A DNA stretch of 64,000 bases from Pseudomonas cremoricolorata (GTDB lineage: Bacteria; Pseudomonadota; Gammaproteobacteria; Pseudomonadales; Pseudomonadaceae), in NCBI RefSeq assembly GCF_000759535.1, contig NZ_CP009455.1, positions 1,674,001 through 1,738,000 on the forward strand, read 5' to 3'. Both the position numbers and the translations under genes were made by a program. Under the pieces are notes generated by a model that was not told where the DNA came from, did no database searches, and saw nothing but the letters and a program-made list of their open reading frames with translations. Below, in pieces: positions 1-64,000 of the stretch (its first letter is position 1; the number at the start of each line of letters is the position of its first letter).

Positions 1-38
1 TTTCTTGCAGCTAACAGCTTGCAGCTAGCCGCTCTCGG

Positions 39-1511
39 TCAAAAGACCGAGGCGTAGTCGCCGAGCTCGACCTGTACCGACTTGATGCGGGTGTACTGCG
101 CCAGGGAGCTGACGCCGTTCTCGCGGCCCACGCCCGATTGCTTGTAGCCGCCGACCGGCATTTCGGCTGGCGACTCGCCCCAGGCATTGATCCAGCAGAT
201 GCCGGCTTCGAGCTGGTGGATGATGCGGTGCGCGCGGGTCAGGTCGTTGGTGCACACGCCAGCGGCCAGGCCGTACTCGGTGTCGTTGGCGCGGCGGATG
301 ACTTCTTCTTCGGTCTCGTAGCTGAGGATGCTCATCACTGGGCCGAAGATTTCTTCCTGGACGATGGTCATGTCATCGCGGCAGTCGGTGAACACGGTCG
401 GTGCAACGAAGGCGCCCTTGGCGAATTCGCCTTCGGTCAGACGCTCACCGCCGCACAGCACACGGGCGCCTTGCTCTTTGCCCTTGGCGATGTAGCCGAG
501 CACGCTTTCCATGTGGGCGAAGCTGACCAGCGGGCCGAAGTTGGTGTTGTCGTCTTCCGGGTTGCCGATGCGGATGCGCGCGACACGTTCGGCGATCTTG
601 GCTTCGAACTCGGCTTTCAGCGACGCCGGGATGAACACGCGGGTGCCGTTGGTGCAGACCTGACCGGAGCTGTAGAAGTTGGCCATCATGGCGATGTCGG
701 CGGCGCGATCGAGGTCGGCGTCGGCGCAGATGATCAACGGCGACTTGCCGCCCAGTTCCATGGTCACTTCCTTGAGCGAGGAACTCGAAGCGCTGGCCAT
801 GACTTTCTTGCCGGTGGTGCCGCCGCCGGTGAACGAGATTTTCTCGATGCGCGGGTGCTCGGTCAGCCAGTTGCCGACTTCACGGCCGCTGCCGGTGAGG
901 ACGTTGAACACGCCATCGGGCAGGCCGGCTTCGGTGTAGATCTCGGCCAGTTTCAGGGTGGTCAGCGAGGTGACTTCCGAAGGCTTGAAGATCATCGCGT
1001 TGCCCGCAGCCAGGGCCGGGGCGGATTTCCACAGGGCGATCTGGATCGGGTAGTTCCACGCGCCGATGCCGGCGGTCACGCCCAGTGGCTCGCGGCGGGT
1101 ATAGACGAAGGAGCTGTCGCGCAGCGGAATCTGCTCGCCTTCGATGGCCGGCACCAGGCCTGCGTAGTATTCGAGCACATCGGCGCCGGTGACGATGTCG
1201 ACGTAACGGGTTTCGGAGTACGACTTGCCGGTGTCGAGGGTTTCCAGCATGGCCAGCTCATCGTTGCGCTCGCGCAGGATGTCGACGGCGCGGCGCAGGA
1301 TGCGCGAACGCTGCATGGCGGTCATCGCTGCCCAGACCTTCTGGCCGCGCTCGGCGCTTTCTACGGCACGCTCGACGTCGGCTTCGGTAGCCCGCTGGAC
1401 GTAAGCCAGGACTTCACCGGTCGCTGGGTTGATGGCTTCGAAGGTGGCATCGCTGCCGGCGTCGACGTAACCGCCATCGATGTAGAGTTTTTGCGTTCCG
1501 AAACGGGCCAT
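39..1511 (-). CDS. betB: Betaine aldehyde dehydrogenase
   Basis: Oxidises betaine aldehyde to glycine betaine with NAD(P)+, the last step of osmoprotectant synthesis from choline, in the cytoplasm. The 490-residue protein is full length for the family. It shows the aldehyde dehydrogenase signatures: Asn153 in AWNYP, the general base Glu252 in MELGGKSP and the nucleophile Cys286 in GQVCTNG. The ATG at 1511 follows a GAGGA ribosome site. It lies 31 nt downstream of betI in the usual betI-betB-betA order. betA would lie beyond the left edge of the window. Identification is firm from motifs and context. Confidence 0.96.
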
Positions 1512-1542
1512 AGTGTCCTCGCAAGTGCAATGTGTGATGTGG

Positions 1543-2208
1543 CTATGCGCGTCGCGCCTGTGCCGATTGGGCAGTGGCTGCGCGCGGTTGTTCAGTCACG
1601 TGGGCATCGCTGCCCGGGCGTTGCTGCTTAGCCAGTTGTAGATCCATGTATTCGTAAGCGATGCGTACTGCCTGCGCGGTGTCGAAGGCATCGCCCGACA
1701 GCGCACCGCGCAACCACAAGCCGTCGATCAACGCTGCCAGGCCGCGGGCGGCGCTGCGCGCCTCATCGAGCGGCAGCACCTGACGGAACTGGTAGCACAG
1801 GTTGGAATACAGGCGGTGGTCGTTGATCCGCTGCAACCTGTGCAAGGACGGCTGGTGCATGCTGGAGGCCCAGAAGGCCAGCCAGGTTTTCATTGCCGGG
1901 CCGGTGACCTGGCTGGCGTCGAAGTTGCCTTCGATGATCACTTGCAGCTGGGCACGGGGACTGGTGTCCGCCAGTGCCTGGCGCCGGGCGATCACGCCTT
2001 CGTTGAGCATGTTCATGATGTAGCGCATCGTCGCTGCGATCAGGCCGTTCTTGTCCCGAAAGTAGTGACTGATGATGCCGTTCGACACCCCAGCGAGGCG
2101 GGCGATCAGCGCAATGCTGGCGTCTCCCAGGCCTACTTGATCGACCGCTTGCAGGGTGGCTTCGATCAACTGCTGGCGGCGAATGGGTTGCATACCGACC
2201 TTGGGCAT
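1543..2208 (-). CDS. betI: TetR-family repressor BetI
   Basis: Choline-responsive repressor of the bet genes. The start is set at the ATG at 2208 because AGGAG stands just upstream and the resulting N-terminus ([17 protein letters not shown]) matches known BetI proteins. The frame is open further upstream but has no ribosome site. The protein is 221 residues, with a TetR helix-turn-helix near residues 10-60 ([19 protein letters not shown]) and a ligand-binding C-terminal half. It is somewhat longer than the usual ~195-200 residues because of a tail rich in Ala, Gln and Arg. It is the first gene of the bet operon and divergent from betT. A perfect operator lies 72 bp upstream. Confidence 0.95.
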
Positions 2209-2266
2209 CGTGCATCTCCTCATAGGTCTGGCGAGCAGGCGACGGGCGTCTGACTCGGCGAAGACC

Positions 2267-2295
2267 AGTCTATTTTGTTTTGATTGAACGTTCAA
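2267..2295 (-). promoter_or_regulatory. Predicted promoter of betI-betB
   Basis: On the minus strand a TTGAAC -35 box and a TAGACT -10 box are separated by exactly 17 bp. The -35 box lies inside the BetI palindrome, so repressor binding would block RNA polymerase. Boxes were assigned by eye. Confidence 0.55.
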
Positions 2296-2299
2296 TCAA
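2280..2299. promoter_or_regulatory. BetI operator, perfect 20-bp palindrome
   Basis: TTGATTGAACGTTCAATCAA is a perfect inverted repeat in the betI-betT intergenic region. It resembles the bet operators described in other gammaproteobacteria, which share a TTGAACGTTCAA-type core. Its position over the betI -35 box supports autoregulation. Control of betT, whose start is 335 bp away, is possible but not shown by position. Confidence 0.8.
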
Positions 2300-2633
2300 T
2301 AAAGAATAAGCTCTGCGACAATTTGTGCCATTGACAGCTTTTCAGCCTCTCAAGCGGGCACGAATTGAAACCCCAGGAAGTCGTGAAGCCCCCGGAATAC
2401 AAGGCGTTGACGGGTATGAGCGATGCGCGAGTCAGATTCCGCCGAGTGGTCAAGCGACTGCCCGGCAAGCCTTCGGAGTGAGGTCGAGCCTGATTTTTTT
2501 GCAACGATTCGATTCGGGAGCACGATTTCCTTAGGTGCTTTTATAACACCTGAAGCAGTAGGGCTATTGCACCAATTGCTCGGGACAAGACTGATTAGCC
2601 TCCACCGCCGCACTCCGCCGGAGCATTCGTGCA

Positions 2634-4637
2634 ATGAGTTCTGCCTCACTTACCAAACCCCCCGCCGAGAGGGTCCGGGTCAACCGCGTGGTGTTCTACA
2701 CCTCGGCACTGTTGATCCTCGTTCTGACTGCCTTGCTGATCGCTGTACCTGAAACCGCCGGCCGCGTGCTCGGCCTCGCCCAGTCCTGGCTTACCCGCAG
2801 CTTCGGCTGGTACTACATGCTGGTGATCTGCGGCTACCTGGTGTTCGTCATCTACCTGGCGTTTTCCGACTTCGGCAAGCTCAAGCTGGGCGGCAAGGAC
2901 GACACCCCTGACTTCAGCTACGGCGCCTGGGCCGGCATGCTGTTCTCCTCGGGCATCGGTATTTCGCTGCTGTACTTCGGCGCCTCCGAGCCGCTGGACC
3001 ACTATTTCAATCCGCCTGAAGGCACCCCGGCCAGCCTCGACGCTGCCCGTGAAGGCCTGCAACTGACCTTCCTGCATTGGGGCCTGCATGGCTGGGCGAT
3101 CTATGCCCTGGTCGGCCTGGCGGTGGGTTACTTCGCCTACCGTCACAACCAGCCGCTGGCACTGCGCTCGGCGCTGTATCCGCTGGTCGGTGAGCGCTGG
3201 GTCAAGGGCGCGGCGGGCAATGCCGTGGACATCTTCGGCATGTTCGTCACCCTGCTGGGCCTGGTGACCAACCTCGGCATCGGCTCGATGCAGGTGGCCT
3301 CGGGTCTGGAATATCTGTTCGGCATGGACCACAGCAAGACCAACCTGCTGGCGGTGATCCTGACCATGGCGTCGGTGGCGACTATTGCTGCGGTGTCGGG
3401 TGTGGAAAACGGCATCCGCCGCCTGTCGAACCTCAATATCGCGCTGTTCAGCGGGTTGCTGATCTTCGTGCTGCTGGGCGGTGAGACCCTGCACCTGCTC
3501 AACGGCTTCGTGCAGAACGTCGGTGATTACCTCAACGGCTTCGTGCTCAAGACCTTCGACCTCTACGTGTACGAAGGCGATGGCGCCAAGTCGGAGCGCT
3601 GGCTGGGGCTGTGGACGGTGTTCTACTGGGCCTGGTGGATTTCCTGGGGCCCGTTCGTGGGTATGTTCATCGCACGTATTTCCAAAGGCCGCACGGTGCG
3701 CCAGCTGGTCTGTGGCGTGCTGCTGATTCCGCTGGGCTTCACCCTGGCCTGGCTGTCGATCTTCGGTAACACCGCGCTGGACCTGGTGATGAACCAGGGC
3801 GCCGTGGAGCTGGGGCGTACCGCCGTCGAGCAGCCCTCGATGTCGATCTATCAGCTGCTGGAATACTTCCCGGCGGCGAAGATCGTCATCGGTGTGGCGA
3901 TCTTCGTCGGCTTCGTGCTGTTCCTCACCCCTGCCGATTCGGGTGCGGTGATGATGGCCAACCTCTCGTGCAAAGGCGGCAAGGTCGACGAAGACGCCCC
4001 GCACTGGATGGTGGTGTTCTGGTCGGTGGTGATCACCCTGGTGACCATCGGCCTGCTGTTCGCCGGCAACTTCGAAGCCATGCAGACCATGGTGGTGCTG
4101 GCTGGCTTGCCGTTCTCGGTGGTGCTGGTGCTGTTCATGTTCGGCCTGCACAAGGCCATGAAGCAGGATGTGGCCATCGAGCAGGAGCGCGCCGAACTGG
4201 CCGCCCGTGGCCGTCGCGGTTTCAGTGAGCGTCTGACCCAGCTGGAACTGGAGCCGACCCAGGCCATCGTCCAGCGCTTCATGGACAAACAGGTCAGCCC
4301 GGCGCTGCGTGAAGCCGCCGAGTGCCTGCGCGCGCAAGGCTTCGAGGTGGAAGCCCGGCTCGGTCAGTCACGCAACATGATGGGCTTGCGGGTGCTGATG
4401 GAGGAAGGCAACCCGTTCGTCTATGAGGTGAGCCTGGACGGCTACCTGGCAGCGCCCGGCGAAGCGCCGACCGAGGGTGAGGAGGAGGTGCGTCAGCGCT
4501 TCTACCGCGCCGAGGTGTACCTGCACGATGGCAGTCAGGAGTACGACCTGATGGGCTTTGCCCCCGAGCAGATCGTGCGCGACGTGCTCGACCAGTTCGA
4601 GAGCCATCGCCAGGTGCTGGGCCGGGTCTACAGCTAA
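2634..4637 (+). CDS. betT: BCCT-family choline transporter BetT
   Basis: Inner-membrane secondary transporter that takes up choline for oxidation to glycine betaine. The 667-residue protein has about twelve membrane segments of the betaine/carnitine/choline transporter family. The Trp-rich stretch FYWAWWISWGPFVGMFIARISKG is split here as FYWAWWISWGPF and VGMFIARISKG, typical of transmembrane segment 8. A cytoplasmic C-terminal domain of about 150 residues marks the long BetT type rather than a short BCCT carrier. Divergent from betI, sharing its control region. It is followed by a GC-rich hairpin. Confidence 0.94.
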   Translation: MSSASLTKPPAERVRVNRVVFYTSALLILVLTALLIAVPETAGRVLGLAQSWLTRSFGWYYMLVICGYLVFVIYLAFSDFGKLKLGGKDDTPDFSYGAWAGMLFSSGIGISLLYFGASEPLDHYFNPPEGTPASLDAAREGLQLTFLHWGLHGWAIYALVGLAVGYFAYRHNQPLALRSALYPLVGERWVKGAAGNAVDIFGMFVTLLGLVTNLGIGSMQVASGLEYLFGMDHSKTNLLAVILTMASVATIAAVSGVENGIRRLSNLNIALFSGLLIFVLLGGETLHLLNGFVQNVGDYLNGFVLKTFDLYVYEGDGAKSERWLGLWTVFYWAWWISWGPFVGMFIARISKGRTVRQLVCGVLLIPLGFTLAWLSIFGNTALDLVMNQGAVELGRTAVEQPSMSIYQLLEYFPAAKIVIGVAIFVGFVLFLTPADSGAVMMANLSCKGGKVDEDAPHWMVVFWSVVITLVTIGLLFAGNFEAMQTMVVLAGLPFSVVLVLFMFGLHKAMKQDVAIEQERAELAARGRRGFSERLTQLELEPTQAIVQRFMDKQVSPALREAAECLRAQGFEVEARLGQSRNMMGLRVLMEEGNPFVYEVSLDGYLAAPGEAPTEGEEEVRQRFYRAEVYLHDGSQEYDLMGFAPEQIVRDVLDQFESHRQVLGRVYS

Positions 4638-4645
4638 ACCCAGCG

Positions 4646-4665
4646 GCGCCCCGCTCGCGGGGCGC
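4646..4665 (+). terminator. Hairpin after betT
   Basis: An 8-bp perfect stem (GCGCCCCG/CGGGGCGC) with a CTCG loop begins 8 nt after the betT stop. It has no T-tract, so intrinsic termination is uncertain. It sits between the convergent genes betT and the deacetylase gene and abuts the end of the latter. Confidence 0.5.
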
Positions 4666-5439
4666 TCAGCGGTTGCGGTAGACGCCGTTGCGACCGTGGC
4701 CGGCCATGGCCCGGTTGCTGCGCTCGGCGATCATCTGTTTGATCGGAATCCATTCGATGCCCTGGCTCTTGAGCCGGGGCAGCTGTTTTTCCAGCACGTC
4801 CAGGGTTTGCGGATACGGATGGCCGATCATCACCGCCGAACCCTGCTTGCGCGCCAGTTCGATGGCCACCTGCAACTGCCCGGCGATCGCCTCTTTGGTG
4901 CGCACGTCATCGAGGAACACATCCCGCGAAACGTGCGCCAGGCCGATGTCCTGAGCCTTGGCGGCGGCCACCGTGGCGGCGCTGGTGCGGCTGTCGACGA
5001 AGAACAGGCCGCGCTGTTGCAGCTCGCCCATCAACCAGGCCATGGCCGCCGGCTGCGAGGTCATGCGGCTGCCCATGTGGTTGTTCACGCCTGCGGCGAA
5101 CGGCACCTTGACCAGCGCGGCGTCCAGGCGCTGGGCGAGGGTCGGCAGCGGTACGTCGGGATGCCAGGCATAGGGGCCGGTGGCCGGGTCCATGGGCATG
5201 TGCAAGATCACCGTCTTGCCGGCCTTGTGCGCCTGGCGGGCGAAGTCGCTGGCATGCGGGGTGTCGGGCATGATCGCCAGGGTCACCGGGCCGGGCAGGG
5301 CGAGGGTGCGTGCGTCGCGCTCGGTGTTCTGACCGAGGTCGTCGATGATCAGGCTCAGGTAGGCTTTGGGCGGCTGGGCCGATGCCGCAGTCGCGACACC
5401 GGCCAGCAGGCAGAACAGGGCACAGCGCAGTACAGACAT
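4666..5439 (-). CDS. Divergent polysaccharide deacetylase family protein (YibQ-like)
   Basis: Predicted secreted protein of the divergent polysaccharide deacetylase family 2 (DUF610). A signal peptide covers about residues 1-21 (MSVLRCALFCLLAGVATAASA). The NodB-like fold is suggested by YLSLIIDDLGQN, LAIMPDTPHA, ILHMPMDP and NNHMGSRMT. The exact substrate is unknown. It lies 7 nt downstream of ctpA and next to envC, so a role in peptidoglycan or envelope remodelling is likely. The ATG at 5439 lacks a strong ribosome site, which suggests coupling to ctpA. Confidence 0.85.
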   Translation of the reverse strand: MSVLRCALFCLLAGVATAASAQPPKAYLSLIIDDLGQNTERDARTLALPGPVTLAIMPDTPHASDFARQAHKAGKTVILHMPMDPATGPYAWHPDVPLPTLAQRLDAALVKVPFAAGVNNHMGSRMTSQPAAMAWLMGELQQRGLFFVDSRTSAATVAAAKAQDIGLAHVSRDVFLDDVRTKEAIAGQLQVAIELARKQGSAVMIGHPYPQTLDVLEKQLPRLKSQGIEWIPIKQMIAERSNRAMAGHGRNGVYRNR

Positions 5440-5446
5440 GGGGGGC

Positions 5447-6763
5447 TCAGTCGCCCTTGGTGACGTTCAGGCCTTTGAGCAGGCTCAGGGCCTGGCTTAG
5501 CTGGAAGTCGCCATCCTGCGGACGTTCCTTGCGGACGGTGCTGCTGGTGGGACGGTCGGCGCCGCCGTTACCGTTGCCCAGGTGGCCCTTGAGGTCGGCT
5601 TCCTTGAAGTTCTCGCTGTCGTCGTCGGTGGTCAGCTTACCGGAGCGCACCTCGATGTCCGGCACGATGCCCTGGGCCTGGATCGAACGGCCGTTGGGGG
5701 TGTAGTACAGCGCGGTGGTGAGTTTCAGCGCACGGTCGTTGTTCAGCGGCAGCACGGTCTGCACCGAGCCTTTGCCGAAGCTGTCGGTACCCATCAGCAC
5801 ACCGCGCTTTTGATCCTGCAGGGCGCCGGCGACGATTTCCGAGGCCGAGGCACTGCCACCGTTGATCAGCACCACCAGCGGCACGCCTTCGCTGGCATCG
5901 GCCGGGTCGGCCGAGAAGCGCAGCTCGGAATTGGCGATGCGGCCCTTGGTGTAGACGATCAGGCCTTTGGTCAGGAAGTGGTCGGCCACTTCCACCGCCG
6001 ACTGCAGCACGCCGCCGGGGTTGTTGCGCAGGTCGAGAATCAGGCCGCGCAGCTTCTTGCCGTTGTCCTTGCGCAGTTTCGCCAGGGCCTTGCCGACTTC
6101 CTCGCCGGTCTTGACCTGGAACTGGGTGATGCGGATGTAGCCGTAGCCGCTCTCCAGCAACTGGCTCTTCACGCTTTTCACCTGGATGACCGCACGGGCC
6201 AGGGTCACGTCGAACGGGTTGCCGCCGTCGCGCACCAGGGTCAGGGTGATTTTCTGGCCGATCTTGCCGCGCATCTTATCCACCGCCTCGGACATGCTCT
6301 GGCCGCGGGTGGGGGCGCCGTTGATCTTGAGGATCAGGTCGCCGGCCTGGATGCCGGCACGCGATGCGGGGGTGTCGTCGATGGGCGAAACCACCTTGAC
6401 GAAACCATCGTCCATGCCGACTTCGATGCCCAGGCCGCCAAACTCGCCGCTGGTGCTTTCCTGCAGCTCCTGGAAGTCTTCCGGGCCGAGGTAGGCCGAG
6501 TGCGGGTCGAGGTTGCTGAGCATGCCCTTGATGGCATTTTCCAGCAGGGTCTTGTCGTCCACGGGTTCGACGTAGGCGGCCTTGATGCGGTCCATCACCT
6601 CGGCGAAGGTGCGCAGTTCGTCCAGCGGCAGAGGTGCGTTGGCCGTCACTTCCGTGGCCGGCACGGCGGCGCCCTTGGCGGGCTGCGCAGCAGTGGCCAG
6701 GGGGGCGCTGACCACCAACGCGATGGTCAGGGCCAGCTGGGTGAGGCGGGGCGAGTGCAGCAT
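5447..6763 (-). CDS. ctpA: S41-family C-terminal processing peptidase
   Basis: Periplasmic serine protease that cleaves proteins near their C-terminus. Relatives in Pseudomonas degrade peptidoglycan cross-link hydrolases. The start at 6763 is chosen because AGGAG precedes it and it gives a clean signal peptide (MLHSPRLTQLALTIALVVSA). The frame is open well upstream but that part is low-complexity readthrough. The 438-residue protein has a PDZ domain (GLGIEVGMDDGFVKVVSPIDD region) and the S41 catalytic region with Ser in GGSASASEI and Lys in SFGKGSVQT. It lies 95 nt downstream of envC. Confidence 0.94.
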   Translation of the reverse strand: MLHSPRLTQLALTIALVVSAPLATAAQPAKGAAVPATEVTANAPLPLDELRTFAEVMDRIKAAYVEPVDDKTLLENAIKGMLSNLDPHSAYLGPEDFQELQESTSGEFGGLGIEVGMDDGFVKVVSPIDDTPASRAGIQAGDLILKINGAPTRGQSMSEAVDKMRGKIGQKITLTLVRDGGNPFDVTLARAVIQVKSVKSQLLESGYGYIRITQFQVKTGEEVGKALAKLRKDNGKKLRGLILDLRNNPGGVLQSAVEVADHFLTKGLIVYTKGRIANSELRFSADPADASEGVPLVVLINGGSASASEIVAGALQDQKRGVLMGTDSFGKGSVQTVLPLNNDRALKLTTALYYTPNGRSIQAQGIVPDIEVRSGKLTTDDDSENFKEADLKGHLGNGNGGADRPTSSTVRKERPQDGDFQLSQALSLLKGLNVTKGD

Positions 6764-6858
6764 GTCGAACGAACTCCTGATCCTGATCCTTGTGACGCTC
6801 CAGACGGGAGCCTCGGTGCAGCCCTTGCCGGCGCTACGCCAACTAGACGTTGAACAGC

Positions 6859-8184
6859 CTAACCGCGACACCATTGCGCAGGATCGGCGGGCCGACCTTG
6901 CTGGCGAATGGCGAAGTACAGCCCAGCGCTTTCCTGGCCGCCACTGTCGCCAACGGTGGAAATACTGTCGCCAGCCTTGACGATATCGCCCGCGCGGGTG
7001 AGCAGGCTCTGGTTGTGCCCGTACAGGCTCAGGTAACCGTTGCCGTGGTCGAGAATGACCAGAAGCCCGGCGCCGCGCAACCAATCGGCGAACACCACGC
7101 GCCCGCCATGCACGGCGCGTACCTGGGTGCCGGGCGAGGCGCTGATCATCACCCCATCCCACTTGGCACGCGAGTCGCCACCGCGGGCATCGCCGAAGCG
7201 TGCCAGCAATCGACCATTGACAGGCCAAGGAAGTTTTCCGCGGGCCGCAGAAAAAGCGCCACCATAGTTCGCGCCATCACTGGACACCACCGGGCCGAGC
7301 GGCCTGCGCGGCGGGGCGGGGGCGTCTTCGACCGGCGCCGGGGGCGTCGGGGTGGCGCCGCGGGCTTTGTCTGCCTCGGCGCGCGCCAAGGCTTCCTGCT
7401 GACGGCGGCGCTCGGCTTCCTGTTGCGCCAACAGCGCCTTCTGCCGCGCTTCTTCAGCCTCGCGGGCCTGGCGCGCCAGGGTTTCCTCGATGGTCTTGAG
7501 CACCTGGGCGAGGTCGGCCTGATCCTGCTGGCGGGCTTGCAGCGCCTGGTTGCGCTGCTTGAGGTCGCCGTTGATCTTGGCCAGCACCTGACGGCGCTCG
7601 TTGCGCACCGTTTCCAGTTCCTGCCGGCGGCTGTCGAGGTTGCCGCGCTGGGCCAGCAACTGCGCCTGCTGGCGGGAGATGTCCTGCTCCACGGCGGCCA
7701 GCTGGCGCAGGGTTTCGTTGAAGGCGCGCAGTTGTTCGAGGCGCGCCTTGCTCAGGTAGTCGTAGTAGGTGAGGGTGCGGGCGAATTTCTCGGGGTTCTG
7801 CTGGTTGAGCAGCAGCTTGAGGTATTCCTCGCGGCCACTCTGGTAGGCCGAACGGGCCTGGATGGCAATCAGTCGTTGTTGTTCAACGCGGGCGCTCTGG
7901 AGTTTTTTTTTCTCGGAATCAAGGCGCTCCAGCTCGCCCTCGGTCTTTTTTAGTTCTTTCTGCAGGGCCTCCACCTGCTTCTCCAGCGTGCCGATTTCGG
8001 TTTCGGTGGTTTGCAGGTCTTTCTGCACGCCGGCTTTTTCCGCCTGGATCTTGCCGAGCATCTTCTGCAGCTCGGCGATGTCCTTGCGGGTGGCGTCCAG
8101 CTGCTGCTGGGTTTGCGCACGCTCGTCGGCGAAGGCCGGGCTGAGCAGGCACGACAAGGCGAGGGGTAGGAGAGCACGAAGCAT
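6859..8184 (-). CDS. envC: Murein hydrolase activator EnvC (LytM domain)
   Basis: Periplasmic activator of the septal amidases AmiA/AmiB during cell separation. The 441-residue protein has a signal peptide (about 1-19), a long coiled coil rich in Gln, Glu, Lys and Arg (about 20-260), an Ala/Pro linker and a C-terminal LytM/M23 domain (about 310-441). The last metal-binding position reads LYFAIRQQG instead of a His-containing motif, so the domain looks catalytically degenerate, as in known EnvC. It is upstream of ctpA on the same strand and downstream of gpmI, separated from gpmI by a terminator. Confidence 0.92.
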   Translation of the reverse strand: MLRALLPLALSCLLSPAFADERAQTQQQLDATRKDIAELQKMLGKIQAEKAGVQKDLQTTETEIGTLEKQVEALQKELKKTEGELERLDSEKKKLQSARVEQQRLIAIQARSAYQSGREEYLKLLLNQQNPEKFARTLTYYDYLSKARLEQLRAFNETLRQLAAVEQDISRQQAQLLAQRGNLDSRRQELETVRNERRQVLAKINGDLKQRNQALQARQQDQADLAQVLKTIEETLARQAREAEEARQKALLAQQEAERRRQQEALARAEADKARGATPTPPAPVEDAPAPPRRPLGPVVSSDGANYGGAFSAARGKLPWPVNGRLLARFGDARGGDSRAKWDGVMISASPGTQVRAVHGGRVVFADWLRGAGLLVILDHGNGYLSLYGHNQSLLTRAGDIVKAGDSISTVGDSGGQESAGLYFAIRQQGRPADPAQWCRG

Positions 8185-8237
8185 GAGGTTGGACGTACCA
8201 GGGATGAGAATCGGCCTAGTATGCCCATCCAGGACAG

Positions 8238-8274
8238 CAAAAAAAACGCCCCGGCGTCTCGACGGCGGGGCGTT
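8238..8274 (-). terminator. Rho-independent terminator of gpmI
   Basis: Read on the minus strand, AACGCCCCG pairs with CGGGGCGTT and is followed by a run of T (the A-run at 8239-8246). It lies 22 nt after the gpmI stop and before envC, so envC needs its own promoter or readthrough. Confidence 0.85.
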
Positions 8275-8295
8275 GGTCTGGAATGGGCCGGACGA

Positions 8296-9831
8296 TCAGG
8301 CGTCGAGCAGGATCGAGGTGCCGGTCATTTCCGCAGGGATTTCCAGGCCCAGCAAGGTCAGCATGGTGGGCGCCACATCGGCCAGCACGCCACCCTCGCG
8401 CACCTTCAGCGCACGCTTGCCGATATAGATGAACGGCACCGGCTCGGTGGTGTGCGCGGTGTGCGCCTGGCCGGTGCATTCATCTTCCATCTGCTCGACG
8501 TTGCCGTGGTCGGCGGTCAGCAGCGCTTCGCCGCCCACTTTATCGAGCGCCTCGACGATGCGCCCGACGCAGGTGTCCAGGGCTTCCACAGCCTTGACCG
8601 CGGCGTCGAACACGCCGGTGTGGCCGACCATGTCACCGTTGGCGTAGTTGACCACGATGACATCGAAGCGCTGCTGCTCGATGGCCTCGACGATGCGGTC
8701 GGTGACCTGCGGCGCGTTCATCTCCGGTTGCAGGTCGTAGGTGGCGACCTTCGGCGATGGAATCAGAATGCGCTCTTCGCCTTCGAACGGCTCTTCACGG
8801 CCGCCCGAGAAGAAGAAGGTCACGTGGGCGTACTTTTCCGTTTCGGCGATGCGCAGCTGGGTCTTGCCGTGCTTGGCCAGGTACTCGCCGAGCACGTTGT
8901 TCAGGCTGGCCGGCGCGAAGGCTGCCGGGGCCGGAATCTTCGCCGAATACTGGGTCAGGCCAATGAAGGCGGCGACCTTCGGCAGGCGCGCACGGGGAAA
9001 TTCCTTGAAATCCGGCTCGACGAACACCCGCGACAGCTCGCGGGCGCGGTCGGCGCGGAAATTCATGAACACCACCGCATCACCGTCCTCGACCTTGACC
9101 GCATCACCGATGCGCGTGGCCTTGACGAATTCATCGCTCTCGTCGCGTGCGTAGGCCGCTTCCAGGCCGGCGACCGCGGTGGCAGCGCTATAGTCGGCAA
9201 CGCTGTCGACGATCAGGTCGTAGGCGGCGCTGACGCGGTCCCAGCGGTTGTCGCGGTCCATGGCGAAATAGCGGCCGATGAGGCTGGCGATGCGGCCCTT
9301 GCCGAGCTTGGCGAAGGTGCTGTCGAGCAGTTCCAGCGACGCTTGCGCGCTGCGCGGCGGGGTGTCGCGGCCATCGAGGAAGGCGTGCAGGTAGATCTTT
9401 TCGGCGCCGCGCTGGGCGGCCAGCTCGGCCATGGCCACCAGGTGGTCCTGGTGGCTGTGTACGCCACCGTCGGAGAGCAGGCCGAGAATGTGCACGGCCT
9501 TGCCCGCTTTGGCGGCGCCGTCGACGGCGCCGGTGAGCACCGGGTTGGTGAAGAACTCGCCGTCACGAATGGCTTTGGTGACGCGGGTGAAGTCCTGATA
9601 CACCACCCGGCCGGCGCCGAGGTTCATGTGACCGACTTCGGAGTTGCCCATCTGCCCGTCGGGCAGGCCGACATCCATGCCCGAACCGGAAATCAGGCCA
9701 TGGGGCTGGGTCGCCAGGAGGCGGTCGTAGACCGGCGTGTTGGCGGCGAAGATGGCGTTGTACTCAGGGCTTTCGCTGTGACCGAAACCATCGAGGATGA
9801 TCAGGACCAGGGGTTTAGGCGTGCTCGTCAT
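8296..9831 (-). CDS. gpmI: 2,3-bisphosphoglycerate-independent phosphoglycerate mutase
   Basis: Interconverts 3- and 2-phosphoglycerate in glycolysis and gluconeogenesis using two metal ions. The 511-residue protein has the phosphatase-like core with metal ligands in [10 protein letters not shown], the phosphoryl-acceptor Ser64 in [13 protein letters not shown], and the ADHGNVEQM and [11 protein letters not shown] motifs near the C-terminus. The ATG at 9831 is preferred. An in-frame GTG nine bases upstream is possible but gives a poorer N-terminus. Divergent from yibN, as in other pseudomonads. Confidence 0.96.
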
Positions 9832-9996
9832 CAATCCCACTCACGGTTGCTGAAAATGATAAAGACCCGCATTTTAGGGCAAATCGTTCCGCGACTGCGA
9901 ATAATCCTCAGTGCCGCCGGGCGGCATGCCTACAGCCTGGAGATGAAAGCGCCTCACCGCTGGCCGGCCGGGCTGTGGCGGGCCTGAGGCGGTGTG

Positions 9997-10002
9997 TATA
10001 CT
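9997..10002 (+). promoter_or_regulatory. Possible -10 box of yibN
   Basis: TATACT stands 34 nt before the yibN start in the divergent gpmI-yibN region. No clear -35 box was found, so this is tentative. Confidence 0.35.
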
Positions 10003-10035
10003 GACCGGCATTTTCACTCGCTTGGAACAGCCCTG

Positions 10036-10449
10036 ATGGTTGAGAAATTGCTGCAATTCGCCACGGATAACCTTCTTCTGGTGGCAATCTTCGTGGTTCT
10101 GCTGGTCTTGCTGTTGCTCAATGAAATGCGCCGCGGCGGCAAGAGCCTGAGCAACGGTCAACTGACCGCGCTGGTCAATGCCGACAAGGCCGTGGTCATC
10201 GACGTGCGCCCGAGCAAGGAATACGCCGCCGGGCATATCGTCGGCGCCCTGAACATCCCCCACGACAAACTGCTGGGCCGCGTTGGCGAACTGGAAAAAT
10301 ACAAGGGCAAGACCCTGATTCTGGCCGACACCATGGGCCAGCAGGCCGGCGCCCTGTGCCGCGAACTGCTCAAATCCGGCTTCGACGCCGCCCGGCTCAG
10401 CGGTGGCGTTTCCAGCTGGAAAGCCGATAACCTGCCACTGGTGAAGTAA
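10036..10449 (+). CDS. yibN: Membrane-anchored rhodanese-like protein (YibN)
   Basis: 137-residue protein with one N-terminal membrane segment (LLLVAIFVVLLVLLLL, about residues 10-30) and a cytoplasmic rhodanese fold ([23 protein letters not shown]). The loop that carries the catalytic cysteine in active rhodaneses reads ADTMGQQAG here, with no Cys, so sulfurtransferase activity is doubtful. The ATG at 10036 follows GGAACAG. It is the first gene of yibN-grxC-secB, a conserved cluster linked to protein export and redox functions. Its biochemical role is not settled. Confidence 0.9.
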   Translation: MVEKLLQFATDNLLLVAIFVVLLVLLLLNEMRRGGKSLSNGQLTALVNADKAVVIDVRPSKEYAAGHIVGALNIPHDKLLGRVGELEKYKGKTLILADTMGQQAGALCRELLKSGFDAARLSGGVSSWKADNLPLVK

Positions 10450-10451
10450 TC

Positions 10452-10706
10452 ATGAAGAGCGTCATCGTCTACTCCAGCGACTATTGCCCCTACTGCATCC
10501 GCGCCAAGCAACTGCTCAACAGCAAAGGTGTTGACTTCGAGGAAATCAAGGTCGACGGCAAGCCGCAAGTGCGCGCGCAAATGAGCCAGAAGGCGGGCCG
10601 CACCTCGGTGCCGCAGATCTGGATCGGCAGTACCCACGTCGGCGGCTGCGATGAGCTCTTCGCCCTGGAGCGGGCGGGCAAACTCGACCCGCTGCTGCAG
10701 TCCTGA
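10452..10706 (+). CDS. grxC: Glutaredoxin 3
   Basis: Small cytoplasmic thiol-disulfide oxidoreductase that uses glutathione to reduce protein disulfides. The 84-residue protein has the dithiol active site C12-P-Y-C15, the conserved TSVPQIWIG cis-proline loop and the GGCDEL motif that binds glutathione. It starts 2 nt after yibN and is followed by secB, the usual order. Confidence 0.97.
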   Translation: MKSVIVYSSDYCPYCIRAKQLLNSKGVDFEEIKVDGKPQVRAQMSQKAGRTSVPQIWIGSTHVGGCDELFALERAGKLDPLLQS

Positions 10707-10744
10707 TCCACGCCGTATCCACTCGTTAAGCCATAGGATTTGTC

Positions 10745-11233
10745 ATGACCGAGCAACAGAACAGCGGCGCTGCCGCCGCCGACGACACCTCTCCTCAGTT
10801 CTCCATGCAGCGCATCTACGTGCGCGACCTGTCGTTCGAAGCGCCGAAAAGCCCGGCGATCTTCCGTCAGCAGTGGGAGCCGAGCGTCGCCCTTGACCTC
10901 AACACCAAGCAGAAGGCCCTGGACGGCGACTTCCACGAAGTGGTGCTGACCCTCTCGGTGACCGTCAAGAACGGCGATGAAGTCGCCTTCATCGCTGAAG
11001 TGCAGCAGGCCGGTATCTTCCTGATCAAGAACCTCGACGCCGCTTCGATGAGCCACACCCTCGGCGCGTTCTGCCCGAACATCCTGTTCCCGTACGCCCG
11101 TGAAACCCTCGACAGCCTGGTGACCCGTGGCTCGTTCCCGGCGCTGATGCTCTCGCCGGTCAACTTCGACGCCCTGTACGCCCAGGAAATGCAGCGCATG
11201 CAGGAAGCTGGCGAAGCGCCTGCCCTGCAATAA
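10745..11233 (+). CDS. secB: Protein-export chaperone SecB
   Basis: Tetrameric cytosolic chaperone that keeps preproteins unfolded and passes them to SecA. The 162-residue length is normal. Typical stretches include [16 protein letters not shown] near the N-terminus, the acidic SecA-binding segment around [17 protein letters not shown], and [20 protein letters not shown]. It is the last gene of yibN-grxC-secB. Its terminator region is interrupted by a REP-like sequence. Confidence 0.97.
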
Positions 11234-11249
11234 GCCCGTTGCGGTCGTG

Positions 11250-11371
11250 AAGCGCCCTGCGGGGTGATGATGTCAGGCCGGCTCGTTCTCCAACCAATCC
11301 CCTCCCCGTGTAGGAGTGGATTTATCCGCGAACAGCCTCAAGTGCCTCGACAGCATCCCCCAAGGGCGCTT
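11250..11371 (+). terminator. Terminator of secB split by inserted DNA
   Basis: The left arm at 11250-11269 (AAGCGCCCTGCGGGG...) and the right arm at 11354-11371 (...CAAGGGCGCTT, then more T) would pair as a hairpin ending in a T-tract. About 84 bp, including a REP-like element, lies between the arms. It reads as a compact secB terminator whose loop was invaded. Confidence 0.55.
11308..11338. repeat. Degenerate REP element
   Basis: GTGTAGGAGTGGATTTATCC followed by GCGAACAGCCT resembles the common P. putida REP unit, whose core reads TTCGCGGGTAAACCCGCTCCTAC in the other direction, with several changes. REP units are scattered extragenic palindromes. This copy is single and decayed. Confidence 0.6.
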
Positions 11372-11386
11372 TTTCATGCCCGCCGC

Positions 11387-11842
11387 TCAGGCGAACCCCT
11401 GCTGACGCCACGCCTCGTACACCGTCACCGCCACCGTGTTGGACAGGTTCAGGCTGCGGCAGCCCGGACGCATCGGCAGGCGCAGGCGCTGCTCGGCAGG
11501 CAGGCTGTCGAGCACCTCGGCCGGCAGCCCGCGGCTCTCCGGCCCGAACACGAAGGCATCGCCCGGCTGATACGCCACCTCGTGAAATGGGTGAGACGCT
11601 TTGGTGGTGAAGGCGAACAGGCGCGGCCGACCGAGGCTGTGCAGACACGCCTCGAGGCTGGCATGGCGCTGCAAGGTGGCGTATTCGTGGTAGTCCAGGC
11701 CGGCGCGGCGCAGGCGTTTGTCGTCCAGTTCGAAGCCCAGCGGCTCGATCAGGTGCAAATGGCAGCCGCTATTGGCGCACAGCCGAATGATGTTGCCGGT
11801 GTTCGGTGGAATCTCAGGTTGAAACAGGATGACGTGGAACAT
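11387..11842 (-). CDS. trmL: tRNA (cytidine(34)-2'-O)-methyltransferase
   Basis: SPOUT-class enzyme that 2'-O-methylates the wobble base of tRNA-Leu isoacceptors using S-adenosylmethionine. The 151-residue protein begins MFHVILFQPEIPPNTGNIIR. It keeps the SAM-binding knot in FVFGPESRGLP and LNLSNTVAVTVYEAW. The ATG at 11842 is the family start. Convergent with secB. Its start codon shares the tetramer CATG with the ATG of the opposite-strand gene to its right. Confidence 0.95.
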   Translation of the reverse strand: MFHVILFQPEIPPNTGNIIRLCANSGCHLHLIEPLGFELDDKRLRRAGLDYHEYATLQRHASLEACLHSLGRPRLFAFTTKASHPFHEVAYQPGDAFVFGPESRGLPAEVLDSLPAEQRLRLPMRPGCRSLNLSNTVAVTVYEAWRQQGFA

Positions 11843-12281
11843 GCACGGCCCCAGGCAAGAAGAGGATGAGCATTCTACCCTCGAACCCGACCCCCGTCCG
11901 AAGGCGCGCCGACGCATGCTGTTGTCGCTGGTGCTGTTCGGCGTACTGGTGGGGCTGATGATCGGTCGGTTGACCACCACACAGCCCAGCCAGCTCGAGC
12001 AGATCGAAGTGGTCGAAGCCGGTCTGGACCTGTGGTTCGACCACGCGCCGAAACTGCACGGCGAGCACGTGCAAGGCACGCTGGCGCTGCTGTTCGATGC
12101 ACACGGCAAGGCTGCGCGAGGTCAATTGCAGATGGCGGGTAAGCCGGTGGCGTGGCGGGTGCAGCAGGCCGACAAAGGCTTGTTGCTGACCCTGGTGGCG
12201 GCCCGCCCCCTGCGCGGTAGCTGGACCGCTGCAGAGGAGGAGGCTGGACGCTGGCGGGTGCAGGTGAGGCTGCACGAATAA
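11841..12281 (+). CDS. Small membrane-anchored protein of unknown function
   Basis: Hypothetical protein of 146 residues (150 if the ATG at 11829 is used). After a charged start rich in Glu and Arg comes one membrane segment (MLLSLVLFGVLVGLMIG). The rest is predicted to be periplasmic, about 110 residues, with no motif I recognise. Codon use and GC match the neighbours, so it is probably a real Pseudomonas gene. Its start overlaps trmL on the other strand. Neither candidate start has a convincing ribosome site. Confidence 0.7.
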   Translation: MHGPRQEEDEHSTLEPDPRPKARRRMLLSLVLFGVLVGLMIGRLTTTQPSQLEQIEVVEAGLDLWFDHAPKLHGEHVQGTLALLFDAHGKAARGQLQMAGKPVAWRVQQADKGLLLTLVAARPLRGSWTAAEEEAGRWRVQVRLHE

Positions 12282-12487
12282 AAGAGGGGATATCCCGGCC
12301 TGCCTGTACCGAGGTCCCCAAAAGGGGTGGGTGAGCGGTTTCGATCACCTGTACAGGAGTGATTGCAGGTGCCGTGCCAACTTCTCCAATCCCCTGTTTC
12401 CGCGGGTTACCAGGTAGTTCAGCGCCCAGCAGGCCGGCTGTTCTGCCTCTGTGCGGTGCAGCCGGCACAGGATCGGTGCACCGCGCC

Positions 12488-13279
12488 TCAGCGGTGCCGC
12501 TGTAGGTCGCGGCGCAGATCGCTGAGGTAGGGAAACCCCTTGCGCCCCTCCAGCACCCGCTCACGCTGCACATCGGCCAGCAACTGGCAGGGCGCCTGCC
12601 CGGCCATCGCCAGCAGGCTGCCGTCCGGGTCGACGATGCTGCTCTGCCCACAGTAATGAATGTCGCCCTCGGCGCCGCAGTAGTTGGCGTAGACCAGGTA
12701 GCACTGGTTCTCCTGGGCGCGGGCGCGCACGGTGACTTGGCATATGAAGTCGTAGGGCGTCATGTTCGCCGTCGGCACCACGATCAGCTCGGCGCCGGCC
12801 AGGGCCAACTGGCGGGCGTTCTCGGGGAATTCGATGTCGTAGCAGATCAGCAACCCAAGCATGAAGCCGTTCAGCTCGACCACCGGGCAGTGCTGGCTGC
12901 CGGCGCTGAACTGGGCACGGTCCAGCTCGCCGAACAGGTGGGTCTTGCGGTATTTGGCCAGCCGCTGGCCGTGGGCGTCGATCAACTGCACGCTGTTGTA
13001 CAGCGCGCCCTCTTCGCCGCGCTCGGGGTAGCCATAGACCACCGCCACGGCATGCCTCCGGCACAGCTGCGCGATCGCCTCGGCCGCCGCGCCGTCCGCG
13101 GCTTGGGCCAGACGCTGCACGGCGGCCTGTCCGATGTTGTAGCCGCTGAGAAACATCTCCGGGCACACCAGCAACTCGGCGCCGCGTTGCGCCGCCAGCG
13201 CGGCCTGCTGATCCAGGCGCTGCAGGTTACCTGCAACGTCCAGCGGTTGTGGCGCTCCTTGATACACGGCGATGCGCAT
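12488..13279 (-). CDS. davA: 5-aminopentanamidase (delta-aminovaleramidase)
   Basis: Nitrilase-superfamily amidase that hydrolyses 5-aminopentanamide to 5-aminovalerate and ammonia, the second step of the lysine monooxygenase route. The 263-residue protein has the Glu41-Lys111-Cys145 triad (CPEMFLSGY, YRKTHLFGE, LICYDIEFPE). The ATG at 13279 gives the family N-terminus MRIAVYQGAPQPLDVAGNLQ. It lies 13 nt downstream of davB, whose product supplies its substrate. That pairing makes the call firm. Confidence 0.93.
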   Translation of the reverse strand: MRIAVYQGAPQPLDVAGNLQRLDQQAALAAQRGAELLVCPEMFLSGYNIGQAAVQRLAQAADGAAAEAIAQLCRRHAVAVVYGYPERGEEGALYNSVQLIDAHGQRLAKYRKTHLFGELDRAQFSAGSQHCPVVELNGFMLGLLICYDIEFPENARQLALAGAELIVVPTANMTPYDFICQVTVRARAQENQCYLVYANYCGAEGDIHYCGQSSIVDPDGSLLAMAGQAPCQLLADVQRERVLEGRKGFPYLSDLRRDLQRHR

Positions 13280-13292
13280 GCGCTTGCACCTG

Positions 13293-14975
13293 TCAGTCGG
13301 GCAGGGCGATGGGGCCGATCTCGTCGAACACATCGCCCGGGCCAGGGTTGTCGGCCGCAGTACGGCCACCGAAGTGATGGAGAATACCCCACACCGCATT
13401 CAGCGACGTCTGCACTGCGCCTTCGACCCATGCCGGCGTCCACGACACGTCGTCGCCAGCGAGGAACAGCCCGCGCTGCTCCGCCGGCAGCCGGTCCTGC
13501 ATGAAATGCGCGTACATGCGCTGGTTGTAGCGGTAGTGGCCGGGCAGCGCGCCCTTGAAGGCGCCGAGGAAGTACGGGTCGGACTCCCAGGAAATGCTGA
13601 TCGGGTCACCGATGATGTGCCCGGCGATGTCGGTCTTCGGGTAGATCTTCTTCAGTGCCTCCAGGGCCAGTTGCACGCGCTTCTCGGTCGGGTGTGGAAG
13701 CATCTTCAGGGCATCGCTCATCCATGCATACGACAGGCAGATCACCCCCGGCTTGTCGTCGCCGTTGTCGAACAGGTAGGTGCCACGGGTGAGGCGATCG
13801 GTAAGGGTCATGCTCAACAGGTCGCGACCGGTATCCGGGTCTTTGTCTTTCCAGAAGGGGCGGTCGACCATGATGAAGGTCTTCGACGCCTGCATGTAGC
13901 GGGTGCGGTCCAGCGCCATCCACATCTTCTGCGAAAACAGGCTTTCTTCGCAGTCGATCTGCGTGGTCAGCAGCCAGCTCTGGCAGGTCACCAGGACCGC
14001 CGCGTAATGCCGGGCAGTGCCCCACATGTCGGTGACGGCCAGCAGGCCATCGGCCGCGCGGGCAATACGCTTGACCCCGCTGCGCGGGGCGCCGCCGTGC
14101 AGGGAACTGAGGCTGGTGCCCGCCGGCCAATGCGCGCAGCGCTCCGGCACGTGCCGCCACAGGCGCTGCGGCACTTGCTCGACGCCGCCGACCACCAAGT
14201 GCTGATGATCGTCGCAATTGGTCATCACCACGCGGAAGATTTCCAGCATGGAATTGGGGAAGTCCGAGTCCCAGCCACCGGTACCGAAGCCCACCTGGCC
14301 GAACACTTCACGGTGCAGGAAACTCAGCTTGGCGAAGGCTTTCGAGCTGGCGACGAAGTCATAGAAGGTGCGGTCGTCCCACAGCGGCACCAGGTCGTTC
14401 CACAGCGCCTTGAGCTTGGCTACGTCGCGGTCGCGGATGGCCTGTTGAATCTCGCCGAAGCGCGCACCGTCTTCCAGCGCATCGGCCCAGGCCTCGGCGA
14501 CTTCATTGAACAGCGCCGGCAGGTCGGTAGCGTTCTGCGCGTAGTAGGTCTGACCTTCGAGGTCGATGACCGTACTGCCCGAGGCTGGTGTCAGCGGGTT
14601 GGGGAACGGCTTGGTTTCCAGGCCGAGTTTGTCGACATAGTGGTAGAACGCCGTCGACGACACCGGAAAGCGCATGCCGCCCAGCTCGGCGACGATGCCA
14701 TCGGTGCCGTTGAACGGCTGCGAGCGCAGCCGCCCGCCGAGCTTGGAGGCCTCGTACACCACAGGTTTCAAGCCTAGCTTCATCAGCTCGTAGGCTGCCA
14801 CCAATCCGGCTATCCCGGCTCCGACGATAGCCACTTCTTCGCCGTGACGCTCAGGTGGAATACTGCCCAGCCCCGCTGGATGTTCCAGCCAGTCATCGAA
14901 AGCGAAGGGGAAGTCCGGGCCGAAGATGGTGATAGGCGCTTTGCCGTCATCGGGATGGCGATTGTGCTTGTTCAT
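13293..14975 (-). CDS. davB: L-lysine 2-monooxygenase
   Basis: FAD enzyme that oxidatively decarboxylates L-lysine to 5-aminopentanamide, the first step of the aminovalerate pathway. The 560-residue protein has the dinucleotide-binding GAGIAG at residues 52-57, the amine-oxidase motif GGRLRSQ, and a C-terminal FAD segment (FLAGDDVSWTPAWVEGAVQT). From memory it matches DavB of P. putida almost throughout. It is cotranscribed with davA. The leader holds a -10-like TATACT and an inverted repeat. Confidence 0.95.
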   Translation of the reverse strand: MNKHNRHPDDGKAPITIFGPDFPFAFDDWLEHPAGLGSIPPERHGEEVAIVGAGIAGLVAAYELMKLGLKPVVYEASKLGGRLRSQPFNGTDGIVAELGGMRFPVSSTAFYHYVDKLGLETKPFPNPLTPASGSTVIDLEGQTYYAQNATDLPALFNEVAEAWADALEDGARFGEIQQAIRDRDVAKLKALWNDLVPLWDDRTFYDFVASSKAFAKLSFLHREVFGQVGFGTGGWDSDFPNSMLEIFRVVMTNCDDHQHLVVGGVEQVPQRLWRHVPERCAHWPAGTSLSSLHGGAPRSGVKRIARAADGLLAVTDMWGTARHYAAVLVTCQSWLLTTQIDCEESLFSQKMWMALDRTRYMQASKTFIMVDRPFWKDKDPDTGRDLLSMTLTDRLTRGTYLFDNGDDKPGVICLSYAWMSDALKMLPHPTEKRVQLALEALKKIYPKTDIAGHIIGDPISISWESDPYFLGAFKGALPGHYRYNQRMYAHFMQDRLPAEQRGLFLAGDDVSWTPAWVEGAVQTSLNAVWGILHHFGGRTAADNPGPGDVFDEIGPIALPD

Positions 14976-14990
14976 GCGCTGACCCTGGTG

Positions 14991-15010
14991 AGGCTCGTGA
15001 TGTCGAGCCT
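14991..15010. promoter_or_regulatory. Inverted repeat in davB leader
   Basis: AGGCTCG-N6-CGAGCCT is a perfect 7-bp-arm repeat ending 16 nt before the davB start. It lies directly downstream of a minus-strand TATACT (15012-15017), so it would overlap the transcription start. It could be an operator or an RNA hairpin. Confidence 0.5.
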
Positions 15011-15011
15011 G

Positions 15012-15017
15012 AGTATA
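15012..15017 (-). promoter_or_regulatory. Candidate -10 box of davBA
   Basis: The minus strand reads TATACT 37 nt upstream of the davB start. No good -35 box at the right spacing was seen, which would fit an activated promoter. Confidence 0.35.
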
Positions 15018-15236
15018 GGAAATGGCTGAGGGTCAGTTTAGAGAGCGGTCTTGTCGTAATTAAGACGCAGAGTGTCGGCGTTTTGGTAGAAGTATCGTCA
15101 TAGTGGCGAATCGGTTAGAGCTTTTGTCGAAGTGGCCAGCAAGTAGACACCGCCGACAGCAACTCCCCTCGTTCGATACCCGGTCTTTGATTCAACCTGG
15201 ATAACGGGATGAATGCCGGGCGGCATGCGAATTTCC

Positions 15237-16076
15237 TCAGGACAGGTTGATCCCGAACAGGGTCGCAGCGCTGTCGCGCAGCAGTTGTGTCTGTAGTCGG
15301 GTATCGCTGATCAGGCCACGTATCGTCTGCCATTGTTCGCCGAACGAGGTCTGCTGCTCGTGCTGGGTATGTGGCCAGTCGCTGCCCCACAACAGCCGCT
15401 CTGCGCCGAGTGTTTCACACAGGGCAGGCAGGGCCTGCTGTGCAAACTGATGCTGCTCTGCGGCGCTGCCGCCGAGGCGGTACAGCGCTGATACCTTGAC
15501 CCAGACATCGCCCTCGCGGCCCAGCTCGAGCATGCGCGCGAAACCTGGCTGCTCGAGGCCGAGGCGGGCGTCGGCGCGTCCAAAGTGATCGATGACAACT
15601 TGACAGCCAGTGCGCAGCAGCGATTGCAGCACGCCTGGCAAATCCTCCACCTGGCGATGCAACTCGACATGCAGGCCCAACTCGGCAAGCCTGCTGAAAA
15701 AGGCTTGCCACTCGCGGCTGGCGAAATCGTCCATGGCTTGTCCCATCAGGTTCAAGCGCACACCTTTTACGCCCGCTGCCGCCATGTGCTCGAGCGTCGA
15801 GGTCGCCACCTCGCGGTCGACCACCACCACACCCCGCAGACGCTCAGGCGCGGCTGTCAGGGCTGCCAGCAGATAGCGGTTGTCGGTGCCTAGGAAACTG
15901 GGCTGCACCAGCACGCCATGGCTCAGGCCGCAACTGTCCAGCTGGGCCAGGTAATCGGTCAAGGTAGCGTCGTAGGTCGGGGCATAGCGGCGGCCCTCGG
16001 CCAGCTGCAGATCGCGCTCGAATACGTGCGCGTGGCCATCGATGCCGTGGAAGTTAGCGGGAAGAATCTGGGGCAT
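15237..16076 (-). CDS. Amidohydrolase family 2 protein (lactonase-like)
   Basis: Predicted metal-dependent TIM-barrel hydrolase of the Amidohydro_2 group, which includes 2-pyrone-4,6-dicarboxylate lactonase. The 279-residue protein has GHAHVF (14-19), the barrel strands GVRLNLMGQ and HVELHRQ, VIDHFGR (161-167), and the catalytic Asp in GSDWPH (231-236). The ATG at 16076 follows AAGAGACG. It lies 52 nt after a transporter gene and downstream of a GntR regulator, forming a small catabolic cassette. The substrate is unknown and is probably a lactone or organic acid imported by the transporter. Confidence 0.8.
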   Translation of the reverse strand: MPQILPANFHGIDGHAHVFERDLQLAEGRRYAPTYDATLTDYLAQLDSCGLSHGVLVQPSFLGTDNRYLLAALTAAPERLRGVVVVDREVATSTLEHMAAAGVKGVRLNLMGQAMDDFASREWQAFFSRLAELGLHVELHRQVEDLPGVLQSLLRTGCQVVIDHFGRADARLGLEQPGFARMLELGREGDVWVKVSALYRLGGSAAEQHQFAQQALPALCETLGAERLLWGSDWPHTQHEQQTSFGEQWQTIRGLISDTRLQTQLLRDSAATLFGINLS

Positions 16077-16128
16077 GAAGCGTCTCTTGAGATGACGGCG
16101 CCAGCCTAGGCGCCGGTTGCAGCGGGTA

Positions 16129-17412
16129 TCAGGCGTTCTGCGCGGTGGCATCGCCGTTGGGCGCGTCTGGCGCAGCGTTGTCGGTGAGCTTGCGGCCATT
16201 GGTTTCGGGCAGCGCGAGTGCGGCCAGCACTGCAACGCCATAGGCAATCCCTGCGTCGATGCCGATGGCGCTACCCAGTGACATATACCCACTCATGTGA
16301 CCGACCAGGAACGGGAAGACCGCAGACAGCACGCGTCCAAAGTTGTAACAGAAGCCCACACCTGCACCGCGCACATCGGCTGGGTACAGCTCATTGAAGT
16401 ACGAACCCAGACTCGCCGGAATGCCGGCGGCAAAGAAGCCCAGAGGGAAGCCGAGGAACAGCATCTGCGTGTTGCTCAGCGGGATGAACAGGTAGCACTG
16501 CACGGTCACCACGCAGCACAGCGCATAGAGGACGATGTTCTTGCGTCGACCGATGCGGTCGATCAGCAGCCCGCTGACGATGCAGCCCAGCCAGAACGCG
16601 AAGATGATCACCGCCAGGTATCCGCCGGAACTGAGCACCGACAAATTGCGCTCGGTCTTGAGGAAGGTCGGCAGCCATGTCATCACGGCATAGTAGCCGC
16701 CGTGTGCACCGAGGCCGAGGATGCCCCCAAACAAGGTGACCCGCAGCAGCTCCGGGCGGAAGATGCCGGCCAGACTGGCGAGAAATGGCCTCGCGGCGGC
16801 CTGCGTGCGGTTGCGTGCCGAACCCTCTGGCTCTTCGACATTGCGACGTACATAGATCACCAGCACCGCCGGCGCCAGACCCACCAGGAACATCACCCGC
16901 CATGCCAGCTCTTCCGGGACGAAGGTGTAGATCAGGGTGAACAACGCCACCGCTCCACCCCAGCCAAAAGCCCAGGCGCTTTGCACGGCACCCATTACCT
17001 TGCCGCGATACTTGCTCTGGATGGTCTCGGCCATCAGCACCGCGCCGGCGGCCCATTCACCACCGATGCCGAAGCCTTGCAGTGCCTTGACCACCAGCAA
17101 CTGATGAAAGCCTGTGACGAACGCGGACAGGAAGGTGAAGAACGAAAACCACAGGATCATCCACTGCAGTGTCCTGACCCGACCGTAACGGTCGGACAAC
17201 GTGCCGCCCAGCCAGCCACCGATCGCCGACGTTACCAAGGTCACCCCGCTGATGAGCCCGGCATCGCCTTTGCTCAAGGCGAACGCTGCGATGAGCGCAG
17301 GAATCGCCAAGCCGAACATTTGCACTTCGAGGGCGTCGAGCGACCAGCCGCCGAAGCAGGCCCAGAACGTCTTGCGCTCTTTGGTAGTGATGTGACGGTA
17401 CCAACTGAACAT
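16129..17412 (-). CDS. MFS metabolite:H+ symporter
   Basis: Inner-membrane carrier of 427 residues with about twelve membrane segments. The MFS signature between segments 2 and 3 is seen in LSDRYGRVRTL, and the segment 4-5 region reads GFGIGGEWAAGAVLMAE, typical of the sugar and aromatic-acid symporter groups. It lies between the GntR regulator gene (39 nt upstream) and the amidohydrolase gene (52 nt downstream), so it probably imports the amidohydrolase substrate. Specificity cannot be read from the sequence. Confidence 0.85.
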   Translation of the reverse strand: MFSWYRHITTKERKTFWACFGGWSLDALEVQMFGLAIPALIAAFALSKGDAGLISGVTLVTSAIGGWLGGTLSDRYGRVRTLQWMILWFSFFTFLSAFVTGFHQLLVVKALQGFGIGGEWAAGAVLMAETIQSKYRGKVMGAVQSAWAFGWGGAVALFTLIYTFVPEELAWRVMFLVGLAPAVLVIYVRRNVEEPEGSARNRTQAAARPFLASLAGIFRPELLRVTLFGGILGLGAHGGYYAVMTWLPTFLKTERNLSVLSSGGYLAVIIFAFWLGCIVSGLLIDRIGRRKNIVLYALCCVVTVQCYLFIPLSNTQMLFLGFPLGFFAAGIPASLGSYFNELYPADVRGAGVGFCYNFGRVLSAVFPFLVGHMSGYMSLGSAIGIDAGIAYGVAVLAALALPETNGRKLTDNAAPDAPNGDATAQNA

Positions 17413-17451
17413 TATTTTTATCCTTATGAATGGAGTTTGAATGCCGCAGGC

Positions 17452-18183
17452 TCAGCGGATTTCGACGTTGTAACGGAAGTGGCTGGCATGCCCGCGCGAT
17501 CGGCGCCATTCCAGAGGCGCGCCGGCGTAGTCGCACGCCAACCGCTCGATGACCACCACAGGGCTGCCTACGTCGATTTGCAGCAGGCGCGCATGAACGG
17601 CCGTCACGGCCTCTGCCGTCAGGGTTTCCGAGGCCCGCGCCACCACCTGGCCACACAGCGACTCGTAGACGGGATAAAGCAGTGGTCCCTGGCGCTGCAG
17701 ATTGACCGTAAGCAACGGTAGGAAGCGGCTCTTGGGCAGCCATATCTCTTCGGCTAGCACTGGTTGCGCGTTCAACAAGCGCAAACGCACCAGACGGATC
17801 ACCTCCGTACCGGCCGGCAGGCTGAGCACCTGGCTCACTGCAAGCGGCGCCTGAAGGGTTTCCATGGCCAGAATTCGGCTCTCGGGGACTAGCCGTTCGC
17901 CATTAAGGCCTTGAAAGCGGAAGAAACGGAACAGAGAGGACTGGAACTGCGGACGACGAATGAAGGTGCCGCGCCCTTGCTGGCGCTCGAGGACCCCCTC
18001 ACTGACCAGAACGTCGATGGCTTTGCGAACGGTGCCGACGGAAATCGCATACTCGCTGGCCAGCGCTGCTTCAGTGGGGATGGCTTCACCTGGCCGCCAG
18101 CGATTCTGGGCGATCTGTTCGGCCAGTTCATCACGCAGACGCTGGTAGCGCGGCAGGCGGTCATCACGTTGGAATGCGGACAT
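17452..18183 (-). CDS. GntR-family (HutC/UTRA) transcriptional regulator
   Basis: DNA-binding regulator of 243 residues. It has a winged helix at about residues 10-75 (AIPTEAALASEYAISVGTVR, RQQGRGTFI) and a C-terminal UTRA ligand domain (about 95-240). The ATG at 18183 is chosen because the longer frame upstream has low coding character. It is the first gene of a cassette with the MFS transporter and amidohydrolase genes, which it probably controls. The ligand is unknown. Confidence 0.85.
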   Translation of the reverse strand: MSAFQRDDRLPRYQRLRDELAEQIAQNRWRPGEAIPTEAALASEYAISVGTVRKAIDVLVSEGVLERQQGRGTFIRRPQFQSSLFRFFRFQGLNGERLVPESRILAMETLQAPLAVSQVLSLPAGTEVIRLVRLRLLNAQPVLAEEIWLPKSRFLPLLTVNLQRQGPLLYPVYESLCGQVVARASETLTAEAVTAVHARLLQIDVGSPVVVIERLACDYAGAPLEWRRSRGHASHFRYNVEIR

Positions 18184-18491
18184 TGTTGTAGTTATCCAGT
18201 CATATATATCAATGTGCGGATGAATATAGGCCCGCCCGGGCGGAGCGTCAATCCACCGGTCGTCAGTCTCAATACTCATGCGGCGCCAGGGCGGGACATG
18301 CGCCAGCCGTTGTGAATCCCGCGATTCCGAAGCCCTGCGTGATTGCCCGGCGCGTTGCTCAGTGAAGGTGGAGAAGGGCGAGCACGGGCGAAAGCAGACT
18401 GCTCGGCGCTCGAGACGTCGGTCACGCCATGAGCATCAATCGCCTGCATCTGACAGAGCACCGACTTTCCAAGCCCTATGACTTCGCCGAA
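18184..18491. other. Intergenic region between GntR and Lrp genes
   Basis: 308 bp. The part next to the GntR gene is unusually AT-rich, with ATATATAT at 18202-18209, a likely promoter or operator of the cassette. No gene or RNA is visible in the rest. Confidence 0.4.
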
Positions 18492-18944
18492 TCAGCCCCG
18501 GTGGACCTTATGGCTGAGGATGATCGACGTGGTGGTTTTTTCAACGCCCGGCACGCTGCCGATCTGATCGAGCAACTGATCGAGTTGCTCCGGCGAGTCG
18601 CTGCGCAACCAGGCGACATAGTCGAATTCGCCACTGACCGTGCACAGCTGCTGCACTTGGCCCATGGCGCTGAGGCGTTTGACCACTTCCTTGCCGGCGC
18701 GCGACTGCACCTTGATGCCCACGTAGGCTTGCAGCCCGCCATCGATCAGACGTTGGCTCAGGCGCACGCCATAGCCGGTGATGACCTGGGCCTGCTCCAG
18801 GCGCGCCAGCCGCGAGTTGACCGTGGTGCGGGCAACGCCCAGATGGCGGGCGAGATTGGCAACGCTCTCGCGGGCATTGATCTGCAACAGCTCGATCAGA
18901 CGACGGTCGGTGTCATCCAGGGTCACGGGGCGCAGGGGCGGCAT
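18492..18944 (-). CDS. Lrp/AsnC-family transcriptional regulator
   Basis: 150-residue regulator with the N-terminal AsnC helix-turn-helix (DDTDRRLIELLQINARESVA, LARHLGVARTTVNSRLARLE) and a C-terminal RAM domain that binds amino acids (about 70-145). In P. putida, as I recall, an AsnC-type gene stands next to davB, so this is a candidate regulator of lysine catabolism. Here it is separated from davB by the GntR-MFS-amidohydrolase cassette. That link is inference. Confidence 0.85.
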   Translation of the reverse strand: MPPLRPVTLDDTDRRLIELLQINARESVANLARHLGVARTTVNSRLARLEQAQVITGYGVRLSQRLIDGGLQAYVGIKVQSRAGKEVVKRLSAMGQVQQLCTVSGEFDYVAWLRSDSPEQLDQLLDQIGSVPGVEKTTTSIILSHKVHRG

Positions 18945-19103
18945 GGTTGGGCTCGATAAGCGTGGGCGGCCAGACTAGCCAGCCCGGGCCGTACAGAGCA
19001 AGCCGGCCGTCATCTGCTGCGGGCGGTTTTTGTAGTCTCAGGCACAGGTTCGGTATCATCCGCGGCTATCCGCCTGCGGGGCGCCAGTAACAGGTACACA
19101 GGG

Positions 19104-19757
19104 TTGAGCAAGATCCATTTCGATGTCGACGCCGTCTATTGCATCTCGCTGGACACCCGTGGCGACCGCCGCGAACTGTTCCGCCAGGGCATTGCCAGCC
19201 AGATGAGCAACCCGGTGCTCTTCCACGTCGTCGAGCGCGCCAGCGACCCCCGTCAAGGCTGCTACGAATCCCATCAGCAGCTCGCTCGACTGGCCTTGGA
19301 CAAAGGCTTCGCGCGCATTCTGGTGTTCGAAGACGACGCCCAGGCCTACCCGCTCAAGCCCGGCCAGGTCGACTGGATCAACCGCTTCATGCGCCGCCAG
19401 CCATTCCAGGCCCTGCACTTGGGCTACAGCATGGGCAAGACCTGGCTGACCTGGTTCCCGTTCATCGCCCGCGGTCGCGTGGTGGCGCTGCATGCCTATG
19501 TGCTGTCGCGCGAGGGCTGCCAGATTCTGGCCGACACCCCCTATGAGGGCATGCCGGTCGACGTGCTGTTCAAGAAGCGCATTCGCCAGCACTGCGTGTT
19601 CCCGATGATGTATCGCCAGCTGCCCGCCGAGGTGGCCGGCAGCGACCTGGAAACCGTGGTGCGCAACGAGGACGCATGGTGGGCACGCAACTGGCGCAAA
19701 CACTGGCTGTCGCCGTTGAAGAACCTCTGGCGTACCGCGCTGCGCCTGGGCTTCTGA
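19104..19757 (+). CDS. Glycosyltransferase family 25 protein (first copy)
   Basis: Predicted transferase of 217 residues, of the family used for lipopolysaccharide side chains. It begins from a TTG at 19104 after ACAGG. No in-frame ATG would keep the conserved N-terminus AVYCISLDTRGDRRE. Family motifs include GCYESHQQLARLAL and the metal/nucleotide-sugar motif LVFEDDAQ. No signal peptide is present, so it should act in the cytoplasm. A related gene follows 167 bp downstream. Acceptor and donor sugars are unknown. Confidence 0.82.
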   Translation: MSKIHFDVDAVYCISLDTRGDRRELFRQGIASQMSNPVLFHVVERASDPRQGCYESHQQLARLALDKGFARILVFEDDAQAYPLKPGQVDWINRFMRRQPFQALHLGYSMGKTWLTWFPFIARGRVVALHAYVLSREGCQILADTPYEGMPVDVLFKKRIRQHCVFPMMYRQLPAEVAGSDLETVVRNEDAWWARNWRKHWLSPLKNLWRTALRLGF

Positions 19758-19864
19758 AGCCGCGCAGATTGCGCTGACGGTAAACCGAACGATCCCGCTC
19801 GCCGCCGGTCAGTTTTCCAAGCCGGCGCTAGGCGACACGTAGCATTTCCTACACAGTGCGAAAA

Positions 19865-19900
19865 CCGGCGGCAACGCCGGCCTGACCACGCACGGTCAGG
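19865..19900 (+). promoter_or_regulatory. Two adjacent hairpins before the second glycosyltransferase
   Basis: CCGGCG-GCAA-CGCCGG (19865-19880), a perfect stem with a GNRA-type tetraloop, is directly followed by CCTGACC-N6-GGTCAGG (19881-19900), another perfect stem. The pair ends 11 nt before the AGGA ribosome site of the next gene. It may be a 5' leader structure or the end of the upstream transcript. There is no T-tract. Confidence 0.55.
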
Positions 19901-19924
19901 TACCGTCACCAAGGAATGCACGAC

Positions 19925-20608
19925 ATGAATAAAAGCAAGGATCTGAGCCAGCTGGAAATCGACGGGGTGTTCTGCATCAGCCTGCGCGAACGCACCGACC
20001 GCCGCGCGCTGCTCGAGGCCGAATTTCTCGGCAGCGGCCTGAACATCGAATTCCTCATCGTCGACCGCGACGCCCACAGCCCCGAGCGCGGCTGCTTCAC
20101 CTCCCACGTCAGGTGCGCCGAACTCGCCCTCGAACGCGGCTACCGCCACGTGCTGATTCTCGAAGACGACGCCACGCTGATGCAGTTCCAGTCCGTGCAG
20201 GTGCAGCAGATCAACGCCTTCCTGCGCCGCCGCGACCCCGAACAACTCTACCTCGGCGCCAACCTCGGCAGAGTCTGGCTGACCTGGAACCTGGGCATCG
20301 CCCGCGTACGCGCCAAAGGCACCCACGCCTACATCCTCTCCACCGCCGGCTGCCAGCGCCTGCTCAGCCACGCTCCATACAGCGGCATGGCCATCGACAG
20401 GATCTACTGCAAACATTTCAAGGGCTACATGTCGTTCCCCATGCTCAGCCAACAACAACCCGAAGAAATCGCCCCCAGCGACGTCCTCGCCGCCCGCTCC
20501 ACCGACGGCACAAGCCCCGACGCCGACTTCTGGAAAGGCAACTGGCGGCGGCAATACACCGAGGCGTTCAGGAATATTGGCAAGACGGTGTTGCATCGGG
20601 ATTTGTAG
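19925..20608 (+). CDS. Glycosyltransferase family 25 protein (second copy)
   Basis: 227-residue relative of the preceding gene, with matching landmarks: GVFCISLRERTDRRALLEAE, RGCFTSHVRCAELALERGY and the EDD motif in ILEDDATL. The start at 19925 is preferred over the ATG at 19916 because AGGA at 19912-19915 gives a normal 9-nt spacing only for the former. The two proteins look like products of an old duplication. The role is probably cell-surface polysaccharide modification, by inference from the family. Confidence 0.82.
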   Translation: MNKSKDLSQLEIDGVFCISLRERTDRRALLEAEFLGSGLNIEFLIVDRDAHSPERGCFTSHVRCAELALERGYRHVLILEDDATLMQFQSVQVQQINAFLRRRDPEQLYLGANLGRVWLTWNLGIARVRAKGTHAYILSTAGCQRLLSHAPYSGMAIDRIYCKHFKGYMSFPMLSQQQPEEIAPSDVLAARSTDGTSPDADFWKGNWRRQYTEAFRNIGKTVLHRDL

Positions 20609-20739
20609 GGGCGGCGCCTGACGGCTTCTGGCGCTCGACCTGCCTCAATACGGTTCGAGCCTGCCCAGTAGAGCCATTGCCTTGTTGGCTTCAATAGCGC
20701 GCCTTTAGAATGGCCGGCCCTCGCAAGGCAGGAAACACC

Positions 20740-21705
20740 ATGTGGTTCATGAATAAAAAAACGCTCAGTGCCGAGCAGGCGACGGCGCTCCATGAGCAGG
20801 CCTGGGCAGCGTTTCGCGAGCAGGATCTGGACACCGCGCAGGAGTGCTTCCAGACCCTTGCCAAGGCGTGTCCCGCCGACGCACGCTGGATGAATGGCGT
20901 TGGCGCGGTGAGCCTGGCACGTGACGATCGCGCCGATGCCCGCCGACACTTCCAGAAGGCCGCCGATCTTGATTATCCCGGCAGCCACTACAACCTCGGC
21001 GTCATGGCCTACCAGGACGGTAATCACGACGTCGCCCGCCGACACTTTCTTAGGGCTGCCGAGCACGATTATCCAGGCAGCCACTACAACCTCGCGACCA
21101 TGGCCTTCCAGGAGGGTGATCACGACACCGCCCGCCAATATTTCCAGCAAGCCGCCGAGTATGACTGTCCCCGCAGCCACTTCTACCTTGGCAGCATGGC
21201 CTACCAGAATGGCGATCACGATGCCGCCGTCGAGCACCTCAACAACGCCGTGCGCCACGATCATCCGGAGGCGCTGAACCTGCTCGGCGACGTCCATCTG
21301 CATGCCGAGCGCTATCGCCCGGCCGAGCAGGCCTACCGGCGCGCGGCCGAGTTGGGCCATGTCGACGGCTACAACAATCTTGGCCTTCTGTACTTGCAGC
21401 TCGAAGACTATGAGCAGGCCAAGCAGGCGCTGTTGCAGGCCCTGCAATCCGACCACGTCTATGCCCAGCACAACCTGGCTGTGGCCTATCACCGCCTGGG
21501 CGAACTCGAGCAGGCCGAGCGCTGGTACCTGATCTCCTTCTCTCAGCACGGCAACCTGCAGTCGCTGGAGAACCTTGGGCACGTGTATGGCGACAGTGGG
21601 CGTGAGGTCGAGGGCCAGGCGCTGGTCGCGGCCTCCGACAAGCTCTACGAGGATCAGCCTCTGAACGATTACGAGCAGGCGTTGATCGACCGGTTGCTGG
21701 CCTGA
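20740..21705 (+). CDS. Tetratricopeptide/SEL1-like repeat protein
   Basis: 321-residue protein made of about eight helical repeats of 34-36 residues. The first three or four are very alike (DYPGSHYNLGVMAYQDGNHD and variants), so they arose by recent duplication. The ATG at 20740 follows AGGAAACACC. No signal peptide or membrane segment is seen. Such proteins scaffold protein complexes and the partner is unknown. It lies next to the two glycosyltransferases and directly before the tRNA island. Confidence 0.82.
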   Translation: MWFMNKKTLSAEQATALHEQAWAAFREQDLDTAQECFQTLAKACPADARWMNGVGAVSLARDDRADARRHFQKAADLDYPGSHYNLGVMAYQDGNHDVARRHFLRAAEHDYPGSHYNLATMAFQEGDHDTARQYFQQAAEYDCPRSHFYLGSMAYQNGDHDAAVEHLNNAVRHDHPEALNLLGDVHLHAERYRPAEQAYRRAAELGHVDGYNNLGLLYLQLEDYEQAKQALLQALQSDHVYAQHNLAVAYHRLGELEQAERWYLISFSQHGNLQSLENLGHVYGDSGREVEGQALVAASDKLYEDQPLNDYEQALIDRLLA

Positions 21706-21734
21706 GGACAGTATCTGGCGTGTTTGTCCCAGAA

Positions 21735-21764
21735 ACACAAAAGCCGCGCTTATGCGCGGCTTTG
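21735..21764. terminator. Bidirectional terminator after the TPR gene
   Basis: A stem GCCGCGC/GCGCGGC with a 4-nt loop has A-rich sequence before and CTTT after. On the plus strand it ends the TPR gene. On the minus strand it originally ended the tRNA gene. Confidence 0.7.
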
Positions 21765-21768
21765 ACGT

Positions 21769-21814
21769 TGGTGGGCCCACACGGACTCGAACCGTGGACC
21801 AAAGGATTATGAGT
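21769..21814 (-). pseudogene. tRNA-Ile2(CAT) 3' fragment
   Basis: 46 nt covering the anticodon loop, T-arm, acceptor 3' strand and CCA. The 5' half is missing, replaced by island DNA. It cannot make a tRNA. Confidence 0.9.
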
Positions 21815-22035
21815 TGCTGGGTAAGCTGTGAAGCCTAGAATAATCATTGGAACGTAAGCGTAGCTTAACATCCTAGCGTGATGTATAGGTTCAGGGTTTC
21901 AGCGTAATCTGGAGAAGGTACGAAAAACTTATTGCTGTACCGCTACTGTACCGTGATCTTAACCGCTGGCAGCTTTTGTAAGACTTCTTCACCGAGCGAG
22001 CTTCTTGAAAAATCGGCCCTCTATGGGTCGGGCAA

Positions 22036-22076
22036 GCTAGCATTCCTAGAGAAAATTGACGATTAGGAATACTAGC
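22036..22076. repeat. Inverted repeat downstream of hamB
   Basis: GCTAGCATTCCTA (22036-22048) and TAGGAATACTAGC (22064-22076) pair over 12 of 13 positions around a 15-nt loop. It lies about 100 nt beyond the hamB stop. It may end or protect the hamAB transcript, or belong to the island end. There is no T-tract. Confidence 0.5.
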
Positions 22077-22178
22077 GCTAGCAAGGACAGGGCTTATATA
22101 GCTTCACAGAAGCTGCAGGATTAAATTGGGTGGTCTACCTCTGACTCGAATCCAATATTTCACTTGCTTTATAAATAA

Positions 22179-24461
22179 CTAGGGTAGGTACCATTCTACC
22201 ATGTTCCTAATGTATGTTGGAGCTTGAGCTATGGTGCTTTTGAAAGAGATGTCTGATTCGGAAATGGAGCATATGTATGGTGTAAGTTCTGCGACTTCTT
22301 CAGGTGGAAATCCATATCGCATCAATAACATGTGCATCGCATCATTTGTACCAAATCGTAATAGTTCAATCATTTTGTCTGATCGATTGTCGTTGCTTAT
22401 GTTCTTATAAATTTTAAATGATCCGACAAAAGTGTCAGAAAGCGAGAAAGAAATTACTTGATCCAAGTAGTCGTAAGTATCGAAAACGATGGCGTCGTAA
22501 CTTACTTGCTTTGCTGGAGTGCCTTTTTCGTAAATTGAGTATGATCTTTTTAAATTGCTGTCAGGCAGTTTGTTTGCCGGTTGCGAAAATTCTGCATCTC
22601 CTGCTCCTTTATATGCACGGCGAGAAATGCGGCTGTAGCGATTGCCGACGATTTCTTTGAAAGATATGCCTTGGAAGGTTTGAAGCATTATTCCAATTGC
22701 TGTCTTAAATACAGCTAGTTCTCCTTCATGTAGCGAGCGCCCTAATGCTCCTTCGTATATCGCCCTAAAATATTCTATAAGTTTTATTCGAGTGTCGCGA
22801 TTGACATCGCCGCGCAGTACATCTTTAAGGTGTTCGCTCCCACTGTAAAGTATGTCTAGTATATTCGCCGCCGCCTCAAGAACTTCTACAGACGAAAGGC
22901 GTTCAATTTTAGATCTCGGCAGATGCAGTTCGTCGTCAAATGTTTCGTCCTTAATCGCTTTCAAAAGCTCGGCGGAGTCGCCATTTTCATCATATGGCAA
23001 GTCAATAACGGATTTCTCGTTTAGTCTAAAGTTCTGATTTATTCGTTCAGTAAAAAGCTTAGGATTCTTGGTAAATACATATCCAAAGTCAAATTTTGCC
23101 TTATCGGAGAGCCGACCTGCTCTACCTATGAGATTCTTAAATGATAAGGATTTTTCCTCATCTCCATCACCTTGGAATCGCATATTGTCAAGCCATACGA
23201 TATCAAAGGGCATGTTGACCCCTTGTGCCAATGTGCTAGTAGCAAAGCAAATTTTTGCGTACCCAGAGCGAATGAAGTTCTCAACCATAAATCTCACCTC
23301 CAATGGAACAGAGCCGTGGTGAATCACAACTCCCTTCTTTAGAAGCTCAACCATTCTTGAGCGATGATCGTCTTGGTTTGCGCCAAGAAGGACTTGTACA
23401 GACTCAATTATTTCTTTAGCTAGAGGTTCGGAAATAATAGGAAAATTTTCTATGTATTTTTCGTGTCCGTCTAGAAACTTGCCGTTGTAAATAGATGCTT
23501 TAGAGATATATATTAATATAGAATGCTTGCCATTGAAGGCGAATTTGTTAAATCCATCTTTGAGTTCAACGCATTCTCGAATTCGATAACCTTTCTCTTC
23601 AAACGGCGAGAATATATAGTCGCGCCCATTATTATGTTGAAAAACGCAGACCTTACCCACTGTGCCATGTGTATAAGATCTGGCATAACCACTGTCGCTA
23701 GAAATTCCATGTTTTTTAAACTGAGCGTCTGGATTGTCTACGAACGGGTGTGCAAAGATTAGTTTTGCACTCGGAAAAGCTTTTTGAATACGTCGAACTA
23801 CTACGTCAAAGATAATCCCGCGAGATTTGTCTTCTGAGACATGCGCTTCGTCAAAGAAAAATGTTCTAATCTCAAGTTTTGCTGATGATACGAAAAGGTC
23901 CCTTGCTCTCTCTGGTGTAAGGACGAATATCCGCCTTAGATTTCTACTTGTGAAGACGACGTCAATGAAAGGAGTGATCATCACTCCTTTTATACCCTGA
24001 AACCTGTCTTTCATTGTATTTATGTATTCGGCGATCAAAGCCCGAGACGGCACAACAACAACCGCGTCTCCACTCTGTTCCGCAATGAAGTCACGTATAG
24101 AATAAGACTTGCCTGCGCTTGTCGGAGCAGAAATAGAAATAAATTGTTTTTTATCAACTGCACGTCTTACACTCGCCTGGACCGGAGTCAGATATCTTCC
24201 ATAGGCTTTATTATGAGCTTCTCCGATAGAGCTTAAAAGTAACGAATAAAGGTTGTCTGGATTGGATATTTTATAGAACAATCCAAGTGCAGAGATGATT
24301 TTCTCCTCTAGACTGGCAAAGATTTCTGGGTGAAAAATTCGAAAGTAAGATAATGTTTCAAGGATGTCCGAGCTAATAGGACCCTGTAAATGAAGGTGCT
24401 CAAAAACGTTAGCGAGGTCTGAGAGGGGGTCAAGAGTTTCTTTTATTTTTCTAGCTTTCAT
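22179..24461 (-). CDS. hamB: Hachiman helicase HamB (Ski2-like DEAH box)
   Basis: Superfamily 2 helicase of 760 residues. In Hachiman defence HamB controls the HamA nuclease in response to aberrant DNA. Motifs in order: Q-like LTPVQASV (91-98), Walker A APTSAGKS (112-119), VVPSRALIAE (136-145), VLTPERARDL (180-189), DEAH (204-207), VVIHHGSVPLEVR (378-390), FATSTLAQGVNMPFD (406-420) and motif VI NLIGRAGRLSD (443-453). All catalytic motifs are intact. The last 300 residues match nothing I know. The ATG overlaps the end of hamA by 11 nt, implying translational coupling. The gene is far more AT-rich than the host. Confidence 0.85.
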   Translation of the reverse strand: MKARKIKETLDPLSDLANVFEHLHLQGPISSDILETLSYFRIFHPEIFASLEEKIISALGLFYKISNPDNLYSLLLSSIGEAHNKAYGRYLTPVQASVRRAVDKKQFISISAPTSAGKSYSIRDFIAEQSGDAVVVVPSRALIAEYINTMKDRFQGIKGVMITPFIDVVFTSRNLRRIFVLTPERARDLFVSSAKLEIRTFFFDEAHVSEDKSRGIIFDVVVRRIQKAFPSAKLIFAHPFVDNPDAQFKKHGISSDSGYARSYTHGTVGKVCVFQHNNGRDYIFSPFEEKGYRIRECVELKDGFNKFAFNGKHSILIYISKASIYNGKFLDGHEKYIENFPIISEPLAKEIIESVQVLLGANQDDHRSRMVELLKKGVVIHHGSVPLEVRFMVENFIRSGYAKICFATSTLAQGVNMPFDIVWLDNMRFQGDGDEEKSLSFKNLIGRAGRLSDKAKFDFGYVFTKNPKLFTERINQNFRLNEKSVIDLPYDENGDSAELLKAIKDETFDDELHLPRSKIERLSSVEVLEAAANILDILYSGSEHLKDVLRGDVNRDTRIKLIEYFRAIYEGALGRSLHEGELAVFKTAIGIMLQTFQGISFKEIVGNRYSRISRRAYKGAGDAEFSQPANKLPDSNLKRSYSIYEKGTPAKQVSYDAIVFDTYDYLDQVISFSLSDTFVGSFKIYKNISNDNRSDKMIELLRFGTNDAMHMLLMRYGFPPEEVAELTPYICSISESDISFKSTIAQAPTYIRNMVEWYLP

Positions 24462-25185
24462 GAGTTACACCTACCATATACACAAAGCTGACCTTTTTCT
24501 CGGACGCAAACTCAATAGCCCTCTGTAACGCATTTTTGTATATTGTTAGAGGCTCTTTTGCATTTACGGAAAACGCTGCAATAATTCCATGTAAGTTATC
24601 ATTTAAATTTTTAATGCTTGCTGGAGAGGCTAGGCTTGTTAGGTGTACCCAATCTCGCTTGTGTTTCTTCGCGACAAGAAATTCGCTAGCTTGGTCCAGG
24701 GCAATACCATAGGTAGTGCTATTTGAGGAGTATTTAGCTTCGCCGAAATTTATATGATCAGCGGTGCAAACGCTATGGAAGTCAAATCCCTCGTTTTGCT
24801 TTGCTTGTGGCTTCCATAACTCCGCTATCGGGATAAGTGTGTGACTAAGTAATAGTTCTAAGGATTTAGCCGCACCCATGGATACCATAAGTTCGCCAAA
24901 ATCTTCTACAATACTACCGGCTGACTCTGCTGCTTTGAAGATTTTGATGAGTAATTCGGACGTTTCTTGAACGGTAAATTCGTATGCCTCTCTGGCTCCG
25001 ATATCTAGATCCACCATCCAAGAGGTATCAACAATAGAAGAAGTAAGCATTTTTGATATCTGTGATATCTGCGTAACATGGACATGGCAGATCTTAACAA
25101 ACTGCATTTCTGTCGAGTTAAGAATCTCAGTGAACTCGCATCCCCAAGATAAATCGGGGATCACCCTCCCATAACTTACAGACAT
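24451..25185 (-). CDS. hamA: Hachiman nuclease HamA (DUF1837)
   Basis: 244-residue protein with the DUF1837 layout. A conserved helix (EDFGELMVSMGAAKSLELLL, about 94-113) is followed by the PD-(D/E)XK-type core with Asp135 in EGFDFH and Glu149-Ala-Lys151 in NFGEAKYS. In characterised Hachiman systems this core is a DNA nuclease held inactive by HamB until infection. The start at 25185 has GAGG seven bases upstream. Gene order hamA-hamB, overlap and AT-rich composition all fit Hachiman. The E. coli pair AbpA-AbpB is related. Assignment rests on motifs and gene pairing. Confidence 0.82.
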   Translation of the reverse strand: MSVSYGRVIPDLSWGCEFTEILNSTEMQFVKICHVHVTQISQISKMLTSSIVDTSWMVDLDIGAREAYEFTVQETSELLIKIFKAAESAGSIVEDFGELMVSMGAAKSLELLLSHTLIPIAELWKPQAKQNEGFDFHSVCTADHINFGEAKYSSNSTTYGIALDQASEFLVAKKHKRDWVHLTSLASPASIKNLNDNLHGIIAAFSVNAKEPLTIYKNALQRAIEFASEKKVSFVYMVGVTHES

Positions 25186-26088
25186 ACGGATACCTCAGAG
25201 GCCCGAGCCCTAAAGACAGTCTGTCTTGCTGCTGATAGTTTAATTGGTTGCGATGAGCTGCAATGTCGATGGCAAATCTTCTTGCTGAACTGTTCGTGAA
25301 GAGCAGTACGCAATATTGACACATTTTTGTAATCTATCGCCTGTGGCGAGTCGAATGAGGTGATAAAAGATACAGCCGGAGTGGACCGGCTCAGCGTTTG
25401 CAGAGATGGGGTTATAACAGGGGGGAAGTCCATTTCTCAACCTTTCGGGGAGCCTGTGTCGTCCAGATCATAACGAAATCTAGCGTAAGTCCACTATGGT
25501 TTCGTCGTACTTTTGCCATGCCTTTGCGACGAATGCGCCGTGGGAGTGGGCAAGCGGTCGCTAGCTGACAGGCAGGAGGTAGCACCGATTCCTAGGCGCC
25601 AGCTTTGTGATCCTGAAATAAGCCCTGCAAGAGCCAGCGCAAGGTGTCACCACGATGGCCGCTAGCCAGCAGTCCAATCCGGACGGTAGGGCTATTGATG
25701 GGCATATAGGGCTAACCGTGCGCTGTATGACGAAGCACCGTCGCTTCGCCTATCCTGCAATAGCCCACTCAATTGACGTATCTTCGTCATGACGAACGGG
25801 ACTTGATAGCAGGCAGCGGCCGATCGGCTTAACCCTATACATCGTATCAGCGACTAAAAGATACAGCTGGTAGAGCACTCCCTAATGGGGGGGGGGCAGC
25901 TTCCGGGCATCAAGGGGTGAGTTGCTTCAGGTGCTCACCCGTTAGGTGCCCACGCAAGGCGGGCAGTCGATAATCGACAAACTTTGAACCATTTCAAATT
26001 GTGGCCCATGGATGAGCCTGTTGCGAATGGCAATAGTAATCCATTGCCGCATGGGAAACTCTCAGACTTACTCACTCTTTCCTACAGG
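25186..26088. other. Gene-poor, palindrome-rich part of the island
   Basis: About 0.9 kb between hamA and the insertion sequence. It has hairpins at 25374-25391 (AGCCGG/CCGGCT) and 25731-25748 (CGAAGC/GCTTCG), palindromes at 25783-25796 (TTCGTCATGACGAA) and 25966-25978 (GTCGATAATCGAC), an inverted repeat at 25983-25998 (TTTGAA/TTCAAA) and a run of ten G at 25877-25886. The 16-bp word TAAAAGATACAGCYGG occurs at 25364 and 25855. The only plausible frame is a 45-codon ORF at 25655-25792, which I do not call. It may be an integration or replication control region, or decayed DNA. Confidence 0.5.
25213..25227. promoter_or_regulatory. Palindrome upstream of hamA
   Basis: AAGACAGTCTGTCTT has perfect 7-bp arms around one base and ends 28 bp before the hamA start. 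Further upstream the minus strand reads TTGCAG and then AAACTA 16 bp later, a possible weak promoter. The palindrome would then lie over the transcription start as an operator. Confidence 0.4.
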
Positions 26089-26151
26089 TGTAGTGGTCTA
26101 ATAAAACCGGACACCCATTTAGGCGAGAATGCTCGCACAGAGAGGTGTCTG

Positions 26152-27313
<1,162 letters not shown>

Positions 27314-27323
27314 CCACTACACG

Positions 27324-27409
27324 CCAGAAACACAAAAGCCGCGCATTTGCGCGGCTTTGAGTATGGTGGGCCCACACGGACTCGAACCGTGGACCAAAGG
27401 ATTATGAGT
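27324..27409. repeat. Right island-end repeat (attR)
   Basis: Partner of the repeat at 21729-21814, same length, 81 of 86 positions identical. It holds a terminator hairpin (GCCGCGC/GCGCGGC) and the 3' 46 nt of the intact tRNA. The differences (hairpin loop and the three bases before CCA) show that this copy came in with the island and is not a fresh duplicate. Confidence 0.88.
27330..27359 (-). terminator. Terminator of the tRNA gene
   Basis: On the minus strand the GC-rich stem GCCGCGC/GCGCGGC is followed by TTTTGTGTTT. It lies directly downstream of the tRNA. Confidence 0.75.
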
Positions 27410-27440
27410 CCTCTGCTCTAACCAACTGAGCTATAGGCCC
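27364..27440 (-). tRNA. tRNA-Ile2 (CAT anticodon, lysidine type)
   Basis: 77 nt with encoded CCA. It folds as a full cloverleaf: acceptor GGGCCTA/TGGGCCC, D-arm GCTC/GAGC, anticodon stem GAGGA/TCCTT with a final G-like mismatch, loop CTCATAA, T-arm CACGG/CCGTG. The anticodon is CAT. The pairs C4-G69 and C5-G68 are the identity elements that TilS uses in tRNA-Ile2, so this reads AUA codons after lysidine modification and is not the elongator Met tRNA, although automatic annotation often says Met. It is the integration site of the island. Confidence 0.88.
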
Positions 27441-27456
27441 CCAGAAGGAGGCCGGA

Positions 27457-30400
27457 TTATAACGGGGGAATGGGAGAGGTGCCATCTGAAAGATCTGTTG
27501 GTGCTATACGAAGAAACTGCGCCGCGAATTCGGCGGGGGGGAGGGGGAGGCTGACGTAGTAGCCCTGGATCTGTTCGCAGCCTTCAGCGGCGAGGAATTG
27601 CTGTTGGGCTTGGGTTTCGACGCCTTCGGCGATGATGGTCAGTTGCATGCTGCGGCCCAGGGCGATGATGGCGCGGGCGATGGCGGCGTCGTGGGCGTCT
27701 TCGGGTAGGCCGCGGATGAAGGATTGGTCGATCTTGAGGATGTCCAGTGGCAGGCGCTTGAGGTAGCTGAGCGAGGAGTAGCCGGTGCCGAAATCGTCGA
27801 TGGCCAGCTGTACGCCGAGCTGTTTGAGCTGATCGAGCACGATCAGGGCCTCTTCGGCCTGGCTCATGATGAAGTTTTCGGTGATCTCCAACTGCAAGTC
27901 ACCGGCTTCCAGGCGGTAGGCCCCAAGCAGTTGCTCGATGCGTCCGGCGAGGTTGGGTTGGCGCAGTTGGGCGCCGGCGAGGTTGATCGACAGGGGGCCG
28001 AAGGGCAGGTACTCGGCTTTCCACGCCTGCATTTGCCGGCACGCTTGCTCCAGCACCCAGTCGCCGAGCTGGAGAATGCTGCCGTTGTCTTCGGCCAGGT
28101 GAATGAAATGCTCGGGCGGCACCTCGCCGAAGGTGGGGTGGCTCCAGCGAATCAAGGCTTCGGCGCCGACCAGGCTCTGCGTCTTGAGGCTGAACTTGGG
28201 CTGGTAGCACAGGCTCAGTTCGTTGCGCTCGATGGCCCGGCGCAGTTCGTGCTCCAGGGCGATACGCTCGCTGGCCTGGGCGGTGAGATCGCGGGTGTAG
28301 GCTTCGACGCGGTTGCGGCCCTTGGCCTTGGAGCGGTACATGGCGGCGTCGGCGTTGCGGATCAGGCTGGCGACGTCGGTGCCGTCCTGTGGATAAAGGC
28401 TGATGCCGATGCTGGCGCTGGTGAAGAACTCGTGCTCGCCTGCCTGGAACGGCGCGACGAAGCAGGCCAGCAACTTGTTGGCGATGGCACTGGCGTCACT
28501 CGGGCGGTGCAGGCCTGGCAGCAGGATGATGAACTCGTCGCCGCCCAGACGCGCCACGGTATCGACGTCGCGTACCTGCTCTTTCAGGCGCTGGGCAATG
28601 CCTTTGAGCAGCAGGTCGCCCACCGGGTGGCCGAGGCTGTCGTTGATGTGCTTGAAGCGGTCCAGGTCGAGGAACAGCACAGCGCCCTGGTGGCTGGAGC
28701 CTTGCGAGCAGGTCAGGGCGGCTTGCAGGCGGTTCTCGAACAGCGCGCGGTTTGGCAGCCCGGTCAGCGGGTCGTGGTGGGCTTGGTAGTCGAGCTTGGC
28801 CTGGGCGTGCTTGAGGCTGGAGATGTCGGCGAACACCGACACGAAGTGAGTAATCTCGCGCTCGTGGTTGCGCACCACGCTGATGGTCACCCAGCCAGGG
28901 TACAGTTCGCCGTTCTTGCGCTTGTTGCAGATCTCGCCTTGCCAGTGGCCCTCGGCAGTCAGTTGGTGCCACATCGCCGCATAGAAGGCGCTGTCATGTT
29001 GCCCTGACGCCATCAGCCGGGGTGTCTGGCCCAGAGCTTCGATCTCGCTGTACCCGGTGATTTCGCTGAAGGCACGGTTGACCGCGCTGATGTGCTGCTC
29101 AGTGTCGGTGATCAGCACGGCTTCGGCGGTGTTCTCGAACACGGTAGCGGCCAGTTGCAGTTTTTCCTGCATCAGGTGGCGTTCGGTGATGTCGCGGGCG
29201 ATGGTCAGCATGCAGTCGACACCGGCGATGGGCAGTGGTCGAGCAGACAGCTCGCACAGGCGAATCTGCCCGTCGCTGCGCCGGATCAGGCAGCTGAAGT
29301 CACGCACGAAACCGTCCTGACGCAGGCGCTCGACCAGGCGCCGGCGTTCGTCGAGGTCAACCCAGATGCCCAGCTCGAGAGCGGTCTGGTTATTGATCAG
29401 GGGGTTGAGGTCGTAACCGGTCAGGCGACAGAAACCCTCGTTGACTTCGATCAGCAGGCCATCGCTCTGGCGCGACAGCAGCAGACCATCGGGCGAGGCG
29501 TGGAAGGCCTTGGCGAACTTCTCTTCTGAGGTCTGCAGTTGTTCCTGGGTTTGCTTGAGCTGGCTGATGTCGCGCACCGCGACCACCATCGCCGCGGTGC
29601 CGTCGAGGTCGAAGGTCTGCGCCGAGGTGAGGCCGGTGAAACGCTGGCCGTTGCTGCGCCGGAAGGTCATCTCCAGGTTGCGGATGCCGCCACGGTGCAA
29701 GCGTTCCAGCAGGCTGGGACCGGCTTGCTCGGCTTCCCACAGGCCCAGTTCGGTGGCGGTATGACCGATGACCTGGGCATGCTGCAGGCCGATCTGTTCT
29801 TCGAAGGCTTCGTTGACATCCAGCAGGCAGCCATCGCTGTGGCGGGCGATCACCAGAATGTCCGGACACTGCTCGAACACCGAGGCGAATTTCTGCTCGG
29901 ACAGGCGTAGCGCATGTTCGGCGCGCTTGGTTTCGCTGATGTCGATCATCAGCCCGCGCATCAGCGGTTTATGGCCCTGTTCGATCATGCTGACGATGTT
30001 GCGCACCCACAGCGCACGCCCATCGGCGCGGATCACTCGGTAATCGAGGCTATGGTCGCGCCCGGCGGCGGTCTCGCTTTCGCAGTAAGTCTGCGCCCAC
30101 AACGCGTCGTCGGGATGCAGGATGCTGCGCCAGAACCCCGGTTTGAGCCATTCCTTGAGGGCATAACCGAGCAGGCCCTCGGCGTGGGGCGAAACATAGC
30201 TGTAGGTGAACTCGTTGGCGTCGGCTTCCCAGGCAATGGCCGACAGGCTCTCGATCAGGCTGCGGTAATGGTACTCACTGCTGCGCAGTTCCTGTTCGAG
30301 AGCGATGCGCCTGGAGATTTCCGAGCTGAGCCGGCGGTTGATGCGGATCACGATCGCCAGCACCACGATCAGCAGCAGCAGGGCGGGCAGACCGTAAAGC

Positions 30401-31203
30401 AGCAGGTCGGTCCACAATGTGCGCTGATCGAGTGCGTCGGCCACCCAGCGCTCATGGATTGCGTCGATTTCACTGGGCGACAGGTCGGCCATGACCTTGT
30501 CGAGAATCGACACCAGCAGGCTGCTTTCCCTTGGCGCGGCCATCGCCAGTTGGTAGCGATACGGGGTCTGGCCACTGACGTGCAAGCCATCGAGCTTGAG
30601 TTCGCGCAGGCTCCAGATGCTCGAGGCGAGATCGCCGACCACGGCATCGACCTGGCCGGTGGCCAGCGCCTGCAAGGTCGAGCTGACGTTGGCCATGGCC
30701 ACCAGGTTGAGGTCGGGATGGTGGGTGCGCAATAACTCGTGGGGGGCATAGTTGTCCACCACAGCGATTTTCAGGCCGTAGAGATCCTGCAACGAGCGCG
30801 GTTGCGGGCCGCCATTGTGCGCCAGGATGACGATTGGAAAGTCCAGGTAGGGGCGGGTGAATGACAGGTATTGCTGGCGCTCGGGCGTGGACATGACCCC
30901 GGCCAGCAGGTCGAGCCGATTGTTTCGGGCCTGATCGAGCAACTGCGTCCAACTGCTGGGCGGCAGAGCGGTGGCGGTGATGCCCAGCCTTTTCTCGATC
31001 AACCCGATGTAGTCAGCGGACAGGCCCTGGTAGCGGCCGCTGGGGTCACGAAATTCGAACGGCGGCCAGGCCGAGTCGACGCCCAGTCGGATATCTGGAT
31101 GTTTACTGAGCCAGTTCTGCTCTTCTTGCGTAAGGTTCAGGGCGCTGGCAGCCGTCGTCCAGAGGGACATCAACAGCAACAGGCAGGCCGGCAGCAACCG
31201 CAT
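27457..31203 (-). CDS. rmcA: RmcA-like PAS/GGDEF/EAL cyclic-di-GMP enzyme
   Basis: Multidomain inner-membrane protein of 1248 residues. Order: signal peptide, periplasmic SBP_bac_3 domain (about 25-250), one membrane segment (about 270-292), about four PAS domains, GGDEF (RLGGDEF intact) and EAL (GAEALIRW, LEITENF, DDFGTGYS, LKIDQSF all intact). The phosphodiesterase should be active. The ATG at 31203 gives the signal peptide MRLLPACLLLLMSLWTTAASA. Location between a CAT tRNA and rpoD matches RmcA of P. aeruginosa, which senses redox state and lowers cyclic-di-GMP in biofilms. The orthology is inferred. Confidence 0.85.
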   Translation of the reverse strand: MRLLPACLLLLMSLWTTAASALNLTQEEQNWLSKHPDIRLGVDSAWPPFEFRDPSGRYQGLSADYIGLIEKRLGITATALPPSSWTQLLDQARNNRLDLLAGVMSTPERQQYLSFTRPYLDFPIVILAHNGGPQPRSLQDLYGLKIAVVDNYAPHELLRTHHPDLNLVAMANVSSTLQALATGQVDAVVGDLASSIWSLRELKLDGLHVSGQTPYRYQLAMAAPRESSLLVSILDKVMADLSPSEIDAIHERWVADALDQRTLWTDLLLYGLPALLLLIVVLAIVIRINRRLSSEISRRIALEQELRSSEYHYRSLIESLSAIAWEADANEFTYSYVSPHAEGLLGYALKEWLKPGFWRSILHPDDALWAQTYCESETAAGRDHSLDYRVIRADGRALWVRNIVSMIEQGHKPLMRGLMIDISETKRAEHALRLSEQKFASVFEQCPDILVIARHSDGCLLDVNEAFEEQIGLQHAQVIGHTATELGLWEAEQAGPSLLERLHRGGIRNLEMTFRRSNGQRFTGLTSAQTFDLDGTAAMVVAVRDISQLKQTQEQLQTSEEKFAKAFHASPDGLLLSRQSDGLLIEVNEGFCRLTGYDLNPLINNQTALELGIWVDLDERRRLVERLRQDGFVRDFSCLIRRSDGQIRLCELSARPLPIAGVDCMLTIARDITERHLMQEKLQLAATVFENTAEAVLITDTEQHISAVNRAFSEITGYSEIEALGQTPRLMASGQHDSAFYAAMWHQLTAEGHWQGEICNKRKNGELYPGWVTISVVRNHEREITHFVSVFADISSLKHAQAKLDYQAHHDPLTGLPNRALFENRLQAALTCSQGSSHQGAVLFLDLDRFKHINDSLGHPVGDLLLKGIAQRLKEQVRDVDTVARLGGDEFIILLPGLHRPSDASAIANKLLACFVAPFQAGEHEFFTSASIGISLYPQDGTDVASLIRNADAAMYRSKAKGRNRVEAYTRDLTAQASERIALEHELRRAIERNELSLCYQPKFSLKTQSLVGAEALIRWSHPTFGEVPPEHFIHLAEDNGSILQLGDWVLEQACRQMQAWKAEYLPFGPLSINLAGAQLRQPNLAGRIEQLLGAYRLEAGDLQLEITENFIMSQAEEALIVLDQLKQLGVQLAIDDFGTGYSSLSYLKRLPLDILKIDQSFIRGLPEDAHDAAIARAIIALGRSMQLTIIAEGVETQAQQQFLAAEGCEQIQGYYVSLPLPPAEFAAQFLRIAPTDLSDGTSPIPPL

Positions 31204-31362
31204 AACAGCGTCTCGATCAAGGGCGTTGAGTCGAGTGTAGACGGGCATTTAGCCCGCGCTGGACGCGTGAAGATTTTGTCTTTGAGGTGGGAAAAATGAC
31301 GCCAAGTGGCTGTCGCCAAAGCCCTTTATGCTCGGGCGTGTGCACTGAGACGGTGCGCGCTG

Positions 31363-31392
31363 AAAAGAAAAACCCCGGCCTGGGCCGGGGTT
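31363..31392 (-). terminator. Rho-independent terminator of rpoD
   Basis: AACCCCGGCC/GGCCGGGGTT is a 10-bp perfect stem with a 2-nt centre, followed on the minus strand by TTTTTCTTTTC. It starts 7 nt after the rpoD stop. Confidence 0.9.
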
Positions 31393-31398
31393 CTTTGA

Positions 31399-33246
<1,848 letters not shown>

Positions 33247-33313
33247 AACACCCTATCCACTGAAGGTCTTGGCGGGCAAAAAACAAGCCGAGGATTATAC
33301 CCGAGCATGGACC

Positions 33314-35311
33314 TCACGCGCCAGTTGAGGTCGGGGTTTGTGCTGGAACATGTCGAATGAGCAAGGCAACCAGTTCGGTTTTTTCTTCGCTGGTCAGCGC
33401 AGGGCCATGGCCACTATCGCTTAGACGCGCCTGCTTCATCAGATGTTCAAGCCTTCGCTCGCGCTGACGAGCGGATAACCTGGTTATGGTGTCGATAAAC
33501 TGCTGTTCAAGGTTTTCCCCATCGATCAGCCACTCCTTCTCGGCAAGGGCCCGAAGCAGACGACCCTGGTCGGTGCCGTGCCAGCGGGCGATCAGTTGCA
33601 TCGAGCTTAGACCAGGATTTTTCTGTGCGGCTTCGATCAAGGCCACCAGCAACTGACTGTAGACGTGGTCTTCGTCGGCGAAATGGCTGGCATTTTCCAC
33701 CTTTCCCGCCAGCAGCGGATGATGCAGCAGCGTACGCAGCGCAGACAGGGTGGGCGGTTCCACGGGTGCCGGCACCCGTGGCGGCGCGTCGCGTTGACCG
33801 TCGCGCTGCCAGGGTTTGCCACCCTTCTTGCTCCACGGTTTGTCCTGCCACTGCTTCTTGCCACTTTTCTGCGCAGTCCACGGCTGCTGTTCCAGCTGGG
33901 GCTGCGCGTGCTCGAACTGCGTATAGTCGTCGTAGTTCGGGGTAAAGCTGGCCATGGCGTCGTAATCGTAGCCAGGGTCGTAGTCCGGCGTGCTGGCCGG
34001 CGGCGCTTTTTGCGCCAGTTGCTCGACCTGCTGGGGATCGAGGCCAGTGATTTCACGCAAGCGATTGCGCATCAGCTGACGCAGGTTGGCGCCTGGCACC
34101 TGTTCGATCAGCGGCGCAGCCAGCGTGGCCATGTGCGCCTTGCCTTCCAGCGAGCGCGGGTCGGCCTCGTTGCTCAACTGCTCGAAGAAGTAATCGGCGA
34201 GCGGCTGAGCATGCTGGTTGATCCGCGCATGGAAAGCATCGGTGCCCTCTGCGCGAACCAGGCTGTCCGGGTCTTCGCCTTCTGGCAGGAACAGAAATCG
34301 CGCGCGTCGACCATCCTGCAGGCTGGGCAAGGCGGACTCCAGCGCACGCCAGGCCGCCTTGCGGCCGGCCTGGTCGCCGTCGAAACAGAACAGCACGCTG
34401 GGCACCACGCGGAACAAGCGCTTGAGGTGCTCTTCGCTGGTGGCCGTGCCCAGGGTGGCCACGGCATTGCGCAAGCCTTGTTGGGCCAGGGCAATGACGT
34501 CCATATAGCCCTCGACGACGATGATTTCGTCGAGGTTGCGGTTGTGCTTGCGTGCCTCGAACAGGCCATACAGCTCCTGGCCCTTGTGGAATACAGGGGT
34601 TTCCGGCGAGTTGAGGTACTTGGGCTTGTCGTCGCCCAATACCCGACCGCCGAAGGCGATCACCCGGCCACGGCTGTCGCGGATAGGGAAGATCACCCGG
34701 TCGCGGAAGCGATCGTAGCGCTTGCCGGATTCGGCGTTCTCGATCAGCAGGCCGGCGTCGATCATCACCTTGTGCTGCAGTGGATCGGCGCCCAGGTGCT
34801 TGAGCAGGTTGTCCCAGCCAGGGGGGGCGAAGCCCAGGGCGAAGTCGCGGGCGATCTCGCCCGACAGGCCGCGGCCCTTGAGGTATTCGACCGCCGTCTT
34901 GCGGGTCGGATGACTGCGCAGCGCCTGGCGATAGAACTCACTGGCGGCGGCCAACAACGGATAAAGCGGTGAATCGGTTGGCTGGCGCGGCTTTTGCCCG
35001 CGCCGGCTGTCTTCGCGTGGCACTTCCATGCCGGCTGCCCGAGCCAGCTCCTCGACGGCCTGGGGGAAGTCCAGGTTGTCGTGGTCCATGATGAAGCCCA
35101 GCGCGTTGCCGCCTGCGCCGCAGCCGAAGCAGTAGTAGAACTGCTTGTCTGGGCTGACCGTGAACGACGGGCTCTTTTCCTTGTGGAAAGGGCAGCAGGC
35201 GGACAGGTTCTTGCCGGTTTTTTTCAGCTGGACGCGCGAACTCACCACGTCGACGATGTCGGTGCGGTTGAGAAGATCGTCGATGAAGCTCTGTGGAATC
35301 AGCCCGGCCAT
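33314..35311 (-). CDS. dnaG: DNA primase
   Basis: Makes RNA primers at the replication fork. The 665-residue protein has the CHC2 zinc finger (CPFHKEKSPSF, FYYCFGCGAGG), the catalytic TOPRIM domain (VVEGYMDVIALAQQG, FCFDGDQAGRKAA), a Gln/Lys/Trp-rich linker (about 440-520) and the C-terminal DnaB-binding domain. It lies between rpsU and rpoD on the same strand. Confidence 0.97.
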   Translation of the reverse strand: MAGLIPQSFIDDLLNRTDIVDVVSSRVQLKKTGKNLSACCPFHKEKSPSFTVSPDKQFYYCFGCGAGGNALGFIMDHDNLDFPQAVEELARAAGMEVPREDSRRGQKPRQPTDSPLYPLLAAASEFYRQALRSHPTRKTAVEYLKGRGLSGEIARDFALGFAPPGWDNLLKHLGADPLQHKVMIDAGLLIENAESGKRYDRFRDRVIFPIRDSRGRVIAFGGRVLGDDKPKYLNSPETPVFHKGQELYGLFEARKHNRNLDEIIVVEGYMDVIALAQQGLRNAVATLGTATSEEHLKRLFRVVPSVLFCFDGDQAGRKAAWRALESALPSLQDGRRARFLFLPEGEDPDSLVRAEGTDAFHARINQHAQPLADYFFEQLSNEADPRSLEGKAHMATLAAPLIEQVPGANLRQLMRNRLREITGLDPQQVEQLAQKAPPASTPDYDPGYDYDAMASFTPNYDDYTQFEHAQPQLEQQPWTAQKSGKKQWQDKPWSKKGGKPWQRDGQRDAPPRVPAPVEPPTLSALRTLLHHPLLAGKVENASHFADEDHVYSQLLVALIEAAQKNPGLSSMQLIARWHGTDQGRLLRALAEKEWLIDGENLEQQFIDTITRLSARQRERRLEHLMKQARLSDSGHGPALTSEEKTELVALLIRHVPAQTPTSTGA

Positions 35312-35537
35312 GGTCGTCTCGTCATCTGGCTACTGGCAAGTCTAAACGCTTGCGCGCAGCTTCGCGGCCAGTGATGAAAGTGGGAAAAGCGGGAAGGGTG
35401 TGCGCGTCGCCAGCCTCGAAAGGCTCGTCAGTAGCACGTGCACCGCTGGTCCAGGACCAGATCTGACGTCATGTAGCAGGTTGCCCGTAGCTTGTGCCGG
35501 GGCGCAATAGGCGCATGGCCTAGAGCTTGAAACTACA

Positions 35538-35573
35538 ACTGCCATTAGCCCGGCGCAGGGCCGGGCTTGGCAG
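35538..35573 (-). other. Hairpin downstream of rpsU
   Basis: AGCCCGG and CCGGGCT pair around about seven bases, 23 nt beyond the rpsU stop. There is no T-tract. In this operon a partial terminator between rpsU and dnaG is common and lets rpsU be expressed more strongly, so that is the likely role. Confidence 0.45.
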
Positions 35574-35595
35574 AAGCTTTGCGACGACGTCTGTA

Positions 35596-35811
35596 TTAGT
35601 ACAGACGAACGGCGCGGCGCTGTTCGCGCTGAACTTTCTTGGCGTGACGCTTAACAGCGGCAGCAGCCTTACGCTTACGCTCTGCGGTGGGCTTTTCGTA
35701 AAACTCGCGGCTACGAACTTCAGCCAATACACCGGCTTTTTCGCAGGAGCGCTTGAAACGACGCAGAGCGACGTCGAAGGGTTCGTTCTCTTTAACTTTG
35801 ACGGCTGGCAT
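35596..35811 (-). CDS. rpsU: 30S ribosomal protein S21
   Basis: 71-residue basic protein of the small subunit platform needed for efficient initiation. The sequence ([28 protein letters not shown], then a Lys/Arg-rich tail) is typical. It is the first gene of rpsU-dnaG-rpoD and divergent from tsaD, the conserved arrangement. Confidence 0.98.
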
Positions 35812-36015
35812 CCAGGGCTACCTTAATTCATTACCGGGGTAGACGTACTCCTGGCAAAACAATGGTGTGCTGGAGAACGTCGGTTTTCAAGGGTTGCGGA
35901 TGTTACCCCGTAGCCAGCCGGAATGCAAAGCCTCTGATCGAAAACCGCTGGTCGGCACCTGGCACGGCGACTATCATGCGCGGCTTCGAATTCAGCCTCT
36001 ACAAGGCAAAGGCCC

Positions 36016-37041
36016 ATGCTAGTACTGGGATTGGAAACATCCTGCGATGAAACAGGCGTCGCATTATATGACAGTGAGCGCGGTTTGCTAGCCGATGCGC
36101 TGTTCAGCCAGATCGATCTGCACCGCGTCTACGGCGGCGTAGTGCCCGAGCTTGCCTCGCGTGACCACGTCAAGCGCATGCTGCCGTTGATCCGCGAAGT
36201 GTTGGCCAGCGCCGGCTGCGTGGCCAGCGACATCGACGCCATCGCCTACACCGCAGGGCCCGGATTGGTCGGTGCGCTGCTGGTCGGCGCGTCGTGCGCC
36301 CAGGCGCTGGCGTTCGCCTGGGACGTCCCGGCGATCGGCGTCCACCATATGGAAGGGCATCTGCTGGCGCCCATGCTCGAAGCCCAGCCGCCACAGTTTC
36401 CGTTCGTCGCTTTGTTGGTGTCGGGTGGTCACACGCAGTTGGTGCGCGTCGATGGCATTGGCCAATACCAGCTGCTGGGTGAGAGCCTGGACGATGCCGC
36501 AGGTGAGGCCTTCGACAAGACTGCCAAGCTCATTGGCCTGAATTATCCGGGCGGCCCGGAAATCGCCCGTCTGGCCGAGCACGGCGTGCCGGGGCGCTTC
36601 AAGTTCCCACGGCCAATGACCGATCGCCCTGGCCTGGAATTCAGCTTCAGCGGCTTGAAGACCTTCGCCCTCAACACCTGGCAGCAGTGCTGTGCGGCTG
36701 GCGATGACACCGAACAGACCCGTTGCGATGTGTCCCTGGCGTTCCAGCAGGCGGTGGTCGAGACCTTGACCATCAAATGCAAGCGGGCCCTCAAGCAGAC
36801 CGGCCTCAAGCGACTGGTGATCGCCGGGGGGGTGAGTGCCAACAAAGCCTTGCGCGCGTCACTTGAAGAGATGCTGGCCGGGCTCAAGGGCAACGTTTAT
36901 TACGCGCGTCCGCAGTTCTGCACCGACAACGGCGCGATGATCGCCTATGCCGGTTGCCAGCGTCTGCTGGCCGGTCAGCAGCAGGACCTGGCGATCAGCG
37001 TGCAGGCGCGCTGGCCGATGGAGCAACTGCCGCCGCTGTGA
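36016..37041 (+). CDS. tsaD: tRNA N6-threonylcarbamoyltransferase
   Basis: Catalytic subunit that transfers threonylcarbamoyl to A37 of tRNAs reading ANN codons, with TsaB and TsaE. The 341-residue protein has the ASKHA fold, with the metal-binding HMEGH motif ([11 protein letters not shown]), the nucleotide-binding SGGHTQL and [13 protein letters not shown]. Divergent from rpsU and convergent with plsY. Confidence 0.97.
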
Positions 37042-37072
37042 ATGGGCGGGATCGCGCCAGGCTTTTCAGCGT

Positions 37073-37642
37073 CTAGAAATGCCGCTCGCGCCCCGCACGC
37101 AGATCGCGCAGGTTGCTGCGGTGGCTCCAGACGATCAGCACGGTCAGCACCGCCATCGGCAGCAATGCTTCGGGCTGGCGCCAAGCCAGAAGCGGCAGGG
37201 TCAGAGGGGTCGCGATGAGGGCGGCCAGCGAGCTGGTGCGGCTGAGATAGAGCGTCAGCAGCCACACACTGATGGCCAGCAGCGCGGCTGGCAGGTACAC
37301 CGCACTGAGCATGCCTGCCGCCGTGGCGACGCCCTTGCCGCCGCGGAAGCGGAAATACAGCGGAAACACATGGCCGACCACCGCACACAGGCCGATCCAG
37401 GCTTGCTCGTGCAGGTCCAGACCCGCGCCTCGTGCCAGCAGTACCGGTACGACGCCCTTGCACAGGTCGCCCAACAGGGTCAGGATCGCCATTCGGCGCC
37501 CTGCCAGGCGCAGCATGTTGGTGGCGCCGGCATTGCCTGAACCGCTGCAACGTGGGTCCGGGCTGCCCGAAAGGCGGCTCAGGACGATGGCGAAGGACAG
37601 CGAGCCAAGCAGGTAGGCGAGCAGTGCCAGAAACCAAAACAT
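37073..37642 (-). CDS. plsY: Glycerol-3-phosphate acyltransferase PlsY
   Basis: Inner-membrane enzyme that acylates glycerol-3-phosphate from acyl phosphate, the first step of phospholipid synthesis. The 189-residue protein has about five membrane segments. The three PlsY motifs are seen: [23 protein letters not shown] and [12 protein letters not shown]. Divergent from folB. Confidence 0.95.
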
Positions 37643-37717
37643 GCTAACTATTCCGGGCGAGGACGCCCCAGATTCTAACGGCGCCCGTCGCCCTTGTCGT
37701 GCTGTGGAGAGAAGTGC

Positions 37718-38074
37718 TTGGACAGAGTGTTCATCGAAGGCCTGGAGGTCGATACCGTCATCGGTGCCTATGACTGGGAGCGTGACATCCGCCAGTGCCT
37801 GCGCCTGGACCTGCGGTTCGCCTGGGATAACCGTCCGGCGGCAGCGGACGATGATCTCAGCCTGACGCTGGATTACGCCACGGTCACCGCGCGCATTCAG
37901 GCATTCGCCGAGCAGGCGCGTTTCGAACTGGTGGAAACCTTCGCCGAGCGTCTGGCCGCCGCGCTGATGAGCGAGTTCGGCATCCGTTGGATGCGCCTGA
38001 AAGTCACCAAGCCCGGCGCCATTGCGGCTGCGCGGGGTGGAGTGGGCGTGGAGATCGAGCGCGGATGTCTCTGA
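37718..38074 (+). CDS. folB: Dihydroneopterin aldolase
   Basis: Converts 7,8-dihydroneopterin to 6-hydroxymethyl-dihydropterin and glycolaldehyde in folate synthesis. A TTG start at 37718 is chosen. GGAGA stands 7-8 nt upstream and the result, [20 protein letters not shown], is the family N-terminus. The longer reading upstream has no ribosome site. The protein is 118 residues and includes the catalytic Lys region LKVTKPGAI. It overlaps folK by 10 nt. Confidence 0.93.
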
Positions 38075-38574
38075 GCACGGTATACCTGGGGCTGGGCAGC
38101 AATATCGAGCGCGAGCGGCACTTGTGCGCCGGTCTCGATGCGCTGGCCGAAGTGCTGGTCGATCTGCGCTGCTCGCCGGCCTTCGAAAGCGAGCCAGTCG
38201 GCATCAAGAGCGGCCCGTTCATCAACTTCGTGGTCACTGGCCAGACCCACCTGCCGTTGCTCGAACTCGACCGTCGGCTCAAGTTCATCGAGGCTGACAA
38301 CGGCCGCTACGCCCCTGATCGCAAGGGGCTGCCGCTGGATATCGACGTGCTGATGTACCAAGACTGGCAAGGTACCTTCGACGGCCTGGTGCTGCCGCGA
38401 GCAGAAATCCTCAAGAACGCCTTCGTGCTGTGGCCGCTGTCGCTGCTGGCGCCGCACCTGGTGCACCCCGTGGCGGGCAAGAGCATGGCGCAGCTGTGGC
38501 AGGAAGCCGATATTCAGCAAGTGCTGGCGCCAGTGCCCTTCGAGTGGCGTGGGCGGCAACTGACCGAAGCCTGA
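38065..38574 (+). CDS. folK: 6-hydroxymethyl-7,8-dihydropterin pyrophosphokinase
   Basis: Transfers pyrophosphate from ATP to hydroxymethyl-dihydropterin, the step after FolB. The ATG at 38065 gives [17 protein letters not shown], the family start. The protein has 169 residues. The usual RWGPRTLDLDI block is changed to [19 protein letters not shown], which keeps the two Asp metal ligands, and I recall the same form in other pseudomonads. Translationally coupled to folB. Confidence 0.92.
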
Positions 38575-38622
38575 ATCCCTTGACCTGAGCCAGCGTCCTG
38601 CCCGCTCAGGCCGTGGCCGCAC

Positions 38623-39855
38623 TCAAGCCTGCGCGCGCTCTGCCTTGAAGGCTTTCAACGCCTGCAGGCGGGCGTGCTGGATGGCATCCCCGAGCGCCTT
38701 GCCGCTCAAACCCTGATCGATCAGCGATTGTGCTGTGACGGCGCGTGCCACCTGTGCTGCCGAGCGCAGGTAGTCGGCCTGTGGGTAGGCTCGTCGTTCC
38801 AGGCCCAGGCGGCCACGGGCGTCCATTTCGCAGGCCGCGATGAAGTCTTCGAAGCGCTGTGGGCGCCGGTAGATGTCGAATTTCTGCAACAGGGTCAGTA
38901 GCGTGTCGGCGCGCAGCTCCACGGCGCGATGGCCATGGGTGTGGTATTCGCCCACCAGCAAGGCCAGCTCCTGACATTCCCGTGGTGCCTTGAAGCGTTC
39001 ATTCACTGCTTTGATCAGCTTCAGCCCACGGTGCTCGTGGGCGATGTGCCGAGGCCACTGCGCGGGCGGGGTAGTGCCTTTGCCGAGGTCGTGCAACAGG
39101 CAGGCCCAGCGTACGCTCAGGGGTTGCTGGTGCAGCGCCGCTTGCTGGAGTACTGCCAAGGTATGCACGCCGCTGTCGATTTCCGGATGGTGCGCTTCAG
39201 GTTGCGGCACGCCGAACAGCGCGTCGACCTCCGGCAACAAGTGTTGCAGTGCGCCGCAGTCACGCAGCACCTGAATGAACACCTGGGGCTGGTCTTCCAT
39301 CAAGGCGCGTTCGATTTCCTTCCAGCTGCGCTCGGCAGTCAACGCTTGAAGCTCGCCTGATTCGCCGATCTGGCGCATCAGCTCAAGCGTTTCCTCGGCC
39401 ACCCGAAAGCCCAACGGTGCATAGCGCGCGGCGAAGCGTGCGACGCGCAGCACGCGTAAAGGGTCTTCGGCAAAGGCAGGGGAGACGTGGCGCAGTACCC
39501 GGGCCTCGAGGTCGGCCTGGCCATGGTAAGGGTCATACAACTGGCCATATTCGTCCTCGGCCATGGCATTGATGGTCAAGTCGCGGCGGATCAAGTCCTG
39601 CCCGAGGGTCACGTCCGGGCTGGCGTGGAAGGTAAAGCCGCCATAGCCGCGACCGCTCTTGCGCTCAGTGCGCGCCAAGGCGTATTCCTCACCGCTTTCG
39701 GGGTGCAGAAACACCGGAAAATCCGCGCCGACCGGGCGATAGCCCAGTTCGTGCATCTGTTCGACGCTGGCACCGACCACCACCCAGTCGATATCACTGA
39801 CGCTGCGACCGAGCAGGCGGTCGCGCACGGCACCGCCAACTTTGTAGATTTGCAT
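38623..39855 (-). CDS. cca: Multifunctional CCA-adding tRNA nucleotidyltransferase
   Basis: Adds or repairs the CCA end of tRNAs. The 410-residue protein has the class II nucleotidyltransferase head ([13 protein letters not shown], catalytic [19 protein letters not shown]) and a C-terminal HD domain with LLHDLGKG giving phosphatase and phosphodiesterase activities. The ATG at 39855 is preferred to the GTG at 39861, because GGAGG is nine bases from the first and only three from the second. Convergent with folK. Confidence 0.95.
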
Positions 39856-39913
39856 GGGCACTTACCTCCAATCTGGCGCACAGCATAACGTGCGCGCCAG
39901 ATCGAAGGGTCAT

Positions 39914-41482
39914 TCAGGAACGATGGGCCATGGCCAGGTCGCCGCGTCCGTACTCCAGCCCATCGCCGTGCTCGCTGCGCGGCGGCATGTGGTGGGATTT
40001 GACGACGTGCTCGCCTTGGACGCTTTCCAGATGAATGTCGAAACCCCACAACCGGTGCAGGTGGCGCAGCACCTCCTCGGTGGACTCGCCCAAGGGTTTG
40101 CGGTTGTGTTGCTGATGGCGCAGGGTCAGCGAACGGTCGCCACGCCGATCGATGCTCCAGATCTGCACGTTGGGTTCGCGGTTGCCGAGGTTGTATTGCG
40201 CAGCCAGTTGCTCACGAATCGTCCGATAGCCCGACTCATCGTGAATCGCCGGCACCAGCAAGTCATCGCGCTGGTCGTCGTCGAGAATGCTGAACAGCTT
40301 CAGATCGCGTATGACCTTGGGCGACAGGTACTGCAGGATGAAGCTTTCATCCTTGAAGCTGGTCATGGCGAACTTGAGGGTAGAGAGCCAGTCACTGCCG
40401 GCAATCTCAGGGAACCAGCGGCGATCTTCTTCGGTAGGGTGCTCGCACATCCGTCGAATGTCGGTGTACATGGCAAAGCCCAAGGCATAGGGATTGATGC
40501 CGTTGTAATAGGGGCTGTCGTAACCCGGTTGGAACACCACGCTGGTGTGCGACTGCAAAAACTCCATCATGAAGCCTTCGGTCACCAGGCCTTCGTCATA
40601 CAAGTCATTCATCAGCGTGTAGTGCCAGAACGTTGCCCAGCCTTCGTTCATCACCTGGGTCTGGCGCTGTGGGTAGAAGTACTGGGCGATCTTGCGCACG
40701 ATACGCACCACTTCACGCTGCCAAGGCTCCAACAGCGGTGCGTGTTTCTCGATGAAATACAGAATGTTTTCCTGCGGCTCGGCCGGGAAGCGGGCGAAGT
40801 CTTTCTCGTTGCCCTTTTCCGCACCCTTGGGAATGGTCCGCCACAGGTCGTTGATCTGCCGTTGCAGGTGCTCCTCGCGGTCTTTCTGCCGACGCCGCTC
40901 CTCTTCGGCCGAAATCGGGTAGGGCCGCTTGTAGCGGTCGACACCGTAGTTCATCAGCGCATGGCAGGAATCGATCAGGTCCTCGACCGCATCGATGCCA
41001 TGGCGCTCTTCGCATTGGCTGATGTACTGCTTGGCGAACACCAGGTAATCGATGATCGACGTGGCATCGGTCCAGGTGCGGAACAGGTAATTGCCTTTGA
41101 AGAAACTGTTGTGCCCATAACAGGCATGGGCGATCACCAGTGCCTGCATGCACATGGTGTTTTCTTCCATGAGATAAGCGATGCACGGATCGGAGTTGAT
41201 GACGATCTCGTAGGCCAGGCCCATCTGCCCGCGGGTATAGGACTTCTCGGTGCTGAGAAACTGTTTGCCGTACGACCAGTGGTGATAACCCAGGGGCATG
41301 CCAACCGAGGCATAGGCATCCATCATCTGTTCGGCGGTGATGACTTCGATCTGGTTGGGGTAGGTATCGAGTGCGTAGCGGGCCGCCAGACGACTGATTT
41401 CGCGGTCGTAGGTCTGAATCAGCTCGAACGTCCACTCCGATCCGGTGGAAATGGGCTGGCGTCTCTGGGCTCTGGCAGTCAT
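39914..41482 (-). CDS. SpoVR family protein
   Basis: 522-residue protein of unknown biochemistry, named after a Bacillus spore cortex protein but common in bacteria that do not sporulate. Typical stretches include [55 protein letters not shown] and [14 protein letters not shown]. It is the last gene of prkA-yeaH-spoVR, an operon tied to stationary phase and nitrogen stress in enterobacteria. It overlaps yeaH by 4 nt (ATGA). Confidence 0.93.
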
Positions 41483-42753
41483 GTGGCTAACCTGCGCTGG
41501 AAGAGTTCACGGAAGACCGGGTAGATATCGCCGGCCGAGACCAGTTGCTGTTGCGCGAAGGTGTCAGGGAAAGCCTCGCCGATGCGCTCGTACTCGTACC
41601 ACAGCGCCTGATGCTCGCGCGGGGTGATCTCGACGTAAGTGTAGTACTGCACATGGGGCATGATCTGCTTGGCGAGAATGTCGCGGCACACCGGCGAGTC
41701 ATCGTTCCAGTTGTCACCGTCGGAGGCCTGGGCAGCGTAGATGTTCCAGTCGTTGGTGGGGTAACGCTCGGCCATGATTTCCTGCATCAGCTTGAGCGCG
41801 CTGGAAACGATGGTGCCACCGGTTTCACGGGAATAGAAGAATTCCTCTTCGTCCACTTCGCGGGCGCTGGTGTGGTGGCGGATGAACACCACATCGATGC
41901 GGTCGTAGTTCCGTTTGAGGAACAGGTACAGCAGGATGAAGAAGCGTTTGGCAATGTCCTTGGTCGCCTGGGTCATGGAGCCGGAGACGTCCATCAGGCA
42001 GAACATCACCGCTTTCGAACTGGGGTTCGGCTGCTTGACCAGCAGGTTGTACTTGAGGTCGAAGGTGTCGAGGAACGGCAGGCGATTGATACGCGCCTTC
42101 AGGCGTACAATTTCGGCCTCGACGGCCTGGATATCACCAAAGTTGTCGGGCTCTTCGACTTTCAGGCGCTCCAGCTCGGCCTGAGCCTCGCGCAACAGTG
42201 CACGACTGCTGCCGGTGAGGGCGATCCGTCGGGCATGGGCCGAGCGCAGGGTGCGTACGATATTGATACGCGACGGGTTGCCCTCGCTGCTGATGCCGGC
42301 GCGCACGGTCTTGAAGGTATCGGTGCCGTTGAGGTGACGTTTCACCAGGTTGGGCAGCTCGAGGTCCTCGAACATGAACTCGAGAAATTCTTCCTGGGTG
42401 ATCTGGAAGACGAACTCGTCCATGCCTTCGCCGGAGTTACCGGCTTTGCCACGGCCGCCGCCTCCACCACCGCCCCCTTGTGGCCTGGCGATCTGTTCCC
42501 CTGCGGTGAATTCCTTGTTGCCCGGATGGACGATGGTCTGCTTGCCGCCACGGCCGTGGTGCAGCACGGGTTCGTCGATATCGCGTCCGGGAATGCTGAT
42601 CTGCTCGCCGTGTTCCATGTCGGTGATGGAGCGACGGCTGACGGCCTCTTCAACCGCCTTCTTGATGTGGTCACGGTAACGCCGCAGGAAGCGCTGGCGG
42701 TTGACCGTGCTCTTGTTCTTGCCGTTCAGGCGTCGGTCGATAACGTAGCTCAT
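41479..42753 (-). CDS. yeaH: YeaH/DUF444 family protein (von Willebrand A-like)
   Basis: 424-residue protein of the UPF0229 family. A metal-ion-dependent adhesion site is seen in [20 protein letters not shown], so it is VWA-like. A run of eight Gly stands in the N-terminal third (about 94-101). The ATG at 42753 follows AGGAACC. Its VWA domain probably works with the AAA+ kinase PrkA encoded upstream, a usual pairing of VWA and AAA+ proteins. An inverted repeat separates it from prkA. Confidence 0.92.
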
Positions 42754-42782
42754 GGTTCCTCCGGTAGCTGGAGCAGCTGCAA

Positions 42783-42878
42783 GCCACAAGCTTCAAGCTG
42801 CACGAAAGAGCAGCCACCGCGGCCGCAAGACCCGGCGCGGGCAGCAATGCCAACGCCAGGCAGCTTGCAGCTTGCGGC
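42783..42878. repeat. Long inverted repeat between prkA and yeaH
   Basis: GCCACAAGCTTCAAGCTGC (42783-42801) and GCAGCTTGCAGCTTGCGGC (42860-42878) pair at 17 of 19 positions around a 58-nt loop. It belongs to the CAAGCT-type intergenic tracts of pseudomonads. A related tract stands at 5-31 between betB and the window edge. In the mRNA it would form a hairpin between the first and second genes. Confidence 0.6.
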
Positions 42879-42893
42879 TCGTCGCTTGCCGCT

Positions 42894-44816
42894 TTATTGC
42901 GATTTCCTGACCCGCAGGTACCATTCCGAAAGCAGGCGCACCTGTTTATCGGTATAGCCACGTTCTACCATGCGCGTGACGAAGTCGTTGTGCTTTTGCT
43001 GGTCCTCCTTGCTCGCCTTGGCGTTGAAACTGATGACCGGCAACAGGTCTTCGGTGTTGGAGAACATCTTCTTCTCGATCACCACGCGCAGCTTTTCATA
43101 GCTGAGCCAGCTGGGGTTCTTGCCATTGTTGTTGGCCCGGGCGCGCAACACGAAGTTGACGATCTCGTTACGGAAGTCCTTGGGATTGCTGATGCCGGCA
43201 GGCTTCTCGATCTTTTCCAGTTCTTCGTTCAACGCGATGCGGTTGAGGATTTCCCCGGTTTCCGGATCGCGGTATTCCTGATCCTGAATCCAGAAGTCGG
43301 CGTACAGCACATAACGGTCGAAGATGTTCTGGCCATATTCGCTGTATGACTCGAGGTAGGCGGTCTGGATTTCCTTGCCGATGAACTCGATGTAGCGCGG
43401 TGCCAGGTATTCCTTGAGATAGCGCAGATAGCGCTCGCGGGTTTCGGCGGGGAATTGCTCTTGCTCGATCTGCTGTTCCAGCACGTACAGCAAGTGCACC
43501 GGGTTGGCGGCGACTTCGTGCGGGTCGAAGTTGAAGACCTTGGAGAGAATCTTGAACGCGAAGCGGGTCGACAGGCCATTCATGCCTTCATCGACGCCGG
43601 CTGAATCGCGGTATTCCTGAATCGACTTGGCCTTGGGATCGGTGTCCTTAAGGTTTTCACCGTCGTAGACGCGCATCTTCGAATAGATGTTCGAGTTCTC
43701 AGGTTCTTTGAGGCGCGACAGCGAGGTGAACTGGGCGAGCATCTTCAGGGTGTCGGGCGCGCAGTGCGCATTGGCCAGCGAACTGTTGACCAGCAACTTG
43801 TCGTAAATCTTGATCTCGTCGCTGACACGCAGGCAGTAGGGCACTTTGACGATGTAGATACGGTCGATGAACGCTTCGTTGTTCTTGTTGTTGCGGAAGG
43901 TGTGCCATTCCGATTCGTTGGAGTGGGCCAGCAGAATACCGGTATAGGGAATGGCGCCAAGGCCCTCGGTACTGTTGTAGTTGCCTTCTTGAGTGGCGGT
44001 CAGCAAGGGGTGCAACACCTTGATCGGTGCCTTGAACATCTCGACGAATTCCATCAAACCCTGGTTGGCGCGGCACAGCGCGCCGGAGTAGCTGTAGGCG
44101 TCGGCATCGTTTTGCGGGAATTCTTCGAGCTTGCGGATATCCACCTTGCCCACCAGGGCAGAAATATCCTGGTTGTTCTCATCACCTGGTTCGGTCTTGG
44201 CGATGGCGATCTGATTGAGGATCGAGGGGTACAGCTTGACCACTTTGAACTTGGAAATATCGCCGCCGAATTCCTGCAGGCGCTTGGTGGCCCACGGCGA
44301 CATGATGGTGCTCAGGTAGCGCCGGTTGATGCCGTATTCCTCTTCGAGGATGGCACCGTCTTCAGTGGCGTTGAACAGCCCCAAGGGGGATTCGAATACC
44401 GGTGAGCCCTTGATGGCGTAGAAGGGCACCTTTTCCATCAACTGCTTGAGCTTTTCTGCCAGCGACGATTTACCGCCGCCCACCGGGCCGAGCAGATAGA
44501 GGATCTGTTTCTTCTCTTCCAGGCCCTGAGCGGCGTGGCGGAAGTAGGACACGATCTGCTCGATGCATTCCTCCATGCCATGGAAGTCGGCAAAAGCAGG
44601 GTAGCGGCGGATGACCTTGTTGGAGAAGATCCGCGACATTCTGGAGTTGGTCGAGGTGTCTACCAGCTCTGGCTCGCCGATCGCCATCAATAGGCGCTCG
44701 GCAGCCGAGGCATAGGCGCTTCGATCCGCTTTGCACAGCTCGAGATACTCCTGTAACGAGAGTTCTTCTTGTCGGGTGGATTCGAAACGCTGTTGGAAGT
44801 GGCTAAAAATACTCAT
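42894..44816 (-). CDS. prkA: PrkA family serine protein kinase (YeaG)
   Basis: AAA+ type protein of 640 residues, with a P-loop (LLGPVGGGKSSLAEKL, about 109-124) and the C-terminal PrkA kinase-like domain. The ATG at 44816 has GAGGTGACGTC upstream and gives MSIFSHFQQRFESTRQEELS, the family start. In E. coli the homologue is induced by the stationary-phase sigma factor and shapes the response to nitrogen starvation. It is the first gene of prkA-yeaH-spoVR. Confidence 0.95.
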   Translation of the reverse strand: MSIFSHFQQRFESTRQEELSLQEYLELCKADRSAYASAAERLLMAIGEPELVDTSTNSRMSRIFSNKVIRRYPAFADFHGMEECIEQIVSYFRHAAQGLEEKKQILYLLGPVGGGKSSLAEKLKQLMEKVPFYAIKGSPVFESPLGLFNATEDGAILEEEYGINRRYLSTIMSPWATKRLQEFGGDISKFKVVKLYPSILNQIAIAKTEPGDENNQDISALVGKVDIRKLEEFPQNDADAYSYSGALCRANQGLMEFVEMFKAPIKVLHPLLTATQEGNYNSTEGLGAIPYTGILLAHSNESEWHTFRNNKNNEAFIDRIYIVKVPYCLRVSDEIKIYDKLLVNSSLANAHCAPDTLKMLAQFTSLSRLKEPENSNIYSKMRVYDGENLKDTDPKAKSIQEYRDSAGVDEGMNGLSTRFAFKILSKVFNFDPHEVAANPVHLLYVLEQQIEQEQFPAETRERYLRYLKEYLAPRYIEFIGKEIQTAYLESYSEYGQNIFDRYVLYADFWIQDQEYRDPETGEILNRIALNEELEKIEKPAGISNPKDFRNEIVNFVLRARANNNGKNPSWLSYEKLRVVIEKKMFSNTEDLLPVISFNAKASKEDQQKHNDFVTRMVERGYTDKQVRLLSEWYLRVRKSQ

Positions 44817-44981
44817 GACGTCACCTCGCTCGATACGTGGAGCCGACGCCGGATCTATCAGCTGATGCTGGCATGCAAGTGGCAACTACCCCTTGCAGTT
44901 AACCCCCCAGAACACCCTTGGAACGCAACCGATGACCCGCACGCCGGTGTACCGGCTCTCCCCTGTTTGGATGGCCTGGGC

Positions 44982-44991
44982 TTAAGGATAG
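44982..44991 (-). promoter_or_regulatory. Possible RpoS-type -10 of prkA
   Basis: The minus strand reads CTATCCTTAA about 170 nt before the prkA start, close to the CTATACT(T) favoured by sigma-S, with TTGACC about 15 bp further upstream. It fits the known stationary-phase control of yeaG in E. coli. Assigned by eye. Confidence 0.35.
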
Positions 44992-45060
44992 TTGGTTCTG
45001 CGCAAGGTCAAGGTCGGGAGAGGAAGAAGTGCCTCTTGACCGTTCGTCAGCAAGGGCGGC

Positions 45061-45081
45061 AGCCCGCGCAGAGCGCGGGCT
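45061..45081. other. Hairpin after glpE
   Basis: AGCCCGCGC-AGA-GCGCGGGCT is a perfect 9-bp stem with a 3-nt loop, 18 nt beyond the glpE stop. It is likely the end of the lptD-glpE operon transcript, although no T-tract follows. Confidence 0.5.
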
Positions 45082-45099
45082 GGGGGCAGGATGAAAAAA

Positions 45100-45429
45100 T
45101 TATTCGAGGCTGCCTTGGGCGGTCTCGGCAGGGTAGGTGGCGCGCCACAGCTCGAAGCCGCCATCGAGGCTGTAGACGTCGGAAAAACCCTGGTTGATCA
45201 GGTAGGCAGCAGCGCTCTGGCTGGAGTTGCCGTGGTAGCACACCACCAGGGTGGGGGCGTCGAGGTCGGCTTGGCGAATGAAGTCGGCGACCGATTCGTT
45301 GTCCAGGTGGCGGGCACCGACGATATGCCCGGCGGCAAACGCCTGTTGGTCGCGGATGTCGACCACCACGGCGCCTTGTTCGCGCAGCGGCTGCGCCTGC
45401 TCGGGTGAAATACGCTTGAAATCGCTCAT
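45100..45429 (-). CDS. glpE: Thiosulfate sulfurtransferase GlpE
   Basis: Single-domain rhodanese of 109 residues that moves sulfur from thiosulfate to cyanide or thiols in the cytoplasm. The active-site loop CYHGNSS keeps the catalytic cysteine, unlike the YibN-type protein at 10.0 kb. [19 protein letters not shown] is the rhodanese N-terminal motif. It lies 11 nt after apaH. Confidence 0.93.
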
Positions 45430-45440
45430 GAGTGTGTCCT

Positions 45441-46307
45441 TCAGGGCTGGTCGTTGAGTGTGGCAGGGGCGGCTGGCGAACGTAAGGCCCCACCTTCAGC
45501 GCAGTCGCAGCGGTGATATTCGCGGGTATCGACGTTGTACAGCGTCATGGCGCCACCCCAGACGCAACCGGTGTCCAGGGCGATGACGCCAGGCTCGTCA
45601 ACCTTGCCCTCGAGCGCGGCCCAATGACCGAAAATGATCTCGACATGCCGTGCGCGGCGCCCTTTGTGCGCGAACCACGGCTTGAAGCCTTTGGGCGCGC
45701 TGTCCAGACCTTCCTTGCTCTTGAGGTCGAGCTTGCCCTCGGCGGTGCAGAAGCGCATGCGCGTGAAGTAGTTGGTGATGACCCGCAGGCGCTCCACGCC
45801 TGCAAGGCGCTTGCTCCACTTGTTCGGCTCGTTGCCGTACATGCCTTCCAGGTACAGCTGCAGGCGAGTGTCATCACGCAGCACCTGTTCGACCTCGGCG
45901 GCCAGTTCCAGCGCAGTACCCAGGGTCCATTGCGGCGGTATGCCGGCGTGGGCCATCGCCACCCCGCGGGCCTCGTCGTAGTGCAGGAGCTTCTGCTGGC
46001 GCAGCCAGCCGAACAGCTGGTCGGCGTCGGGCGCGTTGATGATGTCCAGCAGCGTATCGCTTTTCTTCAGGCGCTCGACGTTGTGCCAGGCGGCCAACAG
46101 ATGCAGGTCGTGGTTGCCGAGCACGCAGACCACGGCGTCGCGCATGCCGTAGAGAAAGCGCAGGGTTTCCAGCGAGTCGGGACCACGATTGACCAGGTCA
46201 CCGACCAGCCACAGGCGGTCGACTGCCGGGTCGAAGCTGGCGCGTTCGAGCAGGCACTTGAGCGGCTGCAGGCAGCCCTGCAGGTCACCGACGGCGTACA
46301 CCGCCAT
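45441..46307 (-). CDS. apaH: Diadenosine tetraphosphatase (symmetrical)
   Basis: Cleaves Ap4A to two ADP and also removes Np4N caps from RNA. The 288-residue protein has PPP-phosphatase metal motifs: GDLQGC (in place of the common GDIHGC), GDLVNRG and GNHD. It overlaps apaG by one base (TGATG), so translation is coupled. Confidence 0.95.
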
Positions 46308-46687
46308 CAGTGCAGCGCCCCAGGCACGGCCAAACGGAACGGCGCGATGGGCGCATCGAACTGGCTGCCATCCTCGGCCAGCATCTGATAGCTGCCCTGC
46401 ATGGTGCCGACGCGAGTCGCAATCACCGAGCCGCTGCTGTAAGTGTGCGACTGGCCCGGGGCGAGCAGCGGCTGCTGCCCGACCACGCCTGCACCGCGCA
46501 CCTCTTCGACCTCGCCGTCGCCATTGGTGATCAGCCAGTGACGGGAGATCAATCGAGCGGCGACGCTGCCGTTGTTCTGCACCGTGATGGTGTAGGCGAA
46601 GGCGAAGCGCTGGGAGTCTGGGTCGGATTGCTCTTTCAGGTATCGGGTCACGACGCTGACGTCGATCTGGTAACGAGGGTCGGACAT
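46307..46687 (-). CDS. apaG: ApaG protein
   Basis: 126-residue protein with an Fn3-like beta-sandwich. The conserved core includes [39 protein letters not shown] and GTMQGSYQM. The biochemical role is not established. It is always near apaH and rsmA, as here. Confidence 0.94.
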
Positions 46688-46799
46688 GCGAGGGCCTTGG
46701 AGGGAATGAGGCAACGACGGCAATGCCAGGAGTCTAGGCCATTGCCGGGTGGGTCGGCCAGTTGCCTGCCGACCCAAGCGGGGCGAACCCCATACGGCA

Positions 46800-47606
46800 T
46801 CAGCTGTGGGCAGGTTGCGCGGCGAGCTGATCGGCCAGGCGAACGAAGGCAGCGAGGTCGAGCTGTTCCGGGCGCAGGCTGCCATCGACGCCGGCCGCTT
46901 CGATGGCGGCGCCGTCGAGCAGACCCTTGAGCGTATTGCGCAGGGTCTTGCGCCGCTGGTTGAAGGCTTCACGGACCACGCGCTCGAGCAATGCCGGGTC
47001 TTTGGCCGGGTGAGGCGGGGTCTCGTGGGGCACCAGGCGAACGATGGCCGAATCGACCTTGGGCGCTGGATTGAAGGCGCCTGGACCGACGTTGAACAGG
47101 TGCTCGACCCGGCAGTGGTACTGCACCATGATCGAGAGTCGCCCCCAGTCGCCACCGCCAGGACCTGCCGCCATGCGCTCGACCACTTCCTTTTGCAGCA
47201 TGAAATGCATGTCGCGAATCAGGTGCGCGTGGGCGAGCAGGTGGAAGATCAGCGGCGTGGAGATGTTGTAAGGCAGGTTGCCGACCACTTTCAGGCTGCG
47301 CGGCGGTGCCTGCAACTGATTGAAGTCGAACTTCAGCGCATCACCCTGGTGCAGGGTGAAGTTGTCGAAGTCGCGGAATTTATGTTGCAGGACCGGGACG
47401 AGGTCTTTGTCGAGCTCGACCACGTCCAGATGCGCGCCGCTGTTGAGCAGGCCTTCGGTGAGGGCGCCCTGGCCTGGACCAATCTCCAGCAGGTGCTCGC
47501 CAGGCTTGGCATGGATGGCACGCAGGATGCGGTCGATGACGCCTGCGTCGTGCAGGAAGTTCTGCCCGAAGCGCTTGCGCGCCCGGTGTTGGTAGTGCTC
47601 GTTCAT
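46800..47606 (-). CDS. rsmA: 16S rRNA (adenine1518/1519-N6)-dimethyltransferase
   Basis: Dimethylates two adenosines in the 3' terminal hairpin of 16S rRNA, and loss gives kasugamycin resistance. The 268-residue protein has the SAM site [15 protein letters not shown] and the catalytic NLPYNIS. The start at 47606 overlaps the pdxA stop by 4 nt (ATGA). Confidence 0.97.
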
Positions 47607-48592
47607 GCTCGGTTCTCGGCCATCTGGTAGGCGGTGTGCAGCGCTACGCGCAGGCTGCCGGTGTCGACCTTGCCGCTGCCGGCCAGGTCCAGGGCGGTGC
47701 CATGATCGACTGAGGTGCGGATGATCGGCAGGCCCAGGGTGACATTGACGGCAGCGCCAAAGCCTTGGTACTTGAGGACCGGCAGGCCCTGGTCGTGGTA
47801 CATCGCCAGCACTGCATCGCAGTGCTCCAGATATTTGGGGGTAAACAGGGTATCGGCGGGCAGGGGGCCACGCAGGTTCATGCCTTCGCTGCGCAGGCGC
47901 TCCAGCGTCGGCTCGATGATGTCGATTTCTTCGCGGCCCAGATGACCGCCTTCGCCGGCATGGGGATTGAGTCCGCACACCAGGATACGTGGCTGGGCGA
48001 TGCCGAATTTGTCTTGCAGGTCGGCGTGAAGAATGCGCGTGACGCGCTCCACACGCTCTGCGCTGATGGCATCGGCAACCTCGCGCAAGGGCAGGTGAGT
48101 GGTCACCAGCGCCACGCGCAGCCCATGGGTCGCGAGCATCATCACCACTTGTTCGGTGTGGGTCAGCTCGGCGAGAAATTCAGTGTGGCCGGAAAAGGCG
48201 ATGCCGCTTTCGTTGATCACGCCCTTGTGCACGGGTGCGGTGATCATGCCGGCGAAGTCACCGTTGACGCAGCCGTCGCCGGCCCGCGTCAGGGTCTGCA
48301 AAACGAACGCCGCATTGGCGCTGTCGAGCTGTCCGGCAACCACTGGCGCGGCCAGCGGCGTGTCCCAGACATACAGGCTGCCGGCGGCGGCAGGCGCATC
48401 GGGCCAATGGCCTGGCGCTACGTCGAGCAGCGTGACGGCCACACCCAGCTGCGTGGCCCGCTCGGCGAGCAGGTCACGGCTGGTGATAGCGATCAGGGGA
48501 TAGGGCTGGACCTCTGCGGCGAGCAGCAGGCACAGGTCAGGACCTATGCCGGCCGGTTCGCCCGGAGTCAGTGCGAAGCGCAGTGGCTTCAC
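47603..48592 (-). CDS. pdxA: 4-hydroxythreonine-4-phosphate dehydrogenase
   Basis: NAD-dependent oxidation in the pyridoxal 5'-phosphate pathway. The 329-residue length is normal. The metal and substrate motifs are clear: [34 protein letters not shown] and [10 protein letters not shown]. It overlaps surA and rsmA by 4 nt at each end. Confidence 0.97.
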
Positions 48593-49908
48593 TGTGCAGC
48601 CTGGTCGGCGCCAGGCAGCTTGATTTCAACGTAGGCTTCGTCGCGGATCTGGCGCAGCCAGGTCTGCAGCTCTTCGTCGTACTTGCGGTTGCGCAGAACG
48701 GTCATCGCCTGTTGCTCGCGTGCCTGTTCGGTGCTGTCGGTGGCGCGGCGGCCCAGCACTTCCAGCACATGCCAGCCGTACTGAGTGCGGAACGGACGGG
48801 TCACGACCCCTTGCTGGGCGTTGGCCATCTGCTCGCGGAACTCGGGCACCAGGCTGTTTGGGTCGACCCAGTTGAGGTCGCCGCCATTGAGCGCCGAGCC
48901 TGGATCTTCCGAGAAGCTCTTGGCCAGGGTGGCGAAGTCTTCACCGTTCTGGATGCGCTCGTACAGACGCTCGGCCAGCTGTTCGGTGGCCGCATCGCTG
49001 CGGATCTCGTTGGGCTTGATCAGGATGTGGCGCACGTGCACTTCATCACGCAGCACGTTGGCACTGCCGCCGCGCTTCTCTTCCAGCTTGAGGATGATGA
49101 AGCCATTGGGGATACGGATCGGCTGAGTGATATCGCCCTGACTCATGCTGCCCAGCAGCTTGGCGAAATCCGGTGGCAATTGCCCGGCCTTGCGCCAGCC
49201 CATTTCGCCGCCTTCCAGGGCGTTTTCGCTGGCCGACTGGGAAATGGCCATCTGCCCGAAGTCCGCACCCTGGCGCAATTTCTGGTAGACATCACCGGCC
49301 TTGCGTGCCGCCGTCTGGATTGCGTCAGAGCTGGCGCTTTCCGGGGTCGGGATGAGGATGTTGGCCAGGCGGTACTCTTCGGAAAGCTGCATCTTGCCCA
49401 TGTCCGAGGCGAGGAAGTTCTTCACTTCCTGCTCGGACACCTGAATGCGCTCGGCCACACGGCGCTGGCGCACGCGGCTGATGATCATCTCGCGCTTGAC
49501 CTGCTCGCGAGCGTCTTCGAACGACAGACCGTCACGGGACAACGCCGCGCGGAACTGATCCAGCGACATGCCATTGCGCTGGGCAATGGTGCCGATGGCC
49601 TGATTCAGTTCTTCATCGGTGATGCGAATGCCGGTGCGCTCGCCGATCTGCAACTGCAGGTTCTCGACGATCAGCCGCTCCAGTACCTGCTGCTCCAGTG
49701 CGCCGGCAGGCGGCACACCACCGCCGCGCTTGGCGATGGTCTGCTGCACTTCCCGGGTGCGCTGGTCGAGCTGGCTCTGCATGACCACATCGTTGTCGAC
49801 GATGGCCGCCACACGGTCCAACGGTTGTACGGCGGCGTGTACCGCCCCACTCAGCAATGCCGCACCCACCATCAGTGGGCGCAGTCGATCAATAAGCTTG
49901 CTTTTCAC
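48589..49908 (-). CDS. surA: Periplasmic chaperone / peptidylprolyl isomerase SurA
   Basis: Escorts outer-membrane proteins, including LptD, to the Bam complex. A GTG start at 49908 gives [20 protein letters not shown], a proper signal peptide. The 439-residue protein has an N-terminal chaperone part and two parvulin domains ([14 protein letters not shown] and [11 protein letters not shown] regions). The start lies 20 nt inside the end of lptD, so the two are coupled. Confidence 0.95.
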
Positions 49909-52717
49909 GTTCGCGGTAACCTTGAATGCCTTGGTCGAGGAAGGATTCGACCTTGTTGCCAACTACGCCGCCGAGGCCCTTGAGGACGATCTGCAGGAAG
50001 ATGCCGTGGTCGCCCTTCTCGTTCTGTGGGGTGGCCTGGCTGAAGTCGTCGATATCAAGCCAGTAGCGGTTGATCAGACGCAGCTTCCAGCAGCAGTTGT
50101 CGTACTCGAAACCGCCCATGGCTTCCAGGGTGCGATTGCGGTTGTAGTCGTGCTGCCAGCGGGCAATGACGCTCCATTGCGGGACGATCGGCCAGATGAC
50201 CGAGAAGTCGTGCTGCTGGATCTTGTAGTAGTCCTTGATGTAGTTCGGATCGCCTGGCTGACCGTAGTCGCCACCGCCCACTTTCCAGGTACCGGTAGAG
50301 GAGTCGTAGGTGACCAGGTCGTTGCGATAGCGATAACCGAGGTTGACCACCTTGTTCGGCTCGTCTTCAGGCTGGTAGTGGAACATCGCGCTGCCCGAAC
50401 GGGTGCTGTGGCTGTCCGGATCCCAGTTGAAGTCGGAGTTGAAGCGCCAGTCGCGGTTGAAGCGATAGCCATAGACCAGGGCATAAGGCGAAACATTGGC
50501 CTTGCTGTCGTCGCGGGTGCGGTAGTCGATACCCGGCAACTGCACTTCACGGTCCTTGAAGTACACCGCCTGACCAATGCTGAAGGTCTGACGCTCGAAG
50601 CCGTTGTCTTCGATCCAGCGGGTGGTCACGCCCAGCGACAGTTTGTTCTCGTCGCCGATGCGGTCGGTGCCGGAGAAGCGGTTGTCACGGAACAGCGAGT
50701 CGTAGCTGAACAGCGTTTCGGTGGTATCGAACAGCGGAATGTCCGACTGATCCTTGTTCGGCACGTACAGGTAGTACGCACGCGGCTCGAGGGTCTGCTT
50801 GTAGTTGGTGCCGAACAGCGAGGTGTTGCGGTCGAAGTACAGGCCGCTGTCGACGCTGAGGATCGGAATCGAGCGGTTGATCGAGCTGCTGTAGCTGCTG
50901 TAGCCAGGCTGGTTGGCTTGGGCGATGGCCTGAGCCTTGCCCTGGCTGTCCAGGTCGAGATCGTACTGGGTGTAGGCGTATTTGAGCTTGGGCGTGATGT
51001 AGCCGTAGCTCGCTTCCATCGGCAGGCTGATGGACGGCGCAAGGTTCAGACGGGTGCCATTGGCACGGGCGATGCCGGTGACGTTCTCGTCAAGGCGCTT
51101 GCCGCCGAGGATGTTGCCCACTTCGTCGCGCACATAGCCGATGGAGCCATCAGGCGCGCCACGTTTGTCGAAAACCAGGTCGTTCTTCAGATCACGCTCG
51201 AAACGCACCACTTCGGTCTCGTAATCGAAGTTCACGCCACCTGGCTGGAACGGCAGCTTGCCGTTGAAGGTGACCTGCGGCAGGCGATCGTACGGGGTGA
51301 TCTGCGAAATGGTCGCCAGCTCGTAGGCATGCACGTTGAGGCGTGCGGTGTAGCTGTCGCCACGGTAGGTGAGGGCACCTTGCTGGTCGATGAAGTCGCG
51401 GCTTTCGACGCCGATCTGGTCGGAGTCGAGGTCCTGGAAGTAGAACGGGTCGCTGATGTCGGTGTAGTTCACCTCGGTCATCAGACGCTCGTCGAGGCCG
51501 CCCTTGTGCTGCCAGTTGACCATCCAGCGCTTGTCTTTGTAGTCGGTCTGGCGCTTGCGCTCGTCGTCGCGATCGTTCAGATAAGCGCCGCCGAGCTGAC
51601 CTTCGCTGGACTCGGTGAGGTAGCGGAATTCACCTTCCATCAGCAAGCCGCGCTTGGTCATGTAGCGCGGGTACAACGTGGCATCGTAGTTCGGTGCCAG
51701 GTTGAAGTAGTACGGGGTCACCAGGGTGAAGCCGGTATCGCTGCTGCTGCTGAACGACGGCGGCAGGAAGCCGGACTGGCGACGGTCGTCGATCGGGAAG
51801 TAAAGATACGGCGTGTAGAACACCGGAATATCTTTGACCCGCAGGGTGACGTTGGTCGCGGTACCGAAACCGGTGGCAGGGTTCAGGGTGATGTTGTTGC
51901 CCTTGATCTGCCAGGCGTTGCTGCCCGGTTCACAGGTGGTGTAGGTACCATCCTTGAGGCGGATGATGGCGTTCTCGGCACGCTTGGCGTACAACGCGCT
52001 GCCGCGAATGCGCGACTTGTGAATGACGTACTCGGCGTTGTCGACCTGGGCTTCGCCGGTGTCGAGCTGGATTTCAGCCTGGTCGCCGACGACCAGCGAG
52101 CCGTTGTCGCGCAGTTTGACGTTGCCCTTGAGCTCGCCGCGGTTCTCGGCCTGGTACAGGTTGGCCTCGTCGGCCTGCAGCTGCATGCTGCCCTGGCGCA
52201 TGACCACGTCACCGGCGAGGGTGGCGACCTGCTGTTCCTGCTGGTAGCGGGACACCTTGGCGTTGAGGTAGGTCGGGGACTCGTCCTTGGGGGTCTTGTC
52301 GTTCATGCCGGGACGGGTGGGCTCGATGTAGGCGCCGCTGCAGTACGGGCCGGTTTCGGCCAGTTGCGCAGGGGTGAGCTTGTCACGCGGGACCCAGTCG
52401 AGGTGGCTGTAGTCGGCGCTGCGCGACTTCAGGCCACGGCCTTTGCTTTCGGTGACCTGGACGGGTTTGTCCTCGGCGCTCTGGGCGACCTCGGCCTCGG
52501 TGCCGGACGACGCTTGTGCGGCGCCCTTGTGCACGGGGCGCGGTGGCAGGCTGTCAGTGGCCTTGGGCTTGCAGTCCCAGCCACCAGAGGCGGACACTTG
52601 GCAGTCGAACTGCTCGGCAGCCATCACCTGCGGCGCGGCCAGGGGTTGCAGGGCCAATAGGCCGCCTGTCACCAGCAGCGGAAACTTTCTACGAAACGCG
52701 GGGGATTTCAATGCCAT
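49889..52717 (-). CDS. lptD: LPS-assembly protein LptD
   Basis: Outer-membrane beta-barrel that, with LptE, inserts lipopolysaccharide into the outer leaflet. The 942-residue protein has a signal peptide ([20 protein letters not shown]...), an OstA jellyroll (about 165-280) and a 26-strand-type barrel. A Cys pair near the N-terminus and [12 protein letters not shown] near the C-terminus provide the cysteines for its disulfides. It is the first gene of lptD-surA-pdxA-rsmA-apaG-apaH and divergent from amgK. Confidence 0.96.
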
Positions 52718-52848
52718 CTTATTAGTCCGGGCTTCCTGCGTGCCATCTGCCCGCGTGTGGGGGCCGCACGCCTCTCGATGGTCTGAAAAAGATGCTGGAT
52801 AATAAAGCATGACCCGCTTGACGGCTAGGGCCGTCGGAGACCCAAGTA

Positions 52849-54536
<1,688 letters not shown>

Positions 54537-54537
54537 G

Positions 54538-55302
54538 ATGTGGTGGCCAAGTACGGTGGTGGGGCTCGGCGCCGGTTTCGCGGTGGCGAGCATTCCCGGC
54601 GCGCTGTTGGGCGCCTTGCTCGGCCAGGCCATGGACCGGCGCTTGCGCGTGCAGGGCTGGTCGGACCTGCGCGAGCGCCTGCAAGGTCGCTCGCCGCTGC
54701 GTGATGAAGAACTGCTGTTCGTGCTGCTCGGGCGTCTGGCCAAGAGCGACGGCCGGGTCGAGCCGCTGCATATCCACCAGGCGCGTCAGGAAATGCTGCG
54801 CTTGAACCTGTCCGAAGCCTCACGCTTGCGGGCAATCGATGCGTTCAACCGTGGCAAGGCCGGCAAGGACCGTCTCGACCATCACTTGCGGCGGATCAAG
54901 GCCCAGCCCCATGCCAGCGAAGGTACTTTGCGCGCCTGCTGGCGGATGGTCTGGGCCGATGGCAAGGCCGGCCGGCACGAGCGCGCGCTGCTCGCCGACT
55001 GGGGCGGCAAGCTTGGCCTGGGTCGGCAACAGGTGCAGGCCCTGGCCCGTGAGTACGAACCGCGTGCCGCGCAGACCGCCGAGCCGGCGCTGAGCTATGC
55101 AGCCGCCCTGCAACTGCTGGGCGTGGCGGCCGATACCGAGGCGGGGCAGGTCAAGCAGGCGTATCGGCGACTGCTCAGCCGTCATCACCCCGACAAACTG
55201 CAAGGCAGTGGCGCCAGCGAAGCGCAGGTGCGCCAAGCTACTGCGCGCACGCGCGAGCTGCACCAGGCCTATGCCGTGGTGCGTAAGCGCCGCGGGCTGT
55301 AG
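54538..55302 (+). CDS. djlA: DjlA-like co-chaperone (TerB plus J domain)
   Basis: 254-residue DnaK co-chaperone candidate. It has an N-terminal Gly/Ala membrane-anchoring segment (VVGLGAGFAVASIPGALLGA), a TerB-like middle (about 60-165) and a C-terminal J domain with the HPD tripeptide in RHHPDKL. The ATG at 54538 is two bases after the murU stop codon begins its gap, so the genes are coupled. The family is DjlA. Its exact role in this species is unknown. Confidence 0.88.
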   Translation: MWWPSTVVGLGAGFAVASIPGALLGALLGQAMDRRLRVQGWSDLRERLQGRSPLRDEELLFVLLGRLAKSDGRVEPLHIHQARQEMLRLNLSEASRLRAIDAFNRGKAGKDRLDHHLRRIKAQPHASEGTLRACWRMVWADGKAGRHERALLADWGGKLGLGRQQVQALAREYEPRAAQTAEPALSYAAALQLLGVAADTEAGQVKQAYRRLLSRHHPDKLQGSGASEAQVRQATARTRELHQAYAVVRKRRGL

Positions 55303-55309
55303 CGAAGAG

Positions 55310-56305
55310 TCACTGCTGCGGCACCAGCCAGCCTTTGACCCGGCGGAACAACTGCTCCTGCTGCGCGGCGCTGTCGCCGGGCGTGGCGATCAGCGACAGC
55401 TGGCGGTACTGGCTGTCCTTGACCCGTTTGCTGGCTTGCAGGCGCTGCTCGGCAGCGGTCTTGTCGGGGCTGCGCAGGGCGTAATAGATGTCGGCAGTCG
55501 GCACCTTGAGGGTCGGCACCAGGCTGGGCAGGCCATCTTCGACCCGCGCCGGCGTCTGCGCCGCTACCAGCACCAGTTTTTGCACTTCTGGGGGCTGTTT
55601 TTCGCTGACGAAGCGGGCCGCCCAGTAGGCGCCACTGCCTTGGCCCAATAACACCACGCTGCGTGCATTCTGTTGCTGGGCATAGCTGATGGCCGCTTGC
55701 AGGCGGGCGAAGATGCGTTCGGCATCGGCCTGATCGTTGTGCTCGGTGGCGTCTTCGGCATCGGTGGCCTCAGCGGTGTCGGCATCGGGCGAGGTCGCCT
55801 GGGCGACATTGGCATTGGCGTCGTCCGGGGTGTCCTTGGCCGGTGCCGTTTGCCCGGCGGGGGCGGCCGCTGGGGTGGGCTCCGTAGCGGCGCGGGCCTG
55901 GGGCATGTCGGCCACCAGGTCTGGCAGGGTGACGCTCAGGCTGTGCCAGCCGGCATCGGGCAGCTTCTGTCGCAGCGGGCCGACACCGATCGGCCAGTCG
56001 GCATTTTCCCCAGCACCCGGCACGATGATCACTGCGCCGTGGGGGGCGGTGTCGTTGGCTGGCTTCCACAGCGCGAGAAAGCTTTCACCGTTGGCTTCGA
56101 GGCTGCGCTGCTGCTCTTTCGGCACGCGGCGTTGCAGCGCCAGCGCTTCGTCGGCGCTGCGATCTGCCAGCGGCGGGCGTGGTGTCGGTGCGCTGGCGGC
56201 GGCAGGGTCTGCGGCCGGGGCTGGGGCGTCGGTCGCCTGGGCGGCAAGCGGCAGGGCACTGGCCAGGCAAATCGCCACCAGCGAGTTGCGATAAAGTGAG
56301 ACCAT
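55310..56305 (-). CDS. DUF3530 family exported protein (alpha/beta-hydrolase-like)
   Basis: 331-residue protein with a signal peptide (VSLYRNSLVAICLASALPLAAQA region) and an Ala/Pro/Thr-rich linker (about 145-200) of low complexity. Hydrolase-like elements include AVIIVPGAGENADWP and the nucleophile-elbow-like LLGQGSGAYW, where Gln-Gly-Ser-Gly holds a possible catalytic Ser. The ATG at 56305 follows AGGTG. Substrate unknown. Convergent with djlA. Confidence 0.83.
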   Translation of the reverse strand: MVSLYRNSLVAICLASALPLAAQATDAPAPAADPAAASAPTPRPPLADRSADEALALQRRVPKEQQRSLEANGESFLALWKPANDTAPHGAVIIVPGAGENADWPIGVGPLRQKLPDAGWHSLSVTLPDLVADMPQARAATEPTPAAAPAGQTAPAKDTPDDANANVAQATSPDADTAEATDAEDATEHNDQADAERIFARLQAAISYAQQQNARSVVLLGQGSGAYWAARFVSEKQPPEVQKLVLVAAQTPARVEDGLPSLVPTLKVPTADIYYALRSPDKTAAEQRLQASKRVKDSQYRQLSLIATPGDSAAQQEQLFRRVKGWLVPQQ

Positions 56306-56399
56306 CCGTTTCACCTGTCATCAGAATACTGCCTCCAGCCTAATGCCATTTGCCCCAGACAGCCACGCGCTGGCCGGTACTTGTCGGGATGAGCGTCGA

Positions 56400-58805
56400 A
56401 TGAAGTCCACACGTTGCCTGTTGCTGATCTTGTGCCTTGGCCTGTTGCCGGGGCTATTGCTACGCGCCCATGCGCAGTCGCCTGTGGTGAGCTTGCAACC
56501 GGCCCAGCAGCAGTGGCTCGACGAGCACCGCAGTTTGCGGGTCGGGCTGGTGCTGCAAGCGCCGTATGCGCAGTTCGATCGCCGGCTGCAGCAGTTGTAC
56601 GGCGCCAACGTCGAAGTGGTGACCTGGCTGGGTCAGGCGCTGCGGCTCGATCTGACCTGGCGCAACTTTCCTGATCAGGCAGCGCTGGAGCAAGCCCTGC
56701 GCATGGGCGAGATCGACTTCGCCCCCGGCCTCACGCAGACCCAGGCCAGCCTGCGTCTATGGCTGTTCAGCGACCCTTACATGCGCGTGCCGCAGTTACT
56801 GGTCGGCCCGCGCAGCGGCGCGGTGGCGGTCGAGCTGGAAAAGCTCGGCGCCAGTGAACGCCTGGCCGTGCGCATGCTCAGCACACTGGCCGACTACCTG
56901 CGCAGCAACTACGCCAGCCTCAACCTGCAAGGTGTGCCGAACGAGCGCACGGCCTTGCAGTGGGTCATCGGTGGGCAGGCGGCGTATGCCGTAGTGGATG
57001 AGGCGCAGCTCAGCCGGCTGTCCCGCGAAGGCGAGTTCGCCGACCTTGCGGTGGTTGGCGACATCGGCCTGCCGCAACTGCTGCGCATCGGCTCGCGGCT
57101 CGACTGGCCGCAGCTCGCCGAGGTGCTCGAAGCGGGCTTGCAGGCCATGCCAGCCAAGACCCTGGAGCAAATCCACCAGCGCTGGCTGCAACCCAAATAC
57201 CCGCGCTTCGCCGAGTCGGCCGGGTTCTGGCAAAACCTTGCGCTGCTCTGCGCCCTGCTGTTGCTGTGCTCCCTCGCCACGTTGGCCTGGCAGCGTCGGC
57301 AGCAGCGTTATCTGGAGCGCAGCCTGCTGGCCACCCGCGAACAACTCAACGAGCGCCGCTCCCGGGAAGAGTCGCTGCGCCTGAGTCAGTTCTCCCTCGA
57401 CCAAAGCACCATCGGCATTCTTTGGGTGAACTGGGACAGTCATGTGCGCTACGCCAACCATGCCGCCGAACGCATGCTCGGCTATGCCGAGGGCGAGTTG
57501 CTGGAACGACCCTTGATCGATTTCGAACCGACGCTGCACATGGACCGCTGGCTGGAGCTCTGGAAGCGGGTGCGCAGCACGGCGGGTGCCGACGAGCACT
57601 TCGAGAGCCACTGCCGGCGCGCCGACGGCTCGCTTCTACCGGTCGATCTGTCGCTGTCGTTCCTGCGCTTTCGCGATGCCGAATACCTGGTGGTGTTCCT
57701 CACCGACGTCACCGAGCGGCGCCGGGCACTGGCGGCCCTGCGCGAAAGCGAGGCGCAGCTCAAGGGCATCGCCGGCAACGTGCCGGGGCTGGTGTTTCGC
57801 CTGGAGCGTGATCCGGCAGAGGGTGGCCTGGAATTTCCCTACATCAGTGAGGGCAGCGAAGCGTTGGTCGGCTACACGCCGGCGGCGATCCAGCATCCGC
57901 AGATGGGCTTGCGCAACTTGGTGCATGCCGATGACCGTGCCGATTATCACCGGGTGCAAGACCTGGCCCTGGCCCACGACCTGGACTGGTCGTGGCAAGG
58001 GCGTATCGTCACCCGCGAAGGCGAGCAGCGCTGGGCCGACATCAAGGCCAGTAGTCGTCGCCTGGGCAATGGCCGGGTGGTGTGGGACGGTGTGGTCTGG
58101 GACATCACCCAGAGCAAGCGCGCCGAGCTGGAACTGGCCCGCTCGCAGGAACAGTTGCGTGAGCTGTCGGCGCACCTCGAGAGCGTGCGCGAAGAGGAAA
58201 AGGCGCGCATTGCCCGGGAAGTGCACGACGAGCTTGGTCAGATGCTCACCGTGCTCAAGCTGGAAGTGTCGATGTGCGAACTGGCCTACGCCGAACTCGA
58301 CCCAGGCCTGCACGAGCGGCTGGCGAGTATGAAGCGCCTGATCGCCCAGTTGTTCCAGCTGGTGCGCGACGTCGCCACCGCGTTGCGTCCGCCGATTCTC
58401 GATGCCGGCATCGCGTCGGCCATCGAATGGCAGGCCCGGCGCTTCGAAGCACGCACGCAAATTCCCTGCCTGGTGCAGGTGCCTGATACCCTGCCGGCAC
58501 TCAGCGATGCCAAGGCCACGGGCTTGTTCCGGGTCTTGCAGGAGGCGCTGACCAATGTCATTCGCCACGCCCAGGCGCACACCGTGCAGATCGAGCTGGT
58601 GCACACGCCAGGGCAATTGCGCATGACCGTCATCGATGATGGCGTCGGTTTCGCTCCCGAGCAGGCGCGGCCCACCTCGTTCGGCCTGGTCGGTATGCGC
58701 GAGCGGGTGCTGATGCTGGGCGGCAGCATGAGCCTGGATAGCGAACCGGGCGAGGGCACCAGCCTGAGCGTGGCCATTGCCCTGGAACAGGAGGAAGGCG
58801 AGTGA
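56400..58805 (+). CDS. Hybrid-sensing histidine kinase with periplasmic SBP domain
   Basis: 801-residue sensor. It has a signal peptide, a periplasmic SBP_bac_3 domain (about 45-265, LRVGLVLQAPYAQFDRRLQQ), a membrane segment (about 285-305), two PAS domains, a HisKA_3 dimer domain with the phospho-accepting His in IAREVHDELGQML, and a HATPase (LQEALTNVIRHAQAH, DDGVGF, GLVGMRERV). It is of the NarL/LuxR partner type. The stop overlaps the regulator start by 4 nt (GTGA). The periplasmic domain suggests an amino acid or polyamine signal, matching the transporter downstream. Confidence 0.88.
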   Translation: MKSTRCLLLILCLGLLPGLLLRAHAQSPVVSLQPAQQQWLDEHRSLRVGLVLQAPYAQFDRRLQQLYGANVEVVTWLGQALRLDLTWRNFPDQAALEQALRMGEIDFAPGLTQTQASLRLWLFSDPYMRVPQLLVGPRSGAVAVELEKLGASERLAVRMLSTLADYLRSNYASLNLQGVPNERTALQWVIGGQAAYAVVDEAQLSRLSREGEFADLAVVGDIGLPQLLRIGSRLDWPQLAEVLEAGLQAMPAKTLEQIHQRWLQPKYPRFAESAGFWQNLALLCALLLLCSLATLAWQRRQQRYLERSLLATREQLNERRSREESLRLSQFSLDQSTIGILWVNWDSHVRYANHAAERMLGYAEGELLERPLIDFEPTLHMDRWLELWKRVRSTAGADEHFESHCRRADGSLLPVDLSLSFLRFRDAEYLVVFLTDVTERRRALAALRESEAQLKGIAGNVPGLVFRLERDPAEGGLEFPYISEGSEALVGYTPAAIQHPQMGLRNLVHADDRADYHRVQDLALAHDLDWSWQGRIVTREGEQRWADIKASSRRLGNGRVVWDGVVWDITQSKRAELELARSQEQLRELSAHLESVREEEKARIAREVHDELGQMLTVLKLEVSMCELAYAELDPGLHERLASMKRLIAQLFQLVRDVATALRPPILDAGIASAIEWQARRFEARTQIPCLVQVPDTLPALSDAKATGLFRVLQEALTNVIRHAQAHTVQIELVHTPGQLRMTVIDDGVGFAPEQARPTSFGLVGMRERVLMLGGSMSLDSEPGEGTSLSVAIALEQEEGE

Positions 58806-59431
58806 TTCGAGTGTTCGTGGCAGAAGACCACACCATCGTCCGCGAGGGCATCAAGCAACTGATTGGCCTTGCCCGTGACATGCAGGTGGTGGGCGAGGCG
58901 GGCAATGGCGAGCAACTGCTCGAGACCTTGCGCCATACCGCATGCGAAGTGGTGCTGCTGGATATTTCCATGCACGGTGTCAGCGGCCTGGAAGCGATCC
59001 CGCGGATACGTGCGCTGAGCACGCCGCCGGCGATTCTCATGCTGTCGATGCACGACGAAGCGCAGATGGCCGCCCGTGCGCTGAAGGCGGGCGCCGCCGG
59101 CTATGCCACCAAGGACAGCGATCCTGCGCTGTTGCTCACCGCCATCCGCCGGGTCGCTGGGGGCGGTCGCTACATCGACCCGGCGCTGGCCGACCGCATG
59201 GTCTTCGAGGTCGGCCTGACGGAATCGCGGCCCCTGCACACCTTGCTGTCGGAGCGCGAATTCTCGGTGTTCGAGCGCCTGGCGCACGGTGCCAACGTCA
59301 ACGACATCGCCCAGCAGTTGGCGCTGTCGAGCAAGACCATCAGCACCCACAAGGCGCGCCTGATGCAGAAGCTCAAGGTGCATTCGCTGGCTGAGCTGGT
59401 GAAGTATGCGATGGAGCATCGCTTGCTCTGA
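58802..59431 (+). CDS. LuxR-family response regulator
   Basis: 209-residue NarL-type regulator. The receiver domain has Asp54 as phosphorylation site (VVLLDISMHG) and Lys in GYATKDSDP. The C-terminal LuxR helix-turn-helix reads LSEREFSVFERLAHGANVND and SSKTISTHKARLMQKL. Starts with GTG and is coupled to the kinase. It probably regulates the ABC transporter operon that begins 201 bp downstream. Confidence 0.92.
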   Translation: MIRVFVAEDHTIVREGIKQLIGLARDMQVVGEAGNGEQLLETLRHTACEVVLLDISMHGVSGLEAIPRIRALSTPPAILMLSMHDEAQMAARALKAGAAGYATKDSDPALLLTAIRRVAGGGRYIDPALADRMVFEVGLTESRPLHTLLSEREFSVFERLAHGANVNDIAQQLALSSKTISTHKARLMQKLKVHSLAELVKYAMEHRLL

Positions 59432-59632
59432 CTGTTCTGTTCGCGACAGCGGTGGCGGTGAGCGTGGGCGGACCGTTCCGGCAACTGTTCCAATCGCGCC
59501 ATCGTTGTAGGGCGATCCCTACACGCAGTCGTCCATTTGGATGATGGCAATCTCTCAGCAGGCCCGATTTCACGGGGTTTGCGCCTTCTTTAGGCTGTGT
59601 CCACGGCAGTCATCCAACAAGAAGGTACAGGT

Positions 59633-60757
59633 ATGAGTGAGGTGAACCGGAACGGCGCGACCGGCGAGACGCTGGTCAGCTTCCGCGGAGTGCAGAAGAG
59701 TTACGACGGCGAATCGCTGATCGTCAAAGACCTCAACCTGGACATCCGCAAGGGCGAATTCCTCACCTTGCTTGGCCCGTCCGGCTCGGGCAAGACCACC
59801 AGCCTGATGATGCTCGCCGGTTTCGAAACCCCCACCGCCGGGGAAATCCAGTTGGCCGGGCGCTCGATCAACAACGTGCCGCCGCACAAGCGCGACATCG
59901 GCATGGTGTTCCAGAACTACGCGCTGTTCCCGCACATGACCGTCGCGGAAAACCTGGCGTTCCCGCTGAGCGTGCGCAACCTGAGCAAGACCGACATCAG
60001 CGAGCGGGTCAAACGCGTGCTCAACATGGTCCAGCTCGACAGCTTCGCCAAACGCTACCCCGGCCAGCTTTCCGGCGGCCAGCAGCAACGCGTGGCGCTG
60101 GCCCGGGCGCTGGTGTTCGAGCCGCAGCTGGTACTGATGGACGAGCCGCTTGGCGCCCTCGACAAGCAGCTGCGTGAACACATGCAGATGGAGATCAAGC
60201 ACATCCACCAGCGCCTCGGCGTGACCGTGGTGTACGTCACCCATGATCAGGGCGAGGCGCTGACCATGTCCGACCGCGTGGCGGTGTTCCACCAGGGCGA
60301 GATCCAGCAGATCGCCGACCCACGCACCCTTTACGAAGAGCCGCGCAACACCTTCGTCGCCAACTTCATCGGTGAAAACAACCGCCTGAGCGGCACCCTG
60401 CTCAGCCGCGATGGCGAGCGCTGCCAGGTGCAGTTGGGCCGTGGTGAGCGGGTCGAGGCGCTGGCGGTGAACGTCGGCCAGGCTGGCGAAGCGGTGACCT
60501 TGTCGATCCGCCCCGAGCGCGTGCGCCTCAACGGCCATAGCGAGAATTGCGTGAATCGCTTCTCGGGCCGCGTGGCCGAATTCATCTACCTCGGCGACCA
60601 TGTGCGGGTCCGCCTCGAGGTCTGCGGCAAGACTGATTTCTTCGTCAAACAGCCGATTGCCGAGCTCGACCCGGCGCTGGCAGTGGGCGATGTGGTTCCG
60701 CTTGGCTGGGAGGTGCAGCACGCCCGCGCGCTCGACCCGATCGACCAGGCCCATTGA
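59633..60757 (+). CDS. Spermidine/putrescine-type ABC transporter ATPase
   Basis: 374-residue ATPase of the PotA group. Walker [10 protein letters not shown], signature [15 protein letters not shown], Walker [12 protein letters not shown], and a TOBE domain at about 285-365. The ATG at 59633 follows AAGG. The same-strand order ATPase, binding protein, permease, permease makes a complete importer. Polyamine or related substrate is inferred from family. Confidence 0.9.
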
Positions 60758-60797
60758 AGGTGTCCGTCACCAACCTCGTACTGTGGAGAGAACAATA

Positions 60798-61832
60798 ATG
60801 CACAAGCAGTTGAAACTGACCGCCCTGGCGCTGGGGCTGGCGGTCGCAGGCCAGGCCCTGGCCGCGGACCTGACCGTGGTGTCGTTCGGCGGCGCCAACA
60901 AGGCCGCACAGGTCAAAGCCTTCTACGAGCCATGGGAAAAGGCCGGCAAGGGCAAGATCGTCGCCGGTGAGTACAACGGCGAAATGGCCAAAATCAAGGC
61001 CATGGTCGATACCAAGAGTGTGTCGTGGAACCTGGTCGAGGTGGAGTCGCCGGAGCTTGCCCGAGGCTGTGACGAGGGCCTGTTCGAAGAGCTTGACCCT
61101 GCGCAGTTCGGTAACGAATCCGACTACGTGCAGGGCGCCATTCAGCCGTGCGGTGTCGGCTTCTTCGTGTGGTCGACGGTGCTGGCCTACAACGCCGACA
61201 AGCTCAAGACCGCACCCACCAGTTGGGCCGATTTCTGGGACACCAAGCAGTTCCCCGGCAAGCGTGGCCTGCGCAAAGGCGCCAAGTACACCCTGGAATT
61301 CGCCCTGATGGCCGACGGCGTCGCGCCCAAGGATGTGTACAAGGTGCTCGGCACCAAAGAGGGCGTCGACCGCGCCTTCAAGAAGCTCGATGAGCTCAAG
61401 CCAAGCATTCAGTGGTGGGAAGCCGGCGCTCAACCGCCGCAGTACCTGGCCTCGGGCGACGTGGTGATGAGCTCGGCCTATAACGGCCGGATCGCCGCGG
61501 TGCAGAAAGAGAGCAACCTCAAAGTGGTGTGGAACGGCGGCATCTACGACTTCGATGCCTGGGCTATCCCCAAGGGCGCGAAGAATGCCGAGGAAGCGAA
61601 GAAGTTCATCGCCTACAGCGTTCAGCCTGAGCAGCAGAAGACCTACTCGGAAAACATCGCCTACGGCCCGGCCAATTCCAAGGCGGTCGACCTGCTGGCC
61701 GATGAGGTCAAGCAGAACATGCCGACCACGCCTGAGAACATCGCCAACCAGGTGCAGATCGATGTGGCGTTCTGGGCCGACAACAGCGAGCAGCTGGAGC
61801 AACGTTTCAACGCCTGGGCCGCGAAGAAGTAA
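60798..61832 (+). CDS. ABC transporter substrate-binding protein, PotD/PotF type
   Basis: 344-residue periplasmic protein with a signal peptide (MHKQLKLTALALGLAVAGQA, cleaved after ALA) and SBP_bac_8 landmarks (TVVSFGGANKAAQVKAFYEP, VVEVESPELARGCDEGL region). The ligand pocket is Trp-rich (IQWWEAGAQPP, DFDAWAIPKGA), in keeping with polyamine or betaine-like cations. The gap to the permease holds a strong hairpin. Confidence 0.9.
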   Translation: MHKQLKLTALALGLAVAGQALAADLTVVSFGGANKAAQVKAFYEPWEKAGKGKIVAGEYNGEMAKIKAMVDTKSVSWNLVEVESPELARGCDEGLFEELDPAQFGNESDYVQGAIQPCGVGFFVWSTVLAYNADKLKTAPTSWADFWDTKQFPGKRGLRKGAKYTLEFALMADGVAPKDVYKVLGTKEGVDRAFKKLDELKPSIQWWEAGAQPPQYLASGDVVMSSAYNGRIAAVQKESNLKVVWNGGIYDFDAWAIPKGAKNAEEAKKFIAYSVQPEQQKTYSENIAYGPANSKAVDLLADEVKQNMPTTPENIANQVQIDVAFWADNSEQLEQRFNAWAAKK

Positions 61833-61843
61833 CTCGCGTCGTC

Positions 61844-61868
61844 GGAGCGCCGGCCTGGCTGGCGCTCC
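61844..61868 (+). terminator. Partial terminator between binding-protein and permease genes
   Basis: GGAGCGCC/GGCGCTCC, an 8-bp perfect stem with a 9-nt loop, is followed by CCGTTTTCCTGTTTT. Such hairpins let the binding protein be made in excess over the permeases. Confidence 0.6.
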
Positions 61869-61895
61869 CCGTTTTCCTGTTTTGCGGAGTCTGTC

Positions 61896-63143
61896 ATGGC
61901 CATTGCAGTGCCCCTGAATGAAGGCGCGGGTCCTAACCTCAAACAGCGTCTCAAGCGTGCCGAGCGGGTCAACCGCTGGAAAGCCCAAGCGTTGATCGCG
62001 CCGCTGGCGCTGTTCCTCTTGCTGGTATTTCTCGTGCCTATTGCCGCGCTGCTGTACAAGAGCGTCGGCAACCCGGAAGTGGTGGGCGGTCTGCCGCGCA
62101 CGGTGCAGGCCATCGAGCAGTGGGACGGCAAGAGCCTGCCGGGCGATGCGGTGTACCAGGCGCTCAGCCAGGACCTGGTCGAGTCGCGCAAGAATCAGAC
62201 CCTGGGCGATGTGTCGAAACGTCTGAACATGGAACTGGCCGGCTACCGCAGCTTGCTGGCGAAAACCGCTCGGGCGCTGCCGTTCAAGAGCGAACCGGCT
62301 TCGTACAAAGAAGCCTTGCAGAGCCTCGACGAACGCTGGGGCGACCCGGCCTACTGGCAGGCCATCCGCCGCAACACCAGCAGCGTGACCTCGTTCTACC
62401 TGCTGGCCTCGGTCGACCACCGCATCGACGATCTCGGTGAGCTGGCCAAGACCTCACCCGACCAGGCTATCTACCTGGACATCTTCGCCCGCACCCTGTG
62501 GATGGGTGTGGTGATCACCGTCATCTGCCTGCTGCTGGCGTATCCGCTGGCCTACCTGCTGGCCAACCTGCCGACCCGGCAAAGTAACCTGCTGATGATT
62601 CTGGTGCTGTTGCCGTTCTGGACCTCGATTCTGGTGCGGGTGGCGGCGTGGATCGTGCTGCTGCAATCAGGCGGGCTGATCAACAGCGCGCTGATGGCCC
62701 TGGGCATCATCGATCAGCCGCTGGAGCTGGTGTTCAACCGCACCGGTGTGTACATCTCGATGGTGCACATTCTGCTGCCGTTCATGATCCTGCCGCTGTA
62801 CAGCGTGATGAAAGGCATCTCGCCAAGCTACATGCGAGCGGCCATCTCCCTGGGCTGCCACCCGTTCGCCAGCTTCTGGCGGGTGTACTTCCCGCAGACC
62901 TACGCCGGCGTCGGCGCCGGATGCCTGTTGGTGTTCATCCTCGCCATCGGCTACTACATCACCCCGGCGCTGCTTGGCAGCCCCAACGACCAGATGGTCA
63001 GCTACTTCGTGGCTTTCTATACCAACACCAGCATCAACTGGGGCATGGCCACCGCATTGGGCGGGTTGCTGCTGCTGGCCACCGTGTTGCTGTACCTGAT
63101 CTATAGCTGGCTGGTCGGCGCCAGCCGTCTGCGCCTGAGCTGA
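61896..63143 (+). CDS. ABC transporter permease (PotB type)
   Basis: 415-residue inner-membrane subunit. It has about six membrane segments and a large periplasmic insert after segment 1 (about 55-195) not seen in short PotB. The EAA-like cytoplasmic loop reads AAISLGCHPFASFWRVYFP. It pairs with the following gene. Confidence 0.9.
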   Translation: MAIAVPLNEGAGPNLKQRLKRAERVNRWKAQALIAPLALFLLLVFLVPIAALLYKSVGNPEVVGGLPRTVQAIEQWDGKSLPGDAVYQALSQDLVESRKNQTLGDVSKRLNMELAGYRSLLAKTARALPFKSEPASYKEALQSLDERWGDPAYWQAIRRNTSSVTSFYLLASVDHRIDDLGELAKTSPDQAIYLDIFARTLWMGVVITVICLLLAYPLAYLLANLPTRQSNLLMILVLLPFWTSILVRVAAWIVLLQSGGLINSALMALGIIDQPLELVFNRTGVYISMVHILLPFMILPLYSVMKGISPSYMRAAISLGCHPFASFWRVYFPQTYAGVGAGCLLVFILAIGYYITPALLGSPNDQMVSYFVAFYTNTSINWGMATALGGLLLLATVLLYLIYSWLVGASRLRLS

Positions 63144-63155
63144 GGAGCGTTCGTC

Positions 63156-63983
63156 ATGCTGAGCCCTTACATGTCGCCCGTGGAGCGGGTGTGGTACTAC
63201 GGCCTGCGCATTCTCTGCGGCCTGGTGTTGTTGTTCCTGGTGTTGCCGGTGCTGGTGATCGTGCCGCTGTCGTTCAACAGTGGCAGTTTCCTGGTGTATC
63301 CGCTGCAGGGCTTCTCGCTGCAGTGGTACCAGGACTTCTTCGGCTCGGCCGAATGGATGCGCGCGCTGAAGAACAGCATCATCGTCGCCCCGGCGGCCAC
63401 GGTGCTGGCGATGGTCTTCGGCACCCTGGCGGCGATCGGCCTGACCCGCGGCGATTTCCCGGGCAAGTCGTTGGTGATGGCCCTGGTGATTTCGCCCATG
63501 GTGGTGCCGGTGGTAATCATCGGTGTGGCCAGCTACTTGTTCTTCGCGCCACTGGGGCTGGGTAACAGCTTCCTGTCGCTGATTCTGGTGCATGCGGTGC
63601 TGGGCGTGCCGTTCGTGATCATCACGGTGTCGGCCACCCTGCAGGGCTTCAACTACAACCTGGTGCGCGCTGCGGCCAGCCTTGGCGCCTCGCCGCTGAC
63701 CACCTTCCGCCGCGTGACCTTGCCGCTGATTGCCCCAGGGGTAATTTCCGGCGCGCTGTTCGCCTTCGCCACCTCGTTCGATGAAGTGGTGGTGACGCTG
63801 TTCCTCGCAGGCCCCGAGCAAGCCACCCTGCCGCGGCAGATGTTCAGCGGCATCCGCGAAAACCTCAGCCCCACCATCGCCGCCGCCGCGACCCTGTTGA
63901 TCGGCTTCTCGGTGGTGCTGTTGCTGACCTTGGAATGGTTGCGCGGGCGCAGTGAGAAGCTGCGCACGCAGCAGCCTGCCTGA
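63156..63983 (+). CDS. ABC transporter permease (PotC type)
   Basis: 275-residue partner permease with about six membrane segments and the EAA loop AAASLGASPLTTFRRVTLPL. It starts 12 nt after the first permease. It is complete in the window and ends 17 bp before the right edge. Confidence 0.92.
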   Translation: MLSPYMSPVERVWYYGLRILCGLVLLFLVLPVLVIVPLSFNSGSFLVYPLQGFSLQWYQDFFGSAEWMRALKNSIIVAPAATVLAMVFGTLAAIGLTRGDFPGKSLVMALVISPMVVPVVIIGVASYLFFAPLGLGNSFLSLILVHAVLGVPFVIITVSATLQGFNYNLVRAAASLGASPLTTFRRVTLPLIAPGVISGALFAFATSFDEVVVTLFLAGPEQATLPRQMFSGIRENLSPTIAAAATLLIGFSVVLLLTLEWLRGRSEKLRTQQPA

Positions 63984-64000
63984 GCGGTCCATGCAGGAAG

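Follow-up and report, generated by a model that had tools for sequence, protein, structure and literature searches.

The closest described counterparts of the locus analyzed here are the HamAB (Hachiman) system of E. coli ECOR31 (PDB 8vx9 and related structures; PMC12278908), AbpAB (PDB 8zue; PMC12278908; see also PMC10732053) and the HamAB systems found within the same genus. The E. coli system lost its defence activity when HamA E138/K140 or the HamB helicase site was mutated (PMC12278908). PMC12799240 names D-GEXK as the required HamA motif and states that virtually all protease-fused HamA proteins are without it. In AbpAB, the AbpA protein carries an extra N-terminal Cap4-like nuclease together with an inactivated HamA site (PMC12278908).

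We analyzed a 64,000-nucleotide stretch of the Pseudomonas cremoricolorata genome (the window), in which a sequence-only reading had proposed a compact Hachiman-type pair standing alone in an AT-rich island. The pair is very probably a divergent, apparently intact Hachiman (HamA-HamB) anti-phage system on a small, integrase-free island at a tRNA-Met gene. Its features are collected in Table 1.

Table 1. The HamA-HamB pair and its island (positions are those of the window)
Feature	Position	Strand	Description or evidence
Left island repeat	21729-21814	-	Displaced tRNA 3' part and terminator-like hairpin
hamB-like gene	22179-24461	-	760 aa, Ski2-type SF2 helicase; ORF, HamB profile, profile-profile match, AF2 model
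Overlap of hamA end and hamB start	24451-24461	-	11 nt
hamA-like gene	24451-25185	-	244 aa, predicted PD-(D/E)XK nuclease; core D135, E149, K151 in NEGFDFH...FGEAK
IS3-type insertion sequence	26088-27322	+	rve transposase, 27-nt imperfect terminal inverted repeats
Right island repeat	27324-27409	-	3' part of tRNA and downstream hairpin
tRNA-Met (CAT) gene, intact	27364-27440	-	ARAGORN; Rfam RF00005 at 27367-27440

The locus departs from ECOR31 HamAB in several respects. Its HamA goes unseen by HamA profiles and shows 8% identity to the ECOR31 protein in structural alignment; its HamB is 760 aa long, compared with 1174 aa for the ECOR31 chain, and no C-terminal OB-like barrel is apparent in its predicted secondary structure. 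Three cysteines, C16, C33 and C140, are invariant or nearly so in the branch to which the window pair belongs. Unlike AbpA, the window HamA has an intact site and nothing fused to it, and neither the Cap4-like nuclease nor the inactive HamA of AbpAB was found. Its D-GEXK motif is likewise intact, in contrast to the protease-fused HamA described in PMC12799240. With HamAB of the same genus (PADLOC HamA models PDLC00154/00156/00159/00160/00168 and HamB models PDLC00176/00185/00199) the pair shares its gene order and a HamB that can be aligned over most of its length, but the window branch forms a separate, long-stemmed HamB clade. Another type of HamA-HamB pair was also seen in the genus (L028:1825-5100, L029, L032 and L033), with HamA of 264-269 aa and HamB proteins that make up another long-stemmed clade. 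The HamA of L028 matches PADLOC HamA weakly (best E 1.7e-6), and its 826-aa HamB reaches at most 232 bits.

Both ORFs, and the overlap between them, were recovered exactly where the sequence-only reading had placed them; the overlap likely reflects translational coupling. Its account of the island's base composition was also correct, GC being 0.40-0.42 over 22-25 kb versus about 0.60-0.66 in most flanking kilobases. The residues named for the small protein (D135, E149, A150 and K151) lie at the positions claimed, and the helicase motifs are present as APTSAGKS (112-119), DEAH (204-207) and GRAGR (446-450). We rejected compactness as a special feature, because other HamA and HamB proteins are similarly small: PADLOC HamA models go down to 257 positions, HamA of 253-264 aa exist in the genus, 4 of the 20 other HamB proteins read are 705-730 aa long, and proteins of the sister family described below have 220-249 aa. 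The 244 residues that had been called short are thus an ordinary size for HamA.

The two genes belong together. In each of the four loci read (the window, L025 in genome G060, L001 in Luteimonas gilva and L077 in genome G873), hamA is directly followed by hamB and the ORFs overlap, by 11 nt in L025, by 8 nt in L077 and, according to which start codon is used, by as much as 20 nt in L001. The small protein has 461 relatives at E <= 0.01 and the helicase 3117 at E <= 1e-10, of which 120 each were listed; these numbers, with the common order and overlap in four loci, place the pairing far beyond chance. Linkage is also indicated indirectly by 32 of the 120 listed small proteins, whose longest contig is identical in size to that of a listed helicase, a comparison that uses 120 of the 461 and 120 of the 3117 and in which equal sizes can coincide (3253 occurs twice).

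The larger protein is a Ski2-type HamB with intact helicase motifs. The PADLOC HamB profile matches it with an E of 2.9e-56, and a profile-profile comparison of the helicase family (29 of the 120 listed helicases plus L001) with other HamB (13 of the 20 read) extends over residues 87-739, nearly the full length, at E 6.8e-48. The C-terminal part, for which the earlier reading could name no match, aligns with known HamB in this comparison. In the AF2 model, a bundle of helices at the N-terminus (about residues 1-88) precedes two RecA domains and a mostly helical C-terminal part; five helices are predicted in residues 2-87. The structure match to 8zue_B begins at model residue 11, compared with 79-82 for Hel308 and 24-53 for some other helicase structures, and PADLOC HamB matches of relatives begin as early as residue 11-18. 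Walker A is strictly conserved in 117 of the 120 listed helicases, with a one-letter variant in two of the other three, and motif VI is GRAGR or GRSGR in 119. Motif II is DEAH, as in the window, in 15 and DEAQ in 105; DEAQ was considered as a mark of the branch and dropped, since 2 of the 20 other HamB proteins read carry it as well. No match to PDC-M23A, the small partner in the PADLOC candidate system PDC-M23, was obtained, and the match of the helicase to PDC-M23B (E 1.2e-22) is weaker than that to HamB. A tree of 18 branch members and 20 other HamB proteins places the branch in one clade on a long stem (3.28 changes per column); built without an outgroup and with many long branches flagged, it shows the clade and gives neither its place nor a root. 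In PDB sequence searches, the window HamB scores highest against chain B of 9wh1/9whk/9whu, named "DNA polymerase theta (Helicase domain only)". Chain A of these entries, "Anti-bacteriophage protein A/HamA C-terminal domain protein", matches the HamA profile, and chain B looks like the HamB/AbpB partner under a misleading name.

Identification of the small protein is less direct. The sequence-only reading had labelled it DUF1837-type, and no profile searched supports this label: Pfam, PADLOC and NCBIfam gave no HamA or DUF1837 match at E up to 1, an outcome that the reading itself had named as refuting its proposal and that, taken literally, was obtained. The PADLOC HamA models matched none of four other branch members either. 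A Pfam HamA search of the own genome was empty, and the same search was positive in 40 of 298 genomes of the genus. All six same-genus HamA controls matched PADLOC HamA, five with E 2.2e-100 or better and one, itself divergent, with 1.7e-6; having been found with PF08878, they are not an unbiased sample. No HamA occurred among PDB sequence matches of the small protein, with either single-sequence or alignment queries, and a Foldseek search of the PDB with the HamA model returned insignificant rows alone, with no match at E <= 0.001.

One explanation of the empty profile searches and the weak Foldseek result is that an unrelated PD-(D/E)XK nuclease was joined independently to a HamB-type helicase and resembles HamA by convergence, PD-(D/E)XK cores being widespread. 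We regard this as highly improbable. When the Foldseek candidates were examined again with VIA-align 2, the small protein showed a HamA-type fold, matched at 8% identity over residues 8-244, which is nearly the whole protein and goes beyond a nuclease core. It is also collinear with HamA in profile-profile alignment. Comparison by hhalign of 27 sequences (the window protein and 26 of its 120 listed relatives) with 12 same-genus HamA, taken from 20 loci fetched out of 45 matches, gave P 1.6e-4 and a probability of 50%, with G97-E98, D135, G148, E149 and K151 each opposite the same letter in HamA; the counterparts of E98, D135, G148, E149 and K151 are invariant among those 12. An enlarged set of 35 sequences (the window protein, 11 relatives and 23 sister rows) gave P 1.7e-5 and 78%, with E149 and K151 in register and D135 three residues off the HamA aspartate. 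The two scores were 37.6 and 43.8; the highest values reached among 60 column-shuffled controls for each comparison were 22.3 and 20.3, and the reversed alignments scored 14.4 and 13.8. Nothing significant was obtained when the family was aligned to a group of three HamA sequences or to five AbpA-like fusions. Finally, the partner of the small protein is HamB, and its sister family reaches into Pfam HamA (see below).

The D-GEXK catalytic motif is present as D135...G148-E149-A150-K151. D135, H137, G148, E149, A150, K151, C33 and C140 do not vary among the 121 aligned sequences (query and 120 listed relatives); 119 of these share C16 and 120 share H181, the latter being present in 1 of the 23 sister rows. 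In the predicted HamA model, pLDDT falls below 50 at residues 126-133, immediately ahead of D135. E149 and K151 are presumed, by analogy, to be the counterparts of E138 and K140 of ECOR31 HamA.

The sister family came to light through the phylum-wide helicase search, which led to the distant locus in G873 (L077); the small protein there matches the family profile with 160 bits. A search with this protein returned 651 relatives at E <= 0.01, a set that may overlap the 461 relatives of the branch, with members in Pseudoalteromonas, Vibrio, Shewanella and others. PF08878.17 is precomputed in 29 of the 120 listed sister proteins versus none of the 120 listed branch relatives, and some sister proteins are named "Anti-bacteriophage protein A/HamA C-terminal domain". 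The label was poorly reproduced with the local PF08878.16: one labelled protein (P0293) scored E 8.4e-5, just under the cut-off, and the other five.17-labelled sister proteins tested, and that of L077, gave no HamA match. PADLOC HamA matched 1 of 10 sister proteins tested (E 0.0014). Compared with HamA by itself, the sister family gave P 4.1e-4. To the window protein, P0293 is 36% identical over 208 residues (E 7e-38) and the L077 protein 35% over 200 residues (E 3e-31). The pattern GFDFH...GE[AS]K is found in all 120 listed sister proteins, and in the one locus read the helicase partner is related but broken. The family differs from the branch in its cysteines: none of the 23 rows aligned has C16 or C33, and two have C140.

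The HamB profiles, the near full-length HamB profile-profile match, the HamA fold, the controlled hhalign results and a sister family that is partly Pfam HamA together support the assignment to Hachiman. The earlier suggestion of a divergent branch is supported as well, since the HamA is invisible to Pfam, PADLOC and NCBIfam while all six same-genus controls match PADLOC, and the HamB forms a long-stemmed clade. The branch may also be switched or aimed differently from known Hachiman, a reading prompted by the cysteines and H181, scarce in the sister family, and by the short HamB with no apparent OB-like barrel. C16, C33 and C140 could possibly form a metal or disulphide site in the predicted nuclease. 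We think such a difference unlikely; it could take the form of a HamA switch that depends on metal or redox state, or of activation by another DNA structure, with the Hachiman framework itself retained.

The island repeats noted by the sequence-only reading were confirmed: direct repeats of 86 nt, 94% identical, frame the pair. Its statement that the pair sits alone between them holds except for one IS3-type element, which ends at the right repeat, is the sole full copy in the genome and lies outside the defence pair. Site-specific integration at a tRNA gene typically leaves direct repeats that overlap the tRNA, and the tRNA-Met gene is presumed to be the integration site of the island. No integrase was recognised in the island; the genome has 11 PF00589 (tyrosine-recombinase) matches, and all of them lie outside the window. 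A promoter scan found 7 sites compared to a shuffle mean of 8.7, and hence no excess. The missing integrase, the IS3-type element at the right repeat, the promoter scan at shuffle level and the broken hamB of a relative (in G873, L077:2218-4535, the helicase gene is interrupted by stops and reads as two ORFs, the HamA-like ORF being whole) would all suit a decayed or silent remnant of a lost integrative element. Such a remnant seems quite improbable here, as neither window ORF is truncated, the motifs of both are intact, and the cassette has been retained in another genome: the two-gene stretch is 71% identical in DNA to that of G060, where the flanking parts of the island do not align. A TPR protein of 331 aa is encoded directly outside the island (window 20710-21705, + strand), with a 96-nt repeat unit showing 72% identity between two copies.

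The tRNA region was searched in 38 genomes, and five others were examined further. In three of these (G001, G011 and G014) a second repeat copy frames islands of about 15.7, 47 and 5.6 kb; in G023 and G024, with one repeat copy within the 6.5-6.7 kb fetched, the site is empty as far as seen. The G001 island (L068:2111-15997) encodes a tyrosine integrase, an N6-methylase, a SoFic-like protein (PADLOC) and a 1291-aa CHAT-domain protein, and that of G014 (L067:810-4441) encodes proteins matching the PADLOC candidates PDC-S39 and PDC-S67. In two of the five genomes the site thus harbours cargo of defence type, and it is likely a defence hotspot. In G011, the roughly 47-kb insert lies between the same tRNA-Met repeats at about 4031000-4079500 of contig C1 (L069-L071).

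The branch is patchily distributed. Searching 298 genomes of the genus brought up two with a member, the window's own genome and G060, and searching 369 genomes of the class brought up the own genome alone. A phylum-wide helicase search of 398 genomes (E <= 1e-60) returned that genome and G873, and a scan of named genomes added one relative, Luteimonas gilva. No member was present in 72,556 plasmid records, 50,697 phage records or one viral-contig scan. Within the open-licence literature we found no publication that speaks of Hachiman-like, HamA-like, HamB-like or HamAB-like systems or proteins, nor one pairing PDC-M23 with PADLOC. The absence of members from the plasmid and phage collections, along with the resemblance of HamB to the repair helicases Hel308 and Pol theta, would fit a HamB-type helicase and nuclease that serve DNA repair or the control of plasmids and mobile DNA, rather than phage defence. 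A housekeeping repair pair would hardly be so patchy in its spread or occupy an island at a site where two relatives carry genes of defence type, and the HamA fold and motif point to a Hachiman effector. We therefore consider a role of this kind distinctly unlikely and retain phage defence as the probable function of the pair.

What the computation establishes is the gene pair itself, the identity of the helicase, the HamA fold with its conserved catalytic motif, the linkage and the mobile setting. If the pair works as the characterised E. coli system does (PMC12278908), the two proteins would form a complex with a DNA-damage trigger, DNase activity and an abortive-infection outcome. The N-terminal helical bundle of HamB would be the part that binds HamA, and HamB would keep its partner inactive as it scans DNA. 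Phage replication, recombination or damage to DNA would supply a free single-stranded 3' end. Once this end had entered HamB, the RecA2 and N-terminal domains would be moved by ATP hydrolysis and HamA would be switched on. The activated HamA would attack the DNA of phage and host alike and so bring the infection to an end.

What is new here is the branch and its absence from the libraries tested, and not a mechanism. Hachiman systems are counted by profile searches, and the branch, if real, is missed by HamA profiles such as those tested here; none of the 120 listed relatives (of 461) has a precomputed Pfam domain. The branch provides a seed alignment for a new HamA profile. As a small natural HamAB (244 plus 760 aa), the pair would also offer a test bed for finding the parts that the 1174-residue E. 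coli HamB can do without.
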